A stretch of DNA of 64,000 nt from Flavobacteriaceae bacterium. Lineage in GTDB: Bacteria; Bacteroidota; Bacteroidia; Flavobacteriales; Flavobacteriaceae. Location of the stretch: NCBI GenBank assembly GCA_026709415.1, contig JAPOSZ010000030.1:186001-250000 (forward strand), in the 5' to 3' direction. A program made the translations under genes and the position numbers. The notes below the pieces were generated by a model that made no database searches, was not told the DNA's origin, and was given only the letters and a program-made list of their open reading frames with translations. Positions 1-64,000 of the stretch are shown here, one piece after another (within the stretch, counting starts at the first letter, position 1; each line of letters starts with the position of its first letter).

Positions 1-309
1 TTCCAAAAGAATCTGATCGTTTTTAAAGACTAAAAAAGCGATGGATTTGGATTCTTTGTGAAAATCAAGATGCTCCTGGGATAACTCAATCGCATTATAT
101 GCTTCATGTAATGGCCACGGCTGACCATTAGTGGCTTTGATAGTTGCATTTTCAAAAAAGGCATAATCCTCTAAAAAAGCCGTGGAATGTCCCGTGAAAT
201 AAGACACTCGGATGGCCTTAAAAACATACGTATAATCGAGATGGTAAATGAAACTATAAAGACAGATTAAAACAAAAAGAATTTTCGATAAACCATTTAA
301 AATTTTCAT
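1..309 (-). CDS. Serine hydrolase (beta-lactamase-like), N-terminal part
   Basis: The reverse strand is open from an ATG at 309 to the window edge, 103 codons, so only the amino end is present. It begins with a short basic stretch and one hydrophobic segment (about residues 8-24). It then carries IRVSYFTGHSTAF and a downstream PWPLHEAYN, an arrangement that resembles the N-terminal region of Bacteroidota class C beta-lactamase-like serine hydrolases. The catalytic SxxK lies outside the window, so the family call rests on this leader alone. The start overlaps the stop of the upstream repair gene by four bases (ATGA), which implies translational coupling. Confidence 0.6.
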   Translation of the reverse strand, partial: MKILNGLSKILFVLICLYSFIYHLDYTYVFKAIRVSYFTGHSTAFLEDYAFFENATIKATNGQPWPLHEAYNAIELSQEHLDFHKESKSIAFLVFKNDQILLE

Positions 310-839
310 TGGATTCGATGATCGATGGGTAGCGAATAAAAATACTTTTTGTTTTCTAAATCAATGAGCCTAGCCTTTCGATTCAGTCCCCCTGAATAAC
401 CTTTTAATGAGCCATCAATACCGATGACTCGATGACAGGGAATGATAATTAAAATGGGGTTTTTACCAATATTGGTGGCGATGGCACGGGTTGAACTCGG
501 CATGTTCAAGGCATCAGCAATGGTTTGATAAGATACCGTGCTTCCATATGGAATGCTGAGGAGATAATTCCAAATTCGTTTTTGGAAATCAGTCCCTTCA
601 ATTCGTATGGGAAGATTAAAGATCTTTAGACCATGAAAAAAATAAGCGTTTAATTGATTGCGGACTTTTTGCTGAAATGGTGAGGGCTTAGTGGTGGTTT
701 TGGTCTTATTATTGACAAACTTTAAACCGACTAAAGTGCTGTTTTTTGAACAAGTTTCAAGGATTCCAAAAGGGGATTCGTAGTAATAATAGTCGAGATT
801 GGCAGGCTCAGTATCGGAGTTCATTGTTACAACAAGCAA
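306..839 (-). CDS. ogt: Methylated-DNA--protein-cysteine methyltransferase
   Basis: A 177-residue suicide repair protein that transfers alkyl groups from O6-alkylguanine in DNA to its own cysteine. The acceptor motif IPCHRVIG is present with Cys135, and the helix-turn-helix/Arg-finger region (SSTRAIATNIGKNP) precedes it. Length fits the Ogt/AdaB type with a short N-terminal ribonuclease-like domain. The ATG at 839 or the in-frame ATG at 824 could start it. It is transcribed together with the serine hydrolase gene, which overlaps its stop by four bases. Confidence 0.93.
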   Translation of the reverse strand: MLVVTMNSDTEPANLDYYYYESPFGILETCSKNSTLVGLKFVNNKTKTTTKPSPFQQKVRNQLNAYFFHGLKIFNLPIRIEGTDFQKRIWNYLLSIPYGSTVSYQTIADALNMPSSTRAIATNIGKNPILIIIPCHRVIGIDGSLKGYSGGLNRKARLIDLENKKYFYSLPIDHRIQ

Positions 840-896
840 ATTACAATAACCACAGCGTTTACAGGCTTGATAACCATTAGTTTGTCTTCAAATGTT

Positions 897-904
897 TAAT
901 TTTG
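897..904 (+). promoter_or_regulatory. Bacteroidota -7 box TAATTTTG
   Basis: TAATTTTG matches the TAnnTTTG -7 element of Bacteroidota promoters and lies 16 bases before the ATG of the hydroxyproline operon. No clear TTTG -33 box is seen at the usual distance. Confidence 0.4.
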
Positions 905-920
905 CCCTAAAGTCGGATAA

Positions 921-1835
921 ATGCGGAAACCGATTAAGATTCCTTGGAAAGGCGTTTATCCCGCCATCACCACACAGTTTAATCCCCAATCAAAATTAAA
1001 CCTTGTGGCCTTTTCAAATAATTTAAAGGCTCAAATTTCGGCTGGTATCCATGGAGTTGTCTTGGGGGGATCGCTTGGTGAAGCCTCTACTTTGCAACAA
1101 GTTGAAAAAACCCGTCTTCTCAAAAAAGCTTTGTCCATTTGCAATAATAAAATTCCAGTACTAGTCAATATTGCTGAATCTTCGACTTTAAACGCCATTC
1201 GAGCTGCAGAACTGGCTCAGTATGGTGGAGCGGATGGTTTGATGCTATTACCTCCGATGCGGTATAAGGCCACAGAGCATGAAACCGTTGAATTTCTCAA
1301 AGATGTTGCACAGTCCACTCCATTACCTATCATGCTCTATAATAATCCAGTGGATTACAAAATAAACATCAGCCTTGACATGCTTGAAAGTTTGATTGAA
1401 GTTCCCAATATACAAGCCATCAAAGAATCATCAAGAGATGTCACGAATGTGCAAAGAATAAATGCTCGATTTGGTGATCGCATACACATTTTGTGCGGTG
1501 TGGATACGATTGCTCTTGAGAGTATGGTACTAGGGGCTCAAGGGTGGGTGGCAGGACTATGTAATGCATTTCCTACAGAAACGGTGGCCTTGTATGAATT
1601 AGCCAAAAAGAATGAAATTCAAAAAGCACAACAACTGCTCAGCTGGTTTCTACCTCTTTTAGAATTGGATTTATCCCCGCAATTGGTTCAAAACATCAAG
1701 CATTGCGAATTAACCACCCAAATGGGAACCGGTTTTGTTCGAAAACCTAGATTACCATTGTCAGATGATCAAAAATTTGAAATTGATAAGATATTGAAAA
1801 AAGCTATGAAAAAACGTCCAAATATTTCTATATAA
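921..1835 (+). CDS. DapA-family 1-pyrroline-4-hydroxy-2-carboxylate deaminase
   Basis: A 304-residue class I aldolase-fold protein of the dihydrodipicolinate synthase family. The Schiff-base lysine (K168 in IQAIKESS), the conserved tyrosine (Y140 in MLYNNP) and the phosphate-loop equivalent GGSLGEAST (about residues 49-57) are all present. The family includes many aldolases and deaminases. Here the neighbours (hydroxyproline epimerase, D-amino acid oxidase, semialdehyde dehydrogenase) point to deamination and dehydration of 1-pyrroline-4-hydroxy-2-carboxylate to 2-oxoglutarate semialdehyde. Its stop overlaps the next start by one base (TAATG), so the two are translationally coupled. DapA proper would be expected beside lysine genes. 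Confidence 0.82.
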   Translation: MRKPIKIPWKGVYPAITTQFNPQSKLNLVAFSNNLKAQISAGIHGVVLGGSLGEASTLQQVEKTRLLKKALSICNNKIPVLVNIAESSTLNAIRAAELAQYGGADGLMLLPPMRYKATEHETVEFLKDVAQSTPLPIMLYNNPVDYKINISLDMLESLIEVPNIQAIKESSRDVTNVQRINARFGDRIHILCGVDTIALESMVLGAQGWVAGLCNAFPTETVALYELAKKNEIQKAQQLLSWFLPLLELDLSPQLVQNIKHCELTTQMGTGFVRKPRLPLSDDQKFEIDKILKKAMKKRPNISI

Positions 1836-3358
1836 TGATAAAAGGATTAAGTCAAATTGATGGTGAGTATGTTGCTCCTGGCACATCAACATCGTTTTAT
1901 CAATACCAAAACACTTCCTTTTTCGAAGCCGAATCGAATCATGTTGATGTTGCTCTGAGCCAAGCCGAATGGGCCTTCGAAGTATTGAAAAAATCGTCTC
2001 CTAAAACGATCGTTCAATTACTAGTGCAGATTGTCTCTGAACTAGAACACCATCAACCATTGATTATGGAAACCTATCAATCAGAATCTCATTTTCCACT
2101 AGGGAGGGCCCAAGGAGAATTTGCGCGAACCATAGGACAAATAAAAGCGTTTATCCAGCTCCTTGAAAAAGGCCAATACCTCCAAGCCAAAATTGACCAT
2201 TCGACTGACATCACACCTGATCTGAGAAAAATGTTGGTTCCCATGGGGCCCATTGGGATCTTTGGCGCTAGTAACTTTCCATTGGCTTTTTCTGCAGCGG
2301 GAGGGGATACCATTTCGGCATTAGCCGCCGGTTGTCCTGTGATTATCAAAGGGCACCCTTATCATGCAGCGACTTCTGAATTAGTGGCATCCTGTATGAT
2401 AAAGGCGGTTAAAGAGTCCAAATTACCTTCGGGAACGATTTCTCATCTACATGGGTCAAGTCATGCTGTAGGAGAGGTTTTAGTCAAGCATCCCAAACTC
2501 AGAGGGGTCGGTTTCACAGGAAGCTACTCAGGAGGAAAAGCCCTCTATGATATGGCCCAAAAAAGAACCATTCCAATACCGGTATTTGCCGAAATGGGAA
2601 GTGTTAATCCTGTCATCATTTTAAAGGAAAAGCTCCATGCCAATCAAGAATTAGCACAACAACTAGCCGATTCGGTACTCCTAGGTTCGGGTCAATTTTG
2701 CACCAATCCGGGACTTATTTTCATTGAAACAAATGATGATAATCACCCTTTTGTCAATGAATTGATTTCAAAAGTCATCCAATCGCAAACAGGTCAGATG
2801 GTCCACCAAAACATTCTCAAAAGTTATGCTGAAAAAATTGATCAACTTTCACAGTATTCGCCTCATCTAAAGTTATTCCAATCAAAATCTAATCATGGGG
2901 CATGTGGAGTGATAAAAATCAGTGATTTGATAAAACATCCTGCCTTAACTCATGAGATATTTGGACCCTATACGCTGTTAGTTTTGTTTGATGGTGTTTC
3001 AGACTTTTTGAAGATTATTCCATCATTATCTGGACAGTTAACGGTAACCATTTTGGGTGACCAATCCGAACACAAAGCAATCGCTAAAGTATCTGATGCT
3101 ATCAGGCATTTGGCAGGACGAATCCTCTATAGTGGTGTTCCTACAGGCGTTGCTGTACAATCAACGATGACCCACGGAGGCCCTTTTCCTGCAACAACAG
3201 ATGCCCGTTATACTTCGGTAGGCACCGATGCGATTTATCGATGGCTCAGACCCATTACTTTTCAAGACTGCCCAGAAGCATTATTACCCGATGCCTTAAA
3301 GAGTGACAATCCTTTAAATCTCCCTCGACAGATCAATGGTAATTGGGGCATTCATTGA
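1835..3358 (+). CDS. 2-oxoglutarate semialdehyde dehydrogenase (aldehyde dehydrogenase family)
   Basis: A 507-residue NAD(P)+-dependent aldehyde dehydrogenase. The catalytic Cys289 (GSGQFCTNPG), general base Glu253 (FAEMGSVNP) and Asn147 (GASNFP) are visible. The long form and the SGQFCTNPG signature resemble the KGSADH-type enzymes of hydroxyproline and sugar-acid catabolism. In this operon it would oxidise 2-oxoglutarate semialdehyde to 2-oxoglutarate and feed the TCA cycle. It starts inside the stop codon of the deaminase gene and its own end overlaps or abuts the epimerase start. Confidence 0.87.
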   Translation: MIKGLSQIDGEYVAPGTSTSFYQYQNTSFFEAESNHVDVALSQAEWAFEVLKKSSPKTIVQLLVQIVSELEHHQPLIMETYQSESHFPLGRAQGEFARTIGQIKAFIQLLEKGQYLQAKIDHSTDITPDLRKMLVPMGPIGIFGASNFPLAFSAAGGDTISALAAGCPVIIKGHPYHAATSELVASCMIKAVKESKLPSGTISHLHGSSHAVGEVLVKHPKLRGVGFTGSYSGGKALYDMAQKRTIPIPVFAEMGSVNPVIILKEKLHANQELAQQLADSVLLGSGQFCTNPGLIFIETNDDNHPFVNELISKVIQSQTGQMVHQNILKSYAEKIDQLSQYSPHLKLFQSKSNHGACGVIKISDLIKHPALTHEIFGPYTLLVLFDGVSDFLKIIPSLSGQLTVTILGDQSEHKAIAKVSDAIRHLAGRILYSGVPTGVAVQSTMTHGGPFPATTDARYTSVGTDAIYRWLRPITFQDCPEALLPDALKSDNPLNLPRQINGNWGIH

Positions 3359-4371
3359 TTGTGAACCCCAATAAAACTCATGTTTTTGATTGTATTGATG
3401 GCTATACTGCGGGGAACCCTGTTCGACTTGTCAAAAGCCCCAAACCAAAGCTCAAGGGGGCTACAATGGCAGAAAAAAGAATCGATTTTATCAATCGATT
3501 TGATTGGATAAGAAAAGCCCTGGTCTTTGAACCCAGAGGCCATGATCTGATGAGTGGGGGATTTTATTACCCACCTTTGGATCCTAAAAATGATGTCGCC
3601 GTCTTGTTTATTGAAACCAGTGGCTGTTTGCCAATGTGTGGCCACGGATTGATTGGAATAGTTACCATGTTGCTCGAAAAAAAATTGGTTAAACCCCAAA
3701 ATCCAGGGGTATTGAACGTTGAAACGCCATCTGGATTGATAACGGTAACCTATAGCATTGAAAATAACCAAGTACAATGGGTAAAACTCCTCAATGTGCC
3801 TTCTTTTTTATACCAAAAAGACATGGAAGTTCAATCTTTTGTTCTTGGAAAAATATCGGTTGATATTGCCTATGGTGGTAATTTTTATGCCATTATCGAT
3901 AGCCAAACCAACTATCGAGATTTAGAAGATTACTCTGTGTTGCAGTTGATTGAAATGGGACGAGAAATTAGAAACGCCATCAATAAAAAATGGCACATTG
4001 AACATCCGTTGGATCCAAAAATCAAAACTTGCTCCCATGTATTGTGGACTGGAAAACCTAAAAAGAGCGCTTCTTCTGCTCGAAATGCCGTGTTATATGG
4101 TCAAAAAGCTATCGACCGTTCTCCCTGTGGTACAGGAACTTCAGCCCGAATGGCTCAATGGGTCACCAGAAACAAATTAAAAGTAAATGAGACCTTTGTA
4201 CACGAAAGTGTCATTGGCTCAACGTTTATTGGAAGAGTCGAATCGATGGCTCAAATTGGTCCGTATAAAGGCATCATCCCATCAATTCAAGCGCACGCAA
4301 AAATCACAGGGTATAATCAAATCATGCTAGACCCTAAGGATGAATATGCCCGTGGTTTTCAAGTTATTTAA
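3343..4371 (+). CDS. 4-hydroxyproline 2-epimerase (proline racemase family)
   Basis: A proline-racemase-family protein of up to 342 residues with both catalytic cysteines: C99 in MCGHG and C262 in SPCGTGTSA. Two cysteines indicate racemase/epimerase chemistry; the related trans-3-hydroxyproline dehydratases have Thr at one site. It would convert trans-4-hydroxy-L-proline to cis-4-hydroxy-D-proline, the first step of the pathway encoded here. No in-frame ATG lies before the conserved CIDGYTAGNPVR segment. Candidate starts are TTG 3343, TTG 3355 and GTG 3361; the last two avoid most of the overlap with the dehydrogenase gene. Confidence 0.9.
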   Translation: MGHSLIVNPNKTHVFDCIDGYTAGNPVRLVKSPKPKLKGATMAEKRIDFINRFDWIRKALVFEPRGHDLMSGGFYYPPLDPKNDVAVLFIETSGCLPMCGHGLIGIVTMLLEKKLVKPQNPGVLNVETPSGLITVTYSIENNQVQWVKLLNVPSFLYQKDMEVQSFVLGKISVDIAYGGNFYAIIDSQTNYRDLEDYSVLQLIEMGREIRNAINKKWHIEHPLDPKIKTCSHVLWTGKPKKSASSARNAVLYGQKAIDRSPCGTGTSARMAQWVTRNKLKVNETFVHESVIGSTFIGRVESMAQIGPYKGIIPSIQAHAKITGYNQIMLDPKDEYARGFQVI

Positions 4372-4386
4372 CTCATGTAAATAGTC

Positions 4387-5628
4387 ATGAAAAAGCAAGT
4401 GGCCATTGTCGGGGCTGGTATTATGGGTTTGAGTTGCGCTTATTATCTTTTGGAAGAGGGACACCAAGTGGTGGTCTATGATCAAGCAAAAACTGGCCGT
4501 GGCACTTCTTATGTAAATTCAGGGTATATGACGCCTAGTCATTTTACCACTTTGGTAAACCCTGGCGTTTTAAGATCGGCATTCAGATATTTATTAGATC
4601 CTTCAGGGCCCCTCTTTATTAAACCAAATTTAGATTATCAATTCCTTAAATGGGGGATACGGTTTGTATTGAATGCCAACAAAAAAAATGTAAAAAACTC
4701 TGAAAATACTTTGCTCAATATGAGTTTTTTGAGTAAAGAACTCTATGGTGAATTAAATAAAAAACTAAATTTTGATTTTGGCTTTACCGAGACGGGATTA
4801 CTACAAACCTATCGAACATCCAAAGTGGAGCAATCGGAAAAAAAATTAGCTAAAAGAGCTCGAGAATTGGGCTTGGAGGTGGTTCATTTATCAAAACAAG
4901 AAGTAGATCAAATGCAAAAAGCCCCCATGAATATTCAGGGCGCCTACTGGTATAAAGATGATGCTCATTGCACACCAGATGTTTTTATGAATCATATATA
5001 TCAATATCTCATAAAAAAAGGAGTTCAGTTTGAATTTGGCACTGAAATCATCAAATTGAAAAAATCTCAATCCAATATTGTGTCATTTCAATCAAAAAAC
5101 AATACTTATCAAGCAGACCAAATCGTTTTAGCCAATGGATCTTGGACCGGTAAATTATTAAAAACAATCGCTCGTGATTTATCTCTTCAACCGGGAAAAG
5201 GGTATAGCTTTCAAATGGACAATACCGATATTGAGATGCCAGCTATTTTGACGGAATCTAAAGTGGCCATAACCCCGATGTTGGGCAAAACGAGAATCGG
5301 GGGAACCATGGAAATTTCAGGTTTTAATATGCAATTAAAAAAAAATAGAGTCGAGTCCATTCGCCGAGCAGCACAAAGTTATTATCCCACGATTGATTTC
5401 AGTGTTAAAAAGTGCCAGAATATTCAAATGGGATTTCGGCCCCTAACCCCGGACGGTATGCCATATGTCGGTAGAATGGATGGATGTTCCAACCTTATTG
5501 TAGCCACTGGTCATGCTATGGTTGGTTGGAGTCTAGGTCCTGTTACGGGAAAAGTAGTTTCGGAAATGGTTTCAAATAAAAAAACCAGTATTGACGTCAG
5601 CCGGTGTGATCCCAATAGAAAAATTTAG
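4387..5628 (+). CDS. FAD-dependent D-hydroxyproline oxidase/dehydrogenase (DAO family)
   Basis: A 413-residue DadA/DAO-type flavoprotein. The N-terminus is a Rossmann fold with GAGIMG at residues 9-14 and an acidic end of strand 2 (VVVYDQ). The C-terminal part carries the FAD-contact region GFRPLTPDGMPYVGR followed by ATGHAMVGWSLGP. With the epimerase 15 bases upstream it most likely oxidises cis-4-hydroxy-D-proline to 1-pyrroline-4-hydroxy-2-carboxylate, which the DapA-family enzyme then deaminates. A D-amino acid dehydrogenase of broader range is possible on sequence alone. No transporter or regulator gene accompanies the four-gene set. Confidence 0.85.
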   Translation: MKKQVAIVGAGIMGLSCAYYLLEEGHQVVVYDQAKTGRGTSYVNSGYMTPSHFTTLVNPGVLRSAFRYLLDPSGPLFIKPNLDYQFLKWGIRFVLNANKKNVKNSENTLLNMSFLSKELYGELNKKLNFDFGFTETGLLQTYRTSKVEQSEKKLAKRARELGLEVVHLSKQEVDQMQKAPMNIQGAYWYKDDAHCTPDVFMNHIYQYLIKKGVQFEFGTEIIKLKKSQSNIVSFQSKNNTYQADQIVLANGSWTGKLLKTIARDLSLQPGKGYSFQMDNTDIEMPAILTESKVAITPMLGKTRIGGTMEISGFNMQLKKNRVESIRRAAQSYYPTIDFSVKKCQNIQMGFRPLTPDGMPYVGRMDGCSNLIVATGHAMVGWSLGPVTGKVVSEMVSNKKTSIDVSRCDPNRKI

Positions 5629-5663
5629 AATGATTGAGTGAAAATTTGAATCTTCAAGGAAAG

Positions 5664-6563
5664 TCAATAATCAAGATAAACCCCTCCAGAAATACTGGTT
5701 GCTTCAAATCCTAGACGCCCCCAAACAGGATGGGCCAATCCAAAACTAATCCCAAAATGGTCAAATAATTCAAACGAGGTTTCGACCCGAGCAACCAAAC
5801 TTTCAAGTTTATCAACAAAAAATGACACATCATCTAAAGATTGTTGATCGCCGTTTTTCATGGATTTAGTCAGATGAAGGGCCCCTAAAACAAGCAATCG
5901 ATTGTCTAAAAATTGAAAGCCGTTTTCCAAAGCGATATGTAATTCGTCTGAAAACCCTTTGGTTCTAAAGTTATACCCTAAATTGGATTTAAAATAACTT
6001 GGTGTTTTCCCAACAGAATACCCGGTGCCCATATTGAATCCGGGTTGTAAGTTAAACTCTCCATCGCCAGTTTGAAAGCTAGCACCAATATCTAGTAATT
6101 CGTCATTATCGGTATCTTGTTCTGTGATTCCTTCGGAATTACCGGTGGGTAACGAGGCCTTTAGGGTCGATGAAAACACCCAACTTCGGGTATTGAATAA
6201 TCCGAATTCTAAACCCAATTCAGCATCTCCAAAACTTGATAAACTTCCTCTTGGCAATAAGATATCTCCTGTTGTTTCTGAAACTTGAGCAAACTGATAG
6301 GCGGTCACTGAAAAGGGAATATATCCAACGATACTAATTCTATTAGCCAAACCATATTGAAAATAAATACTGTGTATCGATAATCCCCTAGTAGCATTGG
6401 GATCCGACTTTCCTGAATCCGTAAAATGCTTATCGGCCAATAGATGCCATGTATTGAGTTTAATGTAGGACTTCCCTTTTTCTTTTACCCATTGGCTATT
6501 ACCGGGGATGGAAATCAAAAAGCAACTCATTACTAAGGAGAGGCAAAGCGTTTTATAATTCAT
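5664..6563 (-). CDS. Outer-membrane beta-barrel protein, function unknown
   Basis: A 299-residue protein with a clear signal peptide (residues 1-23, ending near GNSQ). The body alternates polar and aromatic/hydrophobic residues in short strands separated by Gly/Asn/Asp turns and ends in an aromatic (VYLDY), as expected for an outer-membrane barrel. An N-terminal WVKEKGKSYIKLNTW strand and a LPTGNSEG loop resemble the transporter-like barrels of Bacteroidota. It is convergent with the hydroxyproline operon and 35 bases from it, so an uptake role for that pathway is possible but not shown. Confidence 0.7.
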   Translation of the reverse strand: MNYKTLCLSLVMSCFLISIPGNSQWVKEKGKSYIKLNTWHLLADKHFTDSGKSDPNATRGLSIHSIYFQYGLANRISIVGYIPFSVTAYQFAQVSETTGDILLPRGSLSSFGDAELGLEFGLFNTRSWVFSSTLKASLPTGNSEGITEQDTDNDELLDIGASFQTGDGEFNLQPGFNMGTGYSVGKTPSYFKSNLGYNFRTKGFSDELHIALENGFQFLDNRLLVLGALHLTKSMKNGDQQSLDDVSFFVDKLESLVARVETSFELFDHFGISFGLAHPVWGRLGFEATSISGGVYLDY

Positions 6564-7030
6564 CAGTATAAAAGTATAGGTATTTTTCTAGCGATTAAAC
6601 GGTTCCTACTAAAAAGGTTTATTTCCTACTAAGGGATTCGCAAAGATAGTAGCATTCGAATTTATCAGTTTTAAGAACTTTTTTGAAACGCTAACGCGCT
6701 AAAATCTCCAGCACAATTTATTTTTTATACATTAACGCTTGATTTTTAGGTATTAACTTCAACAGAAAATGAACCCCTATGGTTGAGTCCTTGGATATAA
6801 TGCCCTTATTTTACGAACAGCAAAAACCAATTCCACTTAGAGGTATTATCATTAGCCATTTCAATTGATACCTTTGCTGAATTGAAAACATCAGATAGCC
6901 ATTCACAAATACGACCTTTAAAAAAACGGGTATTAACCGATGCGTCAACTCTAGTTAATCAAGGCGTGAAAAATCTAATGTTTGTTCTTTTAATAATCGC
7001 AATAAGGCTATTCAATTCCATGGGTAACTG
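6564..7030. other. Intergenic region without recognisable gene
   Basis: 467 bases between two divergently transcribed genes. Both strands are broken by stops. Short open stretches (for example forward about 6850-7029 and its reverse complement) have coding-like composition but match no family I recognise. A -7 box for the leftward barrel gene lies at 6641-6648. Nothing else is supported. Confidence 0.4.
6641..6648 (-). promoter_or_regulatory. Bacteroidota -7 box TATCTTTG
   Basis: Read on the reverse strand, TATCTTTG fits TAnnTTTG and lies 77 bases before the ATG of the outer-membrane protein gene at 6563. No good -33 element is visible. Confidence 0.33.
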
Positions 7031-8509
7031 ATGAGACTATTTGATAAAATAGAGCCTTTGTTATTGTTGAGAAAATCTCTTCGAGTCCAGTTTTTTTTCG
7101 CCATGACTGGGATTTTGGTGATTTCGGGATTTTTGGTTGTCTTGATAACGGCCTATCAATATGAAGCTCAAAGAGAAAAGTATCATTTTGATCGTCTCAA
7201 TAGAAAAGAATCTCAAATTATTCGGCATATTGATTATATAGTCAATAAGTACGATCTAGTAGATGCTGGTCTTGGTCAATGGAAAAATTTAGAGAGTGAT
7301 TTCAACCAAATCAACCAAATACATAGTGTCAAATATTCTCTGTTTACCATGGATGGGCAAAGAATATTTTCCTTTTTTGCTCCCCTAGAAGTCCTAGCCA
7401 ATGATTACTCGTTGAAAGCGGAATTAATCGATCAATTAAAACAAGCGCCGGATAATCGAATTCTTGAAACGAACATCGAAGAAGTCCATGGATACAGTTC
7501 GTCATTTCGGATATTGACAAATCAATTCAACACCCCATATGCTATATTATTCTATCCCTATTTCTCTGATGTTGATATTGCTGAAAACGAGTTGAATTTA
7601 TTTCTTCAAACCTTTTACCAAATCTATATTATCTTATTGATTGGGACAATCATCTTTGCTTACTTTTTAGCTAGATATGTCACTCGATCGATTGAATCGG
7701 TTAGAAATAAGTTAAATCAAACGGATTTACAAGGTCAAAACGAAAAGCTAGAAATAATCAATGCTCCAATTGAAATATTGGGTCTTATTGAAGCGTATAA
7801 TAAAATGATTGATCAATTGATTGATAGCGCCAATCAACTGGTTAAACAAGAAAAAGATTATGCTTGGAGAGAGATGGCTAGACAGATAGCCCATGAAGTC
7901 AAAAACGCCTTAACCCCCATGCGGTTGATTGTCCAAGATTTTAATGAACAATTCGACCCCCATAAACAACAATCCAAAAAGAAATTATCGGAATTTTCTT
8001 TGACTTTAATAGAACAAATTAATTCGATGTCTGAGTTGGCCGAATCCTTTTCTTATTTTACGACCGAACCCAAAAAAAATGTGAGCGAATCGGATTTAGT
8101 CAATCATACCAAACTAGTGGCGATTTCTTTTACAAATTTTGATGTTCGGATAAAATCTTCTCATGAAAAAATCATCTATACCCTCGATGTCAATCAATGG
8201 ACTCGAGTTCTCAATAATTTAATTCTCAATGCCCAACAAGCCATTCCGGACAAAAGAGAAGGGTATGTTGAAATAAAATTTCAACTGTTAGAAGATAAAA
8301 TAGTCGTCGAAATCAGTGATAATGGTTGTGGGATTAATCCCGAATTAAGAAATACCATTTTTGAGCCTAAATTCACTTCAAAAAATTCTGGAACGGGACT
8401 CGGTTTGGGAATTGTACGAAATATCATCTTGTCCCACGGGGGAACCATATCTTATGACTCAGAAATTGATGTGGGAACCACCTTTAGAATTGTGTTTCCA
8501 TTGATTTAG
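7031..8509 (+). CDS. Membrane sensor histidine kinase, NtrY-like
   Basis: A 492-residue sensor kinase. TM1 is about residues 22-44, a periplasmic sensor domain of some 150 residues follows, TM2 is about 195-214, and a HAMP-like linker comes next. The HisKA dimerisation helix has the phospho-acceptor in MARQIAHEVKNALTPM (His about 288). The ATPase domain shows the N box (NNLILNAQQAI), G1 box (ISDNGCGI), F box and G2 box (GTGLGLGIV). The EVKNALTPMR form is typical of NtrY-type kinases. No response regulator lies next to it, so it is an orphan here. Confidence 0.9.
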   Translation: MRLFDKIEPLLLLRKSLRVQFFFAMTGILVISGFLVVLITAYQYEAQREKYHFDRLNRKESQIIRHIDYIVNKYDLVDAGLGQWKNLESDFNQINQIHSVKYSLFTMDGQRIFSFFAPLEVLANDYSLKAELIDQLKQAPDNRILETNIEEVHGYSSSFRILTNQFNTPYAILFYPYFSDVDIAENELNLFLQTFYQIYIILLIGTIIFAYFLARYVTRSIESVRNKLNQTDLQGQNEKLEIINAPIEILGLIEAYNKMIDQLIDSANQLVKQEKDYAWREMARQIAHEVKNALTPMRLIVQDFNEQFDPHKQQSKKKLSEFSLTLIEQINSMSELAESFSYFTTEPKKNVSESDLVNHTKLVAISFTNFDVRIKSSHEKIIYTLDVNQWTRVLNNLILNAQQAIPDKREGYVEIKFQLLEDKIVVEISDNGCGINPELRNTIFEPKFTSKNSGTGLGLGIVRNIILSHGGTISYDSEIDVGTTFRIVFPLI

Positions 8510-8527
8510 AATAAAATCAACGATCCA

Positions 8528-8938
8528 TTAGCAATGTTGATCGTAGGCTTCAATTAAATTACTGGAAATTAAATGTGCCGGGCGCCCTTCAATATGGTGT
8601 CTTTCGATCATATGAACCAGTGTACCATCTTTGAATAAAGCAATACTTGGTGAACTCGGGGGAAAAGGAGCCATTTTTGATCGAGCAGCATCGGTGGCGT
8701 CTCTATCCACACCGGCAAAAACAGTGTATAGTTTTTTTGGTTTTTTAGAATGGGCTAAAGAGGAAATAACACCAGGACGAGCATTGCCAGCGGCACAACC
8801 ACAAACTGAATTGACAACGACCAATGTCGTGGTTTTTTCAGCTAGTGCTTTATCAACCTCTTTTGAAGTGAACAGTTCGCTAAAACCAGCTTGAACAAGT
8901 TCTAAACGCATCGGTGCAACTAATGATTCTGGATACAT
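8528..8938 (-). CDS. Bacilliredoxin BrxA/BrxB family
   Basis: A 136-residue thioredoxin-fold protein with the CGC redox motif (C46 and C48 in VCGCAAGNARPG). The family removes bacillithiol or a similar low-molecular thiol from oxidised proteins. The frame is open further upstream, but the start at 8938 (MYPESLVAPMRLE) gives the family's usual length and N-terminus, and a TACCTTTG promoter box sits 12 bases before it. It faces leftward; the TerB/J-domain gene diverges from about 120 bases away. Confidence 0.92.
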   Translation of the reverse strand: MYPESLVAPMRLELVQAGFSELFTSKEVDKALAEKTTTLVVVNSVCGCAAGNARPGVISSLAHSKKPKKLYTVFAGVDRDATDAARSKMAPFPPSSPSIALFKDGTLVHMIERHHIEGRPAHLISSNLIEAYDQHC

Positions 8939-8950
8939 TGATTTTTTCTG

Positions 8951-8958
8951 CAAAGGTA
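8951..8958 (-). promoter_or_regulatory. Bacteroidota -7 box TACCTTTG
   Basis: Reverse-strand TACCTTTG, followed by CA, lies 12 bases before the bacilliredoxin ATG. It implies a very short leader and supports the 8938 start over the longer upstream reading. Confidence 0.45.
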
Positions 8959-9057
8959 TAAATATCCCAATCAAAGGGGATGTTTTTGTTAGATTTGTTC
9001 CACCATCAAGCACTGTTTTAATTCTCCTATGAAAGAACTTCTGATTTGAGATTCTTA

Positions 9058-9780
9058 ATGGCATTTTTTGGTTTGATTTTCATCAGACCTTGGTTTATCG
9101 GAGCCACCATTGGATATTTTGTTGGCTTTTTAATTGAAAAGTTATTTTCTAATTCTTCTCGGGGTTCAAGAGCTAATTTTTATTATCAAAATGAAGCAAG
9201 AAATCTTGATTTACGGGTGAAAATTCTCTTGCTTGCCATGAGAGTTGCAAAAGTTGATGGCAATATTTTACAAAGTGAAAAAACATTCATAAGAAGTTAC
9301 TTTTCTAGTGTCTATGGGCCTGACCAGGTCGATACAATGATTCGCACGGTTCGAAATAATCCCAATTATTTATATCTCACTTCTGAAGATATCGCTAGAG
9401 AATTTGCGCAAAAATTAAAATATAGTCTCCGAGCGACTTTGTTGCATGTGTTGTTTCGGGTGGCCGAAGCGGATGGTAAAATCAGTCCCGCTGAAATTCA
9501 AGAAATTGAAAAGATCGCTCGTTTTCTTCATATTTCTAAAGCCGATTATGATAGTGTAAAGGCCATGTTTTTTGAGGTTGATGATTCAGCCTATACCATT
9601 TTAGAAATCAATCCCGATGCCAACGTCACTGAAATTAAACAAGCTTATCGCACCATGGCTAAAAAATATCATCCGGACCGGATCCGGTCTAGTGATCCGG
9701 CCATAAAACAAAGCGCCAAGGAAAAGTTTTTGCAAATTCAGGAAGCCTATGAAGAACTAAAAAAGAAAAAAGGATTTTGA
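9058..9780 (+). CDS. TerB and J-domain co-chaperone (DjlA-like)
   Basis: About 240 residues. A hydrophobic N-terminal segment (residues 1-26) would anchor the protein in the inner membrane. The middle is a TerB-like helical domain (AMRVAKVDGNI and later VAEADGKISPAEIQEIE, the paired acidic motif of the family). The C-terminus is a J domain with HPD in KKYHPDRI. This is the DjlA layout: a membrane-anchored DnaK co-chaperone. The frame also allows a TTG start at 9046, but ATG 9058 directly precedes the membrane segment. Confidence 0.85.
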   Translation: MAFFGLIFIRPWFIGATIGYFVGFLIEKLFSNSSRGSRANFYYQNEARNLDLRVKILLLAMRVAKVDGNILQSEKTFIRSYFSSVYGPDQVDTMIRTVRNNPNYLYLTSEDIAREFAQKLKYSLRATLLHVLFRVAEADGKISPAEIQEIEKIARFLHISKADYDSVKAMFFEVDDSAYTILEINPDANVTEIKQAYRTMAKKYHPDRIRSSDPAIKQSAKEKFLQIQEAYEELKKKKGF

Positions 9781-9790
9781 CCATTTTAAA

Positions 9791-9808
9791 CCCAATAAAA
9801 ATATTGGG
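9791..9808. terminator. Possible hairpin after the J-domain gene
   Basis: CCCAATA and TATTGGG form a perfect seven-base stem with a four-A loop, 11 bases after the stop codon. There is no T run after it, so termination is uncertain. Confidence 0.35.
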
Positions 9809-9863
9809 AGCTTTGAGTACAAATGTTTGATGTTAAATTTGAATTAAAACAACCCTACTCCCG

Positions 9864-10454
9864 ATGTTAGACCAATTAATATTTTTTTTAGAACTAGGAT
9901 TTTTTCATGTCTTAGACTTCAAAGCGCTGGACCATGTATTGTTTTTGATTGTTTTAGCACTTCCTTTTGCTTTAAAACATTGGAAAGATTTAATCATTAT
10001 TGTGAGCCTTTTTACCATTGGTCACACGATTTCTATGTTTATCGTTTATGTTGGGCTGGTTCCACATTCAAATAATTGGATAGAACTTCTGATTTCTTTA
10101 TCGATTGTTGTAGTGGCTACCAAAAACATATTTGCTAACAAAAAGTCACTAAAAGGCTATAATAGAAACGGGTTTTATTGGATAGTGACTTTCTTTTTTG
10201 GGACCGTTCATGGCCTAGGGTTTGGAAGTTTTTATCGATTAGTGACCCCACAGGGAGAAGCTTTTGAATCTTTGGTGGGCTTTGCTCTTGGAGTTGAGGC
10301 CGCCCAATTATTGGTCGTCAGCATGGTGGTATTATTAAACTCTATACTGAATCGAGTAATCAAACTCGAAGAGTTTTTTTGGATTCTATTGGTTAGTGCC
10401 CTTGTATTGATACAAGCCACCAGAATGGCCATCGGAGTTATTATAGAATTTTAA
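9864..10454 (+). CDS. HupE/UreJ-like integral membrane protein
   Basis: A 196-residue polytopic protein with about six hydrophobic helices. The conserved FTIGHTISM (helix 2-3) and FGTVHGLGFGS segments, and an acidic GVEAAQ near the C-terminus, match the HupE/UreJ group, whose members have been linked to nickel or cobalt handling. In Bacteroidota this subfamily usually stands alone, as here, without hydrogenase or urease genes, so the substrate is unknown. It converges with the cys operon; the stops are four bases apart. Confidence 0.75.
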   Translation: MLDQLIFFLELGFFHVLDFKALDHVLFLIVLALPFALKHWKDLIIIVSLFTIGHTISMFIVYVGLVPHSNNWIELLISLSIVVVATKNIFANKKSLKGYNRNGFYWIVTFFFGTVHGLGFGSFYRLVTPQGEAFESLVGFALGVEAAQLLVVSMVVLLNSILNRVIKLEEFFWILLVSALVLIQATRMAIGVIIEF

Positions 10455-10458
10455 ACTT

Positions 10459-11703
10459 TTAGTTGATAAATCCTACCCCTGCGGTATTGTTGGTCAAATA
10501 ATTGATCAAGATAAAAGATCCTAAGGCTTTGTTTTCTGAAAAGGGTTTAACCAACAATTCTTGTGCTAATTGAAATTGTACTTGACCCAAATCATTGATA
10601 TGAAGCGTATTGACATTTTCAATGCCCCCACTGATTAAATTCATTTTCCCTTCCACCGAAACGACTTTACATAGGATACGGTTCACACCATGTTGCAACC
10701 AATATTTATTTCCAAGTGTTAGAGCATCAGTTTCCATCCAGCATACGGTAGCCTTTAATCGATTGGTTCTTTGAAGAGAGTGTGGATTGGAAACAATAAC
10801 CGAACCTCGTGAAATATCTAGTTGATCCCTTAAATACAAGGTAATATTTTCAGATTCTTTGGCCTCTTGGACTTCATCTCCGTGATGTTCTATTTTGATG
10901 ATGGTTGAGTGATTGTTACTTGGCGATACCACTACACTTGCATTTTGAATAAATTTTCCACAAGCCACTTTTCCAGCATATCCTCTTTGAAAAGCCCCAG
11001 AATTGTTTTTGGATCGCAATACGTATTGCACGTTTAAAACAGCATCGTTTGTTGAGGGTTCATCGATTTTTAACTGTTCGATTAAATCGATCAAGACAGT
11101 CCCATCATGCCATGGTAGGTGAACACTTTTGGAAACAACATTATCTCCATGAAGTGCCGAAATAGGGATAAAAAACAGTTCTTGACGTAATCCGTTGGAG
11201 GCTTTATTCAAGGCTAGGATATCTTTTTGAATTTGATGGAACTTACTTTGAGAAAATCCGATGAGATCCATTTTATTAATAGCAAATATCAATTGAGGAA
11301 TTCCCAATAAAGAAGTTATTCGAAAGTGTCTGATAGTTTGTTCTGAAACCCCTTTTTGAGCATCTAACAAAATAATGGCTGCATGAGCCGTTGAAGCTCC
11401 AGTAACCATATTGCGGGTATATTCAACATGACCTGGGGAATCGGCTATGATATACCGTTGTGTTTTGGTTTGTAAATAAATATGGGAAACATCAATGGTG
11501 ATCCCTTGTTTTCTCTCGGTCAACAAACCATCGGTCGCCAAAGAAAAATCGATATATCCTTTATTTTCTATACGGCTTTTTTCTTCAATGTGTTGCAGCT
11601 GGTCTTCTTTCAAAGATTTGGTTTCATAGAGCAAGCGACCAATTAAAGTGCTCTTACCATCATCGACACTACCCGCGGTAGCTATTCTAATGACTTGTTT
11701 CAA
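10459..11703 (-). CDS. cysN: Sulfate adenylyltransferase subunit 1 (GTPase)
   Basis: A 414-residue EF-Tu-like GTPase that drives ATP sulfurylase with CysD to form adenosine 5'-phosphosulfate. The P-loop GSVDDGKST, the switch region DSPGHVEYTRNM and the NKMD specificity motif are present. The protein ends after the beta-barrel domains and has no CysC (APS kinase) fusion, which agrees with the APS-type reductase upstream. It starts three bases after cysD ends and is the last gene of the operon. Confidence 0.94.
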   Translation of the reverse strand: MKQVIRIATAGSVDDGKSTLIGRLLYETKSLKEDQLQHIEEKSRIENKGYIDFSLATDGLLTERKQGITIDVSHIYLQTKTQRYIIADSPGHVEYTRNMVTGASTAHAAIILLDAQKGVSEQTIRHFRITSLLGIPQLIFAINKMDLIGFSQSKFHQIQKDILALNKASNGLRQELFFIPISALHGDNVVSKSVHLPWHDGTVLIDLIEQLKIDEPSTNDAVLNVQYVLRSKNNSGAFQRGYAGKVACGKFIQNASVVVSPSNNHSTIIKIEHHGDEVQEAKESENITLYLRDQLDISRGSVIVSNPHSLQRTNRLKATVCWMETDALTLGNKYWLQHGVNRILCKVVSVEGKMNLISGGIENVNTLHINDLGQVQFQLAQELLVKPFSENKALGSFILINYLTNNTAGVGFIN

Positions 11704-11706
11704 GGG

Positions 11707-12594
11707 TTAGAAATAACCGACTTTTTTTCGTTCTTCCATAGCCCCTTCAGATCGTTTATCATCCATTCTGGCACCTCGTTCAGAAAATGTAGATTTTTTT
11801 ATCTCATCGATAACGGCAACAATGTCTTTTGCATTGGATAATACAGCTGCTGTACAACTTAAATCACCAACCGTTCGAAAACGAACCATTTTAGTTTTTA
11901 GTCGGTTATCGGGGATTGGTGATAAATCACTGGCCGGCATCCATTGACCATTTTTTTGATATACTTTACGCTCATGGGCATAATAAATAGAAGGTAATTC
12001 TAACTTTTGATCTCGAACATATTCCCAAACATCTAATTCTGTCCAATTGGAAATGGGAAAAACACGCACATTTTCGCCATTATGTATTAGCCCATTTAGA
12101 AAATCAAAGACTTCAGGCCGTTGTAGTTTTTCATTCCATTGACCAAAAATATCCCTGACGGAAAACACCCGCTCTTTGGCTCTCGCTTTTTCTTCATCTC
12201 GTCTAGCACCACCTATACAAGCATCAATTTTATAGCGCTCGATAGTTTCCAGTAGGGTCGTTGTTTGTAAAATATTTCTACTAGCATCTTTGCCTTTTTC
12301 TTCGATGACGGTGCCCCGATCAATACTATCTTGTACATAGCCCACTTGCAACTTGACATTGTATTTTTCAATCAGATAATCACGATGTTGAATGGTTTCA
12401 GGAAAGTTATGTCCTGTATCGATATGCAGTAACGGATATGGAATTTTCGCTGGAGCAAATGCTTTTTTACTCAAATGGAGCAAGGCGATGGAGTCTTTAC
12501 CTCCAGAAAAAAGAAGACAAGGATTTTGGAACTGCCCAGCGACTTCTCGCAGTATGTAGATAGCTTGTTCTTCCAAATATTCAATTGTCGACAT
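11707..12594 (-). CDS. cysD: Sulfate adenylyltransferase subunit 2
   Basis: A 295-residue member of the PP-loop ATP pyrophosphatase family. The SGGKDS motif lies near residue 30, followed by HIDTGHNFPET and the CIGGARRDEEKARAKER segment typical of CysD. It catalyses AMP transfer from ATP to sulfate together with the CysN GTPase. It lies 16 bases after cysH and three bases before cysN in one operon. Confidence 0.96.
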   Translation of the reverse strand: MSTIEYLEEQAIYILREVAGQFQNPCLLFSGGKDSIALLHLSKKAFAPAKIPYPLLHIDTGHNFPETIQHRDYLIEKYNVKLQVGYVQDSIDRGTVIEEKGKDASRNILQTTTLLETIERYKIDACIGGARRDEEKARAKERVFSVRDIFGQWNEKLQRPEVFDFLNGLIHNGENVRVFPISNWTELDVWEYVRDQKLELPSIYYAHERKVYQKNGQWMPASDLSPIPDNRLKTKMVRFRTVGDLSCTAAVLSNAKDIVAVIDEIKKSTFSERGARMDDKRSEGAMEERKKVGYF

Positions 12595-12610
12595 AGGATA
12601 TTTTAAACGC

Positions 12611-13312
12611 TTAATTCAAGTGAAGGCCACACTCTTTTTTACCTTCTTCCCACCACCATCTTCCTGCTCGAATATCTTCACCTGGTTTAATGGGTCTAGT
12701 GCAGGGGGCACAACCAACAGATATGAATCCTGACGCATGCAAGGGATTTTGGGGGATATCAAATTTGTCGATAAAATTAGTAATCTGATCGAGAGTCCAA
12801 TCAATCAGGGGATTATATTTTGTTATTTGGAATTGTTGATCCCATTGAAATAGGTCCAACCCCTGACGATGCTGACTTTGTTGGGCTCTCAATCCGGTGA
12901 TCCATAGATCGGCTCCCTCTAATACTCGTTTCAAGACATTGGTTTTTCTGATTTGACAGCAAGTTTTTCGGTTGTCAACACTGTGATAAAAACTATTGAC
13001 ACCGGTGGCTTTTATGAAAGTCTCAAGTTCTTGGTTATTGGGATGATAAACTTGTATGGATTTTTGATATTTAGAGATGGTTTTCTCAAGCAGAACATGG
13101 GTTTGTTCAAACAATCTTCCGGTATCTAAGGTAAAAATAGTGATGGGCAAGTCATTGGTAAAAATGACGTGAGTCAATAATTGATCTTCTTGTCCCAGAG
13201 ATGATGAAAACACAATATTTCCAAAGCCTTCAGAAGACAGAAGGTCTAGCCCTTGGTCTAGTGAAGTGTCTTTAAATTTTTGATTGAGCCGATCGATATG
13301 CTGACTCATCAC
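12611..13312 (-). CDS. cysH: Adenylyl-sulfate (APS) reductase, [4Fe-4S] type
   Basis: A 233-residue assimilatory reductase that makes sulfite from activated sulfate. The PP-loop-like FSSSLGQEDQ is near residue 35. Two cysteine pairs, C118-C119 and C201-x-x-C204, are the cluster ligands that separate APS reductases from cluster-free PAPS reductases; the catalytic cysteine is C228 in KKECGLH. The absence of an APS kinase in the operon fits direct use of APS. The start overlaps the DUF2061 stop by four bases. Confidence 0.94.
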   Translation of the reverse strand: MMSQHIDRLNQKFKDTSLDQGLDLLSSEGFGNIVFSSSLGQEDQLLTHVIFTNDLPITIFTLDTGRLFEQTHVLLEKTISKYQKSIQVYHPNNQELETFIKATGVNSFYHSVDNRKTCCQIRKTNVLKRVLEGADLWITGLRAQQSQHRQGLDLFQWDQQFQITKYNPLIDWTLDQITNFIDKFDIPQNPLHASGFISVGCAPCTRPIKPGEDIRAGRWWWEEGKKECGLHLN

Positions 13313-13584
13313 TCACTTTTTTTACCCCAATTGAGTTTGTTCCATGCTCTTTCGTGAAAAAAATACAGAACCATTTTTGTGACCAATTCAATGAATCCAA
13401 TCGAAAGTGCTTCAACGATGGTTCCTGTGATAACGTAGGATATCAAAATCGTGTCAAGAGTCCCCAAGATACGCCAACTAATGGCTTTTACGACACTTCG
13501 AATGACGGATTCAGAATAATTCTTTTTAGGTTTTCGAATCGACGAGCGAGAATACTTCTTGCTAAGCAGTATATCAATTAGCAT
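13309..13584 (-). CDS. DUF2061 membrane protein of the sulfate operon
   Basis: A 91-residue protein with a basic N-terminus and two hydrophobic helices (about residues 35-55 and 58-75). The region SVVKAISWRILGTLDTILIS is the DUF2061 signature. This family is often found with cys genes, where it has been suggested to help sulfate or sulfite handling; the biochemical role is not known. It is the first gene of the operon and overlaps cysH by four bases. Confidence 0.88.
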   Translation of the reverse strand: MLIDILLSKKYSRSSIRKPKKNYSESVIRSVVKAISWRILGTLDTILISYVITGTIVEALSIGFIELVTKMVLYFFHERAWNKLNWGKKSE

Positions 13585-13620
13585 ATTTTTGAATCCTTAT
13601 CCGAGGTACTGGATGCTTGG

Positions 13621-13628
13621 CAAATATA
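13621..13628 (-). promoter_or_regulatory. Bacteroidota -7 box TATATTTG for the cys operon
   Basis: Reverse-strand TATATTTG fits TAnnTTTG and lies 36 bases before the DUF2061 ATG, a reasonable leader length. No convincing -33 box or known sulfur riboswitch was recognised in the 300-base gap to the next gene. Confidence 0.38.
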
Positions 13629-13873
13629 AAGACAATAGGACACATACTAATTTATGTTCTATGTGATAGGAATTTCGGTTCACTTTCTTTCTTAGTGATT
13701 GAGATGGATTCAATACGGATTTTTTTGTTTATTCGCATCCTATTTGGATAATCCAATGGAGATGAACGGGATCATCCTATGTCGTTATGATTCCTATGAA
13801 AGGATTTGACAAACTAGAGATAGAGAATATCTTGGAGTATAAGATCTAAAAGCACAAAAATAAATTGTTGTTG

Positions 13874-13881
13874 TACCTTTG
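13874..13881 (+). promoter_or_regulatory. Bacteroidota -7 box TACCTTTG next to a start codon
   Basis: TACCTTTG ends only six bases before the ATG at 13888. If used, transcription would begin at or next to the start codon, giving a leaderless mRNA for the DUF5706 gene. Confidence 0.38.
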
Positions 13882-13887
13882 ATTCGC

Positions 13888-14481
13888 ATGAAATCAATAG
13901 ATGTCAAAGAAGCTGAAGAAGCTAGAACAGATAATTTCGAAACTAGAAAGGAACCTCGAAAATCTTTTCAGACGTTTTTAAGAAATCAGAATAGATTATA
14001 TATCAATTCTTTCAATATAATTGACCGAAAGGCTTCGATTATGATTCGGATGAATTCCATCATTATCTCGGGGGTCTTCTTGTTTTACAACAATGTTAAG
14101 GATGTCGAATTGGGAAGTCTTATTGGATTAATCTTAATTATTTGTTGTTTTTTATCCCTATTATTTGCATTAAATGCTTCTCGACCAAATTCCTTTGGGG
14201 CCTTATTTTTTATCAAACAAAACACAAAAAAACGTCAGTTAAAAACAGAAGAAACGCTTTTTGTGTCTGGAATAAACACCCATCTGACGGAAGAAGATTT
14301 TGAGAAAGCCTTTGATAAAGTTGTCAAAGATCAAAAACTGCAAATAGGGAACCAAGCAAGAGCTATTTATATGTTTGAAAAGAGAATTAGACAATCTTTT
14401 TTCCATATTGAGGTATCATATTTGACATTTATGTTCGGTTTTGTGTCCGTCGTGATATTATTCGTCATAGGTAATCTGTAG
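13888..14481 (+). CDS. DUF5706 (Pycsar effector-like) two-TM protein
   Basis: A 197-residue protein. After a charged N-terminus comes LYINSFNIIDRKASIMIRMN, then TM1 and TM2 (about residues 48-85) and a conserved SRPNSF motif. A second paired hydrophobic region lies at the C-terminus. This resembles the DUF5706 membrane module, relatives of which act as effectors in Pycsar cyclic-pyrimidine anti-phage systems, and which also occurs fused to HD hydrolases in Bacteroidota. No cyclase gene is adjacent, so a defence role is not established. It is followed after 16 bases by the phosphoesterase-barrel gene, likely in one operon. ATG 13888 is preferred to the TTG at 13879, which lies inside the promoter box. 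Confidence 0.68.
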   Translation: MKSIDVKEAEEARTDNFETRKEPRKSFQTFLRNQNRLYINSFNIIDRKASIMIRMNSIIISGVFLFYNNVKDVELGSLIGLILIICCFLSLLFALNASRPNSFGALFFIKQNTKKRQLKTEETLFVSGINTHLTEEDFEKAFDKVVKDQKLQIGNQARAIYMFEKRIRQSFFHIEVSYLTFMFGFVSVVILFVIGNL

Positions 14482-14497
14482 TCTATTTCTTTTCTCT

Positions 14498-17400
14498 TTG
14501 AAAAAGAATCTGTTTTTTTTAGCAATTCTTTTGCTAGCTGGAAGATGCGCCACCTACCAGCCACAAAATCGTTCGATAACTAAAGAATCCTTTCCTCAGG
14601 ATAAAGAAATTCAACACTCATTTTATTTGATTGGTGACGCAGGAAATGCAAACCTTCATGAAGTCCCATCAACACTTGAGGCCTTTAAAAAGGAATTAGA
14701 TCATGCATCATCAAATGCGACGGCTATTTTTTTAGGGGATAACGTTTATAGATACGGCATTCCAAAAAAATCAGCAGAAGATTATGAATTAGCCAATTAT
14801 AGATTAAAAGTTCAGACAGATGTCACCAAAGATTTTAAAGGCAACACCATCTTTTTGCCCGGAAATCATGACTGGTTCAGTGGATTAGACGGATTAAAAA
14901 GACAAGAGCATTTGGTAGAAAAATATCTTGGCAAGAATACTTTTTTGCCAGAAAATGGTTGCTCAATTCTTCGAAAACATATTACAAAGGAGATTGATTT
15001 AATCATTATCGATAGTCAATGGTATATTACCAATTGGAATAAACACCCCCAAATTAATGATGATTGTGATATAAAAACTCGAGAAGGTTTTTTAAATGAA
15101 TTCAGTAGTCTCATCAAAAAAGCCAGAGGCAAAACCACGATTGTAGCGTTACATCACCCAATGTATTCTAATGGTCCTCACGGTGGGGAATATTCATTGA
15201 TGAGTAGTTTAAAGCCGTTACCATTATTAGGAACGCTTAAAAATGTAATCAGAAAAACTAGTGGAGGTAACAAAGCGGATATACAACATACTCGCTATCG
15301 AGAATTAAAAAAAAGATTGGTTGCCATGGCTCAAGCGAATAAAAAAGTGATTTTTATATCAGGACATGAGCACAGTTTACAGTATTTGGTAGAGGATAAT
15401 TTACATCAAATTATCAGTGGATCAGGATCCCTAATTTCTCCCGTTCGTATGATTGGTGGGGGGCGATTTGGCTTTGCTACCAATGGATTTGTTCGCTTAG
15501 ATATATTTAATGATGGATCATCATATGTGCGCTTTTATTCAGTGAATGAGGATGAAATTGTTTTTGAACGTCAGGTATTTCCTCCCGATGTAAGGGAACC
15601 ATTCGATGAATATCCTTCAGAATTCCCTCCCAGCGTTTCTGCTTCGATATATACCGATGAAGAAGCCAATAAAACAGGTTTTAAAAAATGGTTATGGGGA
15701 GAGCGTTATCGAAAATATTACAGCACAAAAGTCAATGTCCCGACAGTCCATCTTGATACGCTTTATGGGGGATTGAAACCCATAAGAAAAGGTGGTGGAA
15801 ACCAATCGAAATCACTACGATTGGAAGACAAGGAGGGGGCTCAATATGTCATGCGAGCACTAAGAAAGCAGGCATTACAGTATCTCCAAGCCGTATTATT
15901 TAAAGATCAGTACATAGAAGGACAATTTGATGATACGGTTGCCGAAAGTTTATTGTTGGATGTTTTCACCGGTTCACATCCGTATGCTCCTTTTGTCATT
16001 GGTGATTTATCCGATGCCGTGGGCGTGTTTCATACCAATCCTATTTTATATTATGTTCCAAAACAAAATGCTTTAGGTTCTTTCAATCAAGAGTTTGGAG
16101 ACGAACTGTACATGATTGAGGAGCATGCTTCGGAGGGACATGCTGATAAAGCTAGTTTTGGGTTTCAGGACAAATTGTTCAGTACTCCTGATATGCTAGA
16201 AAAGTTGCATCAAGATGAAGACATTATGGTTGATGAAGCTTCTTACATAAGAGCCCGTTTGTTTGACATGTTAATCGGAGATTGGGATCGACATCAAGAC
16301 CAGTGGCGCTGGATTCAGTTTAATGAAGGCGGGAAAAAGATCATGCGACCAATGCCTCGAGATCGAGATCAAGCATTTTCCATCATGTCCGATGGATTTT
16401 TGTTGAGCGTGGCGGTGAAATTGGTTCCTCTTTCTAGGCTACTGAGAAAATACTCTGATGATTTAGTGGATGTCAAAGGGGTCAACGCATCGCCTTATCC
16501 TTTGGATATGGAATTGATTGTTCAATCTGACAAGGAGATTTGGGATCAGCAAGTTAAAATCATTCAAAAAGGGATAACCGATCAAATGATTGATCAAGCC
16601 TTTTTAAATATGCCAGCAGAAGTTCGAGATGAAACGGTAGAAGAAATAAAACGAAAACTAAAAGCCAGGCGAGGGAATCTTCAAAAAATATCAGACAGAT
16701 ATTTTACTTTTTTAAATAAACTCGCCGTGATCAAAGGGACAAACAAAGATGATTGGTTTGATGTCCAACGATGGCCTAATGGATTAACAAAAATCACTGC
16801 CTTTCGGATTCAAAAAGGGGAAAAGGGAGAAATTTTTCATGAACGGGTTTATTCTCATGAACAGACTAAAGAAATTTGGATCTATGGATTAGATGATGAT
16901 GATGTATTTCACGTATTTGGAGAGAATGGAACTAACGAAATTAGATTGCGATTAGTTGGCGGTCAAAATAGAGATACTTATGATATTAAAAACGGAAAAA
17001 GGGTTTCTTATTATGATTATAAATCCAAGAAAAGTGATGTCATGACCAAAAAAGGAAAACAAAAGTTTCGGGATGACTATCAAACCAATGTATACAACTT
17101 CAAAAAATTGAAGCCAAGTGGAACTCAAATCATACCATCCCTAGGATCCAATCCAGATGATGGATTCAAGATAGGCTGGAATCTATCTCATACCCATTTT
17201 GGTTTTGAACGCAATCCATTCACAGTTCAGCATCATGTCAATCTAGGATACTATTTTGCCACAGAAGGTTATGACATGGCTTATGCTAGCGAGTTTGCTC
17301 ATATTTTTAAGGGCGTCAATTTTGGGATTGAGGGATTGTTGACTAGCCCAAATTATGCCATAAACTTCTTTGGCTTTGGGAATGGGACAGATAATTTAGA

Positions 17401-18175
17401 AGAAGAAAAGTCTTTGGATTTTAATCGAGTGAGAATTAAAACGTTAAAAATAATGCCTTCATTGGTTTGGCGAGGGGAATTAGGAGGTAGTTTTAAAGTA
17501 GGCATGTTCTATCAGAGTCATGAAATTGAACGAGATAAAGGGCGGTTTTTAGATATTACATCCAATGATGAAGGGGTTTTTGAAAAGCAAGAATTTATGG
17601 GCGGTGAAATAAGGTATCATTTTGAAAATAAAGACAATCATGCTTTTCCCACATTGGGGTTTCAAATATCGGTTGACGCGGGATTAAGTTACAATGTCAA
17701 TTCTCCAATGGGCTACGGATATGTTGTTCCTGAGGTCGGATTCAATTATCGTTTGGTACCCAGTGGTCAATTGGTTTTAGCGACAAACCTTCGTAGTCAT
17801 TTCAATGTTGGTGATGAGTTTCAATTTTATCAGGGAGCGACCATCGGTGCTAAAAATGGACTAAGAGGGTTTCGGAATGAGCGGTTTACCGGCAAAACAT
17901 CATTTGTTCAAAGCACCGATCTTCGATGGGTCTTCAATAACATGAAAACGGGGTTGTTACCCATAAGAATGGGTTTCTTTGGTGGAATTGATCATGGACG
18001 AGTTTGGATGGATTGCGATCGAACGACTCTCGATTGCCATGAGACCAATCAATGGAAAAATTCTTTAGGGGGAGGATTTTTTATTAATACGGCAGAAATG
18101 TTTGCCGGCAATATTTCAGTATTTCATAGTGATGAGGGGGTGCGTATGTCTTTTGGTGTAGGATTTGATTTTTAA
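14498..18175 (+). CDS. Metallophosphoesterase / kinase-like / Omp85-like barrel protein
   Basis: A 1225-residue exported protein (signal peptide about 1-17, TTG start). Residues 40-350 are a calcineurin-like phosphoesterase with all metal motifs: GDAG (D47), GDN (D81), GNHD (N123-H124), ALHHP (H219-H220) and GHEH (H290-H292). Residues about 420-640 look like an atypical kinase fold: a Gly-rich GGGNQSKSLRL, VAESLLLDVF, LIGDWDRHQDQ (D597-R598-H599) and PRDRDQAF. That arrangement recalls FAM20, HipA and CotH proteins. Residues about 890-1225 are a beta-barrel; GAKNGLRGFRNERFTG is the Omp85/surface-antigen signature. The layout suggests a surface-displayed enzyme carried by its own barrel. The phosphoesterase and barrel calls are strong; the kinase-like call is inference. 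Confidence 0.8.
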   Translation: MKKNLFFLAILLLAGRCATYQPQNRSITKESFPQDKEIQHSFYLIGDAGNANLHEVPSTLEAFKKELDHASSNATAIFLGDNVYRYGIPKKSAEDYELANYRLKVQTDVTKDFKGNTIFLPGNHDWFSGLDGLKRQEHLVEKYLGKNTFLPENGCSILRKHITKEIDLIIIDSQWYITNWNKHPQINDDCDIKTREGFLNEFSSLIKKARGKTTIVALHHPMYSNGPHGGEYSLMSSLKPLPLLGTLKNVIRKTSGGNKADIQHTRYRELKKRLVAMAQANKKVIFISGHEHSLQYLVEDNLHQIISGSGSLISPVRMIGGGRFGFATNGFVRLDIFNDGSSYVRFYSVNEDEIVFERQVFPPDVREPFDEYPSEFPPSVSASIYTDEEANKTGFKKWLWGERYRKYYSTKVNVPTVHLDTLYGGLKPIRKGGGNQSKSLRLEDKEGAQYVMRALRKQALQYLQAVLFKDQYIEGQFDDTVAESLLLDVFTGSHPYAPFVIGDLSDAVGVFHTNPILYYVPKQNALGSFNQEFGDELYMIEEHASEGHADKASFGFQDKLFSTPDMLEKLHQDEDIMVDEASYIRARLFDMLIGDWDRHQDQWRWIQFNEGGKKIMRPMPRDRDQAFSIMSDGFLLSVAVKLVPLSRLLRKYSDDLVDVKGVNASPYPLDMELIVQSDKEIWDQQVKIIQKGITDQMIDQAFLNMPAEVRDETVEEIKRKLKARRGNLQKISDRYFTFLNKLAVIKGTNKDDWFDVQRWPNGLTKITAFRIQKGEKGEIFHERVYSHEQTKEIWIYGLDDDDVFHVFGENGTNEIRLRLVGGQNRDTYDIKNGKRVSYYDYKSKKSDVMTKKGKQKFRDDYQTNVYNFKKLKPSGTQIIPSLGSNPDDGFKIGWNLSHTHFGFERNPFTVQHHVNLGYYFATEGYDMAYASEFAHIFKGVNFGIEGLLTSPNYAINFFGFGNGTDNLEEEKSLDFNRVRIKTLKIMPSLVWRGELGGSFKVGMFYQSHEIERDKGRFLDITSNDEGVFEKQEFMGGEIRYHFENKDNHAFPTLGFQISVDAGLSYNVNSPMGYGYVVPEVGFNYRLVPSGQLVLATNLRSHFNVGDEFQFYQGATIGAKNGLRGFRNERFTGKTSFVQSTDLRWVFNNMKTGLLPIRMGFFGGIDHGRVWMDCDRTTLDCHETNQWKNSLGGGFFINTAEMFAGNISVFHSDEGVRMSFGVGFDF

Positions 18176-18206
18176 TTCCAATTATTATATCAATTTATCC
18201 TTCATA

Positions 18207-19568
18207 TCAAAAAACACTTTTTATGAAGAATTTCTCAGTTATTTTCCAAATTATTGGCTTTACCTTGATATGTCTCTTATTGTACAATCCATCAAATTCG
18301 AACCTATTCAATAGGAATTTTTCAATGATTAATAATAAACTCTCTCTAGCTTCAAAGTGAGAGTATTGGGGGATGTTGACTTCTCTCTTTTTTTCATCAG
18401 AGTGTACTAGATTGTTTCTCAAGGATGCTACTGCATGCGAAAGGGTTTCTATTTTTGATTCTCCATGAATCTTGTTATAATTTTCTGAATACTCTTTCAA
18501 ATGAGGTGTGTTTTTTGTGATATTATTAGGAATTGAAAGAGCTTTCATTAGCTCTCCTATTTTTTCCCCTGTATATTTCTTTCTCTCTTTGTTCTCCTCT
18601 TTCACCTTTTCACACTTAATTCCGTAAAGCTTATCTTTTTTGCAAAAATTCCAAATCAATTCAACTCCAGCTTGAGCCAAAACAAGACTTCCAGAGGTAT
18701 AACCGCTATTGATATTAGCCATACAATACCAATAAATTAAATCAATATAAGCTTGAAAATCATCTGTTTTGACGAAAAAATTGAGCATTTTTTCTAAAAT
18801 AGATAATCTTTTAGAGTTATATATATCAGAAGAGAGTAAAACCTTATGACAAGATTTATACGATTTAATGTTTCCATAGGTTGGGTGCCAGTTGATTATT
18901 TCATTTTTATCGTTGAAAAAGTTCAATAAAGCAAACCCTAAATCCTGACCGTTTAGAAATCTTAAAGACAAAATCAAACGGTCTAAAATAATTTCAACTT
19001 CTTTAATAGATCTGCCGTTTGCAAACTTTATACGGACATGATGCGTTATGCAGTAGCCACCTTTTCTTTCGAGGGTTTTAATAATTGAAGGCAGACATTC
19101 TCTGTCACTTAAAGAGACCTCTACGCATTCATTTTCTCCATTCTTTTGTGATAAAAATTTAAACTTAAAACCGGGTTTTTTTGATGAATTACAAACTGAA
19201 AAGTTAACAATTGAAAACTCAATTTCCTTAATTAACTCAATGTTCTGCATTGGAAAATTTAACATCACTTTTATTGAATCTGAGAATTCGATGATCCTTC
19301 CATTAGAAAAGTATAGGTTATCGATAATAACATAAAACTCAGTACTCATCAAGATGTGTTCAATAGGAATTTGATTTGAACATGTGCCGCTTAATTCAAA
19401 ATACGGAATAGTGTTCCAATTCATATAAATTTCAAAATTTAAAACATGAAAATGGGTTGTCTTCGAATTTAAAAGAGCCTCATCACCTTTATGAATAATG
19501 ATTCGCTCATTAACAAGTTCTTTGAATTTCAAAGATTTACGATCGATAATAAAATTGGTTTTTCTCAT
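18207..19568 (-). CDS. Uncharacterised protein with C-terminal HEPN-like domain
   Basis: A 453-residue protein without signal or membrane segments. The C-terminal third contains SGSLVLAQAGVELIWNF (about residues 292-308) and, 75 residues on, LRNNLVHSDEKKRE with R384-N-N-L-V-H389, the Rx4H motif of HEPN ribonucleases. The N-terminal 240 residues are strand-rich and unrecognised. This layout resembles ApeA-type and other HEPN proteins linked to phage defence. It stands alone between two convergent or tandem housekeeping units, is richer in A+T than its neighbours by eye, and has no antitoxin-like partner, so horizontal acquisition is likely. The function is not proven. Confidence 0.65.
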   Translation of the reverse strand: MRKTNFIIDRKSLKFKELVNERIIIHKGDEALLNSKTTHFHVLNFEIYMNWNTIPYFELSGTCSNQIPIEHILMSTEFYVIIDNLYFSNGRIIEFSDSIKVMLNFPMQNIELIKEIEFSIVNFSVCNSSKKPGFKFKFLSQKNGENECVEVSLSDRECLPSIIKTLERKGGYCITHHVRIKFANGRSIKEVEIILDRLILSLRFLNGQDLGFALLNFFNDKNEIINWHPTYGNIKSYKSCHKVLLSSDIYNSKRLSILEKMLNFFVKTDDFQAYIDLIYWYCMANINSGYTSGSLVLAQAGVELIWNFCKKDKLYGIKCEKVKEENKERKKYTGEKIGELMKALSIPNNITKNTPHLKEYSENYNKIHGESKIETLSHAVASLRNNLVHSDEKKREVNIPQYSHFEARESLLLIIEKFLLNRFEFDGLYNKRHIKVKPIIWKITEKFFIKSVF

Positions 19569-19719
19569 GGCTTATTATGAGGTTCACTAATTTTTAGACC
19601 ACTAAATAAGCTGAATTTAAACTGTATGCAAGCGAAATTGATATGGTTCAGTTTGAGTTTTTTTATACAACTACCGACAACAAAATGGGGATTGAAAAAT
19701 AAACTAAGTAAGTCTTCAA

Positions 19720-21183
19720 TCAGAGACGGTTGATATAACTACCAATAGAATCTTTGAAACGATATCCGCCACTGATCTGGTATCGGCTGATTTTTTTATG
19801 AGCGCTGATGCCCCACAAGAGAAATTCAGCATGGAATAAAACATCTTTTGAATCCAATTTTTTGGATTTACTCAATACGAATTCCTCAAGTCCAGGAACA
19901 CTGCTGATGATTTTTTTTCTTTTGGTGTCGGTCATTTGATCGGTCAATTCGATTTGATGGTCTTCCATAAACCATTGGATTAGAAAATCATAGGGATCTT
20001 TTTCTTCTGTCTTTGTTAACTTTTTAATCGGTGGAAAATGTTTCGGCAATAGAGTTTTGATGGATTGATTAATCAATTCAAAAGCCACTTTTTCCGGTCC
20101 TAATTGTTCGCCTTCATAGGTCAATTCAATTTTGCCATTGATGGCAGAAATAGTCCCCAAAAAGTCACTAATTCTAATTTGTGTCGTTTTTTGTTTGGTT
20201 CTGAGCAATCTTCTTTGGGCATTGGAAGTGAGATTTTCATAGGCTGAAATGCTTAATCGAGCACTGACACCACTTCGATTATCGACATATTCACTGTTTC
20301 GAGCTTCAAATGAAATTTGTTCTAATAAATCCATGGCAAGTTCTGGAACGGTAATCTTATCGGTTGTGATGTTTTGTACTTGAGCTTCTTGAAGCGTGAT
20401 GGTTTTAGCGATATCGATACTTCTTGGGTAATGCGTTAAAATTTGTGAACCAATGCGGTCTTTTAGTGGTGTTACGATGCTCCCTCGATTGGTATAATCT
20501 TCAGGATTAGCTGTAAAAACAAAAAGGACATTCAAGGGTAATCGTATTTTGAAACCTCGAATTTGGATTTCTTTTTCTTGAAGGATTGAAAATAGAGATA
20601 CTTGTATTCTAGCTTGTAAATCAGGCAGTTCGTTTAAAGCAAAAATGCATCGATGAGCCCGAGGAATCATACCAAAATGAATCACCCGTTGGTCTGCGTA
20701 AGTCAATTTTAATTGAGAAGCTTTGATAGGGTCGATATCTCCAATCAAATCAGCTACGGTGACATCTGGAGTGGCTAATTTTTCAAAAAATCGTTCCGAA
20801 CGATGCAGCCAATCGATGGGTGTTCGATCTTTTTCATGGTCAATGATACTTTTTCCTTCTAAGGTGATGGGATTCAGTGGATCATCATTCAATTCCGATC
20901 CCTTGATGATGGGTATCCATTCATCCAATAAATTTGTCATCCCCCTTGCCAGACGTGTTTTGGCTTGCCCTCGAAGACCCATCAAGTTGATATTGTGCCC
21001 TGAAAGGATAGCCCGTTCTAAATTAGGAATCACCGTGTGGTCATACCCATGAATCCCTTCAAAAGCATTTTGTCCGTTGAGGATTTTCTTTTTGAGATTT
21101 TCAGCGAGTTCCTGCTGAATGGATTTTGGTTGATAAGAACTTTCTTGAAGTTCTTTTAAAGTTTTAATCGTTGGTTTGGTCAT
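19720..21183 (-). CDS. MoxR/magnesium-chelatase-like AAA+ ATPase
   Basis: A 487-residue AAA+ ATPase. The Walker A is GLRGQAKT (residues 69-76) and the Walker B is CIFALNELPD, with Asn in place of the first acidic residue. Sensor 1 is FVFTANPEDY and the arginine-finger region follows (LKDRIGSQI). It is of the ChlI-like type found across Bacteroidota as a pair with a VWA protein. The start abuts the end of the VWA gene (four-base overlap), so the two act as a complex, probably as a chaperone or metal-insertase-like machine of unknown substrate. Confidence 0.85.
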   Translation of the reverse strand: MTKPTIKTLKELQESSYQPKSIQQELAENLKKKILNGQNAFEGIHGYDHTVIPNLERAILSGHNINLMGLRGQAKTRLARGMTNLLDEWIPIIKGSELNDDPLNPITLEGKSIIDHEKDRTPIDWLHRSERFFEKLATPDVTVADLIGDIDPIKASQLKLTYADQRVIHFGMIPRAHRCIFALNELPDLQARIQVSLFSILQEKEIQIRGFKIRLPLNVLFVFTANPEDYTNRGSIVTPLKDRIGSQILTHYPRSIDIAKTITLQEAQVQNITTDKITVPELAMDLLEQISFEARNSEYVDNRSGVSARLSISAYENLTSNAQRRLLRTKQKTTQIRISDFLGTISAINGKIELTYEGEQLGPEKVAFELINQSIKTLLPKHFPPIKKLTKTEEKDPYDFLIQWFMEDHQIELTDQMTDTKRKKIISSVPGLEEFVLSKSKKLDSKDVLFHAEFLLWGISAHKKISRYQISGGYRFKDSIGSYINRL

Positions 21184-22313
21184 GTTCCAAGAGATGTTTT
21201 TCGATTGGCATCATAATCTTCGAATATCATTTTCCCGAGTTGATCCAATCCGGTATAAAATGCTTTTCCTTTGTTTAACTGAGTAAATTGTTGAATAAAC
21301 TTTCTCAAATAAGGATCTGTAGCTATCATAAATGTGGTGATGCGAATTTTTAATCGTTTGGCCTCAATAGCTTTTTGATAGCATTTTTGAAGAATTTGAT
21401 CATCCAGTCCGACACTGTTTTTATAGTAATGTCCTTGTGCTAACTTCAAACAACTGGGTTTGCCATCGGTAATCATAAAGATTTGTTTGTTGGTATTTTT
21501 CCTTTTTTGCAATAATTCCATGGCTAATTGAAGACCAGCCACCGTATTGGTATGGTATGGACCGACTCTCAAATACGGCAAATCTTTTAATTCTATGGGC
21601 CAGGCATCATTGCCGAAAACTAAAATTTCTAGATGATCTTTGGGATAACGGGTCTTGATCAATTCAGCGAGAGCCATGGCTACTTTTTTAGCCGGTGTAA
21701 TGCGGTCTTCGCCATAGAGAATCATGCTGTGTGAAATATCAATCATCAATACAGTGCTCATCTGAGTAAAAAAGAAATCTTCAGAAACGACCAAATCCTC
21801 TTGCCGTATATCAAAAGACGGATGGCCACTTCTGATGTGAGCATTTTTTAAACTTTCTGTTAACAAGATTCGTCCTATTGAATCGCCAAATTGATAGGGG
21901 CGAGATTCTCCTGAATCTTCTGAACTGTCCCCTTTGAATTTTGTGCGATGGTTTCCCGAATGGGATTTTTCTAAATTCCCAAAAATTTGATTCAATGCAT
22001 GTTGTCTCAAAATTTTTTCAGTTTTTGGAGTCATTTGGAAAGCATGAATTAGATCTCCTTTACCCTTGACTGGGGCTATAAAATTATTTTTCAGGAGATC
22101 CCCTATAAAATCTTCAATAGTATAATCTGAATCGGTTAAATCATATTCTTGATCGAGTTTTTTGAGCCAATCAATGGCTTCATCAAAATCTCCCGAAGTA
22201 TGAGTAATTAATTCTTTGAATAGTTCAAAAAGTCTATCAAAAGGGTTTTGTTGAATAGGTGTGCTCTTTTCAAACCCCAAACCTTCGATTGAAAAACCAG
22301 AGGAGTACATCAT
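21180..22313 (-). CDS. VWA-domain partner of the MoxR ATPase
   Basis: A 377-residue protein. The N-terminal half is helical and charged. The C-terminal half is a von Willebrand A domain with a complete MIDAS site: D192-x-S194-x-S196 in MIDISHSM, a Thr in GPYHTNT, and ITDGKPS. It overlaps the ATPase gene downstream and is the first gene of the pair. The ATG at 22313 or 22310 may start it. A TATTTTTG box lies just three bases before 22313, so the mRNA may be leaderless. Confidence 0.85.
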   Translation of the reverse strand: MMYSSGFSIEGLGFEKSTPIQQNPFDRLFELFKELITHTSGDFDEAIDWLKKLDQEYDLTDSDYTIEDFIGDLLKNNFIAPVKGKGDLIHAFQMTPKTEKILRQHALNQIFGNLEKSHSGNHRTKFKGDSSEDSGESRPYQFGDSIGRILLTESLKNAHIRSGHPSFDIRQEDLVVSEDFFFTQMSTVLMIDISHSMILYGEDRITPAKKVAMALAELIKTRYPKDHLEILVFGNDAWPIELKDLPYLRVGPYHTNTVAGLQLAMELLQKRKNTNKQIFMITDGKPSCLKLAQGHYYKNSVGLDDQILQKCYQKAIEAKRLKIRITTFMIATDPYLRKFIQQFTQLNKGKAFYTGLDQLGKMIFEDYDANRKTSLGT

Positions 22314-22315
22314 AA

Positions 22316-22323
22316 CAAAAATA
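22316..22323 (-). promoter_or_regulatory. Bacteroidota -7 box TATTTTTG next to a start codon
   Basis: Reverse-strand TATTTTTG ends at 22316, two bases before the VWA-gene ATG (22313-22311). Used as a -7 box it would start transcription within the first codons, which favours the second ATG (22310) or a leaderless message. A chance match in A+T-rich DNA is possible. Confidence 0.28.
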
Positions 22324-22414
22324 AAAATCGATCACTTTTCATACGGGCAAAAAATGACCCACTCATCCAAGTATATCATGTTGTGATTGAAAGATATGTT
22401 ATTTTCTATTGGAT

Positions 22415-22422
22415 TATATTTG
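22415..22422 (+). promoter_or_regulatory. Bacteroidota -7 box TATATTTG for rimP-nusA-infB
   Basis: TATATTTG lies 32 bases before the ATG at 22455. It falls inside the longer possible reading of rimP and therefore argues for the downstream start. Confidence 0.42.
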
Positions 22423-22454
22423 TATCGCATTTTCACTACCAAAGTCCGTCCTGT

Positions 22455-22925
22455 ATGATGGATTTAATACATCACATAAAACAGATTGTGGAAAAAATAT
22501 TAAAACCTGAACGAGATTTGTATGCAGTCGAAACAAACATTAGTCAAGACGGTAATATCCGTTTAGTCCTGGACTCGGATAACAAACTATCCCTCTCAGA
22601 ATGTATCAGAATACACAAACGATTGGAACTGCAGATGCAACAGGTTGAGAGTTCATTGAATTATTCTATTGAAGTGACCTCGGTTGGTATTGGCACTCCT
22701 TTAACGTTGAAACGACAGTATTTTAAACGAATTGGTAGGAAATTGTCGGTGACAACCCATGATAATCAAACCGTCAAAGGAAGGTTAAATCGGGTTGATG
22801 ATGATCATATTGAACTCTTATGGAAAACCAGAGAAAAAAAGGAAATAGGAAAAGGAAAAAGAACAGTGGTTCATCAGCAATGTGTTGAATATGATCAAAT
22901 TTTTAAAGCCAAAGAAGTCGTATAA
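22455..22925 (+). CDS. rimP: Ribosome maturation factor RimP
   Basis: About 156 residues, needed for 30S subunit maturation. The N-terminal KH-like domain has the LSLSECIRIHKRLE region and SYNIEVTS-like strand (NYSIEVTSVGIGTPL), and the C-terminal SH3-like domain follows (VKGRLNRVDDDHIELL). The frame stays open upstream to a GTG at 22383, but tandem ATGs at 22455 and 22458 give the standard N-terminus and lie after a good promoter box. It is followed by nusA after 21 bases. Confidence 0.9.
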   Translation: MMDLIHHIKQIVEKILKPERDLYAVETNISQDGNIRLVLDSDNKLSLSECIRIHKRLELQMQQVESSLNYSIEVTSVGIGTPLTLKRQYFKRIGRKLSVTTHDNQTVKGRLNRVDDDHIELLWKTREKKEIGKGKRTVVHQQCVEYDQIFKAKEVV

Positions 22926-22946
22926 TATTTAGTATTGATATAAATC

Positions 22947-24176
22947 ATGGATACAACAGCATTGATTGAGTCTATAGTAGACTTTAAAGACGAAAAACAA
23001 ATCGATCGAGAAACTTTAGTCGCTATTCTAGAAGATGTTTTTAGAAGTGCTTTGGTGCGTAAATATGGAACGGATGAGAACTTTGATTTGATTATCAATG
23101 TGGCCAAAGGAGACATCGAAATCATTAGAAACAGAATCATTGTTCCGGATGATCAAATTGAAGATCCATCGCTTCAAATCGGATTATCTGAGGCCCAAAA
23201 AATCGAATCAGACTATGAAATAGGAGAAGAGGTTTCCCAAGAAATCGGACTCGATGATTTGGGGCGGCGAGTCGTTCATTTTATAGGTCAAAGTCTCAAA
23301 ACAAAAGTTTTGGAACATGACAATACCAATGCTTATAAAAAGTTTCATGATTTAATTGGTGAAATCTATAGTGCGGAAGTGCATCACATTAGACAAAGAG
23401 AAATTATTTTAATCGATGACGGCAATGAATTGATCCTACCTCGAGATAAACAAATTCCTAAAGAATATTTTCGAAAAGGAGATGAAGTTCGGGGGGTTAT
23501 CGAAAGCGTTGAACTAAGAACAAATAAGCCACGAATTATTTTATCGAGAACGTCTCCTAAATTTTTAATCAAGCTCTTTGAATTGGAAATCCCCGAAGTA
23601 TTGGATGGCTTGATTTCAATTCGTAAAGCCGTTCGGATTCCAGGAGAAAAAGCCAAAGTCGCCGTTGAAACCTATGATGATCGTATCGATCCTGTCGGCG
23701 CTTGTGTTGGAATGAAGGGATCTAGAATTCATGGGATTGTTCGTGAGTTATGTAATGAAAACATTGATGTCATCAACTTCACTAATAATTTACATTTGTA
23801 CATTACGCGGGCACTCAATCCAGCGAAAATCAATCAACTTAAAATCGATGAAGAAACCAAAACAGTTGAAGTGATTTTAGATGCTCAAGAAGTTTCGAAA
23901 GCCATTGGAAAAAGAGGTGCCAATATCAAATTAGCAGGGCAGCTGACAGGCTATGAAATTGAAGTATACCGAGATGGTGTAGAAGAAGATGTCATGCTCA
24001 ATGAATTTTCAGATGAAATCGATGAATGGGTCATTGATGAATTCCGAAAAGTGGGTCTAGATACTGCTCGAAGTGTCATGGAATTGAGCTTTGAAGAATT
24101 ATGTCAAAGAACCGATTTAGAGGATGAAACAGTGACCGAAGTACTACAAATCTTAAAAGAAGAATTAGAAAAATAA
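22947..24176 (+). CDS. nusA: Transcription termination/antitermination factor NusA
   Basis: A 409-residue RNA polymerase-binding factor. The order is the N-terminal polymerase-binding domain (1-125), an S1 domain (about 130-200), then KH1 and KH2 with GMKGSRI (about 254) and GKRGANI (about 319). A short C-terminal helical tail holds one helix-hairpin-helix-like repeat. Placement between rimP and infB is the conserved bacterial order. Confidence 0.97.
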   Translation: MDTTALIESIVDFKDEKQIDRETLVAILEDVFRSALVRKYGTDENFDLIINVAKGDIEIIRNRIIVPDDQIEDPSLQIGLSEAQKIESDYEIGEEVSQEIGLDDLGRRVVHFIGQSLKTKVLEHDNTNAYKKFHDLIGEIYSAEVHHIRQREIILIDDGNELILPRDKQIPKEYFRKGDEVRGVIESVELRTNKPRIILSRTSPKFLIKLFELEIPEVLDGLISIRKAVRIPGEKAKVAVETYDDRIDPVGACVGMKGSRIHGIVRELCNENIDVINFTNNLHLYITRALNPAKINQLKIDEETKTVEVILDAQEVSKAIGKRGANIKLAGQLTGYEIEVYRDGVEEDVMLNEFSDEIDEWVIDEFRKVGLDTARSVMELSFEELCQRTDLEDETVTEVLQILKEELEK

Positions 24177-24244
24177 AGAAGTGATTAAACCATGGAATTG
24201 TCTCTTTAAACAAGAATTTGAAAAGTAGATTCAACCAAACATAA

Positions 24245-26914
24245 ATGACAGTTACAACAAGGAAGTATCGAATTAATAGAGTTCTAAGGGAGTTAAATAT
24301 TTCTTTTCAAACGGCTGTGGAATTTTTGGAAAAAAGCCAAAATCCCATGGACAATTTATCCATAAATTCTAAAATTGATCAAGCCGTATATGAATTATTA
24401 CTCCAAGAATTTGCTGATGATAAAGAACGCAGAGCCAAAACAGATGAAATCTATCGTGAGAAACTAAAAGAAAGAGAACAAATATTTGGGGTCGAACAAG
24501 ATCATAGCACCCCCTCTGTCGTTAACCCCTCCACGATAGTTCAAGATCTCCCCTCCCAAGAAAAGCAACCGCCCCCAACAAAGAAGGATAAAACATCAAG
24601 CAAACCTCAAAAACCTCTTGGTCGGGAAGCCTTAAAATCGCCGGAAATCGTTGGATTTAAAGATTTAGAACCCCAAAAGTCCAAACCAAAGGTTGAAGAA
24701 AAAAAACCGGACCAACCCAAACCATCGGATAGTCCATCCAAACCCCAGGTTGACCAGTCCCCGAAAAAACCCAAACCTGGAATTACCGATACTGGAAGAG
24801 TCGTTGATTTGGAGAATATCAAGGCTAAAGAAAAAGAAGTTCAAGAAATCCGAGACAAACAATCCAGTCATGAAAAAGTCACAAAACCGCGTCGCAAAAG
24901 AAGAAGAATTAGTTCTAGATCAACAGGAGGTCATCTGCTTGAAGTAGACAAAAAGAAAAAAGAGGTTTCCTCTATCCAACCCATTGAAGAAGAAATTTCA
25001 GAAGAAGATATTTCCAAAAAAATCAGTGAAACGCTTGAAAAATTAACGGCTTCGCAAAAAGGTCTAGGGGCTAAACATAGAGCCAAAAAAAGAGCTGAAG
25101 AAAGAAAAGTTCAGGAAGAGCTCCATGAAAAAGAAAAAGAAGCAAGAAAAATTGTCAAAGTCACAGAATATGTCACTGTCAGTCAGTTTGCTTCCATTTT
25201 AGGAACAACCCCTACGGATGTCATTGCCAAGGCAATGAATAATGGTATTATGGCTACCATGAACCAGCGATTGACTCCAGAAGAACTAGAGTTTATTGCC
25301 TTGGAATATGATATTGAACTGGAATTTGAAAAATCTGAAAGAGAATCATCACTAGTTGATAAAAAAGACAAAGATGCTGATTTGGTTAATCGTCCACCGG
25401 TCGTTACGGTCATGGGGCATGTTGACCACGGAAAAACCTCGTTACTGGATTATATTTCAAAATCAAATATCGTTGCCGGTGAAGCTGGAAGCATTACGCA
25501 ACACATCGGTGCTTCTGGGGTCGAATTACCTAATGGAAAAAAAATAACGTTTATCGATACGCCTGGACATCAAGCCTTTACCGCCATGCGAGCTAGAGGG
25601 GCCCAAGTAACCGATATGGCCATTATTGTAATTGCAGCTGATGATGATATCAAACCCCAAACGATTGAAGCAATCAACCATGCGCAAGCGGCTGATATCC
25701 CAATGATTTTTGCCATCAATAAAATCGATAAACCAACAGCTAATCCAGAAAAAGTCAAGATTTCTCTCTCTCAAAGAAATTTATTGGTTGAAGATTTGGG
25801 TGGGAAATATCAATCTCAAGAAATATCAGCAACCAACGGAACTGGGATCGATGAATTATTAGAAAAAGTATTGCTACAAGCTGAAATATCTGAATTAAAA
25901 GCCAATCCCAACAGACATGCTGAAGGGGTTGTTTTAGAAGCTAATTTAGATAAGGGAAGGGGTTATGTTACCACCGTTTTAATTAAAAATGGAACATTGA
26001 AAGTAGGCGATTATATCTTGGTGGGAAGTGTTAGCGGGAAAACTAGGGCGCTTATGGATGAAAGAGGCAAAAGATTAAAACAAGCAGGTCCTTCGACTGC
26101 CGTGTCTATTCTAGGGCTAGATAGCGCACCCCAAACCGGAAGCACATTCATTGTATTGGAAGATGAAAAAGAAGCCAAATTAATCGCTAGTGGACGAAAA
26201 CAACTCGATAGAGAACAAACCCTAAAAACCCAAAAACAACTAACATTAGATGAAATTGGTCGTCGACTGCAACTAGAAAACTTTCAATTGGTCAATATTG
26301 TCCTGAAAGGAGATGTGGATGGTTCAGTGGAAGCATTAGCCGATTCTATTGAACAACTATCAACAGAAGAGATTGAACTTAAAATTATTCATAAAGGGGT
26401 TGGCGCTATCACCGAATCAGACATCCAATTGGCATCAGCTTCGGATGCTATTGTCATCGGATTTAATGTAAGACCGACGGGCAATGTGAGAACATTAGCT
26501 GAAAAAGAAAAAATCGATATTAGAACGTATTCTATTATTTATGATGCCATTGATGACATTCGAGATGCGATGGAAGGCATGCTTTCCCCAGAATTAAAGG
26601 AACAAGTAACAGGAGTGGCTGAAATCAGAGAAACTTATAAAATTTCGCGATTGGGAACCATTGCCGGTTGTATGGTGACCGATGGTAAAATGGTCAAGAA
26701 TAGCTTTGTTCGCGTTCTTAGAGATGGTCTTGTCATCTTTACTGGAGAAATGGCTTCGCTCAAACGTTTTAAAGACGATGTTAAAGAAGTTTCAAAAGGT
26801 TATGATTGTGGGATTCAAATCAAGAACTTCAATGATATTGCTTTAGGAGATCAAATTGAAGGGTTTTTAAAGAAACAGGTTCGAAAGAAAATCTCTTCTC
26901 CCACTTACCACTAA
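24245..26914 (+). CDS. infB: Translation initiation factor IF-2
   Basis: An 889-residue GTPase that places initiator tRNA on the 30S subunit. Residues 1-60 form the IF2 N-terminal fold, followed by a long charged, Pro/Lys/Glu-rich linker to about 300. The G domain starts near 385 with GHVDHGKTS (G1), DTPGHQAF (G3) and NKID (G4), and domains II-IV follow to the C-terminus. It is the last gene of the rimP-nusA-infB operon, 68 bases after nusA. Confidence 0.98.
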
Positions 26915-26960
26915 TTGGTATTGGTCAATTCATCTGAATCTCAATCCTTCCAATCATACA

Positions 26961-27350
26961 TTAGGTGTTTTGGAGTACGAAGGCGTTCGGATAATGCACT
27001 TTGACTTCGTTGAGTAAGGCATGGATTAAAACCGGATTTCTACTTTTCCCCACATGTAGTTTATAGTTGGGGGTTTCAAATTTTAATCGAACATCCATTT
27101 GAGGGAATTGAGTTTCAAATTCCTCTTTTAGATCATTCATATCTTTAAGGGTCCCGAAACCGATTTGAATGGTGTAATGGTAATCGGCAAAAAGGACTTT
27201 ATCTTGAGCGATTTTAAATTCAATTAACTCTTCAACCAAAGGGTCCATTTTAATCGTCCATTGGACTTCTTGAGCTGATGTCTTATGAGATAACAACACC
27301 AACCATAAAAACACAAACAATCCAATATATACTGTCAAAAAAGGCTTCAT
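26961..27350 (-). CDS. Secreted SPOR-domain protein
   Basis: About 129 residues when started at the ATG at 27350, which gives a good signal peptide (MKPFLTVYIGLFVFLW up to SAQE). The mature part is a single SPOR-like domain: YHYTIQIGFGTLKDMNDLKE, followed by KLHVGKSRNPVLIHALLNEV. SPOR domains bind denuded peptidoglycan glycan, so the product is probably periplasmic and cell-wall associated. A longer reading adds seven residues. It converges with infB. Confidence 0.72.
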   Translation of the reverse strand: MKPFLTVYIGLFVFLWLVLLSHKTSAQEVQWTIKMDPLVEELIEFKIAQDKVLFADYHYTIQIGFGTLKDMNDLKEEFETQFPQMDVRLKFETPNYKLHVGKSRNPVLIHALLNEVKVHYPNAFVLQNT

Positions 27351-27371
27351 CCGGTCGACTAAAAAGACCAT

Positions 27372-28020
27372 CCAAAATTAAAAGATTTTGGCTCTACTAC
27401 AAAAGTTTCGGGTCGGTTATCTTTGAGTCATTAATTCATCGTTTTATGAAAGGGCGATCAAAATTTTTTGGGTCGATCTTATAAGATTGGCGATTCATGA
27501 CGTGTCGATGATATTTCGGTTGACGATCGCCAGATGTCCATTCATGTGTTGGTTTCTCCTGTTGGTGACCAAGAGAGTTCAGAACCATTGGCAAGGCGTT
27601 GACCATGCCTTGTATTACCCGTAGTCCAATGCCAAAGACGAGCGATTGAATGGCGAATTCAAGGTTATGAGTGCGGATATCGAAAGTTTAAAAAACTTTA
27701 GAGTCGCCGTCCTGGTTTTTAATGGTCGTTAAAACTTTACCCACACTTTTGTATTAGAACGTGGCTTTTAATCGTCGGCTCTATAAAGTGAAATCAAAAC
27801 ACAAAGCCATGGTCTGTTCTGATAAACGCTATACGATAGCTATTGGTGCTGAAAATAAAACAGAATCGGGATTAGAATATTGTGAAATGAATTTCATCCT
27901 TTTAAATAGGCCTTTAAGCTAATGGTATGTTGCATAAACGGGTTCAAAATACAACTATTTAGAACAGTTCTAAATTTAAAAAAAGAGGCCTGTGTTAGAA
28001 ACTAATAAAGGCATATGGCA
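27372..28020. other. Gene-free stretch with possible transposase debris
   Basis: No intact gene. In one forward frame about 27598-27800 there is a broken reading containing SNAKDERLNGEFK, which recalls the DNA-x-E-x-x-NG-x-x-K end of rve-type transposases, and a second open piece about 27762-27921 with SKHKAMVCSDKRYTIAIG. Both are interrupted by stops. The 3' part holds a palindrome (27957-27975) and the promoter box of the act operon. Confidence 0.3.
27957..27975. promoter_or_regulatory. Near-perfect palindrome upstream of actA
   Basis: ATTTAGAAC and GTTCTAAAT form nine-base perfect arms around one base. It lies 46-64 bases before the TACATTTG promoter box and about 80 bases before actA, a plausible operator position. 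No regulator could be assigned. Confidence 0.4.
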
Positions 28021-28028
28021 TACATTTG
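28021..28028 (+). promoter_or_regulatory. Bacteroidota -7 box TACATTTG for the act-cox operon
   Basis: TACATTTG fits TAnnTTTG and lies 25 bases before the TTG start of actA. It is the only such box in the 100 bases before the operon. Confidence 0.42.
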
Positions 28029-28053
28029 TTGCCACTGAAATTCAAGAAGTTCA

Positions 28054-29349
28054 TTGAATTATACTAAGGAAGTTTCTGAAGACGAGATTAAATTCAGTAT
28101 TGTTTTCTTAAAATCATTGCTCTTTTTAGTTTTGACGATTTTCCCGATTGAACTTTTGGGACAAGACGATGCTACGATTCAACAAGGGAAAACGTTGTTC
28201 AATACCCATTGCGCGGCTTGTCATAAAGTCAATCGAAAAGCCATAGGGCCTGCCCTAGCCGGTGCTTCAGAAAGATATGATAGAGAATGGCTCTATAGCT
28301 GGATTCGGAATTCCAGTGCCATGATTGCTGCAGGAGATCCCATCGCCGTTGCATTATTTGAAGAATACAATCAATCGGTAATGACCGGATTTCCTCAATT
28401 GTCCGATCAAGACATCGATAATATTTTGGCCTATACAGATTATGTGCCAGAAGTCGTTCAAGCAGCGCAATTGACGACAGCAACAGAAGGACCATCTGAA
28501 ACACCGACGTTGTACAAAATATTTTTAATCGGATTGGTTATCGTGCTGGTTCTTTTGGTTGTCATGCTCTATTTCATCCAAAAGCGGTTAATAAAAATTA
28601 AAACGCAGGTTGAAAGTGATTTCAGGCCTGATCCGAAAATTGATCCTATTTGGAAAGCGTTTGTGAAAAATCAATTTTTGGTCTTTTCCACGGTTGTTTT
28701 ATTATTTTTAGTGGGACTTTACCAACTCTATGGGTATATGATGCAAATAGGGATTGACAAAGGGTATCAACCTATTCAACCCATTCACTTTTCACATAAA
28801 ATCCATTCTGGGGACAACCAAATTGATTGTAAATATTGTCATGCTAGCGCCCGGGTCTCAAAACACTCTGGGATTCCTTCCCTGAATATCTGTATGAATT
28901 GTCACCGAAATATTGCTGAATATACTGGTGAAGAGGATTTGGCAGCGGGATATGATCAAGAATTTTATACTGCGGAAATTAAAAAGATATATGCCGCCGT
29001 GGGTTGGGATGAAGAAAATCAAGTTTACACGGGTCAAACCCAACCGGTGCGATGGGTACGTATCCACAATTTACCCGACTTTGTATATTTCAACCATGCC
29101 CAACACGCGCAAGTGGCAGGTATCGATTGCCAAACATGTCATGGTCCTGTTGAAGAAATGGAGGTGTTATATCAATACGCTCCATTAACCATGGGATGGT
29201 GCATCGATTGCCATCGAGAAACGAGTGTGGATTTATTGGGCAATGAATATTATCAAAAAGTGCACGAAGAGCTTTCAAAAAAATATGGTGTCGAGCAATT
29301 AACGGTCGCTCAAATGGGGGGATTAGAATGTGCAAAATGTCATTATTGA
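28054..29349 (+). CDS. actA: Alternative complex III multiheme cytochrome ActA
   Basis: A 431-residue c-type cytochrome with six CxxCH haem sites: CAACH near residue 53, then CKYCH, CMNCH, CQTCH, CIDCH and CAKCH. An N-terminal signal (about 15-36) precedes a class-I-like monohaem domain, a TM helix lies at about 153-173, another at about 206-226, and the last five haems form the classic ActA region. The Rhodothermus prototype is pentahaem, so the first domain is an addition. The only usable start is TTG at 28054; no in-frame ATG or GTG precedes the signal. It heads actABCDEF-coxBA, moving electrons from menaquinol to the oxidase. Confidence 0.9.
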   Translation: MNYTKEVSEDEIKFSIVFLKSLLFLVLTIFPIELLGQDDATIQQGKTLFNTHCAACHKVNRKAIGPALAGASERYDREWLYSWIRNSSAMIAAGDPIAVALFEEYNQSVMTGFPQLSDQDIDNILAYTDYVPEVVQAAQLTTATEGPSETPTLYKIFLIGLVIVLVLLVVMLYFIQKRLIKIKTQVESDFRPDPKIDPIWKAFVKNQFLVFSTVVLLFLVGLYQLYGYMMQIGIDKGYQPIQPIHFSHKIHSGDNQIDCKYCHASARVSKHSGIPSLNICMNCHRNIAEYTGEEDLAAGYDQEFYTAEIKKIYAAVGWDEENQVYTGQTQPVRWVRIHNLPDFVYFNHAQHAQVAGIDCQTCHGPVEEMEVLYQYAPLTMGWCIDCHRETSVDLLGNEYYQKVHEELSKKYGVEQLTVAQMGGLECAKCHY

Positions 29350-29364
29350 TTTAAATAAAATCAC

Positions 29365-32300
29365 GTGAGTGAAGAAAAAATTTATTGGAAAGGGATTCAT
29401 CAATTGGATGATTCTAATGCTGATTTATCGGACCTAGAACAGCGTGAATTTGCTGAAAAACTTCCATCGGATCTTTTTGGAAAACAAAAAGAATCCGATG
29501 ACCAGTCTCCAACACGAAGAGATTTTTTAAAATACTTAGGGTTTTCTACAGCGGCTGCAGCTGTTGCTGCCTGTGATGGCCCCGTTATTAAATCGGTTCC
29601 TTATGTGGTTAAACCAGAACAAATTATTCCTGGGAATGCGAACTTTTATGCCACTAGTTATTGGGATGGATACGACTTTAGCAATATTCTAGTGAAAACC
29701 AGAGAAGGAAGGCCTATTAAAATTGAACCCAATAGCGATGCCCCTGACTTTTATCAAACCAATGCTCGCGTTCATGCATCGATTCTCAATCTATACGATA
29801 CTCAACGTCTCCAAACCCCCAAAGCCAATCAAGCTGATATTTCTTGGGACGATTTATACCTTCGAGTCAGAGAAAAATTAGATATCCTCTATCAAAATAA
29901 TCAAACGGTCGTTTTATTGACGAGTTCCATCATCAGTCCAACGACAATGGATATTATCAATCAATTAACGGCCAAATATTCCAATATACAGCACATACAA
30001 TATGATGCCTTGCCAGCCCAAGGGGTATTGGATGCTTATCAGGATAAATATGGAGAAAGAGCCATGGCCAATTATGACTTTTCTTCTTCAAAAGTGATCG
30101 TTTCTATTGATGCCGATTTTTTAGGCGATTGGCAAAATGGGGGATATGATTCTTCATATGTCAAATCAAGAGTCCCTGATGAATCGGACAAAAAAGCTAG
30201 CATGTCTTACCATATTCACTTGGAAAGTAATCTGAGTTTAACCGGGGCCAATGCTGATAAGCGCATGCCTTTAAAACCAGCACAACTCAAAAAAGTATTG
30301 GCCCACCTCTATCAAAAGATATGTTTGGGATTTGATGTTGGTGATGAAGATTCTGAGATTCAGTCCATCGTCGATCATATCTTAGAAAAAATCAATATAA
30401 ATCCTGCAAAGGCCGTTGTAGTTAGTGGCATAGAAAGTAAAGCAGCTCAATCGATGGTGTTGGCTATCAACGAAAAAATCCAAAGCAGTGCCTTTTTACC
30501 GGAGCAACCACTTTATTTCAAGAAAGGGGATTCATTAGCTATCGAAACGGTTTCTCGAGGCATCAGTGGTGGCCAAATCAAAGGATTGATTTGGCATGGT
30601 GTCAATCCTGTTTATACATCACCTATTGGTCAGCAGTTGAGTCAGCAAATCCAAAATCTCGATTTTAGCTTGGCCCTATCGACGGTTAAAGATGAAACGG
30701 CTGTATTGGCCAAGTTTGTTGCTCCAACATCACACTATTTGGAAGCATGGCATGATTATCATCCCAAAAAAGGGCATTATAATATCGCGCAACCCACCAT
30801 CCGACCGCTATTTCATACTAAAGATTTTCAACAGATTTTACTGGATTTAGCGGATATTCCGATGTCTCATGTCGACTATATTAAAAATTATTGGCAAAAC
30901 AATATTTTGATTGATTCGAATTGGAATCAAGTCGTTCATGATGGATTTTATCTTAAAAATGAACCCGACCAACCCATTGAATTTTCTGAAGATACAGAAC
31001 CTATTGATGCTTTGGCATTCATCAATGCCGTTGATTCCCCCATGAGTTTGATTCTGTATCCGAAAATTTCTTTAGGCGATGGACAACAAGCCGCCAACCC
31101 CTGGTTGCAAGAAATGCCCGATCCTATTTCACGAGTTAGTTGGGATAACTATTTAACCGTCAGTATTTCTGACGCAAAGAAAATAGGCATCGTCAACACG
31201 ACCAATTCCCATGGGGCCATTGATGGAAGTATTGTACAGATCAAGGTTGGAAATCGCGAATTGGAAGTACCGGCACTCATACAACCAGGTCAAACGCCAG
31301 GTACAGTAGGATTGGCATTGGGCTATGGGAGAAAACAAGGGGTCAAAAATGAGATGCAAATTGGAGTCAATGCCTTTGAATTGTTATTAAATCATAAGCG
31401 TCATCAAAATGTTGAAATCACCCCCATCAAAGGTAAAATGCATGAATTTGCTTGTATTCAATTGCAAAACACAGTCATGGGAAGAGGCGAAATCATCAAA
31501 GAAACCTCTTTAGAAGAATTCAACACCCAAGAAAAAGAATATTACAATCCAGTTGTCCATGTGTCCAAAAATCATATGGAAGTACCTGTCAGATCTCAAG
31601 AAGTAGACGCTTGGCGGTCTTTCGATCATTCCATTGGTCATTTTTTCAATCTTTCGATTGATTTAAATGCCTGTACGGGTTGTGGGGCTTGTGTGATTGC
31701 TTGCCAAGCAGAAAATAATGTCCCCGTTGTTGGTAAACGTGAAGTCAGACGTTCTCGAGACATGCACTGGCTTCGAATCGATCGCTATTATTCTTCCCAT
31801 GAGAGTTTTAAAGAAGATCATAAAAAAGCTGAAGAAACCGCTTGGTTTGGAGAAGCCTTTGGCACCTTCAGAAAACTAGAAAAAGCTGCTGAAAATCCAC
31901 AAGTAGTTTTTCAACCTGTGATGTGTCAACATTGCAATCACGCTCCTTGTGAAACCGTCTGTCCAGTGGCTGCCACCGTGCATGGAAGACAAGGTCAAAA
32001 TCAAATGGCCTATAATCGATGTGTAGGCACCCGATATTGTGCCAATAACTGCCCTTACAAGGTGCGGCGTTTCAATTGGTTCCGATACAATAAAAACAAA
32101 GAATTTGACTATCATATGAACAGCCCATTGGGTCGGATGGTATTAAATCCCGATGTGGTGGTTCGTTCAAGAGGTGTCATGGAAAAGTGTTCGTTTTGTA
32201 TGCAGAGAACACAAAAAACCATCATGGATGCCAAATTAGAAGGGCGACAAATCAAAGATGGAGAATTTAATACAGCTTGTGCTCAAGCCTGTACTAGTGG

Positions 32301-32475
32301 GGCTCTAGTTTTTGGTGATGTCAACGACAAAACATCCAAAGTGGCCAAACTAAAAAATTCCAAACGTAAATATTACATGGTTGAGAGTATTGGAACAAAA
32401 CCCAATGTGATGTACCAACTCAAGGTTCGTCATACCGACAAATCAAAAAATCACGCAATAACTAAAGAAGTCTAA
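29365..32475 (+). CDS. actB: Alternative complex III iron-sulfur/molybdopterin-like subunit ActB
   Basis: A 1036-residue fusion of a molybdopterin-oxidoreductase-like half (about 75-700, expected to be cofactor-free in this family) and a ferredoxin half. A twin-arginine motif RRDFLKYLGF at residues 51-60 directs Tat export. Cluster motifs are CTGCGACVIAC (about 769), CQHCNHAPCETVC (about 853), CVGTRYCANNC (about 885), and CSFC...CAQAC (about 941-973), matching three [4Fe-4S] and one [3Fe-4S] centre in known complexes. The start is GTG. It ends in the start codon region of actC. Confidence 0.95.
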   Translation: MSEEKIYWKGIHQLDDSNADLSDLEQREFAEKLPSDLFGKQKESDDQSPTRRDFLKYLGFSTAAAAVAACDGPVIKSVPYVVKPEQIIPGNANFYATSYWDGYDFSNILVKTREGRPIKIEPNSDAPDFYQTNARVHASILNLYDTQRLQTPKANQADISWDDLYLRVREKLDILYQNNQTVVLLTSSIISPTTMDIINQLTAKYSNIQHIQYDALPAQGVLDAYQDKYGERAMANYDFSSSKVIVSIDADFLGDWQNGGYDSSYVKSRVPDESDKKASMSYHIHLESNLSLTGANADKRMPLKPAQLKKVLAHLYQKICLGFDVGDEDSEIQSIVDHILEKININPAKAVVVSGIESKAAQSMVLAINEKIQSSAFLPEQPLYFKKGDSLAIETVSRGISGGQIKGLIWHGVNPVYTSPIGQQLSQQIQNLDFSLALSTVKDETAVLAKFVAPTSHYLEAWHDYHPKKGHYNIAQPTIRPLFHTKDFQQILLDLADIPMSHVDYIKNYWQNNILIDSNWNQVVHDGFYLKNEPDQPIEFSEDTEPIDALAFINAVDSPMSLILYPKISLGDGQQAANPWLQEMPDPISRVSWDNYLTVSISDAKKIGIVNTTNSHGAIDGSIVQIKVGNRELEVPALIQPGQTPGTVGLALGYGRKQGVKNEMQIGVNAFELLLNHKRHQNVEITPIKGKMHEFACIQLQNTVMGRGEIIKETSLEEFNTQEKEYYNPVVHVSKNHMEVPVRSQEVDAWRSFDHSIGHFFNLSIDLNACTGCGACVIACQAENNVPVVGKREVRRSRDMHWLRIDRYYSSHESFKEDHKKAEETAWFGEAFGTFRKLEKAAENPQVVFQPVMCQHCNHAPCETVCPVAATVHGRQGQNQMAYNRCVGTRYCANNCPYKVRRFNWFRYNKNKEFDYHMNSPLGRMVLNPDVVVRSRGVMEKCSFCMQRTQKTIMDAKLEGRQIKDGEFNTACAQACTSGALVFGDVNDKTSKVAKLKNSKRKYYMVESIGTKPNVMYQLKVRHTDKSKNHAITKEV

Positions 32476-33875
32476 TGTCACATTACGAATCTCCGATTCG
32501 AGCGCCTTTAGTGTTGGGCAAAAAAAACTATCACAATGTCTCTGAAGATATTGCTAGGCCGGTTGAAAATAAACCAACTCGTCAGTGGTGGATTGTGTTT
32601 TCTATTGCTCTTGCGGCTTTTTTATATGGAGTGGCATGCATTATCTATACTATTTCTACTGGAATCGGTGTTTGGGGACTCAATAAAACCATTGGATGGG
32701 CTTGGGATATCACCAATTTTGTTTGGTGGGTGGGCATAGGACATGCGGGAACACTTATTTCAGCGGTTTTGCTTCTGTTTCGTCAACGTTGGCGGATGGC
32801 CATCAATCGATCGGCTGAAGCCATGACCATTTTTTCAGTCATTCAAGCCGGATTATTTCCATTGATTCATATGGGCCGGCCATGGTTAGCCTTTTGGGTG
32901 GTCCCTATCCCCAATCAATTGGGGTCCTTATGGGTTAATTTCAATTCTCCTCTATTGTGGGACGTCTTTGCCATATCGACTTATTTATCGGTTTCGTTGG
33001 TCTTTTGGTGGACGGGGCTATTGCCGGACTTTGCCATGATCCGTGACCGTGCCATCAAACCATTTTCAAAAAAAATATACAGTATACTCAGTTTTGGTTG
33101 GAGTGGTCGTGCCAAAGATTGGCAACGATTTGAAGAAGTGTCATTGGTCTTGGCTGGGCTGGCCACCCCACTAGTGTTATCAGTCCATACCATCGTTTCA
33201 TTTGACTTTGCCACATCGGTCATACCGGGTTGGCATACGACGATTTTCCCTCCGTATTTTGTGGCTGGAGCCATATTTTCTGGATTTGCCATGGTACAAA
33301 CCCTACTGATTATCATGCGTAAAGTATCAAAACTAGAAGATTATATTACCGTTCAGCACATTGAATTGATGAATATCATCATCATGATTACGGGATCTAT
33401 AGTCGGAGTAGCCTACATTACGGAGCTATTTATTGCTTGGTATTCAGGCGTTGAATACGAACAGTATGCGTTTTTAAATCGAATGACTGGACCTTATTGG
33501 TGGGCTTATCTCGCCATGATGACCTGTAATGTATTTTCACCACAATTTATGTGGTTTAAAAAATTAAGAACCAGTATCATTTTTTCATTTATCATTTCTA
33601 TTGTAGTCAATATCGGTATGTGGTTTGAACGATTTGTTATCATCGTGACTTCCTTACATCGGGATTTTATTCCATCTTCATGGACCATGTTTTCACCAAC
33701 TTTTGTTGATGTTGGAATATTCATAGGAACGATAGGGTTTTTCTTTACGCTTTTTTTACTTTATGCCGTGAAGTTTCCGGTCATAGCCCAAGCGGAAGTA
33801 AAAACGATTCTTAAAGTTTCGGGACAACAATTCAAAGCCAAACGCCAATCAACAAATACCAATCATGATGGATAG
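32475..33875 (+). CDS. actC: Alternative complex III membrane subunit ActC (NrfD family)
   Basis: A 466-residue NrfD/PsrC-type membrane protein with about ten hydrophobic helices. It forms the quinol-binding and proton-conducting membrane part with ActF. The first codon overlaps the actB stop by one base, and its end overlaps actD by 11 bases. The GIGHAGTLISAVLLL helix and the IHMGRPW loop are typical of the family. Confidence 0.95.
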   Translation: MSHYESPIRAPLVLGKKNYHNVSEDIARPVENKPTRQWWIVFSIALAAFLYGVACIIYTISTGIGVWGLNKTIGWAWDITNFVWWVGIGHAGTLISAVLLLFRQRWRMAINRSAEAMTIFSVIQAGLFPLIHMGRPWLAFWVVPIPNQLGSLWVNFNSPLLWDVFAISTYLSVSLVFWWTGLLPDFAMIRDRAIKPFSKKIYSILSFGWSGRAKDWQRFEEVSLVLAGLATPLVLSVHTIVSFDFATSVIPGWHTTIFPPYFVAGAIFSGFAMVQTLLIIMRKVSKLEDYITVQHIELMNIIIMITGSIVGVAYITELFIAWYSGVEYEQYAFLNRMTGPYWWAYLAMMTCNVFSPQFMWFKKLRTSIIFSFIISIVVNIGMWFERFVIIVTSLHRDFIPSSWTMFSPTFVDVGIFIGTIGFFFTLFLLYAVKFPVIAQAEVKTILKVSGQQFKAKRQSTNTNHDG

Positions 33876-34398
33876 CGGAAAAGTAGTACATGCTGTATTT
33901 GATGATGATGATGTGTTGTTAAAAGCCGTCGAGCACATCCGTAAAAACAAGTATACCATTGAAGAAGTCTATACCCCTTTTCCGGTCCATGGTCTTGATA
34001 AAGTCATGGGTTTATCTCCAACCCGAATATCCATCGCCTCTTTTATGTTTGGATGTTTAGGGTTGACTGTGGCTATTTTGATTACAAACTACATCATGAT
34101 TGAAGATTGGCCTCAAAATATCGGTGGAAAACCATCGTTTAGTTATTTTGAAAACTTGCCTGCTTTTGTTCCTATTTTGTTTGAGATGACGGTCTTTTTT
34201 GCTGCTCATCTCATGGTGATTACGTTTTATCTAAGAAGCAAATTATGGCCGTTTAAAAAAGCTGAAAATCCGATCAAGGAAACCACCGATGATAAATTTT
34301 TAGTTGTTTTAGAAACCCCTGACGATTCATCGAAAACGAAAACATTTTTAAAAGAATTAGGGGCGACCCAAATCGTGTTTAAAGCCAACGAATCTTGA
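33865..34398 (+). CDS. actD: Alternative complex III subunit ActD (DUF3341)
   Basis: A 177-residue DUF3341 protein. A soluble N-terminal domain with the FDDDDVLLKAVEHI and EEVYTPFPVHGLD segments is followed by two TM helices (about 55-77 and 97-117). It is a structural subunit of the complex. The start is one of two tandem ATGs at 33865 and 33868, inside the end of actC. Confidence 0.94.
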   Translation: MMDSGKVVHAVFDDDDVLLKAVEHIRKNKYTIEEVYTPFPVHGLDKVMGLSPTRISIASFMFGCLGLTVAILITNYIMIEDWPQNIGGKPSFSYFENLPAFVPILFEMTVFFAAHLMVITFYLRSKLWPFKKAENPIKETTDDKFLVVLETPDDSSKTKTFLKELGATQIVFKANES

Positions 34399-34399
34399 A

Positions 34400-34972
34400 A
34401 TGAAAGGGGTCAAATTTAGTCGTTACTTATTGTTAGGGTTCTTGTTTTTAACAGGATGTCAAAACAAAAAAAAGCCTAATTATCAGCTTTTTCCAGATAT
34501 GTATGAACCCATTGGGTATGAAGCCTATCAAGAATCGGCTGCTTTTCGCGATAGTATTTCGGCATTAGAACCCCCTCCGGGTTCAATTCATCGTGGTTGG
34601 AATCCTTATCCCTATCCTAATACTAACGAAGGATATCAAGAAGCCAAGCTGAATTTAGTTTCCCCTTTGGATTCCTTAGAGATAGATTTGGCCCAAGGCC
34701 GTGAATTATACGGTATTTATTGTGCTGTATGTCATGGTGAACAAGGCGATGGACAAGGCATTTTGATGCAAAGAGAAAAGTTTTTAGGAATCCCTAGTTA
34801 TGCCGATCGGGAAATCACTGCTGGTAGCACCTATCACGTGATTTATTATGGTATCAATGCCATGGGGTCGCATGCTGGACAACTGAATGAAAACGAACGA
34901 TGGCAAGTCTCTGCCTATGTTACGGAACTTAAGAAAGAATTGGATCACCAAGCCAACTCAAATGCTGAATAA
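34400..34972 (+). CDS. actE: Alternative complex III monohaem cytochrome ActE
   Basis: A 190-residue lipoprotein: signal LLLGFLFLTGC with the lipid cysteine near residue 20. One CAVCHGEQGDGQG haem site lies near residue 111, with a likely axial Met in NAMGSH. It is the monohaem cytochrome that passes electrons from ActA toward the oxidase. It starts one base after actD ends. Confidence 0.94.
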   Translation: MKGVKFSRYLLLGFLFLTGCQNKKKPNYQLFPDMYEPIGYEAYQESAAFRDSISALEPPPGSIHRGWNPYPYPNTNEGYQEAKLNLVSPLDSLEIDLAQGRELYGIYCAVCHGEQGDGQGILMQREKFLGIPSYADREITAGSTYHVIYYGINAMGSHAGQLNENERWQVSAYVTELKKELDHQANSNAE

Positions 34973-34979
34973 CTGATAG

Positions 34980-36407
34980 ATGGAATATCATTTTTCAAAA
35001 TTTCTAAAAAGGGGTTCAATCATATGCATTTTAATTGGTGCCGTCGCTATTGCTTATGGTTTTTGGAATATGCCAAAAACAGTAGAACAAGCACAAGAAA
35101 GGGCTGCGGCTACACATCATGGACATCACGGACATGGGTCATCTTCTGATGATTCTCACCATGGTTCTCATGATGACCAGACCCATTCTGATCAAGACAA
35201 TGAACAGCATGAACACATAGAGCATTCTGTTGTCGAATCCCTCGACAATCAAAAAACGAATCATCATCAATCCGCCTCAGACAAAAAAAGCCATGACAAC
35301 CATGGAAAACACTTGTTGCATCAATTTCAAAACAAACCTTGGGCGGCGGTGTATGTTGCGGCCTTATTTTTCTTTTTTATTGCTCTGGGAACTTTAGCGT
35401 TTTATGCGGTGCAAAGGGCTTCTCAAGCCGGATGGCCCATTGTGCTATACCGTGTGATGGAAAGTATTTCAGCTTACGTTATCCCTGGTGGCATTATCGT
35501 TTTTATCATCTTGTTGTTTTCCGTTTTCGGTGCCAATCACATGTTTGTATGGATGGATCCTAAAGTCGTAGAGCACGATGTCATTATTCAAAACAAAACA
35601 TGGTACTTAAACATTAATGGATTTATTTTAAGAGCCTTGGTGATATTGCTTGGATGGGGTTTGTATAGAACCTTTGTAAGAAAATTTTCATTAAAGCAAG
35701 ATCAAGATGTTTATTTGGCCATGAATTATCATCGGAAAAACTTCAGATTATCGGCCGGATTTTTAGTCTTTTATATTTTATCGGTCAGTGTCATGTCATG
35801 GGATTGGTTGATGTCCATTGATCCGCATTGGTTTAGTACCTTATTTGGTTGGTATGTTTTTGCATCGATGTTTGTTTCGGGAATAACAGTCATTGCTATC
35901 ATGACCATTTATTTAAAATCGAGAGGATATTTAGAATTTGTCAATAACAGTCATATCCACGATTTGGCTAAGTTCATGTTTGGTATCAGCATCTTTTGGA
36001 CTTATTTATGGTTCAGTCAATACATGTTGATTTGGTATTCAAATATTCCAGAAGAAGTCACGTATTTTATATCCAGATTTGAAGATTATCAATTGCCTTT
36101 TTTGTCCTTGTTAATCCTCAATTTTCTATTTCCAGTATTGGTGTTGATGAATACAGATTTTAAACGAATAAACTATATCGTCGTTGTTACCGGAATCGTC
36201 ATTGTCATCGGTCATTACCTGGATGTGTTTAATATGGTCATGCCGGGCACGGTTGGCGATCAGTGGTCTCTAGGCTTTGTAGAAATCGGGGCCTTTGCGT
36301 TCTTTTTAGGATTATTCATTCTCATCGTGTTTCGATCTCTTGAAAAAGCCCCTTTATTGGCCAAAAAAGATCCTTTCACTGAAGAGAGTAAACGATTTCA
36401 TTATTAA
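34980..36407 (+). CDS. actF: Alternative complex III membrane subunit ActF with His-rich insert
   Basis: A 475-residue NrfD-like membrane protein, partner of ActC. TM1 lies at about 12-32 and the remaining nine or so helices follow residue 120. Between them, residues about 46-117 form a low-complexity loop dominated by His, Asp, Ser and Gln (for example HHGHHGHGSS and SHHGSHDDQTHSDQD). The insert is not needed for the fold and would be exposed; metal binding is an inference. The gene lies seven bases after actE and seven before coxB. Confidence 0.94.
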   Translation: MEYHFSKFLKRGSIICILIGAVAIAYGFWNMPKTVEQAQERAAATHHGHHGHGSSSDDSHHGSHDDQTHSDQDNEQHEHIEHSVVESLDNQKTNHHQSASDKKSHDNHGKHLLHQFQNKPWAAVYVAALFFFFIALGTLAFYAVQRASQAGWPIVLYRVMESISAYVIPGGIIVFIILLFSVFGANHMFVWMDPKVVEHDVIIQNKTWYLNINGFILRALVILLGWGLYRTFVRKFSLKQDQDVYLAMNYHRKNFRLSAGFLVFYILSVSVMSWDWLMSIDPHWFSTLFGWYVFASMFVSGITVIAIMTIYLKSRGYLEFVNNSHIHDLAKFMFGISIFWTYLWFSQYMLIWYSNIPEEVTYFISRFEDYQLPFLSLLILNFLFPVLVLMNTDFKRINYIVVVTGIVIVIGHYLDVFNMVMPGTVGDQWSLGFVEIGAFAFFLGLFILIVFRSLEKAPLLAKKDPFTEESKRFHY

Positions 36408-36414
36408 TACATAG

Positions 36415-37482
36415 ATGTCCGTCCTTTTGATTTTAATCGCCCTTATTCTATTATCAATTGCCGTATGGCAAGTGACTAAAATTTTTGAGTTATCACAGAA
36501 AAAACCGGTCAATACTCAAATAGCAACGCCAAGAGATAATGATATCCAAGGCAAGTTACTGGTGGCCTTTTTGGTGTTTTTGTATTTATTGACCATTTAT
36601 TCTTTTTGGGCTTATAACGATGTCTTATTGCCACAATCGGCTTCAGAACATGGAGTGGAATATGATCGATTGATGTGGTTGACTTATGTCATCATCTTTA
36701 TTGTTCAAATCATCACCCAAGCTTTACTGCATTATTTTTCTTATCGGTTTAGAGGAAAAGACCCCAATCGAAAAGCCTCCTATTTAGCCGAAAATGATCG
36801 ACTAGAGTTTTGGTGGACCGTCATCCCTGTGATTGTTTTGGCGGGCATTATTCTCTATGGACTATATACTTGGACAGAGATCATGACTGTTGAGGAAAAC
36901 GAAGATGCTTTGATTGTCGAATTATATGCGCAGCAGTTCAATTGGAAAGCTCGTTATGCTGGAAAAGACGGACAATTGGGAGACGCCAATGTGCGATTTT
37001 TGCAAGATTTTAGGGGATTGAATTTAGTGGGTATCGATGCTACCGATCCCAATGGAATGGACGATGTTGTGGTGACGGAATTGCATTTGCCAGTCAATCG
37101 AGAAGTGATTTTCAAAATGCGATCTCAGGATGTGCTACATTCGGCCTACATGCCTCATTTCAGAGCTCAAATGAATACGGTCCCTGGTATGATTACGGAA
37201 TTTGCGTATACGCCAACCATTACCACCGTTGAAATGCGTCAAGATCCCGTGATTGTAGACAAAGTGGAAAAAATCAATCAATTGAGGGAAGCCAAAAGCC
37301 AAGAATTAATGGCTCAGGGAGAGTTTCCACTTGATTCTTACGAATTTGATTATTTGTTGTTATGCAATAAAATTTGCGGTGCTTCACATTACAACATGCA
37401 AATGAAAATCATTGTCGAAACCGAAGAAGAATTTCAAAATTGGCTAGACCAACAACCGACTTTTGCTCAGATCATACAATAA
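36415..37482 (+). CDS. coxB: Cytochrome c oxidase subunit II
   Basis: A 355-residue subunit with three N-terminal hydrophobic segments (about 1-16, 47-67 and 84-105), a further helix near 138-157, then a cupredoxin domain. The CuA ligands are present: DVLHSAYMPHF near residue 239 and CNKICGASHYNM near 318-329. Lys replaces the usual Glu between the two cysteines; that residue coordinates copper through its backbone carbonyl, so the site should still form. It receives electrons from the act complex encoded just upstream. Confidence 0.95.
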   Translation: MSVLLILIALILLSIAVWQVTKIFELSQKKPVNTQIATPRDNDIQGKLLVAFLVFLYLLTIYSFWAYNDVLLPQSASEHGVEYDRLMWLTYVIIFIVQIITQALLHYFSYRFRGKDPNRKASYLAENDRLEFWWTVIPVIVLAGIILYGLYTWTEIMTVEENEDALIVELYAQQFNWKARYAGKDGQLGDANVRFLQDFRGLNLVGIDATDPNGMDDVVVTELHLPVNREVIFKMRSQDVLHSAYMPHFRAQMNTVPGMITEFAYTPTITTVEMRQDPVIVDKVEKINQLREAKSQELMAQGEFPLDSYEFDYLLLCNKICGASHYNMQMKIIVETEEEFQNWLDQQPTFAQIIQ

Positions 37483-37497
37483 TATCACAATCAATTA

Positions 37498-39285
37498 ATG
37501 AGTCCACATTCAGAAGAAAATAATCACGAGGAACATCACCATCATAAAGAGACTTTTATAACCAAGTACATCTTTTCACAAGATCATAAGATGATTTCCA
37601 AACAGTATTTGATTACTGGTTTGTTCATGGGAATTATCGGTATTGGGATGTCTTTATTATTTCGTCTTCAATTGGCTTGGCCTGAAAAACCCTTTTGGAT
37701 TTTCAAAGTGATGCTTGGAAAATGGGCAGAAGATGGGGTTATGGACCCCAATGCGTATTTGTCATTGATTACCATCCATGGAACCATCATGGTCTTTTTT
37801 GTGTTGACGGCGGGACTCAGCGGGACCTTCAGTAATCTATTGATTCCCTTACAAATTGGAGCTAGGGATATGGCTTCTGGTTTTTTGAATATGCTATCCT
37901 ATTGGCTCTTTTTCATTTCTAGTGTCATTATGGTGGCTTCTCTTTTTGTCGAAGCTGGACCAGCTTCCGCTGGTTGGACCATTTATCCTCCATTGAGTGC
38001 CTTACCCCAATCCATTCCCGGCTCAGGTATGGGAATGACCCTATGGCTGTTATCCATGGCGGTCTTTATTGCCTCTTCATTATTAGCCGCTTTGAACTAT
38101 GTGGTGACCATCATTAATCTGAGAACCAAGGGCATGAGCATGTCTCGATTGCCTTTGACTATATGGGCTTTTTTAGTAACAGCTATTATTGGGATTGTAT
38201 CTTTTCCAGTCTTATTATCAGCGGCTTTATTGCTTTTGATGGACCGCAGTTTTGGGACGTCTTTCTTTTTATCGGATATTTTTATTCAAGGCGAAGTGCT
38301 ACACTATCAGGGGGGTTCTCCTGTGTTATATGAACATTTGTTTTGGTTTTTAGGTCATCCCGAAGTGTATATAGTTATTCTGCCAGCATTGGGGATTACC
38401 TCAGAAATCATCGCTACCAATTCTAGAAAACCCATTTTTGGTTATCGGGCGATGATCGCCTCCTTGTTGGCCATTGCCTTTTTATCGACCATCGTTTGGG
38501 GGCATCACATGTTTATTTCCGGCATGAATCCATTTTTAGGATCGGTTTTCACTTTTACCACGCTTTTGATCGCCATTCCTTCAGCCGTTAAAGCCTTCAA
38601 TTATATTTCGACGCTTTGGAAAGGAAATTTACAGTTCAATCCGGCCATGTTGTTTTCCATAGGGCTGGTTTCAACGTTTATCTCAGGAGGTCTCACTGGG
38701 ATAATTTTGGGGGATAGTACATTAGATATCAATGTGCATGATACGTACTTTGTGGTGGCCCATTTCCATTTGGTCATGGGTATATCAGCGCTCTATGGGT
38801 TGTTTGCCGGGGTCTATCATTGGTTCCCAAAAATGTTTGGAAGAATGATGAATAAAACATTGGGTTATGTTCATTTTTGGATCACGGTCGTTTCGGCTTA
38901 TTTGATTTTCTATCCCATGCACTTTGTGGGCATGGCTGGTCTTCCAAGGCGGTATTATACCAATACCGCTTTCCCCTATTTTGATGATTTAGCCGATATC
39001 AATGTGTTTATATCGGTGGCGGCTATCATCGGCGGTTTGGCCCAATTGATTTTCTTATACAACTTCATTCATAGCATGTTCTATGGCAAAAAGACGGTTC
39101 AAAATCCATGGCGTTCTAATACGCTTGAATGGACGGCACCCATCAAACATTATCATGGCAATTGGTTGGGTAAAATCCCACATGTTCACCGCTGGGCCTA
39201 TGATTACTCTAATCCACAACATCAAGAAGATTTTGTTCCTCAAAATGTCCCATTAAAAAAAGAAGAAAAGGTCTTGCACCACTAG
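37498..39285 (+). CDS. coxA: Cytochrome c oxidase subunit I
   Basis: A 595-residue haem-copper oxidase core. Haem and CuB ligands are visible: IHGTIMVF (low-spin haem His), GHPEVY near 286 (CuB His and the D-channel Glu of A1-type enzymes), HHMFISG near 335 and HDTYFVVAHFHLVMG near 411. An N-terminal His/Glu-rich stretch precedes the first helix. Subunits III and IV do not follow, so they must lie elsewhere. Confidence 0.97.
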   Translation: MSPHSEENNHEEHHHHKETFITKYIFSQDHKMISKQYLITGLFMGIIGIGMSLLFRLQLAWPEKPFWIFKVMLGKWAEDGVMDPNAYLSLITIHGTIMVFFVLTAGLSGTFSNLLIPLQIGARDMASGFLNMLSYWLFFISSVIMVASLFVEAGPASAGWTIYPPLSALPQSIPGSGMGMTLWLLSMAVFIASSLLAALNYVVTIINLRTKGMSMSRLPLTIWAFLVTAIIGIVSFPVLLSAALLLLMDRSFGTSFFLSDIFIQGEVLHYQGGSPVLYEHLFWFLGHPEVYIVILPALGITSEIIATNSRKPIFGYRAMIASLLAIAFLSTIVWGHHMFISGMNPFLGSVFTFTTLLIAIPSAVKAFNYISTLWKGNLQFNPAMLFSIGLVSTFISGGLTGIILGDSTLDINVHDTYFVVAHFHLVMGISALYGLFAGVYHWFPKMFGRMMNKTLGYVHFWITVVSAYLIFYPMHFVGMAGLPRRYYTNTAFPYFDDLADINVFISVAAIIGGLAQLIFLYNFIHSMFYGKKTVQNPWRSNTLEWTAPIKHYHGNWLGKIPHVHRWAYDYSNPQHQEDFVPQNVPLKKEEKVLHH

Positions 39286-39480
39286 ATGGTTGAACTTGTA
39301 TTTTCTTTTCAAAGAGGAGGTTTTTGTTTTGAAAAACAATCTTTTGCCACTTTGGTATATAATTCCACCAACGTCAAATCCTCTTTTGAATGGTTGATGG
39401 TGAATGAAGTGTCTAGTGATGATCAGGAATTCAGATCTCCAATATCTGAGAGGAAACGATTGTTAGCATCATCATTTTAA
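39286..39480 (+). CDS. Doubtful 64-residue ORF after coxA
   Basis: An ATG follows the coxA stop directly and opens 64 codons. There is no hydrophobic helix, no recognised motif and no separate ribosome site. It occupies the place where coxC might begin but bears no resemblance to it. It may be a chance frame or a decayed gene. Confidence 0.2.
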   Translation: MVELVFSFQRGGFCFEKQSFATLVYNSTNVKSSFEWLMVNEVSSDDQEFRSPISERKRLLASSF

Positions 39481-39590
39481 TAGTGGCTTTTTGGCGCTAA
39501 CGTATTGATTGCCCTAGTCTTTATAAGAACCAATTAATTGATGCTTGGTGACTATAAAACTGTTATTTACAAATTAGAGTTTGCAGGGCA

Positions 39591-41762
39591 TTAAATGTCA
39601 AATTGGTATTGTAGTTTGAAATAAAAATTAACTTGGTCGATTTGAAAACTTCTAAAACCGTCGACATAGGAATAGCCATTGGTGCCACCGATGTAAAATA
39701 TAGTAAAAGGGTTGGGTTTCCATTGCAAAAGCGTTTGGACAAAAGAATTATCATCAAATGAATTGATTTCTCCAACAAAACGAAATGACAGATTATTGGA
39801 AAATTGATAATTGATAACCGATCGAATGATTTGCCCTTCATAAAAAATATGAGCATCTAATGGTCGGACCAATTTGGTATAACGAATACTTGGCTCGATC
39901 GAGAAACGAGGGGATAACTGAAAATTGTTGAAAGTTCCCAAAAATGTTCGATGGCCTAATTCTGGGTTAGCGTCATAATAGATAGCATCACCAACACTAA
40001 TAAATATTCTCAAGTTTAGAAGTTCATTGGGGTTGTATCGAGCAAACCAACTGAAATTTTTTAAATTTTTGAAGTTTTGACCCTCATAGATTTCATTTAA
40101 TTCAAAGTAATAGTCTATTTCAGTAGAAATATTCTTAGCCAATTGAGCTCCTGTTTCAATGCCGATGTCGGCAAATTTTCGAAGTCCTCGATAATTAAAA
40201 GTAAACTCTGCTCCAACGAAGGTTTGCCATTGTTTGATAAAACTTTCGTCTTCAAAGTATTTGGTGTAGGATTGTCCTACAAAAAGATTTCTGATGTTGT
40301 TTTGGGTAACAAAACCAATAGGCGAGTTGAATAATGGAGAGTAATGCTCATAGGAAAAAAAGGTGTTCCAATTTCGAGTTGAGCGACTAAACTCGATTGA
40401 AAGAGCATCTCCTTGATGCTTTTCTCCATCCAATTTCAAACTTTTTTGTTGGACAAATTGGTCAGAATCAATCCAATCTGCTATGGGTTCACGAGTGAAA
40501 TTCCGGTTGAGTTCAGCGGATAAAACATACTTGCCACCAAAACGCCAAGTAGCATCCAAACCGACTAAATTGCCAGATCCACCACCTTTAAAAAATCGAC
40601 TTGTGGTCATCAAACCGATATTGGAACCGCCCTTGTAACTTCTCTGATATCTAAAAATATTGACATAAGCTTCGCTCCCTTCTTCCAATATAGAGGATTC
40701 CTCGCCCGCTATCAAATAAGGGGAAGATTGATCAAAAGCGGATAAGAGATATATTCTATCTTTTTCGCCTTGTGAAATGAGTTTTGAAGCAAACAGAGGT
40801 TGGTTAATGAATCGGGTATAAACCGTTGATAACTCGGTGTCAATGATATCATTGCCTTCGTTAAAAAAAGGTCTTCGTTCCGGAAATCGAACAGCAAAAG
40901 TATTGTTGACGGTGACTTGTGACACATCGGCTTCCACCTGAGAAAAATCAGGATTGATGGTATATTCTATCGAAGTTGAATTATTAATATCAAATAACCC
41001 ACTCAGTCCTATACTGCCTTCAGGATCTTTGTAATGTAGATGGCCATTTTCTCTTTCAGCATGAGTGCTCCCCACCATATTTGGAATAAATGATTTACGA
41101 TTTTTAGATTCAATCCCATTGAGATTGATGATCGATGGGACTTGACAAGGTAAACAAGGATTATTACGGTCGATAGGAAAATTCAAGTTATCGGTATTCA
41201 ATTCCTCGGAGTAGGTGTTTCGATAAAAGGCGACATTCCATTGGTGGTTTTCACTCTTTTTAAACTGAAGAACACTGAAAGGTATTTTCAATTCCACATG
41301 ATAACTGTCATCATTTTTTGATGTTTTGGATTCATAATTGATATTGTATGATTCGTCATCTTGACCACTAGAAGATAATTTCATATCCAATTGACTTCCG
41401 TCGGCATTAGCCCCCATGCAAATGAGATATCTCCCATCGCCATAAGTATCAATACAAGCCATCACAAAATCATCTTGCCAAGATTCATCTCGATTTCGAA
41501 CCGATGTTCGCAGGGAGGTCATGTCAGCATAAGATTTGAAACCCACATACAAAAAGTCTTTGTCGTAATCAACAAAGACATCGGTAAGATTTTTTGAGGG
41601 CACATTATCACCGGGATCAATTTCATAGTTGATTTGAAATTGTTTGGCTTCAATCCATTCACTTTTTTGAACGATACCATCAAACTTGATTTGATTCATT
41701 TGAGCTTTTGCGGAATAATAAAGCCCGAATAAGAGTATGATATGAACTTTAAACCGCATCAA
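39591..41762 (-). CDS. DUF5916 outer-membrane protein with CBM9-like domain
   Basis: A 723-residue protein with a signal peptide (about 1-20, ending SAKAQ). Residues 22-215 form a carbohydrate-binding family 9-like domain (KFDGIVQKSEWIEAK, then DFLYVGFKSYAD and FVMACIDTYGDGRY). Residues 220-723 are the DUF5916 barrel with FSQVEADVSQVTVNNTF and PERRPFFNEGNDI, the strongly conserved plug motif of the family. The location should be the outer membrane; the ligand is unknown. It stands alone, converging with the cox end. Confidence 0.85.
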   Translation of the reverse strand: MMRFKVHIILLFGLYYSAKAQMNQIKFDGIVQKSEWIEAKQFQINYEIDPGDNVPSKNLTDVFVDYDKDFLYVGFKSYADMTSLRTSVRNRDESWQDDFVMACIDTYGDGRYLICMGANADGSQLDMKLSSSGQDDESYNINYESKTSKNDDSYHVELKIPFSVLQFKKSENHQWNVAFYRNTYSEELNTDNLNFPIDRNNPCLPCQVPSIINLNGIESKNRKSFIPNMVGSTHAERENGHLHYKDPEGSIGLSGLFDINNSTSIEYTINPDFSQVEADVSQVTVNNTFAVRFPERRPFFNEGNDIIDTELSTVYTRFINQPLFASKLISQGEKDRIYLLSAFDQSSPYLIAGEESSILEEGSEAYVNIFRYQRSYKGGSNIGLMTTSRFFKGGGSGNLVGLDATWRFGGKYVLSAELNRNFTREPIADWIDSDQFVQQKSLKLDGEKHQGDALSIEFSRSTRNWNTFFSYEHYSPLFNSPIGFVTQNNIRNLFVGQSYTKYFEDESFIKQWQTFVGAEFTFNYRGLRKFADIGIETGAQLAKNISTEIDYYFELNEIYEGQNFKNLKNFSWFARYNPNELLNLRIFISVGDAIYYDANPELGHRTFLGTFNNFQLSPRFSIEPSIRYTKLVRPLDAHIFYEGQIIRSVINYQFSNNLSFRFVGEINSFDDNSFVQTLLQWKPNPFTIFYIGGTNGYSYVDGFRSFQIDQVNFYFKLQYQFDI

Positions 41763-41837
41763 TGTATGTTGAGGAAAACTATTGTCAAAAAGACGTCACA
41801 TACCTTACTTCGTTACATCGAAAAACGCACCTAAGTC

Positions 41838-42074
41838 TCAGAAAACATTATGCACTAGCAACCGACCTCGATTACTCTCCAGAATGTAGTATTTGGTAAA
41901 CCCATGTTTTAAAAGGACTTTGTTGATAATGAGATTTTGAAGTTTTTTTGAATTCCCAGTAATGATCGAAAATTCATAAACCCCTGAGGTATTGCAATTA
42001 TTCAATAGAAAATCTTCCGTTTGCTCGATGCATTGGTGATGTGACAGTCCGTGTAAATCAATTTCGAGCATCAA
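41838..42074 (-). CDS. Stand-alone Smr-domain protein
   Basis: A 78-residue protein that is only a small-MutS-related domain. The DLHGLSHHQCIEQTEDFL start and the IITGNS loop followed by a terminal basic strand (NRGRLLVH) match the fold; the second loop has GNS where GxG is usual. Smr domains bind or cut branched nucleic acids or ribosome-bound mRNA. Without the flanking MutS parts, its role here is unknown. Confidence 0.75.
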   Translation of the reverse strand: MMLEIDLHGLSHHQCIEQTEDFLLNNCNTSGVYEFSIITGNSKKLQNLIINKVLLKHGFTKYYILESNRGRLLVHNVF

Positions 42075-42254
42075 TCATTAATGTTAAAGCAAATATCATA
42101 TTCCTTTGGGTATTGATATTGACCAAGCAAGAAAAAATGAAACATATCAAGTTGTTTTATGTTGTAATCATTGGGCGATCAATTAGTTGTCAAGTTTCAT
42201 TTTCTCGAGCCTGCAAAATCCCAACAAGACCAAAATAGCCTTTTGGTAGGATGA

Positions 42255-42277
42255 TTATTTTTGCGTCGCAAAAATAA
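42255..42277. promoter_or_regulatory. Perfect palindrome overlapping the topA promoter box
   Basis: TTATTTTTGCG and CGCAAAAATAA are perfect 11-base arms around a single T, ending three bases before the topA ATG at 42281. The left arm contains TATTTTTG (42256-42263), which fits the -7 box TAnnTTTG. It could be an operator, or an mRNA hairpin that hides the start site. Confidence 0.5.
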
Positions 42278-42280
42278 ATC

Positions 42281-44713
42281 ATGTCGCAAACGGAATTAGT
42301 CATTGTTGAATCGCCTGCTAAAGCAAAAACAATTGAAAAATTTTTAGGAAAAAAATTCCAAGTCACTTCGACAGTTGGTCATATATTGGAGTTACCAAAA
42401 AAAGAATTGGGGGTTGATATAGACAATGGGTTTCAACCCAAGTTTGAAGTCATTTCTGACAAAAAAAGAGTATTGCGAGAGCTGAAAAAAAAAGTCAAGG
42501 ATTCCAATGCTGTTTGGTTAGCAACAGATAACGATCGTGAAGGAGAAGCCATTGCTTGGCATTTGTTTGAACAACTTAAACTAAAAGAAGAAAAATCAAA
42601 ACGAATCACGTTTACTGAAATCACTCAAAAAGCATTAAAACAAGCCATTGAAAACCCAACCAATATCAACAAACATATCGTTGATGCAAGAAATACCAGA
42701 AGAGTATTGGATCGATTGGTGGGGTATAAGTTATCCCCATTACTATGGTCTAAAGTAACAGGTGCTCGTTCAGCTGGGAGAGTCCAATCAGTCGCCTTAC
42801 GATTAATTGTTGAAAAAGAAAAGAAAATTGAAAACTTCAAACCCAAGGAACTATATAAGGTCGAAGGGTATTTCAAAACCCTAAAAGGAGATTATTTCAA
42901 GGCCGATTTAACCAATGATTTTCAAAATCAAGAAGAGGTTATCAAGTTTTTCGAAAAATGCAAAAATATAGAGTTCCAAGTTCTAAAAGTGGAATCCAAA
43001 CCCGGGTATAAAACGCCCCCCATCCCGTTTACAACTTCTTCACTCCAACAAGAAGCTTTTCGAAAACTCAATTTTTCGGTCAGTAGAACCATGAAAGTCG
43101 CCCAAAGATTGTATGAAGAAGGATGGATTACTTATATGAGAACCGATAGTCTGAATTTATCATCTGCCGCGATCAAAAATATTGAAAGTGAAATCACATC
43201 TCGTTTTGGCCAAACATATGTTGAAAAGAGAATTTTTAAATCTAAAAGCAAAACAGCTCAGCTAGCTCACGAGGCCATTCGCCCATCTTATATGGAGAGA
43301 AATGAATATACACCTAATGACTCGGATAAAAAAAGACTCTACAAACTCATATGGAACCGGATCATCGCTTCTCAAATGAGTCGGGCAAAGGTTGATAAAA
43401 CCAAAATTGAAATTGGGAACTCTAAAATCAAAGAATTTTTTAGGGCAGAAGGTGAGGTCATTACGTTTGATGGATTTTTAAAGGTGTATCAAACACCAGA
43501 ACAACTAAATCAATCGAGTCAACCCAAATTGCCCCAAGTCACCCAGAATGAATCCTTAGTCAAAGAAACGTTTAAAGCTAGGCAAAGATTTTCAAAACCC
43601 TCTGCTCGCTATACACAAGCCAGTTTGGTTAAACAACTTGATGAAATGGAAATTGGCCGTCCGTCCACTTTTGTCGATACAGTCGAAAAAGTGTTGTCAA
43701 GAGAATATGTAGAGATTGGCAAGAGCAAAGGAACAAAACAAAATGTCCAACTCATCGAATTGAAAAACAATCAAATAGTCCAGTCAACGGAACAAGAAAT
43801 AGTCGGAAATAATACTGGAAAATTGATTCCGACCGATACGGGCCGAATTGTCAATGATTTTTTATTTGAAAAATTCCAAGATATTTTGGATTACGACTTT
43901 ACGGCTCAAATGGAAAAAAAATTAGATGATATTGCCCATGGAAATGAAAATTGGGTCGATACCCTTGAAAAATTTTACTCTCAATTTGAGCCGAAGGTCC
44001 AAGAACTGGCATCGATCAGAAAAAAAGAATCTGGTGAAAGGGTATTGGGAAAAGATCCCACCACGGGGAGAGTCGTTAAAGTCCGACTAGCTAAATACGG
44101 TCCCGTTGCTCAATTGGGAGAACAAACGGACGAAGAAAAGCCTATATTAAAACCGATTCCTCGAGAAATAAAATTATCAGCCATCACTTTAGATCAAGCT
44201 TTGTATTTGTTGTCTTTACCTGAAAAGATAGGAACTTATCAAGATAAAGAGATTTTCCTCAATTATGGAAAACGAGGTCCTTTTATACGATACGATGGAA
44301 AATATCATGCCATTGACCATATTGAAAAGACGATTCCTCTCTCCTATGACCAAGACCAGGCCATTGAATTGATTAAACAAAAAAACAAAGAACAAGAACC
44401 CATTCTAATTGTTGAAGATAAACCAGTCACGAAAGCAATAGGACGTTTTGGTCCCTATCTGAAATGGAACAATCTATATATCAATATTCCAAAAAAAAAT
44501 GATTTCGATAATTTATCAGAAAAAGAAATTTCAGAACTGATAGAAAAAAGAAAAGAAAAAATTATCCATTTTTGGGAATCAGAAGACATTCGTGTTGAAA
44601 AAGGACGTTGGGGCACCTTCAGAATCATCAAAGGCAGGAAACAAATTAATTTACCTAAAACAACCAACGCTGAAGACATAACGCTAGACCAAGCTCAACA
44701 ATTATTGAAATAA
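42281..44713 (+). CDS. topA: DNA topoisomerase I
   Basis: An 810-residue type IA topoisomerase that relaxes negative supercoils. The TOPRIM domain opens with ESPAKAKTIEKFLG and has the metal motif ATDNDREGEAIAWH near residue 80. The active-site tyrosine is Y285 in ITYMRTDS, and SAGRVQSVALRL precedes it. The C-terminus carries zinc-free topo-C repeats (DPTTGRVVKVRLAKYGP and similar). It is monocistronic, with an unusual palindrome directly in front of the start. Confidence 0.97.
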   Translation: MSQTELVIVESPAKAKTIEKFLGKKFQVTSTVGHILELPKKELGVDIDNGFQPKFEVISDKKRVLRELKKKVKDSNAVWLATDNDREGEAIAWHLFEQLKLKEEKSKRITFTEITQKALKQAIENPTNINKHIVDARNTRRVLDRLVGYKLSPLLWSKVTGARSAGRVQSVALRLIVEKEKKIENFKPKELYKVEGYFKTLKGDYFKADLTNDFQNQEEVIKFFEKCKNIEFQVLKVESKPGYKTPPIPFTTSSLQQEAFRKLNFSVSRTMKVAQRLYEEGWITYMRTDSLNLSSAAIKNIESEITSRFGQTYVEKRIFKSKSKTAQLAHEAIRPSYMERNEYTPNDSDKKRLYKLIWNRIIASQMSRAKVDKTKIEIGNSKIKEFFRAEGEVITFDGFLKVYQTPEQLNQSSQPKLPQVTQNESLVKETFKARQRFSKPSARYTQASLVKQLDEMEIGRPSTFVDTVEKVLSREYVEIGKSKGTKQNVQLIELKNNQIVQSTEQEIVGNNTGKLIPTDTGRIVNDFLFEKFQDILDYDFTAQMEKKLDDIAHGNENWVDTLEKFYSQFEPKVQELASIRKKESGERVLGKDPTTGRVVKVRLAKYGPVAQLGEQTDEEKPILKPIPREIKLSAITLDQALYLLSLPEKIGTYQDKEIFLNYGKRGPFIRYDGKYHAIDHIEKTIPLSYDQDQAIELIKQKNKEQEPILIVEDKPVTKAIGRFGPYLKWNNLYINIPKKNDFDNLSEKEISELIEKRKEKIIHFWESEDIRVEKGRWGTFRIIKGRKQINLPKTTNAEDITLDQAQQLLK

Positions 44714-44812
44714 GATGGAGATATTTAATTTTTGTTACCTTTTCACTACTGAAAATACTAATTTTAGCGTTCTTTTAATTCAAAAAACAATCGCAGCTAA
44801 ATCAAAGGTTTT

Positions 44813-46189
44813 ATGAGAGTCCATAAAGTTGTCCTCGTCGTGGTTTTAATGGGGATTTTGTTGGCATGTGGAAATAAAAAATCGCGACTATCTGGAGCAC
44901 CTATAGAAGTCTCAGGAATCCAGCGTGAGTATGTACCCGAAAAACCATTTGGTATGACTGAAATCGAAGGAGGATCCTTTTCAATAGGAACACCGAATGA
45001 TGATATGACCGAACCCAGAGACTATACACCAACTGTATTAGTCCCATCATTTTTTATGGATGAAGCAGAAATCAACAACGAACAGTATAGAGAATTTGTT
45101 AATTGGGTAAGAGATTCAATTGCTCGAGAACTTTTGGCTTTAAAAGTTCAAGAATTGGGAGCTGATAATCTATCGGAAGGGATTGGACAATTTGCTTTTC
45201 AAGACAAGTCTGATGTCGAGTCTTCATCTGAATATAAACAATATATGATTAAACAATATGGAGAAGATTTTCCTGACACTTATAAAATCAATTGGGATGT
45301 TAAATTGTTTTGGGATTTTAAAAAATATCCAGATCAGTATTATGCACAAGTTATGGATTCATTTTATCTCCATCCTTCAAAATGGGTCATGGGGAAACCA
45401 AAGTTAGATGTTAAAAAATTCAAATACCGTTATACAATACCCCAGCGTGATTTGCCTTTAAATAATTCAACTAGCTCGGATACGTTTTTAAATTTTGAAC
45501 CTTTTATTTCAGAAGAGGTTATTGGAGTGTATCCAGATACAACTGTTTGGATTAAAGATTCTCATTATTTTTATAGCGAACCAATGCACTATAATTATTT
45601 TTGGCATCCTGCCTATAGCGAATATCCAGTCGTGGGAGTCAATTGGCATCAAGCCAATGCGTTTTGTGCTTGGCGAACCCAGAATCGAAACAACTCCAAT
45701 GTATCTGGAGTAAAACAAGTGATTCCTCAATATCGATTGCCAACTGAAATAGAATGGGAATATGCTGCAAAGGCAGGAGAAGGAGAATTGGATAGCATCA
45801 TCTATCCTTGGGGGACCAATCAACTGACTGATGATGGTAGATTTTTGGCCAATTTTAAACTTCGTAGAGATAAGAAGGGGCTTTATACCGTTCATGTAAG
45901 AGCGTATAAACCCAATAGAAAAAATTTGTATAATATGGCTGGAAATGTAGCAGAATGGACTTTAACATCTTATAATGATAGGGAATCCTTCACTCCTTCG
46001 GTAAATCCTAATATCAATGATAAAACCGATGAACGTAAAGTGATCAAAGGCGGTTCATGGAAAGATGTTGCTTCTTATTTGAAAATAACTTCTAGGGATT
46101 CTGAATATGCAAATATTGCAAGAAGTTTTATTGGCTTTCGTACGGTTCAAGATTATCCTAAAAATTTTTCTAAAGAAGACTTTGAATAA
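44813..46189 (+). CDS. gldK: Gliding motility/T9SS lipoprotein GldK
   Basis: A 458-residue outer-membrane lipoprotein with lipobox LLACG at about residues 17-21. It carries a formylglycine-generating/sulfatase-modifying (FGE) fold: IEGGSFSIGTPNDD near the start, VVGVNWHQANAFCAWR, YRLPTEIEWEYAAK and MAGNVAEWT. GldK forms the periplasmic ring of the type IX secretion system with GldN; its FGE-like fold is not thought to be catalytic. gldL should follow directly but is displaced by an IS remnant of about 1.1 kb. Confidence 0.96.
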   Translation: MRVHKVVLVVVLMGILLACGNKKSRLSGAPIEVSGIQREYVPEKPFGMTEIEGGSFSIGTPNDDMTEPRDYTPTVLVPSFFMDEAEINNEQYREFVNWVRDSIARELLALKVQELGADNLSEGIGQFAFQDKSDVESSSEYKQYMIKQYGEDFPDTYKINWDVKLFWDFKKYPDQYYAQVMDSFYLHPSKWVMGKPKLDVKKFKYRYTIPQRDLPLNNSTSSDTFLNFEPFISEEVIGVYPDTTVWIKDSHYFYSEPMHYNYFWHPAYSEYPVVGVNWHQANAFCAWRTQNRNNSNVSGVKQVIPQYRLPTEIEWEYAAKAGEGELDSIIYPWGTNQLTDDGRFLANFKLRRDKKGLYTVHVRAYKPNRKNLYNMAGNVAEWTLTSYNDRESFTPSVNPNINDKTDERKVIKGGSWKDVASYLKITSRDSEYANIARSFIGFRTVQDYPKNFSKEDFE

Positions 46190-46199
46190 TTCAAAATCA

Positions 46200-47280
46200 A
46201 AAAAGTCGGCCGCTGCGAAGAAATATTTTTTCTTTTTCAACATATTGATCAACTTATTCGGAATTGATTCCGTTTAAAAAAGTGTCTTCTTCCCGTGATT
46301 TTGCCTTTTTCGTCTCCATATGGAGTGTCTTTGAGCTGAATAGGGTTTTTGATGGTTTCCTTTTTCCGTGAGATCTTTTTAGGAAGGCCATGTTCAACTA
46401 TACAGTGCAACATGAACGACTCCGAGACATGTTGACAGTGGATTTTATCCAACCCTTTGAATCCTACCATCTAACAACCAAAACAACGAGCTAAGCCAAC
46501 AAAGGTCTGTTTCATCACCAACGTTCTTTACTAATGGCTTTGTTACACTTTTTTTGTTGATGTATCGAGAGTTTGTTACGAAACTCCTTTTCTATCACTA
46601 AGGATTCCCTCCTCATTTGTTTCAGCAGTTGATTGTTTTTTTACTCTTTTTAAAACTAATGGGCTTCATTGTCCATATTGGGACTGTCTCATAGTTTTTC
46701 CACACGATAGGCATCTTCTGCTTTTAACTCTTGATTGCCACGAGTACTCTCTTGACGGACTTAATTTCTATTTTTAGGCTTGCCTTTTGGTGAAATGGGA
46801 CTCGTCGTCATACTAGGATCGACAACAACGGTTTCTTGAATGATGACTTTCTTTTTTTCCCATTGTCGATTGACCTCATCCATGATGGGTTGAGACCGAT
46901 TTTGGGCTATCAACTCGGAACGAAAAAGAGACAAGATGCTATGATCGGGAGCTATAGCTCCTATGTCTAAACCACAAAAGGTCGTGAAACGGATGCTATC
47001 TTTCATGGATTCTTCCGTCCGAACATCCGAGAGTTTGAACCACACGGAAATCAACGGCATTTTCAATAAAATCATGGGATGGTAAGCTTTCAGGCCTCTT
47101 TGTTTTTTTCTGATTGAATGTGTTCGACCAGTAGGACTTCCATTGGTTGCCAATCCATGATGTCATTAACTTGATTGAAAAACTAGTCGATGGCTGTTTT
47201 TTTTCGTACTTGATATGTATTAAAAAACGCATTGGTCTCGATTGAAAGGATTTGAAATGATACATAACGTGTATCATAGA
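46200..47280 (-). pseudogene. Decayed IS5-family transposase/insertion element
   Basis: On the reverse strand, successive fragments in different frames rebuild an IS5-type transposase. They are an N-terminal stretch (47277-47000, GNQWKSYWSNTF), a middle with FKLSDVRTEESMKDSI then FCGLDIGAIAPDHSI and VDPSMTTSPISPKGKPK (47153-46761), a piece ending AISKERW (about 46620-46520) and the C-terminus GFKGLDKIHCQHVSES (from about 46468). Several stops and shifts separate them, so it is inactive. Inverted repeats at the ends were not clearly identified. It sits between gldK and gldL. Confidence 0.85.
47257..47277. repeat. Inverted repeat ATGATACA/TGTATCAT
   Basis: Perfect eight-base arms (47257-47264 and 47270-47277) with a five-base spacer at the start of the IS remnant. 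A related palindrome recurs at 47387-47402. Confidence 0.4.
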
Positions 47281-47386
47281 TAAAAAACAATAGCTTAAAT
47301 AAAAAAGAGGGTTTTTTGACCAAATCCTTTATTTTAGCAAAGAGTCAAAATTTTGATGCAAAGGTCTCAATAAAGTAACTAACACC

Positions 47387-47402
47387 TGTATCATAAGATA
47401 CA
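47387..47402. repeat. Palindrome TGTATC-N4-GATACA before gldL
   Basis: Six-base perfect arms with a four-base loop, 20 bases before the gldL ATG. It repeats the TGTATCAT word of the inverted repeat at 47257-47277, about 120 bases away. It may mark an IS end or be an operator. Confidence 0.38.
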
Positions 47403-47422
47403 ATAATTAGAAGATTATATTT

Positions 47423-48073
47423 ATGAATCGCTCGACATTAAAGAAGAGATATATCATCCAATTGAGAATGCATCAGTTATTTGGTTTTGGTGCTGCCATT
47501 GTGATTTTGGGTGTGCTTTTCAAAGTTTTACATATCGAAATTGGATTTCTCACTGGTAATTTGGTATTGGGAATTGGTTTGGGGGTTGAAGCTTTGATAT
47601 TTACGCTTTCTGCATTTCAAGTTGGAGAAATTAAATCCCAAAATGAAGATCGCATCCGAAAACTGGAAGAAATGGAGAATAATAAAAATCAAAGAAGTCA
47701 AGCAGGGTTATCCGCTAAAATTGATAAACTATTGATTGATTCAAAAGTTGATGTCGTGTTGATTGATAAATTAGCAGATGCTATTAAAAACCTAGAATCA
47801 ACGGCAAATCAAGTGTCTAGTACTTCCAAAATTGTATTGTCTTCTCAAGTCTTTGGAGAACAATTAGAACGTGCTACTGCTCGACTGACTTTATTAAGCA
47901 ATAGTTATCAAAATCAAATTCAATTAATTGAAAAACAAGAATTATTCAATAATCAATTAACTCAAAATATGGAGTTAATTAATCAACAGATGACTCAACT
48001 CAACAAAAATCTAACAGCCATCAACCAACTGTACGATGGTGTGCTGGTCGCCATGAAATCACCTAAAAACTAG
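47423..48073 (+). CDS. gldL: Gliding motility/T9SS motor protein GldL
   Basis: A 216-residue inner-membrane protein with two TM helices (about 15-37 and 43-63). The LFKVLHIEIGFLTGN segment contains the membrane glutamate thought to carry proton flow in the T9SS motor. A coiled-coil cytoplasmic tail with many Gln/Asn follows. It works with GldM as the proton-driven rotary motor. gldM starts 11 bases later. The upstream gene gldK is separated by an IS remnant, so expression may need its own promoter. Confidence 0.96.
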   Translation: MNRSTLKKRYIIQLRMHQLFGFGAAIVILGVLFKVLHIEIGFLTGNLVLGIGLGVEALIFTLSAFQVGEIKSQNEDRIRKLEEMENNKNQRSQAGLSAKIDKLLIDSKVDVVLIDKLADAIKNLESTANQVSSTSKIVLSSQVFGEQLERATARLTLLSNSYQNQIQLIEKQELFNNQLTQNMELINQQMTQLNKNLTAINQLYDGVLVAMKSPKN

Positions 48074-48084
48074 TATCCAACATT

Positions 48085-49659
48085 GTGGCTAGGGAGTCCA
48101 TACGACAAAGACTGATTAACTTGATGTATTTGGTGTTTATTGCTATGTTAGCTTTAAATGTTAGTCGAGAAGTATTGTTTGGTTTTTGGCAAATGAATTC
48201 TAAAATGATAGATTCCAATGAAGAGTTGACATATGGTAATCAAGAGATTTCTAATCGAATAGCTATTATTGCCGATGAACGTGGTGGTCGATGGATCGAC
48301 GTATTAGATGATGCCAAGACAGCAGATTCATTGACTTCAAATTTCGTTCAATATTTAGAAGAAATCAAGTACCAATCCACTACCAAACGCAGAAAAAAAG
48401 ACCCGACTCTCACCGACTTCAACCAAATGGACTCTTCTGAATCGTTGGATCGCATCTTTTTTCAATCGGGTGGAACTACGCCACAAGGAAAAGGATTTAT
48501 CAATCGTATCGAAGACTTTAGAAATCAAATTAAGTTGGTCATTTCACCAACCAATGAAGATTTTAATGCAGTGGTCGATGAACGCTTCTATACGGGAGAT
48601 CAAAATAACCATGTGGTCAATGCTAGTGGTCAGACGGTAGAATGGCTTCAATACCATTATGAAGGATTTCCATTGATAGCTTCGATTGCAAAAATATCAA
48701 TGCTTCAAAATGACGTGCTTCAAACGGGCAATGATATTTTTAATATTTTAGTTAGTGGAGAATATCGTGGAGATGCAGAAGTCAATGAAGAAAACTATTT
48801 TTCGATGTTAAATTCAGAAAAGGCGGTGTATTATCAAGGCGACACCTTCGATAGCGAAGTTGTTTTAGCTCGACGAGGTAGAACTCAAAATCCAAATGAA
48901 GTTGAATTGTTTCTAGATAATCGACCATTGACTCCTAGTCAATATAGTCTGGTTCCTGGTGGTGTTCAATTAAATATTGACAATTTGGGTGTTGGTGATT
49001 ACAACTTGACTGGCCGTTTGATTTTTTTTAATGAAGGCGTTCAATCCATCATACCGATTCAAAAAACCATCTCTGTTATGAGTAGACCCAATACGGCTGT
49101 TGTTTCTGCTGACAAAATGAATGTCGTTTATCGAGGCATTGATAATCCCATGACCATCTCAATTCCAGGGATTTCAAACAATAAAGTTTCGGCTTCAGCA
49201 CCAGGATTACAATCCCTTGGAAATAATAAATACAATATGCGACCATCTACTGGTCGTCAAGTAGACATCAATGTTACTGGTCAATTATCAGATGGTCAAG
49301 TCGTGAATTCATCTTCACGTTTTCGAATCAAAGAAATACCAAAACCAACTGGGTATTTTAGAGGTTACTCTGGAAACTTTACTTTACCTCGATCTAGTTT
49401 TGAAAAGGGCATTGTCGAAGCGCGATTAGAAGATTTTGATTTTGATTTAACCCTTAGAGTGGTCTCTTTTCGGTTTCGGGTTCCTGGCCAACCAAGTTTT
49501 CAAATTTCTGGAAACAGATTAGACTCTCGATCGATCAATGCCATGAGAAACGTTCGCTCAGGTCAGGTAGTGATCATTTCAGATATTGAAGTACAAGTCA
49601 CATCGAATACGACCTATAGAATGAGACAAACATCACCGATATCCATTACTGTTAACTAA
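48085..49659 (+). CDS. gldM: Gliding motility/T9SS protein GldM
   Basis: A 524-residue protein with one N-terminal TM helix (about 9-30, LINLMYLVFIAMLALNVS) and a long periplasmic part of four domains. The C-terminal strand (residues about 430-524) includes FRVPGQPSFQISGN, the GldM C-domain. It spans the periplasm and links the GldL motor to the GldK/GldN ring. The start is TTG (MARESIRQRLINL after correction for initiation). Confidence 0.95.
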   Translation: MARESIRQRLINLMYLVFIAMLALNVSREVLFGFWQMNSKMIDSNEELTYGNQEISNRIAIIADERGGRWIDVLDDAKTADSLTSNFVQYLEEIKYQSTTKRRKKDPTLTDFNQMDSSESLDRIFFQSGGTTPQGKGFINRIEDFRNQIKLVISPTNEDFNAVVDERFYTGDQNNHVVNASGQTVEWLQYHYEGFPLIASIAKISMLQNDVLQTGNDIFNILVSGEYRGDAEVNEENYFSMLNSEKAVYYQGDTFDSEVVLARRGRTQNPNEVELFLDNRPLTPSQYSLVPGGVQLNIDNLGVGDYNLTGRLIFFNEGVQSIIPIQKTISVMSRPNTAVVSADKMNVVYRGIDNPMTISIPGISNNKVSASAPGLQSLGNNKYNMRPSTGRQVDINVTGQLSDGQVVNSSSRFRIKEIPKPTGYFRGYSGNFTLPRSSFEKGIVEARLEDFDFDLTLRVVSFRFRVPGQPSFQISGNRLDSRSINAMRNVRSGQVVIISDIEVQVTSNTTYRMRQTSPISITVN

Positions 49660-49662
49660 TTT

Positions 49663-50610
49663 ATGAAAACCAACGTTCCCATCTTATTGACTTTCCTATT
49701 AGTTGGTTATGGTTTTTTCTCCTCCCATGCCCAATACAATGAAATATCTGCTCCTTTTCCTAGTCTTATTGGCCAACCGATTGATCCCACCATCAAGGTC
49801 GATAATTCTGAAAGTTACATACCCTATCCGTTTGTGGATGAAGACGATATTCTTTGGAAAAAAACGGTCTGGGAATATATCGAGTTACCAAGACAAGACG
49901 AACAAGACCAGGAAAATAGAAATAACCCACTTTATTATCCTACCATAAATAATGGATTTTTATCAGATGATAGAATTTCACTTTTTCGGGTATTATTGGA
50001 TGGGATAGAAAATCGTGAAATAACAGAAATCTATAGAACTTATAATTTCAATGAACGACTAACTATTAAAGAAGTTCGACAAAATTTAAATTTGAGAAAA
50101 CTATCTGATTTTGGTATTACCAAATTAAATGCGGGTGAAACCCTGACTGAAGATGATTATGACATCTATGAAATCCAATCAGGAGGAATATTGCAGTACT
50201 GGATTAAAGGAATATGGTATTTCAGTGAGCGGTTAGGTTCTCTGAAATATCAAATCATTGGGATTGCCCCAGTAGCTCCCGATGTGACAACGCTAGATGA
50301 TCCGAATAACCAAGGCACCAATGTTTCTGAAGATACCTTGGTTCCTCTATTTTGGGTTTGGTATAAAGACGCTCGAAAAGTACTTTCTCAACACAAAGTT
50401 TATATAGGTAATTACTGGGCAAGTGAGGATAGTTATGACGATTATTTAATCGAGCGTCAATTTCATTCGGTGATTTACGCTGTAGAGAATGTTTTTAACA
50501 ACCAAACTATTAGAGAATACTTACCTGAAGATTCCGAGCAAAGACTTCTCGAGTCTGAAAAAATCAAAGAATCCATAAGAAATTTCGGACGCGATATTGA
50601 GGGTCAATAG
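49663..50610 (+). CDS. gldN: Gliding motility/T9SS protein GldN
   Basis: A 315-residue periplasmic protein with a signal peptide (about 1-23, ending SSHA). Family features are the DDILWKKTVWEYIELPR segment and VPLFWVWYKDARKVLSQH. It forms the periplasmic ring with GldK. It starts three bases after gldM. Confidence 0.95.
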   Translation: MKTNVPILLTFLLVGYGFFSSHAQYNEISAPFPSLIGQPIDPTIKVDNSESYIPYPFVDEDDILWKKTVWEYIELPRQDEQDQENRNNPLYYPTINNGFLSDDRISLFRVLLDGIENREITEIYRTYNFNERLTIKEVRQNLNLRKLSDFGITKLNAGETLTEDDYDIYEIQSGGILQYWIKGIWYFSERLGSLKYQIIGIAPVAPDVTTLDDPNNQGTNVSEDTLVPLFWVWYKDARKVLSQHKVYIGNYWASEDSYDDYLIERQFHSVIYAVENVFNNQTIREYLPEDSEQRLLESEKIKESIRNFGRDIEGQ

Positions 50611-50629
50611 TGATCCTGCTTGAGATTCT

Positions 50630-51682
50630 TTGGTTGTGTATCATTCAATAATTGTCGGATATGGATTGGCAGGGTTGTGTTATGCATTCCAACTAAAAAA
50701 GAGAAATCGCCCTTTTTTGATCATTGATCACCCTTCAATCAATGGAGCTTCTCAGATTTCAAGTGGACTTTGTAATCCGTTTAATTTTAAACGATTGACG
50801 CTTGCTTGGCGAGCTCCTGAATTTTTTCTGTTTGCTAAAGAATTTTTTCAGAGCTATGAAAAGCAAATCAGCGGTTCATTATTCAAACAAATGCCCATTT
50901 ATAAACGGTTGACTAGCGCCGGTGAAATCAATCAATGGTCCGTCAAATACAACCAACCATTTTTTAAATCCTTTTTTGACGCTCAAATTCACAAAAGCTT
51001 TTCTCCTATTGGTCCGCATGGGCATTATGGAGTAATTCACAACACCTTTCAAATCGATTTACAATGGCTGTTCAAATCATTTTTACAAACCATCGATTCA
51101 TCCTATTACGTCAAAGAAACTTTTAATTCAAATGAATTGAAAATGGATCATTCACAGGTTAAATACAAGCGGTGGACATCCCAACATATTGTTTTTTGCC
51201 AAGGTTATGGATTAAAATCAAATCCCTTGACACGATATTTACCCCTTATTGGAAACAAAGGGGAACGATTAGTCATCAGATCAGATGCCATCCCGACTGA
51301 TAAAATATTAAAATCAAAGTGCTATGTTATTCCGCGCTTCAAAAAGCACCAATTCTGGGTTGGGGCCACCTTTGATAGACACTCCAAATCTGTCCAAACG
51401 ACATCCAAATCAAAACAGCAATTAATCGATGACTTGAAACAAATATTTAGCGTTGACTATCAAATCATCAGTCATCAATCCCAGATTCGACCAACGGTTA
51501 TTGATAGGAGACCTCTGCTTGGCAAAATCCCCAACCATAAGCGTGCCTTTGTATTCAACGGTTTGGGAATACGAGGCATCATGATGGCTCCTTTATTATC
51601 AAAGTGGCTATATCACTATATTGAAAAGGGGGTGAAACTTCCTGAAGAAGTATCGATTGATCGATTCAATCAATTCCATTGA
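50630..51682 (+). CDS. FAD-dependent oxidoreductase linked to the gld cluster
   Basis: A 350-residue DAO-type flavoprotein. The N-terminal Rossmann motif is VGYGLAGLC with an acidic strand-2 end (FLIID); the C-terminal FAD contact is RPTVIDRRPLLGKIP with NGLGIRGIMMAP. A gene of this type commonly follows gldN in Bacteroidota, but its substrate and any tie to secretion are unknown. The start is TTG 50630 or GTG 50636; there is no in-frame ATG before the Rossmann strand. Confidence 0.8.
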   Translation: MVVYHSIIVGYGLAGLCYAFQLKKRNRPFLIIDHPSINGASQISSGLCNPFNFKRLTLAWRAPEFFLFAKEFFQSYEKQISGSLFKQMPIYKRLTSAGEINQWSVKYNQPFFKSFFDAQIHKSFSPIGPHGHYGVIHNTFQIDLQWLFKSFLQTIDSSYYVKETFNSNELKMDHSQVKYKRWTSQHIVFCQGYGLKSNPLTRYLPLIGNKGERLVIRSDAIPTDKILKSKCYVIPRFKKHQFWVGATFDRHSKSVQTTSKSKQQLIDDLKQIFSVDYQIISHQSQIRPTVIDRRPLLGKIPNHKRAFVFNGLGIRGIMMAPLLSKWLYHYIEKGVKLPEEVSIDRFNQFH

Positions 51683-51798
51683 ACTGATCGACAGAGAGAC
51701 TGATGTCAACTAAAATTGGTTGACTTCAAGTATTTACTTTTGTCAGTCATATATTCAAACTCGTTCAACTCCGTTTTATTAAAAGTTAAATCATAGAA

Positions 51799-53715
51799 AT
51801 GTCAGAAAAATTAAAGTATATACCACCTGGAAGATTAGAAAAGACTAGGTACGAAAAATTACATCTAGCGGTATATCGGGAACCTGAAAAAGCATCCACG
51901 GATATCGCTAATGCCATCGCTGATTTAATTCGAGCAAAACAAAAAGAAAACAAAACATGCGTCTTAGGACTAGCAACAGGTAATACGCCCCTTAATGTGT
52001 ACAAAAAACTCATCCAATGGCATCAAAAAGAAGGATTGAGTTTTAAAAATGTCATTACTTTTAATCTTGATGAGTACTTTCCAATGGCTCCAGAAGATGC
52101 GAACAGTTACTATCAATACATGCATTCAAACTTCTTTAATCATATCGATATTGATTTAGCCAATACACACATTCCTAGAGGAGATCTCCCTCAAAGTGAA
52201 ATACTAGAGCATTGTAATGATTACGAAAGCGAAATAAAAAAAGCCGGAGGGATCGATTTGCAATTATTGGGAATTGGTCAAACAGGTCACATCGGATTTA
52301 ATGAACCAGGCTCCCATTTAAATTCTAGAACTCGATTGATCACGCTTGATTATTTAACTCGAAGAGATGCTGCAAAAACTTTCGAAGGGTTTGAAAACGT
52401 ACCACGAAGAGCTATTACGATGGGTGTAAAAACCATTTTAGAAGCTCGCCGCATATTCATCATGGCTTGGGGAGAAAATAAAGCAAGGATTGTTCGAAAA
52501 ACGGTTGAAGAGTCTGAGACAGAAATTATAACGGCTTCTTTTTTGCAAGAACATACCAATACGACCTTTGTGCTTGATTTTCAAGCAGCATCTGAACTCA
52601 CTCGATTTAAAACCCCATGGATCGTCAGTCAAGTCGATTGGGATGATCAAAAAATACTACACGCGGTGACTTGGTTATGCGGTAAAACCAATAAGGCGTT
52701 GCTAAAATTATCGGATGAAGATTATAATCAAAATAGTTTATCAGAACTTATTTCCATTCATGGGCCATCCTATGATTTGAATATAAAAATGTTTAATAAG
52801 CTACAACATACCATCACTGGTTGGCCTGGTGGAAAGCCCAATACCGATGATACCAATCGTCCAGAGCGATCCAGTCCTTCCCAAAAAAGAGTTATTATTT
52901 TCAGTCCTCATCCAGACGATGATGTCATTTCCATGGGGGGATCTTTTGATCGATTGGTCACCCAAGGACACCAAGTTCATATTGGTTATCAAACCTCGGG
53001 AAGTGTCGCTGTCACCGATGAAGATGCTATACGTTTTCTCGAAGTAACATTAGATTTCAATTCCAAACAAAGGAATCCCTACGTTGAACATTTGATAGAG
53101 TGTATCAAAAACAAAAATTTATCGCCTGAACAATTTCAAAGAGTCCTTCATCTCAAAGGAACCATTCGTAAAAGAGAATCTTTAGCCGCCACTCGTTATT
53201 TTGGACTTCCAGACCATCAAGTTCATTTTTTGAATTTACCTTTTTATGAAACTGGAAAAGCCATAAAGAATCCCCCATCACAAAAAGATTTGGAGATTGT
53301 TGTGGAATTCATTGACCGAGTCAAACCCCATCAAATTTTTGCTGCGGGAGATTTAGCGGATCCGCACGGGACTCACCGAGTCTGTCTAAATATCATTTTT
53401 GAGGCATTATCTGTTTTAAAGCCCAAACCTTATATGAAAGATTGTTGGGTATGGTTGTACCGAGGGGCATGGGAAGAATGGGAATTACATCAAATCGATA
53501 TGGCGATCCCCATGAGCCCAGACCAAGTATTAAGAAAACGAAAGGCTATTTTTTATCATGAAACTCAAAAAGATGGGGCCATGTTTCAAGGCAATGACGA
53601 GCGTGAATTTTGGGTTCGCGCGGAAGACAGAAACCGCACGACGGCCGAACAATATCGTAAAATGGGATTAGCAGAATATGCGGCCATGGAAGCTTTCAAG
53701 AGATACTATTATTAG
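51799..53715 (+). CDS. nagB: Glucosamine-6-phosphate deaminase fused to a PIG-L-like domain
   Basis: A 638-residue fusion. Residues 30-290 are NagB, which converts glucosamine-6-phosphate to fructose-6-phosphate and ammonia: GLATGNTPLNVYKKL, FNLDEYFPM and LLGIGQTGHIGFNEPGS are all present. Residues about 368-600 are a PIG-L/LmbE deacetylase domain with the zinc motif SPHPDDD and a later HGTHR. The long form is the usual one in Bacteroidota. The deacetylase half could supply glucosamine-6-phosphate from N-acetylated substrate, but that coupling is inference. Confidence 0.94.
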   Translation: MSEKLKYIPPGRLEKTRYEKLHLAVYREPEKASTDIANAIADLIRAKQKENKTCVLGLATGNTPLNVYKKLIQWHQKEGLSFKNVITFNLDEYFPMAPEDANSYYQYMHSNFFNHIDIDLANTHIPRGDLPQSEILEHCNDYESEIKKAGGIDLQLLGIGQTGHIGFNEPGSHLNSRTRLITLDYLTRRDAAKTFEGFENVPRRAITMGVKTILEARRIFIMAWGENKARIVRKTVEESETEIITASFLQEHTNTTFVLDFQAASELTRFKTPWIVSQVDWDDQKILHAVTWLCGKTNKALLKLSDEDYNQNSLSELISIHGPSYDLNIKMFNKLQHTITGWPGGKPNTDDTNRPERSSPSQKRVIIFSPHPDDDVISMGGSFDRLVTQGHQVHIGYQTSGSVAVTDEDAIRFLEVTLDFNSKQRNPYVEHLIECIKNKNLSPEQFQRVLHLKGTIRKRESLAATRYFGLPDHQVHFLNLPFYETGKAIKNPPSQKDLEIVVEFIDRVKPHQIFAAGDLADPHGTHRVCLNIIFEALSVLKPKPYMKDCWVWLYRGAWEEWELHQIDMAIPMSPDQVLRKRKAIFYHETQKDGAMFQGNDEREFWVRAEDRNRTTAEQYRKMGLAEYAAMEAFKRYYY

Positions 53716-53971
53716 TCGGTTTTTTTTAGGCTCTCATGTTATGATTCCAAGACTAGAATCGACAGGAGCATAGAGGGGTCTTATTGATGTAAATAAATAG
53801 TTTGATTCAAAAGACTTTTACGAAATATGGCGAAATAACTTGCAGAGAAGTCTGTTATTTTTTTAAAGTAGGGGTAAAAGTTTTTTCTATTAGGATGTTT
53901 ATCATCTAAGTTGTTTTTGGAAATGGTATACTAAGGTGGCAAAACGCAACTAAAAATAATTATAATCGATT

Positions 53972-54790
53972 ATGACATCTCATTGGAATATTCTAGAGAA
54001 AACAAAAAATGAGTATTTGAAACAAGTGGGTCATTATCCAGATTTCAACAAATTGAATATGTATTGTGTCGCTCATTTCAGTTCTGTGATTGAAGGAGCT
54101 TCATTAACCTTTAGAGAAACATGGCGTTTGTTAGACGAAGGAATCACGCCAAGCAGACCTGAAAAACATGTTTCCATGGTCATCGACCACTTTAATGCTT
54201 TGATGTATGCTTTCCGATTGGCCTTTCGAAAGGAAAAACTAACGTTACAGCATTTGGAAAAAATAAACAGTTTCATTAATAGAAGAACAGGTGAAACGGG
54301 TATTTGTCCAAATACACAAACATTTTACGATACAGCGGAAGGTCAATTAAGAACATATGGTGCCTTTACGATGATGGACGATGGTTCTCGAAAAGATTAT
54401 TTACATCCCCATGATGTCCGTGATGAAACCAAATTATTGTTGAAGAATATCCATCAAGGTCTCACGAACTATAGTAGTTTTGAAAAAGTGAATCAATTAT
54501 CATTTCAAGCACATTATGATATGACAAGAATCCATCCATTTGGGGAAGGAAACGGAAGGACGGCAAGGTTGGTGATGAATTATATACAATATTACCATGG
54601 ATATCCGTTGTCTTTTATTTTGAGTAGAGATAGAGATTCGTATGATGCTTCTTTAGATGCCACCGATAGGACATCTGATTTAAAGCATTTTGAAACATTC
54701 ATGATGAAAGCATCATTAAACGCTTTTCGTCAAGGAATCGAAACACTGAAACCAAGTAAGGAATATAAGAACCCACTTTATGAAAGATAG
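53972..54790 (+). CDS. Fic-domain protein (class II, self-inhibited)
   Basis: A 272-residue Fic protein. The catalytic loop HPFGEGNGR is at residues 188-196, the full HPFx(D/E)GNGR signature of AMP-transferring Fic enzymes. An N-terminal S37-S-V-I-E41-G42 matches the inhibitory (S/T)xxxE(G/N) helix, placing it in class II where the brake lies in the same chain. The target is unknown. A 108-codon gene overlaps its 3' end by 11 bases and is probably translated with it. It opens the accessory island of 53.7-57.0 kb. Confidence 0.92.
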   Translation: MTSHWNILEKTKNEYLKQVGHYPDFNKLNMYCVAHFSSVIEGASLTFRETWRLLDEGITPSRPEKHVSMVIDHFNALMYAFRLAFRKEKLTLQHLEKINSFINRRTGETGICPNTQTFYDTAEGQLRTYGAFTMMDDGSRKDYLHPHDVRDETKLLLKNIHQGLTNYSSFEKVNQLSFQAHYDMTRIHPFGEGNGRTARLVMNYIQYYHGYPLSFILSRDRDSYDASLDATDRTSDLKHFETFMMKASLNAFRQGIETLKPSKEYKNPLYER

Positions 54791-55106
54791 TCGCGTTATT
54801 CGAATAGAAAAACAATTGCAAAGAATTGAAAATGTGTTTTTAGAATATGGAGATCCTTATGATTTTCATGAATTTGCTCATTCAGACCATCATGATCGAA
54901 GGCGTTTTATCCAGTGGTGTGAGTTCTTAAACACATACAAAAAAATCAAACTGAAGATAAAAAACAACAACTCTTTACTAGAAGGGTTTGATACAAAGTT
55001 TGAAAAATATGTTGATAGAAACTTAAATACATTTTTTTTTAAGAACACGGTTGTTTGTAAAGCAAAAGAACACGGTTTAGTCAAACCATTTTCGTTACCC
55101 ATATAG
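54780..55106 (+). CDS. Small unknown protein coupled to the Fic gene
   Basis: A 108-residue basic, charged protein that overlaps the Fic gene by 11 bases. It is mostly predicted helix, with EKQLQRIENVFLEYGDPYDF near the start and a lysine-rich middle (YKKIKLKIKNNN). No known domain is recognised. The overlap suggests a partner, modulator or antitoxin-like role, but the Fic protein already carries its own inhibitory helix. A weak hairpin with a T run follows. Confidence 0.55.
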   Translation: MKDSRVIRIEKQLQRIENVFLEYGDPYDFHEFAHSDHHDRRRFIQWCEFLNTYKKIKLKIKNNNSLLEGFDTKFEKYVDRNLNTFFFKNTVVCKAKEHGLVKPFSLPI

Positions 55107-55136
55107 AAGTTGTCATTATAGAAATTAAAACTAGCT

Positions 55137-55163
55137 AAACGCTCTTATTTGGAACGTTTTTTT
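55137..55163 (+). terminator. Weak terminator-like hairpin after the Fic pair
   Basis: AAACG and CGTTT can pair around a 14-base loop, followed by more T residues (seven T in all). It lies 31 bases after the 108-codon gene. The stem is short, so the call is tentative. Confidence 0.25.
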
Positions 55164-55374
55164 GAATTTAATTGAGTGTGAATGTATTGACTTAGACTAC
55201 GGATTGATTAAAGAATCATCTTTCTACACACAAAGAATGGTAGAGCCAAAATCAGTACGTAATAGTAGTCAAGTGAAAGTTTGGTTTGAAACTTTTATTC
55301 TTTAATTCCCTTAGAATTTCGTACTTTAAGTACTATCAGAATGATTAGTTGTGCTCACAGACAAAAAAAAGAGC

Positions 55375-55633
55375 ATTATTAATCAATCAGAAAAATTCAA
55401 GCCGGTATCTCTTGGTTGAGCAGATTACGGTATTGATGAAAACATAACCTACTTTATTAGTTTCTTTCAGTGATCCTGTTGGAACAGAATTTTATGGTTT
55501 ATGGGAAGAGTTAGAAACAAAATTAAATAAACGATTTTGCATGATTAATTCCGCTGCTTTAACTGAAGAAAGATTAAGAGACATCATAAAATATACGGAT
55601 ATCTTTGGGACTTATGTATTTATCTTGAATTGA
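55375..55633 (+). pseudogene. Decayed MntA-type nucleotidyltransferase, copy 1
   Basis: Two forward frames together give a broken nucleotidyltransferase. The first reads NQSEKFKPVSLG and then stops. A shifted frame gives LLVSFSDPVGTEFYGLWEEL, then RFCMINSAALTEERLRDIIK and ends at 55633. This matches the C-terminal half of minimal nucleotidyltransferases (the strand after the SDxD motif, then the helix pair). The GSxxRG and DxD catalytic parts are missing, so it is inactive debris. It runs opposite to the HepT gene. Confidence 0.6.
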
Positions 55634-55781
55634 TTCTTTCTCTTTTTGGGTTGGAGGGAATGTTTGCTTTTTTGAATACTTCTCCCATCACATGATCGAC
55701 TCTTAGATGCAACTCTAAAGGAATCTTTTTGTAATTCGGCAGTTTTTCAAAAGGTAATTTTTCGGTAGGTTCTTTCGCCAT
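55620..55781 (-). CDS. 53-residue micro-ORF, paralogue of the one at 56646
   Basis: Reverse-strand ATG at 55781, 53 codons. It starts MAKEPTEKLPFEKLPN, nearly identical to the paralogue 1 kb away (MVKEPTEKLPFEALPN), and continues with PLELHLRVDHVMG. The two sequences share protein similarity beyond the exact nucleotide match near the start, which argues that at least one was translated. No family is recognised. The two copies flank the HepT/MntA remnants. Confidence 0.45.
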   Translation of the reverse strand: MAKEPTEKLPFEKLPNYKKIPLELHLRVDHVMGEVFKKANIPSNPKRERINSR

Positions 55782-55786
55782 GTCTT
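55745..55786. repeat. Direct repeat, copy 1 (pair with 56777-56818)
   Basis: A stretch of roughly 40 bases around the micro-ORF start, containing AAAAGGTAATTTTTCGGTAG, is repeated in the same orientation at 56777-56818 with a single change (G to A) near its end. Confidence 0.6.
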
Positions 55787-55935
55787 GATTTTAAATGACG
55801 GAATTAATGTGTTTTAATGAAAATTAGCGATTTGAATCTTTTAATGCTGCGTCATAAAGGGAAAAGTTCTTCTAAAAGCGAGTTTAATTCACTAAAATCT
55901 GGAACAGAATCAAGTTGTCTTCGTTAGCATAACGG

Positions 55936-56364
55936 CTATCGTTGTTGCGTCGTGTCGATGGTTGGATCGTTTATTTTTAAAGAATCAATATAAGATTTCA
56001 ATTTGACGATTTCTTTTTCTAAGACAACCATATCTTGTGTTATTAAACGATAAACCTCGCCATCGCTTACTTCACCATTTTGGTGAACGATTTCGTTTCG
56101 AATACGATTCATCGCACGCCATCGAACAGAAGGATACTTTTTGGCGATGTCGGGTTTTTGTTTAAAAATATGTTTCGCTTCTTCAAGGATGAGTATTGTA
56201 TACCAACAAGATAGACCACGTATGATTAAATCAAACAGAAAAAGGTCTTGCGAAGGAATTTTAGGAACTAAAGATCGCCGTTCTCCAAAAAGAGCATCAA
56301 TACGAGTACACCGCTTCTGTATTTTTTCCTTTTGATTTTTGGTTATCGTAAAAGAAGGTCGCAT
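55936..56364 (-). CDS. HepT-like (DUF86) toxin of a MntA/HepT module
   Basis: A 142-residue helical protein. The C-terminal part follows the DUF86 pattern: YPSVRWRAMNRIRNEIVHQN with R89-N-E-I-V-H94, the Rx4H HEPN ribonuclease motif. In characterised MntA/HepT pairs the antitoxin adenylylates a tyrosine two residues after the His (HxY); here that position is Asn. The upstream MntA-type gene on the same strand is broken, with its last frame overlapping this start by 68 bases. The reading frame itself is intact, so it may be a decaying or tamed toxin. Confidence 0.7.
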   Translation of the reverse strand: MRPSFTITKNQKEKIQKRCTRIDALFGERRSLVPKIPSQDLFLFDLIIRGLSCWYTILILEEAKHIFKQKPDIAKKYPSVRWRAMNRIRNEIVHQNGEVSDGEVYRLITQDMVVLEKEIVKLKSYIDSLKINDPTIDTTQQR

Positions 56365-56610
56365 TCTCTAACACTTCTTTTCTATAATAAGGGGAGATAT
56401 AATCAAAATGAACCATTTGAATGGGGCGATTGAGTTTTTCCTCTAAGGAAATCATCATGTCGCAAGTATCAGCTAAACTCACTTTTTTCCCCACTCGTAA
56501 AGCAGATGAATTTCTCTACCTTCTGAATAATAAGCATTATACGCCAAGCGAACGGGCTGTAAGGATTGAGTCGTTTTGATGATGATTTCTTGTTGTCGTT
56601 TTGTTAACAT
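56297..56610 (-). pseudogene. Decayed MntA-type nucleotidyltransferase antitoxin, copy 2
   Basis: An ATG at 56610 opens MLTKRQQEIIIKTTQSLQPVR, the standard start of minimal nucleotidyltransferases, but the expected GSYxRGE and SDxD are replaced by AYNAYYSEGREIHLLYEW and the frame stops at 56479. A shift of one frame resumes at the same place with KKVSLADTCDMM, then LEEKLNRPIQMVHFDYISPY, and ends at 56297. The catalytic motifs are lost and the gene is frameshifted. It precedes the HepT gene, as in MntA/HepT operons. Confidence 0.7.
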
Positions 56611-56645
56611 AAGACAAAGATATTCAATCCTTGGGACTGATACAC

Positions 56646-56813
56646 TTAACTTAAAACCGGACGGTCTGATGGTGGTTTCGGCTTTGATTCATTCTTATCT
56701 TCACGAAAGATATCACTCATCACCGCATGCGCTTTTAAGTGGAACGCTAAAGGAATATTTTCATGGTTTGGTAATGCTTCAAAAGGTAATTTTTCGGTAG
56801 GTTCTTTCACCAT
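56646..56813 (-). CDS. 55-residue micro-ORF, paralogue of the one at 55620
   Basis: Reverse-strand ATG at 56813, 55 codons, beginning MVKEPTEKLPFEALPN and continuing PLAFHLKAHAVMSDIF. It shares its first 35 or so residues with the micro-ORF at 55620-55781. It ends 36 bases before the broken MntA gene on the same strand and could be the first gene of that operon. No known family. Confidence 0.45.
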   Translation of the reverse strand: MVKEPTEKLPFEALPNHENIPLAFHLKAHAVMSDIFREDKNESKPKPPSDRPVLS

Positions 56814-56818
56814 GTCTT
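56777..56818. repeat. Direct repeat, copy 2 (pair with 55745-55786)
   Basis: Second copy of the near-identical 40-base repeat. The pair brackets the HepT and MntA remnants about 1030 bases apart, which fits duplication of the micro-ORF or of a module edge. Confidence 0.6.
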
Positions 56819-57023
56819 TTATAGAAATAGAGAAAGAAACCAGAGGTTCGCATCGGCTGTTTCGTATTAAAAAAAGTATGGACTTTATTAATCAGCACAT
56901 CAAAAATGGGGAATAGCACACAATAATAAACGAGTAGTCAGTCATGTATCAACTCTAACAAATATGACTTTGGTTTCTGAATGAATTGCATTATGTCATC
57001 GCCATTGATATTGTTATTTGTCT

Positions 57024-58283
57024 TTAGTGAAGGATAATCTGATCCAGTATCTTGCTTCTGACGTTGAGTTTATAGATTGAACTGAGTTCTCTATGCGGAT
57101 AGACTCGGTTACTTAAAAAAATCATAAAGCAATCGTATTGAGGATCAACCCATACAAGAATCCCAGTGAATCCACTATGTCCATAACTACTTGGTGAAGC
57201 CCATTGAGAGGGGTATGTTTGTTGTCCGGTCTCTTTTAAAATGGGTTTATCAAAACCAAGTCCTCGTCGATTGCCTGTTTGAGGAAATATTCTAGAAGTA
57301 AATCGTTCAACAGTTTCAGATAGGAGATACTGTTGATCATGATACATCCCCTTGTTTAAAAGCATTTCCAATAGTACTGAAAGAGATTCGGCATTGGCAA
57401 ATAAACCGGCATTGGTCGATAGTTTGCCCATCAAAGCAGCGGCTTCATCATGAACCCATCCATGAACTAGGGTTTTTCTAAATAAAGTGTCTTTTTCAGT
57501 GGGTACGATTTCTTCGAGTGGAAAATATTCCCCAGCTCTAAAAGCAATCCGTTCTAATTCGAGGGGGTTATAAAAATGAAGATCTAAAAAATCATCGATA
57601 GTCATCCCGGTTAAACGTTCAACCAATTCAGGTAACAGAAAAAACCAGAGCCCTGAATATTTATATTCTCCGATCGTGGGAACCTCAGAATCTTTGATTC
57701 GCCTTTTGACCGTTTTGTAATAATTCTTATGAACAAAAAGAGAAGTGCTTATTTGGTAAGGAAAACGTTTTGATGGTTTATTGGATATGGTCCGAGCTTT
57801 GAGTTGGCCATTCTTTTTATGCAAAGTCTTATGATGTTCAATAGATGGGATCCATCCAGCACTATGGGTCAGTAATTGGGTAAAGGTGGTCTCCTTTTTA
57901 TTACTTCTTTTTAAATAAGGAAGATAGTCTGAAAGGGGAGCTTCTAAATCAAGGTGATAGAGTTCATACAATTTCATAAAGGCTAAAGTCCCGGCTAAAA
58001 TCTTGGTGACCGATGCCAAATCATACAAATCTTGTGTCGATACTCTGCGGATGGAATCATAAGTATGATAGCCATACGCTTTGTTCAATCGAATTCCCCC
58101 ATCCTTATATAGCAGTATTTGAGCCCCAGGAAAAGCTTTTTGTTTGATGGCATCTTGCATGATAGAATCCACATTTTGTTCCAATATGGAAGGTTTTGGA
58201 ACCAATTTTGATTGAGACCATCCCCAGCATGTATAAGAAATGAAAAATAGACAACTCAGTGTTTTACCAAGTGATTTGAGCAT
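57024..58283 (-). CDS. Serine hydrolase of the class C beta-lactamase fold
   Basis: About 419 residues when started at the ATG at 58283, which gives a signal peptide (MLKSLGKTLSCLFFISY up to GWSQ). The active-site S-x-x-K is SVTK (S91-K94), followed by a Tyr-containing YKYSGLWF (in the place of YxN) and a C-terminal GHSGFTGI (in the place of KTG). Members include esterases, D-aminopeptidases and penicillin-binding proteins; Bacteroidota carry many, often with N-acetylmuramate or amino-sugar roles. The frame extends 16 residues upstream without a signal benefit. Confidence 0.85.
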   Translation of the reverse strand: MLKSLGKTLSCLFFISYTCWGWSQSKLVPKPSILEQNVDSIMQDAIKQKAFPGAQILLYKDGGIRLNKAYGYHTYDSIRRVSTQDLYDLASVTKILAGTLAFMKLYELYHLDLEAPLSDYLPYLKRSNKKETTFTQLLTHSAGWIPSIEHHKTLHKKNGQLKARTISNKPSKRFPYQISTSLFVHKNYYKTVKRRIKDSEVPTIGEYKYSGLWFFLLPELVERLTGMTIDDFLDLHFYNPLELERIAFRAGEYFPLEEIVPTEKDTLFRKTLVHGWVHDEAAALMGKLSTNAGLFANAESLSVLLEMLLNKGMYHDQQYLLSETVERFTSRIFPQTGNRRGLGFDKPILKETGQQTYPSQWASPSSYGHSGFTGILVWVDPQYDCFMIFLSNRVYPHRELSSIYKLNVRSKILDQIILH

Positions 58284-58545
58284 GAGATAATGATTGTTTT
58301 GAAAAGATAAAGTTAAAGGTATTGTATTCAAAGGAATTTGTGGATATCAGATGCTAAACAGATGTCAGCATTTGTATTTCATAGTACAATAAAAAAACTA
58401 AACGCAACTTCATAAAATATTATCAGCCTATTTTTTATTACAGGAATTTATTTTTCTTAATTTAGAAACCTAGACTATATTCCAAAAAACCATTTCTGTT
58501 TTTAATAAACTGTGGGCGAAGAACTTTCAATATGCATGGTCATTT

Positions 58546-60825
58546 TTGATACCACTGCTGATTGTATTGGGGTATCAATTCATTTCTCAAGAGTTTGCCG
58601 AAAAACCGCAACAAAGTCAAGAAAATATAGTTTCAATCGCCCAGACTTTACCAGAGGTTATTAGCTTCAATTTTGATGTTAAACCGATTTTATCGGATAA
58701 ATGTTTTACGTGTCATGGACCCGATGCCAATACGAGAGAAGCCAATCTTCGATTGGATTTATCCGATGGACTCTATAATCCAATGATGGAATCGCCTGAT
58801 AAAATACCAGTCGTTCCATTTGAACCTGAAAGTAGTGAAATCATCCGAAGAATTTTTTCATCAGATTCCCAAATTCAAATGCCACCATCTGATTCACATT
58901 TGAGTTTGACCCAAATTGAAAAACAAATGATTCGACAATGGATCCAACAGGGGGCCCCTTACGACAAACACTGGGCTTACATTCTACCCAAAAAACCCGA
59001 CATCAAAGCCCCTTTCTTCCCCCGCTGGGAACTCAATGAAATCGATTGGTTTATTGGTCAAAAAATACATCAAAATGGTTGGCAACCATCCCAGTCAGCG
59101 GATAAAGAAACACTCCTCAGACGTGTTTACTTTGATGTTATTGGATTACCACCTTCCATAGAAGAAATAGACGCTTTTTTGGCCGATGAATCCGAAAACG
59201 CCTATGAAAAAGTAGTCGACAAATTGCTAGATTCCGAGCATTACGGGGAACGAATGGCTTCTATATGGCTCGATATCGCACGCTATGCCGATACCCATGG
59301 ATATCAAGATGATTTAGAACGATTTATGTGGCCTTGGCGGGATTGGGTGATTCATGCTTACAATCAAAATCTACCCTATGACCAATTCATCACATGGCAA
59401 TTAGCAGGGGATTTATTGCCTAATCCGACCAAAGAACAGATTTTGGCCACTGGATTTAATCGAAACCATAGCATCACTCAAGAAGGTGGGGTTATTCCCG
59501 AAGAATATCGCGTAGAATATGTGGCCGATCGAACCATTACAACGGCACGAACCATGTTAGGTATTACCATGGATTGCGCTCGTTGCCATGATCATAAATA
59601 CGATGCTATTTCTCAAGAAGAATATTATGGCTTTTTCAGTTTTTTTAATCAGCTCGATGAAAAGGGGTTAATCGATTATGGTGAATTTCCAGAACCCCGC
59701 ATGCCAATAGACAAAGAAATAGCGAAAAGAGATTTTCCATTTGTTCATTTTCCAGATTCTATTTCAAAATTTTATTTGATGGTCATGGAAGACACGCCAG
59801 GAATTAGAACAACCCATGTCTTGGATCGAGGCGTTTATAATGCACCAACTACTCAAGTATCTCCAAAAACACCGGAAGCGATTTTAGCGTTTGGAGATGC
59901 CTTCGAAAAAAATAGATTAGGACTGAGTCAATGGTTGTTTGATGATAACAATCCTTTGACTGCACGGGTTACAGTCAATCGTTTGTGGCAACAATTTTTT
60001 GGTCAGGGAATTGTTTCGACTCCAGATGATTTTGGCAATCAAGGAGCCAACCCATCCCATCCAGAACTCTTAGATTATTTAGCCCATACTTTTCAATTTG
60101 AAGATCAATGGGATGTAAAAAAAATCATTAAAAGAATGGTGAGTTCGGCTACTTACAAACAATCTAGTATGGTAAAACAAGAATATTTAAATGAAGATCC
60201 ATTAAACACCTATTGGACCTATTATCCAAGGGTCCGTCTCAAAGCTGAAATGATTCGAGACAATGCATTGGCCACTAGTGGCTTGCTAGTTCAACAAATT
60301 GGCGGGCCAAGTGTCAAACCACCCCAACCCGAAGGTCTCTGGCGTGAAAAAGGAGGCAATGGACTGGTTGAATATATCCCCGATGGAGGGGAAAATCGAT
60401 TCCGCAGAAGTTTGTATACTTTTTGGAAGCGAACGGTTCCTCCACCTAATATGCTCATCTTTGATGCGGCATATCGTGATTTTTGTACCGTCGAGAGACA
60501 AAAGACAAGCACCCCTTTACAATCGCTTGTTTTAATGAATGATCCTCAATTCACTTTTGCTGCAAAACACCTCATTGAGTCTCATCAAGAAAATTTCAAT
60601 CATTGGTCATTAAACGAATCAATTGAGTTTATTTATAGGACCATCACATGCCATAAACCTAATGAACTAGAGTTACAGTGGCTAGCTGATTACTATCACC
60701 AATCAATGGGAATTGAAAATCCATCTGATAGCAATATTGAAGCCAGCCATCCATCAATTCGGAGTGTTTTGATGGATGTCGCATTATTGATTTACAATTT
60801 AGATATCACCACCCAGAAAAGTTAG
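58546..60825 (+). CDS. Planctomycete-type cytochrome/DUF1549/DUF1553 protein
   Basis: A 759-residue protein with an N-terminal membrane anchor, a c-type haem site (CFTCHG near residue 53) in a PSCyt1 domain, DUF1549 (about 160-370, with CARCHDHKYD, a second CxxCH) and DUF1553 (about 445-720). Such proteins are abundant in Planctomycetes and some Bacteroidota and are always next to DUF1501 genes; the function is unknown. No ATG or GTG starts the frame: the choices are TTG 58546, in the middle of the hydrophobic anchor, or rarer codons upstream, where KLWAKNFQYAW would precede the anchor. Confidence 0.85.
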   Translation: MIPLLIVLGYQFISQEFAEKPQQSQENIVSIAQTLPEVISFNFDVKPILSDKCFTCHGPDANTREANLRLDLSDGLYNPMMESPDKIPVVPFEPESSEIIRRIFSSDSQIQMPPSDSHLSLTQIEKQMIRQWIQQGAPYDKHWAYILPKKPDIKAPFFPRWELNEIDWFIGQKIHQNGWQPSQSADKETLLRRVYFDVIGLPPSIEEIDAFLADESENAYEKVVDKLLDSEHYGERMASIWLDIARYADTHGYQDDLERFMWPWRDWVIHAYNQNLPYDQFITWQLAGDLLPNPTKEQILATGFNRNHSITQEGGVIPEEYRVEYVADRTITTARTMLGITMDCARCHDHKYDAISQEEYYGFFSFFNQLDEKGLIDYGEFPEPRMPIDKEIAKRDFPFVHFPDSISKFYLMVMEDTPGIRTTHVLDRGVYNAPTTQVSPKTPEAILAFGDAFEKNRLGLSQWLFDDNNPLTARVTVNRLWQQFFGQGIVSTPDDFGNQGANPSHPELLDYLAHTFQFEDQWDVKKIIKRMVSSATYKQSSMVKQEYLNEDPLNTYWTYYPRVRLKAEMIRDNALATSGLLVQQIGGPSVKPPQPEGLWREKGGNGLVEYIPDGGENRFRRSLYTFWKRTVPPPNMLIFDAAYRDFCTVERQKTSTPLQSLVLMNDPQFTFAAKHLIESHQENFNHWSLNESIEFIYRTITCHKPNELELQWLADYYHQSMGIENPSDSNIEASHPSIRSVLMDVALLIYNLDITTQKS

Positions 60826-60828
60826 TCT

Positions 60829-62298
60829 ATGGATCCACTAACTAGGTATTTTCAGAATAATAATCGAAGAGAGTTTCTTAAAAAAATGGGCTTTGGTATT
60901 GGTGGACTGGCGCTTGGCTATCTATTGGATCCATTTGGTTTTGGAAAAAACAACGGGTCTTCATTAACAAAACTTCAAAAAGGATCATGAGCCTTGCCTC
61001 ATTTTGCTCCCAAAGCCAAGCGCATTATTTATCTCTTTCAAAGTGGTGGTCCTTCCCAATTGGATCTATTCGATTATAAACCGAAACTCAATGAAAACAG
61101 AGGCATGGACTTGCCCGAATCGGTCCGAATGGGACAACGATTAACCGGCATGACTTCCGGGCAAGCGACATTTCCACTGACTGGAAGCGTATATGATTTT
61201 GCTCAATATGGAGAATCTCGTGCTTGGCTCAGTGAGCTTTTACCCTATATCGGCAAAATCGCCGATGAATTGTGTTTTGTTAAATCAATGCATACCGAAG
61301 CCATCAATCATGATCCAGCCATTACGTTTTTCCAAACGGGATCTCAGCTGCCTGGCAGACCTAGTTTTGGATCTTGGATGAGCTACGGATTGGGGAGTTT
61401 GAATGATAATTTACCATCATTCATTGTCATGCTCTCCAAAGGAACCGGCCGGGAAGTTGCCCAGCCACTTTATTCAAGGTTGTGGGGCAATGGTTTTTTG
61501 AGTTCCCTACATCAGGGCGTGCAATTCAGAGCTGGAAAAGATCCTGTACTGTATTTAAACAATCCTGAAGGCGTCTCCAGGCTCGAGAGAAGAAAGATGC
61601 TAGATTATTTAGCCCAGATCAACCAACATCATGAAGAAAATTTTGGTGACCAACAAATACTAGATCGGATGGCACAATACGAAATGGCCTACCGAATGCA
61701 AACTTCGGTGCCAGAAGTCATGGATATCGAAAATGAACCAGATGCGATATTGCAAATGTATGGTCCGGATTCCCTCAAACCAGGGACTTATGCGGCCAAT
61801 TGTATTTTGGCCCGAAGATTAATCGAAAAAGATGTTCGTTTTGTCCAATTATATCATGTGGGGTGGGACCAGCATGCCAATCTACCAGCAGAAGTCAAAC
61901 GACAAGCCAAAGATGTTGACCAACCCACAGCGGCATTGATTTTAGATCTCAAGCAACGGGGATTATTAGAAGATACACTAGTGATATGGGGTGGGGAATT
62001 TGGAAGAACCAATTACAGTCAAGGGATACTGACCGATGATGACTACGGTCGGGATCATCATCCTCGATGTTTTACCATTTTCATGGCCGGTGGGGGCATC
62101 CAACCCGGTATGACCTATGGCCAAACGGATGAATTAGGATATAATATCGTTCAGGATCCTATGCATGTTCATGATTTGCAAGCCACCATCTTACATCTTT
62201 TTGGTATCGATCATGAACAAATGACATACAAGTACCAAGGAAGACGTTTTCGCTTGACCGATGTTCATGGTCATGTGCATCATCAAATTCTCGCTTGA
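60829..62298 (+). pseudogene. DUF1501 protein with an in-frame TGA
   Basis: From ATG 60829 the frame encodes MDPLTRYFQNNNRREFLKKM, a Tat-type leader (RREFLKK), and a hydrophobic stretch. It meets TGA at 60988-60990 and then continues in the same frame for 436 codons with [21 protein letters not shown] and the rest of an intact DUF1501 domain ending at 62298. DUF1501 proteins have an alkaline-phosphatase-like fold and accompany DUF1553 proteins. The part after the stop could only start at TTG 60994, without its export signal. The cause may be a nonsense mutation, a base-calling error, or readthrough. Confidence 0.8.
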
Positions 62299-62386
62299 GG
62301 GGTTTCGTTTCAATCGGATCATTCAACCAAAATCAAGTCTTGTAGAAAACAACTTCATTGTTTAAAATTCAATTCTATTCGACCAA

Positions 62387-64000
62387 ATGATGGAGTGGTT
62401 ACACTTCGTAGGAAAGTTACATCCAGTAATTATTCATTTACCGATTGGCATCTTTTTATTCACCTATTGGTTGGTCTTATTATCCATCAAAAATCCCAGC
62501 AAATACACCCACACGATTGGATGGGGTCTTCAGTCAAGTTTTTATACCGCTATTGTGGCCTCTATTTTGGGTTATTTACGATACCTCACGGGGGATTATA
62601 CGGCGGAAGTCCTCAACCATATGTGGATGGCCATCACAACCACTGTTTTCATCGGTCTCTTATGGTTTTTGTATTTCAAAAAAGTATCAAATCGACTCTT
62701 TAATGGATCGTTTACATTGGTGGTTATTTGTTTGACGATTTCAAGTCATTTGGGGGCACAACTGACCCATGGAAAAGGCTATTTGAAATTGCCTAAAAAG
62801 CCCACAACAGTATCCATAAAAAAGGATAGCATTAATCTATACACACAAGTGATCCATTCGATCCTCGATAAAAAGTGTGTCAGTTGTCATGGAAATGAAA
62901 AACAAGAAGGCGGATTGATCTTGAGTTCGGTAGAGGGGATACTAAAAGGTGGTGAAAGTGGTTTGGCGATTGATTTTAAGAATCCAAATGATAGTCGATT
63001 GCTCTATCATTTGGAATTACCAATGGATCATGATTTAAGAATGCCTCCGAAAAGCAGAACGCAGTTAACGCCAATAGAACTAGAATTGATCAAAAATTGG
63101 GTGCTTGTTGGGGCCAAGTTCGAGCAAACGATGGCCTATCAGCAAATCGATAGGTCGCAACTTGAGCTATTAGAAGAATTTTTCCCACCTGAATTAAATC
63201 CAGTTTCCCCTCCATCTCATAAAGATCTGGAAAAAATATTGGCTCATGATTTTCGAGTCGATCAATACTCGATGGATCATCATTACGTCGTGGTCCGTTA
63301 TTTGGGAGATTCCCTGTCAATGGATGCTTTTGACGCTTTGTACAAAATCCGAAAGAATGTCATCGAATTAAATTTAAATTCTGTCATCATCCCACCATCT
63401 GCTTTTGAAAAATTCAGAAATTTTAAAAACCTCAAAAAACTCCATTTAAATCACACCAATATTGAAGATCAAGATTTGGCTTCTTTAGACGCACTTCCAC
63501 TACAATTAGTCAGTTTGACCAATACCCGAATCACTCAGGAGGGCATCCATCAATTATTAAAAAACCAGTCTTTAGAAAAATTATTTCTGTGGAAGACATC
63601 CATAACCGATGAAGAAAAATCGAATGTTCAAAATAATTCGGTGATTGACATAGATTTTGGTGTTGCTGCTGATTTTGCTGAAAAACAACAAGTAGAGAGG
63701 CCCCAAATGGTGAATCAACAAACCCTATTTGTCGATAGTTTGGCTGTTTCTTTTTTGCGCCCCATCGAAAGTGTGGACATCAAGTATACCCTCCATGGAC
63801 AAACGCCCGATAGTCTTTCAGCCAGTTATCAAGATAGTCTTTGGATTAAAGAATCGGGGACTTTAAAAGCCAAAAGTTTTATCCCAGGATGGTTGCCAAG
63901 CCAAACCACAGAAATCGATTTTCGAAAAGTAGCTCATACCATCACCCAATACCAACTTCAATCTTCCCCTTCAGGAACCTATACCAATCATTCCAATTTA
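62387..64000 (+). CDS. DUF2231/c-type cytochrome/repeat protein, runs off the window
   Basis: An open frame of 538 codons from ATG 62387 (or 62390) to the window edge. Residues 1-135 are a DUF2231-like membrane domain with four helices (LHFVGKLHPVIIHLPIGIFL). Residues about 150-250 are a cytochrome domain with CVSCHGNE and the axial-Met region DLRMPPKSR. Residues about 330-400 are leucine-rich-like repeats (FKNLKKLHLNHTNIEDQDL). The last part (about 450 on) resembles the chitobiase-type C-terminal domain (TLHGQTPDSLSASYQDS). It probably forms one unit with the DUF1553 and DUF1501 genes upstream. Confidence 0.82.
   Translation, partial: MMEWLHFVGKLHPVIIHLPIGIFLFTYWLVLLSIKNPSKYTHTIGWGLQSSFYTAIVASILGYLRYLTGDYTAEVLNHMWMAITTTVFIGLLWFLYFKKVSNRLFNGSFTLVVICLTISSHLGAQLTHGKGYLKLPKKPTTVSIKKDSINLYTQVIHSILDKKCVSCHGNEKQEGGLILSSVEGILKGGESGLAIDFKNPNDSRLLYHLELPMDHDLRMPPKSRTQLTPIELELIKNWVLVGAKFEQTMAYQQIDRSQLELLEEFFPPELNPVSPPSHKDLEKILAHDFRVDQYSMDHHYVVVRYLGDSLSMDAFDALYKIRKNVIELNLNSVIIPPSAFEKFRNFKNLKKLHLNHTNIEDQDLASLDALPLQLVSLTNTRITQEGIHQLLKNQSLEKLFLWKTSITDEEKSNVQNNSVIDIDFGVAADFAEKQQVERPQMVNQQTLFVDSLAVSFLRPIESVDIKYTLHGQTPDSLSASYQDSLWIKESGTLKAKSFIPGWLPSQTTEIDFRKVAHTITQYQLQSSPSGTYTNHSNL

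Follow-up and report, generated by a model that had tools for sequence, protein, structure and literature searches.

A conserved kinase-like domain joined to an Omp85 barrel and often to a phosphoesterase, and its linkage to PycTM genes in Bacteroidota

The window, the 64,000 nucleotides of Flavobacteriaceae DNA analysed here, contains a gene whose product appears to combine a phosphoesterase and a kinase-like domain with an outer-membrane barrel, which raises the question of what such a protein might do and on which side of the membrane. The gene (14498-18175, forward strand, like all domains and motifs given below) is a single open frame of 1225 amino acids with a TTG start, is closed by numerous stops on the antisense strand and was found in a single copy when its own genome was searched. 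A sequence-only reading had named the motifs LIGDWDRHQDQ (D597-R598-H599), PRDRDQAF (D622, D624) and LRGFR, each of which lies exactly where it was claimed to be. In an AlphaFold2 model of residues 26-1225 (pLDDT 90.3, pTM 0.88), a metallophosphoesterase (MPE) domain is followed by a kinase-like domain, a beta-rich domain and an Omp85 barrel.

Computational evidence points to a two-lobed, kinase-like fold for the middle domain (residues ~395-742; 15680-16723). An AlphaFold2 model of residues 388-765 reached a pLDDT of 94.1 and a pTM of 0.92, and Foldseek matched it to CtkA, COQ8A, YihE, HipA, Rio2, PI4KII-alpha, HipT and FAM20C in the PDB. CtkA was the best match (E=2.9e-5, probability 1.00, TM 0.52 by target); Foldseek probabilities were 0.99-1.00 for HipA, PI4KII and Rio2 and 0.91 for FAM20C, and the TM-scores against known kinases were moderate (0.40-0.52 for CtkA). 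The sequence-only reading had set a non-kinase fold of this region as its refuting outcome; the predicted fold is kinase-like.

By sequence, the middle domain resembles no single kinase family more than marginally. Searches with the Pfam and NCBIfam models gave no convincing match to it, the Pfam profiles of HipA (PF07804), CotH (PF08757) and FAM20C (PF06702) did not match the window domain, and PADLOC run on the locus returned for the kinase-like domain nothing beyond a marginal PDC-M03A match over the catalytic loop. Single family members gave weak Pfam matches to Fam20C (7e-4), CotH (0.013) and HipA_C (0.19), mixed with other chance-level matches. When the family sequence profile was searched against PDB chains, CtkA ranked first (E=0.015), with its D155 aligned to the DRH motif. 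This Helicobacter pylori kinase (PDB 3akj/3akl) has a DRH catalytic loop and a D-to-D spacing like those of the window domain (D155-D179, 24 residues, vs D597-D622, 25 residues), but is 11% identical to it and has neither MPE nor barrel. In 30 CotH proteins, catalytic loop and DxD motif aligned in register (LTGNWDNY..PYDYDNTLG against LIGDWDRH..PRDRDQAF, p=0.005), and under default hhalign scoring the comparison with CotH scored 30.1 as against 14-22 for unrelated controls, although CotH kinases have a different N-lobe and no DRH triplet. An E-value of 2.7e-5 for CotH with hhalign -corr 0.3 was set aside because an unrelated MPE control rose as well (E=4e-4), so that the default score alone is used here. 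Kinship with the HipA family by profile comparison was likewise rejected, its score being near background. HipA and FAM20C have the kinase-like fold in common with the window domain, and the Gly-rich GGARPK of HipA lines up with GGGNQSK, but HipA is a cytoplasmic toxin-antitoxin kinase, unlike the window protein. Together, the fold matches, the CtkA profile match and the CotH alignment place the kinship to CotH, HipA and FAM20 at the level of the superfamily and not of the family; the resemblance proposed earlier therefore holds for the fold and the in-register motifs, whereas the profiles of these families do not take the domain in.

The putative active site is conserved far above chance, as judged from 106 homologues less than 75% identical to one another. 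The residues of the DRH and DRD motifs, on which the earlier proposal depended, are retained in nearly all of them (D597 94%, H599 95%, D622 100%, D624 97%). D590, D595, W603, D622 and G633 are invariant in all 106, and W596, D597, R598, H599, Q602, D624, R453, K457, E541 and the Gly-rich loop are kept in 92-98%. The candidate catalytic loop, D590-MLIG-D595-W-D597-R-H599-QDQWRW605 (16265-16312), is in register with GNFDRH of CtkA and GNWD of CotH, and PRDRDQAF (16355-16378) would form the DFG-equivalent metal site, in register with the CotH motif PYDYDNTLG. Upstream, the putative nucleotide loop GGGNQSKSLRL (residues 432-442; 15791-15823) retains G432, G433 and G434 in 92-97% and Q436 in 95% of the homologues. 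Among MPE-fused proteins, R453, K457, D590, D595, H599, D622 and D624 were each present in 136 of 136. One of the six patterns that seeded the first scan for homologues was WDRHQDQW itself, a possible source of bias; a motif-free search of the phylum gave the same picture of conservation.

Two positions are atypical. R453 (98%) lies within the predicted strand 449-454, apparently at the position of the beta-3 lysine, with K457 (97%) four residues further on (15854-15868), and the residue at D+5 is Gln (Q602) instead of Asn. Changing the beta-3 lysine to arginine is a means of killing canonical kinases, and pseudoenzymes occur in many kinase-like families. The domain might accordingly be a pseudokinase, a dead binding module of kinase fold whose role would be to regulate the MPE and the barrel or to position them. 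We consider this quite improbable: across homologues that range down to ~30% identity, D597, H599, D622, D624 and K457 are retained in 94-100%, and the site residues persist even in proteins with a dead MPE or none at all, whereas a decayed site would show the reverse. An Arg at beta-3 has also been described in another atypical kinase-like family, so that R453 is less of a concern (PMC9758233). In two relatives (L167 and L168), position 597 is Gly and the MPE site is degraded as well; these may be genuine pseudoenzymes.

The N-terminal domain (residues ~40-370; 14615-15607) matched Pfam Metallophos at residues 42-242 (E=2e-10, above the cut-off) and contains all five metal motifs, namely D47, GDNxY (D81), GNHD (122-125), HHP (219-221) and GHEH (289-292). 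Its PDB match in Foldseek was GAP50 (3tgh, E=6.9e-11), which is of the purple acid phosphatase type; the calcineurin-like phosphoesterase with a full metal set that had been read from the sequence is thus there, but it is purple-acid-phosphatase-like and a dispensable part of the protein. Fold and motifs (GDxG, GDNxY, GNHD, GHxH) are common to purple acid phosphatases, TRAP and GAP50, from which the window MPE differs in being fused to a kinase-like domain and a barrel. In many relatives with the kinase motif, the MPE is absent, degenerate or split off. About 8 of the 136 MPE-fused proteins have lost several metal ligands and mostly or fully kept the kinase site, which argues that the MPE is accessory and the kinase-like domain the core. 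On a tree of 77 kinase domains, the MPE-fused label required 9 changes, of which well-supported branches force at least 7, indicating repeated gain or loss. Within the family, the MPE thus comes and goes beside a constant kinase-like core.

The sequence-only reading regarded this architecture as unusual; within Bacteroidota it is common, though unannotated. A phylum search with residues 380-800 found the kinase-like family in 141 of 395 genomes and 73 of 171 genera. Custom profiles assigned 137 proteins to the full order of MPE, kinase-like domain, beta domain and barrel, 26 to the same order without MPE, 9 to kinase-like plus beta domain and 5 to the kinase-like domain alone; the window's own copies are counted in, and the figures carry a sampling bias. 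Five plasmid records contain relatives, labelled 'hypothetical protein' or left without annotation, and no relatives were found on viral contigs. In two loci (L153 and L155), kinase, MPE and barrel are encoded by three consecutive genes with the same module order, which supports the view that the modules act together. The three genes of L153 nearly touch or overlap, and every product carries an export signal, of lipoprotein type for the kinase-beta and the MPE proteins; its separate barrel protein passes Pfam Omp85 (E=8e-13). Tandem or divergent paralogues of barrel-less kinase-beta proteins occur in family f9 (L154, L156, L157).

Fusions of a PF00149 domain to the N-terminal side of an Omp85 barrel, the arrangement also seen in the window protein, have been known since 2014 as the 'Metallo' subfamily; the paper that describes them (Heinz and Lithgow 2014, PMC4104836) takes PF00149 for a metalloprotease and is silent on any kinase. 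The middle region could on this precedent be a structural linker in an ordinary phosphoesterase-Omp85 fusion, but this is hardly credible, since the region is confidently modelled as kinase-like and occurs without MPE and without barrel. Here, in contrast to the 2014 description, the MPE is optional beside a constant kinase-like domain, and the presence of this domain gives the 'Metallo' subfamily a new interpretation. A literature search, which covered few subscription papers and preprints, found no paper on the kinase-like domain or on the PycTM linkage described below.

Between kinase-like domain and barrel lies a beta-rich domain (residues ~743-860; 16724-17077), delimited by strands in the full-length model, which also trails the kinase-like domain in barrel-less relatives. 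The barrel itself (residues ~875-1225; 17120-18172) has 16 long strands in the model, and its PDB matches in Foldseek were the barrels of BamA and TamA (TamA, TM 0.78 by target). Within the signature LRGFR (1122-1126; 17861-17875), L1122, R1123 and G1124 are conserved at 96-99% and R1126 at 91%. The NCBIfam model Omp85_fam matched only the C-terminus of the barrel and below its 200-bit cut-off (E=4e-13, 49.5 bits), yet strands, signature and structural matches bear out the earlier assignment to Omp85.

That reading had further suggested that the protein displays itself on the surface. Omp85 barrels start on the periplasmic side, which by default would put the enzyme domains in the periplasm. 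No POTRA domain was found, either as a Pfam match or as a POTRA-like order of elements in the full-length model. The N-termini of relatives consist of a signal peptide with a canonical lipobox (..SCATYKPQY); the export signal of the window copy (...LAGRC-ATYQ; 14498-14548) keeps the Cys at residue 17 but has Arg at -1, which makes its lipidation uncertain. An Omp85 barrel with an N-terminal enzyme is also the plan of PlpD (PMC4104836), and the barrel might, as in such type Vd systems, display or release MPE and kinase outside the cell. This we regard as unlikely: the POTRA that precedes the barrel in the PlpD type is missing, relatives carry an N-terminal lipobox, and in L153 the modules are separately exported proteins, two with lipoprotein-type signals, so that the enzyme domains need not be passengers of a barrel. 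The 'Metallo' subfamily, too, stands outside those with predicted POTRA domains (PMC4104836). Instead of surface display, the topology and the lipobox of the homologues suggest that the enzyme domains most likely sit on the periplasmic face.

The gene is preceded at 16 bp by a co-oriented gene (13879-14481, forward strand) for a membrane protein of 200 amino acids with a PycTM domain (PF18967; Pfam E=1.4e-7; PADLOC 2TM Effector/PycTM) and without HD domain. Among loci flanked by 2 kb or more, PycTM was found nearby in 69 of 98 with the full architecture and in 9 of 20 without MPE, in every relative orientation, and as proteins either of ~400 amino acids with an N-terminal HD domain or of ~200 without. 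Both families were present in 120 of the 395 genomes, the kinase-like family alone in 21, PycTM alone in 24 and neither in 230; PycTM thus accompanies the kinase-like domain in 120 of 141 genomes, as against 24 of 254 that have PycTM but lack this domain (Fisher p ~1e-53, with genome relatedness ignored). Where positions were listed for both, 86 of 105 genomes had the pair within 6 kb and 98 of 105 within 20 kb. The Pycsar defence system has PycTM effectors, which share this transmembrane domain with the neighbour protein; the linkage ties PycTM proteins, known as effectors of phage defence, to a putative outer-membrane enzyme. The cyclase that defines Pycsar was not found here: the 95%-complete window genome gave no match to the class III/pyrimidine cyclase model PF00211, and many of the PycTM relatives have an N-terminal HD domain. 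Viewed from the other side, 120 of 144 Bacteroidota genomes with a PycTM domain also contain the kinase-like family, usually adjoining, and many Bacteroidota 'Pycsar effector' annotations may therefore lie outside Pycsar.

The gene adjacency hints at a phosphate-based envelope system that has gone unrecognised. The explanation that we hold to be somewhat the more probable is an exported kinase-like phosphotransferase, anchored at the outer membrane, with an optional phosphatase and a PycTM partner. Its core would be an atypical domain of the HipA/CtkA-CotH-FAM20-PI4KII type, joined by the small beta domain to the Omp85 barrel that would hold it at the outer membrane. Phosphoryl donor and metal would be bound at D597, D622 and D624, and the substrate phosphorylated might be an envelope protein, glycan or lipid. 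The optional purple-acid-phosphatase-like domain fused in front would probably act as an opposing or substrate-trimming phosphatase, and the inner-membrane PycTM protein from the adjoining gene, with or without HD domain, may be a partner in physical contact. In other lineages, a propeller lipoprotein and polyphosphate kinase might be further partners. Apart from R453, beside which K457 is equally conserved, the Gln at D+5, the moderate TM-scores and the marginal sequence similarity speak against this phosphotransferase reading.

Its weakest point is the phosphate donor, as ATP is scarce outside the cytoplasm. To our knowledge, few kinases work there, and where they obtain their phosphate donor is an open question, for which this family would offer hundreds of bacterial examples: extracytoplasmic kinase-like proteins whose site looks intact and which would be anchored at the outer membrane, in many cases as fusions with a phosphatase. 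Polyphosphate kinase genes, which 16 of 52 diverse kinase-barrel proteins have within 5 kb, are a lead on the donor and nothing more. They also bear on a rather unlikely alternative, in which the kinase-like fold catalyses a different envelope reaction such as AMPylation, phosphate transfer from polyphosphate or another donor, or phosphorylation of a small molecule. The Gln at D+5 and the Arg at beta-3 would suit this alternative, and no ATP pool is known from the periplasm; the link to polyphosphate kinase, however, consists in gene proximity, which is rare in the window's own family and absent at its locus, PPK1 lying on another contig of the genome. PPK1 adjoins the kinase-Omp85 gene in L123, L133, L137, L142, L146, L151 and L152, and loci of this kind often contain genes for an SdiA-regulated propeller lipoprotein and for PycTM as well. 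Such lipoprotein genes are recurrent neighbours of the family, and no SdiA-regulated protein was found in the window genome.

A more far-reaching interpretation, which we put forward tentatively as possible and short of probable, is a phylum-wide trans-envelope phospho-relay of outer-membrane kinase/phosphatase barrel, propeller lipoprotein and inner-membrane PycTM effector (with or without HD domain), linked to polyphosphate metabolism. If it exists, this relay could be a device for envelope stress or for the sensing of phages, and many Bacteroidota 'Pycsar effector' annotations would in that case denote parts of it. Two further kinds of neighbours were noted. Downstream of the gene, 18207-19568 (reverse strand) encodes a protein of 453 amino acids that weakly matches Apea-like HEPN (E=8e-4) and is missing near the closest relative (L001). 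Another cluster of neighbours, proteins of 700-800 amino acids represented by a gene with no Pfam match (L170:8628-11012, reverse strand), recurs in 44 loci.

Follow-up and report, generated by a model that had tools for sequence, protein, structure and literature searches.

A decayed IS5-type insertion sequence between gldK and gldL in a Flavobacteriaceae bacterium, and a putative type IX secretion system without GldJ and the GldK-PorG cysteines

The gldKLMN locus and the inserted element

The window, a stretch of 64,000 nucleotides of contig JAPOSZ010000030.1 from a Flavobacteriaceae bacterium, carries the genes gldK, gldL, gldM and gldN on the forward strand, with the remnant of an insertion sequence (IS) on the opposite strand between the first two. 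The features of the locus are as follows.

44813-46189, + strand: gldK, lipoprotein of the type IX secretion system (T9SS) ring and the gliding track (TIGR03525, 421 bits, cut-off 350)
45839-45841, + strand: codon AGA (Arg) of GldK residue 343, coordinate computed from the gldK start
46175-46189, + strand: last codons of gldK, stop included, contributed by the IS terminal repeat (IS end and window compared side by side)
46175-47368, - strand, antisense to gldKLMN: decayed IS with an IS5-type transposase, 1194 nt left of ~ 1401
46384-46423, strand not assigned: scrap of ~ 40 nt inside the remnant, resembling the termini of another repeat family
46761-47153, - strand: longest remaining transposase ORF fragment (DUF772 domain, E 6e-16; IS5_4 model, E 2e-21)
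47369-47422, + strand: host spacer 5′ of gldL, outside the IS, which ends at 47368
47423-48073, + strand: gldL, motor (TIGR03513, 86 bits, cut-off 68.3)
48085-49659, + strand: gldM, motor, GTG start (TIGR03517, 357 bits, cut-off 180)
49663-50610, + strand: gldN, ring and track (TIGR03523, 161 bits, cut-off 85.9)

All four gld frames are open and score above their curated NCBIfam cut-offs, as the original prediction of four intact genes had it. The gldL, gldM and gldN genes are close-packed and end at 50610, and 1233 nt lie between gldK and gldL. The gldKLMN genes are treated as an operon in the operon prediction of PMC5879114, and porPKLMN in PMC5005315. In having the four genes, with all models above the cut-off, the locus is the same as the Flavobacterium johnsoniae gldKLMN operon, which serves both the T9SS and gliding.

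The proposal that a decayed IS5-family element lies on the strand opposite to the gld genes proved correct. The longest ORF fragment scored 76.5 bits against the IS5_4 model (NF033581, transpos_IS5_4), below the cut-off of 140 because the ORF is only part of a transposase, and the intact transposase at L129:1904-3022 of the same genome reached 244 bits. A full-length copy on contig C27 (1401 bp, transposase open) aligned to window positions 47368-46180 in three BLAST pieces with 71%, 71% and 80% identity, and the E-values of 2e-97, 6e-22 and 7e-9 rule out chance similarity. The 80% piece pairs positions 1336-1396 of the C27 copy with window positions 46239-46180 (E 6.5e-9); BLAST thus reaches 46180, and the final bases of the right end, 46175-46179, were aligned by eye. 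Overall, the remnant is ~ 68% identical to the C27 copy and shows eight deletions relative to it (one of 174 nt, internal), of which six are frame-breaking, together with eight in-register stops.

The element had originally been assigned to the interval 46200-47422. Its position between the two genes stood, and its ends were moved to ~ 46175-46180, inside gldK, and to 47368. Read outward, the IS end is GAGACCTTTGAATAATGCAAAATCAAAAAA and the end of gldK is GAAGACTTTGAATAATTCAAAATCAAAAAA; since the right end of the IS lies inside gldK, the last residues and the stop codon of gldK derive from the IS. The 54-nt spacer at 47369-47422 looks, by eye, like the spacer of G001, a genome of the same genus. 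The 5-bp flanks of the remnant have no clear match, and a target duplication is not demonstrable at the window. We regard the insertion and its anatomy as practically certain.

The remnant has 39 matches in the window genome, and an intact copy has 41. The intact genomic copy carries a DDE transposase with a DUF772 domain, and the intact copies are bounded by terminal inverted repeats (GAGACC..GGTCTC) beginning GAGACCTTTG, both ends of which are recognisable in the window. Direct repeats of 5 bp were found in four of the six copies compared at both ends, at C27, C31 (two copies) and C2, with none at C9 and C17. IS5 subgroups are associated with target duplications of 2-4, 8 or 9 bp. The element therefore shares with the IS5 family (IS5_4) a transposase above the model cut-off, the DUF772 domain and, in the intact copies, terminal inverted repeats. 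Its 5-bp direct repeats appear to differ from the usual lengths, so that it was placed in no subgroup, and the window copy is dead.

Contigs C3, C4, C5, C9, C11, C15, C17, C20, C25 and C30 of this genome begin or end inside the same IS, and therefore the assembly hides several near-identical copies; contig ends in repeats are expected where an assembler stops. The ~ 40-nt scrap within the remnant (46384-46423) also recurs in the genome, at L143:809-1928, L142:775-814 and L147:778-813. At two of these sites the similarity extends over 341 bp (99.7%), and one of the two adjoins an ORF with a weak integrase-core match; the scrap apparently represents the ends of another mobile element.

Spacing between gldK and gldL, taken as the distance separating the stop codon of gldK from the first GldL residue in the alignment, was measured in the 108 of 109 relative loci that had both genes (L127 had no gldL match, and one genome is represented by both L011 and L049). 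It ranged from 25 to 244 nt with a median of 83 nt and exceeded 300 nt in none of the 108, so the expectation of a normally tight gldK-gldL junction held, and the comparison that had been suggested as a check found no relative with such a gap. The distance of 1233 nt in the window compares with 45 nt in G001, whose GldL is 81% identical to that of the window, and 31 nt in G002, also of this genus; a single G001 contig covers the whole locus without an insert. A shared ancestral gap was rejected, being absent from all the relatives examined, G001 and G002 included. Given the narrow range in relatives, the insertion is lineage-specific and confined to the lineage of the window. Taken alone, it is an ordinary IS story.

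Possible transcription across the remnant

No frame break was found in the ~ 3.2 kb of gldLMN, whereas the ~ 1.2 kb of IS gained its six frame-breaking deletions; for that reason gldLMN are probably still selected and expressed. The dN/dS ratios of the four gld genes between the window genome (G000) and G001 are 0.10-0.17, averaged over a span of time that predates both the IS insertion and the loss of gldJ described below.

No terminator-like site was found on the + strand of the insert. Sigma-70-like sites numbered 9 in 3 kb, against 9.9 expected, and one such site, at 47379-47407, falls within the host spacer. Promoters of the Bacteroidota type carry TTTG at -33 and TANNTTTG at -7. The insert contains one match to this pattern at up to one mismatch, where 1.7 would be expected, and the 400 nt upstream of gldL are free of such sites. 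With neither class of site above chance, a clear new promoter in the insert was dropped as a candidate, and the original suggestion that the motor genes are likely separated from the gldK promoter drew no support from these counts.

An alternative is that a promoter, newly arisen or already there, within the IS end or the 54-nt spacer might serve the motor genes and gldN, with gldK and gldLMN forming separate transcripts. The sigma-70-like site within the host spacer would fit such an arrangement, as would the IS elements with outward promoters that are known in Bacteroides, but the chance-level site counts and the empty 400 nt upstream of gldL speak against it, and we consider it rather unlikely. 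We lean modestly towards readthrough over a new promoter: transcription starting upstream of gldK would run through the terminator-free remnant into gldLMN. The insertion would then have been tolerated through the variability of the GldK tail after FRTVQD together with persisting readthrough.

Loss of GldK Cys343 and gldJ, and a PorG-like protein without tail cysteines

The GldK of F. johnsoniae has Cys285 and Cys343 besides its lipid cysteine (PMC12635249). In the same article, from 2025, Cys343 is described as completely invariant in GldK/PorK, as forming disulfides with SprF and PorG, and as required in F. johnsoniae both for type A export and for gliding; the GldK Cys343-PorG/SprF disulfide was proposed to carry mechanical energy to the translocon and the adhesins. 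Our literature search on GldK with Cys343 found nothing beyond this article.

The only cysteines of the window GldK are Cys19, in the lipobox, and Cys285. In our GldK alignment of 110 rows (G002 entered twice), column 343 holds Cys in 106, and the remaining four rows belong to the three genomes examined from the window's genus, with Arg in the window, Gln in G001 and Arg in both rows of G002. Cys is present at this position in G022, the genome whose GldL comes next in similarity. The closest solved structure in the PDB is that of PorK (9mzu, E 4.5e-61), whose GRGCFLGNF aligns to DDGRFLANF of the window protein, and an AlphaFold model of GldK (pLDDT 53) was too poor to use. Judged from these alignments, the loss of GldK Cys343 is almost certain. 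It also appears old, because it is common to three genomes with intact gldKLMN. As a separate observation, the G002 GldK (L150:1869-3239) has no lipobox cysteine.

PorG is expected at a locus with the gene order nadK-uppS-bamA. Within the 400 kb of stretches sampled from the window genome we found a row of nadK, a PorG-like gene, uppS, bamA and an OmpH/Skp-like gene, with all names except PorG given by eye. The feature of interest is:

L185:1776-2618 (contig C21), between nadK and uppS: PorG-like gene

Its product matched NF052316 weakly, over profile positions 24-204 of 209 (E 7.7e-13; 48.7 bits, cut-off 130), and DUF6089 just under the cut-off (E 1.9e-4). The open frame has cysteines at positions 15 and 102 and nowhere else; the C-terminus ends FGISATISLKKFPLVW, and the C-terminal tail has none. 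No PorG of G001, G002 or G022 turned up in 80 sampled stretches, and neither a tblastn search with PorG against plasmids nor a PDB search returned anything. The GldK cysteine is missing from all three genomes of the genus examined, and the putative PorG of the window genome lacks tail cysteines; a co-loss of both sides of the disulfide may extend over the genus.

The third change concerns gldJ. The moving track is composed of GldJ, GldK and GldN (PMC12635249), GldJ is required for GldK stability in F. johnsoniae (PMC9127263), and SprB is not secreted by gldJ mutants of that species (PMC9870892). In the window genome, gldJ is a pseudogene at L160:1033-2420 (contig C25), beside an intact murF. 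Relative to G001, the locus carries 14 indels, six of them frame-breaking, with a net change of -259 nt, and it is recognised as two fragments of 130 and 78 bits, whereas G001 and G002 have full-length genes (550 and 595 bits). No other GldJ was found in the window genome, where the best match reached 121.5 bits against a cut-off of 458. GldJ was above the cut-off in 52 of the 60 genomes surveyed; among the 37 of these belonging to the window's family, it was missing only from the window genome and from G005, which is 80% complete. The loss of gldJ from the window assembly is, to our minds, very well founded. Because GldJ is needed in F. johnsoniae, the alternatives for this lineage are adaptation or a failing T9SS.

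Other components remain. SprA scored 1859 bits against a cut-off of 200, with a frame of 2382 aa, and four proteins of the window genome exceed the cut-off for the T9SS sorting tail (TIGR04183). Both gldB and gldH are present, with gldH scoring under the cut-off in each of the three genus members; their retention is odd if gliding was lost long ago.

Artefacts of metagenome assembly or binning are a very improbable source of the gldJ lesions, of the cysteine losses or of the insertion. In favour of an artefact, the assembly of the window genome is broken into 34 contigs, several of which end at IS ends, and G000 and G001 resemble each other unevenly, with kb-long blocks ranging in identity from 75% to 99.8% (L133/L151, L155/L154, L252/L170), which could mean that one of the bins is chimaeric or that the lineages recombine. 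However, a remnant only ~ 68% like the other copies would not be misplaced by an assembler, and the G001 contig spans the locus without the insert. The 14 separate indels of gldJ lie beside an intact murF, and three assemblies agree on the loss of Cys343 and show Arg, Gln and Arg there.

Uneven protein change and the state of the secretion system

Residues unique to one genome were counted among the three genomes of the genus. GldK has 68 residues unique to the window against 29 unique to G001 (p 9e-5), and GldN has 46 against 16 (p 2e-4). GldL (10 against 15) and GldM (35 against 36) show no window excess, nor do MurF, GldB, GldH, a glucosamine-isomerase/PIG-L protein and an FAD oxidoreductase. 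A topA-like gene (30 against 108 unique residues) was dropped as a rate control, its G001 copy matching in two pieces. The two separate pieces of this G001 gene (L149) suggest a frameshift or a deletion.

The faster change of GldK and GldN may reflect recombination rather than the loss of their partner GldJ, a reading to which we give somewhat less than even weight. Either gldK and gldN would have been imported from a more distant lineage, or G001 would have taken them from a G002-like one. The patchwork identity between G000 and G001 may itself come from recombination or from a chimaeric bin, and pS is slightly higher in gldK and gldN (0.64 and 0.62) than in gldL and gldM (0.58 and 0.58). On the other hand, gldL and gldM separate gldK from gldN, so that two events would be needed, nor is a window-branch excess seen in the five further genes compared. 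We tentatively entertain, at about the same strength, a sequence of events in which the T9SS of the genus runs without the GldK-PorG disulfide and the window lineage then lost GldJ, which would have freed GldK and GldN to change and left the motor proteins as they were.

A T9SS in decay would account for several of the same observations, with the IS insertion, the loss of gldJ, the cysteine losses and the faster change of GldK and GldN as steps towards loss of the whole system. The dead gldJ fits this course, as do the window-branch excesses in GldK and GldN, the count of only four proteins with a sorting tail above the cut-off, the PorG score far under its cut-off and the fact that both cysteine losses hit residues needed in F. 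johnsoniae. Yet gldK, gldL, gldM, gldN and sprA are all open and full length, GldL and GldM show no window-branch excess, and the Cys343 loss, present in three genomes with intact gldKLMN, appears old. We hold progressive decay to be unlikely, though with a probability that is far from negligible.

Known systems offer partial parallels. Compared with F. johnsoniae, the window differs in having an IS between gldK and gldL, no GldK Cys343, a dead gldJ and a cysteine-free PorG tail. The PorKN ring encoded by porPKLMN of Porphyromonas gingivalis is a secretion ring in a non-gliding bacterium, according to PMC12635249, and its PorK is the protein of structure 9mzu. This PorK, however, keeps the PorG-linked Cys356 (in GRGCF) where the window GldK has Arg. 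F. johnsoniae mutants with C-terminal truncations of GldJ lose gliding and keep secretion, as reported in PMC9127263, which is the state that we infer here; in the window genome, by contrast, most of gldJ is wrecked.

The explanation that we favour overall, with a modest degree of confidence, combines a tolerated IS, readthrough, loss of gliding and retention of a T9SS without the disulfide link. An IS with intact copies elsewhere in the genome inserted antisense at the 3′ end of gldK and then decayed, and the operon would have been kept for type IX secretion and not for gliding. The motor would act on a GldJ-free assembly of GldK and GldN that is coupled to the translocon by non-covalent contacts. 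That this disulfide-free T9SS is functional is a more doubtful proposition, which we would put slightly below an even chance. In F. johnsoniae, the loss of Cys343 or of GldJ disables secretion of at least some cargo, and the T9SS could here be non-functional.

A T9SS-bearing group without Cys343, if true, would amount to a natural exception through which the need for the covalent link could be tested. In the same way, a genome without GldJ but with gldKLMN and sprA would offer a natural test of the passage from a gliding track to a pure secretion ring.
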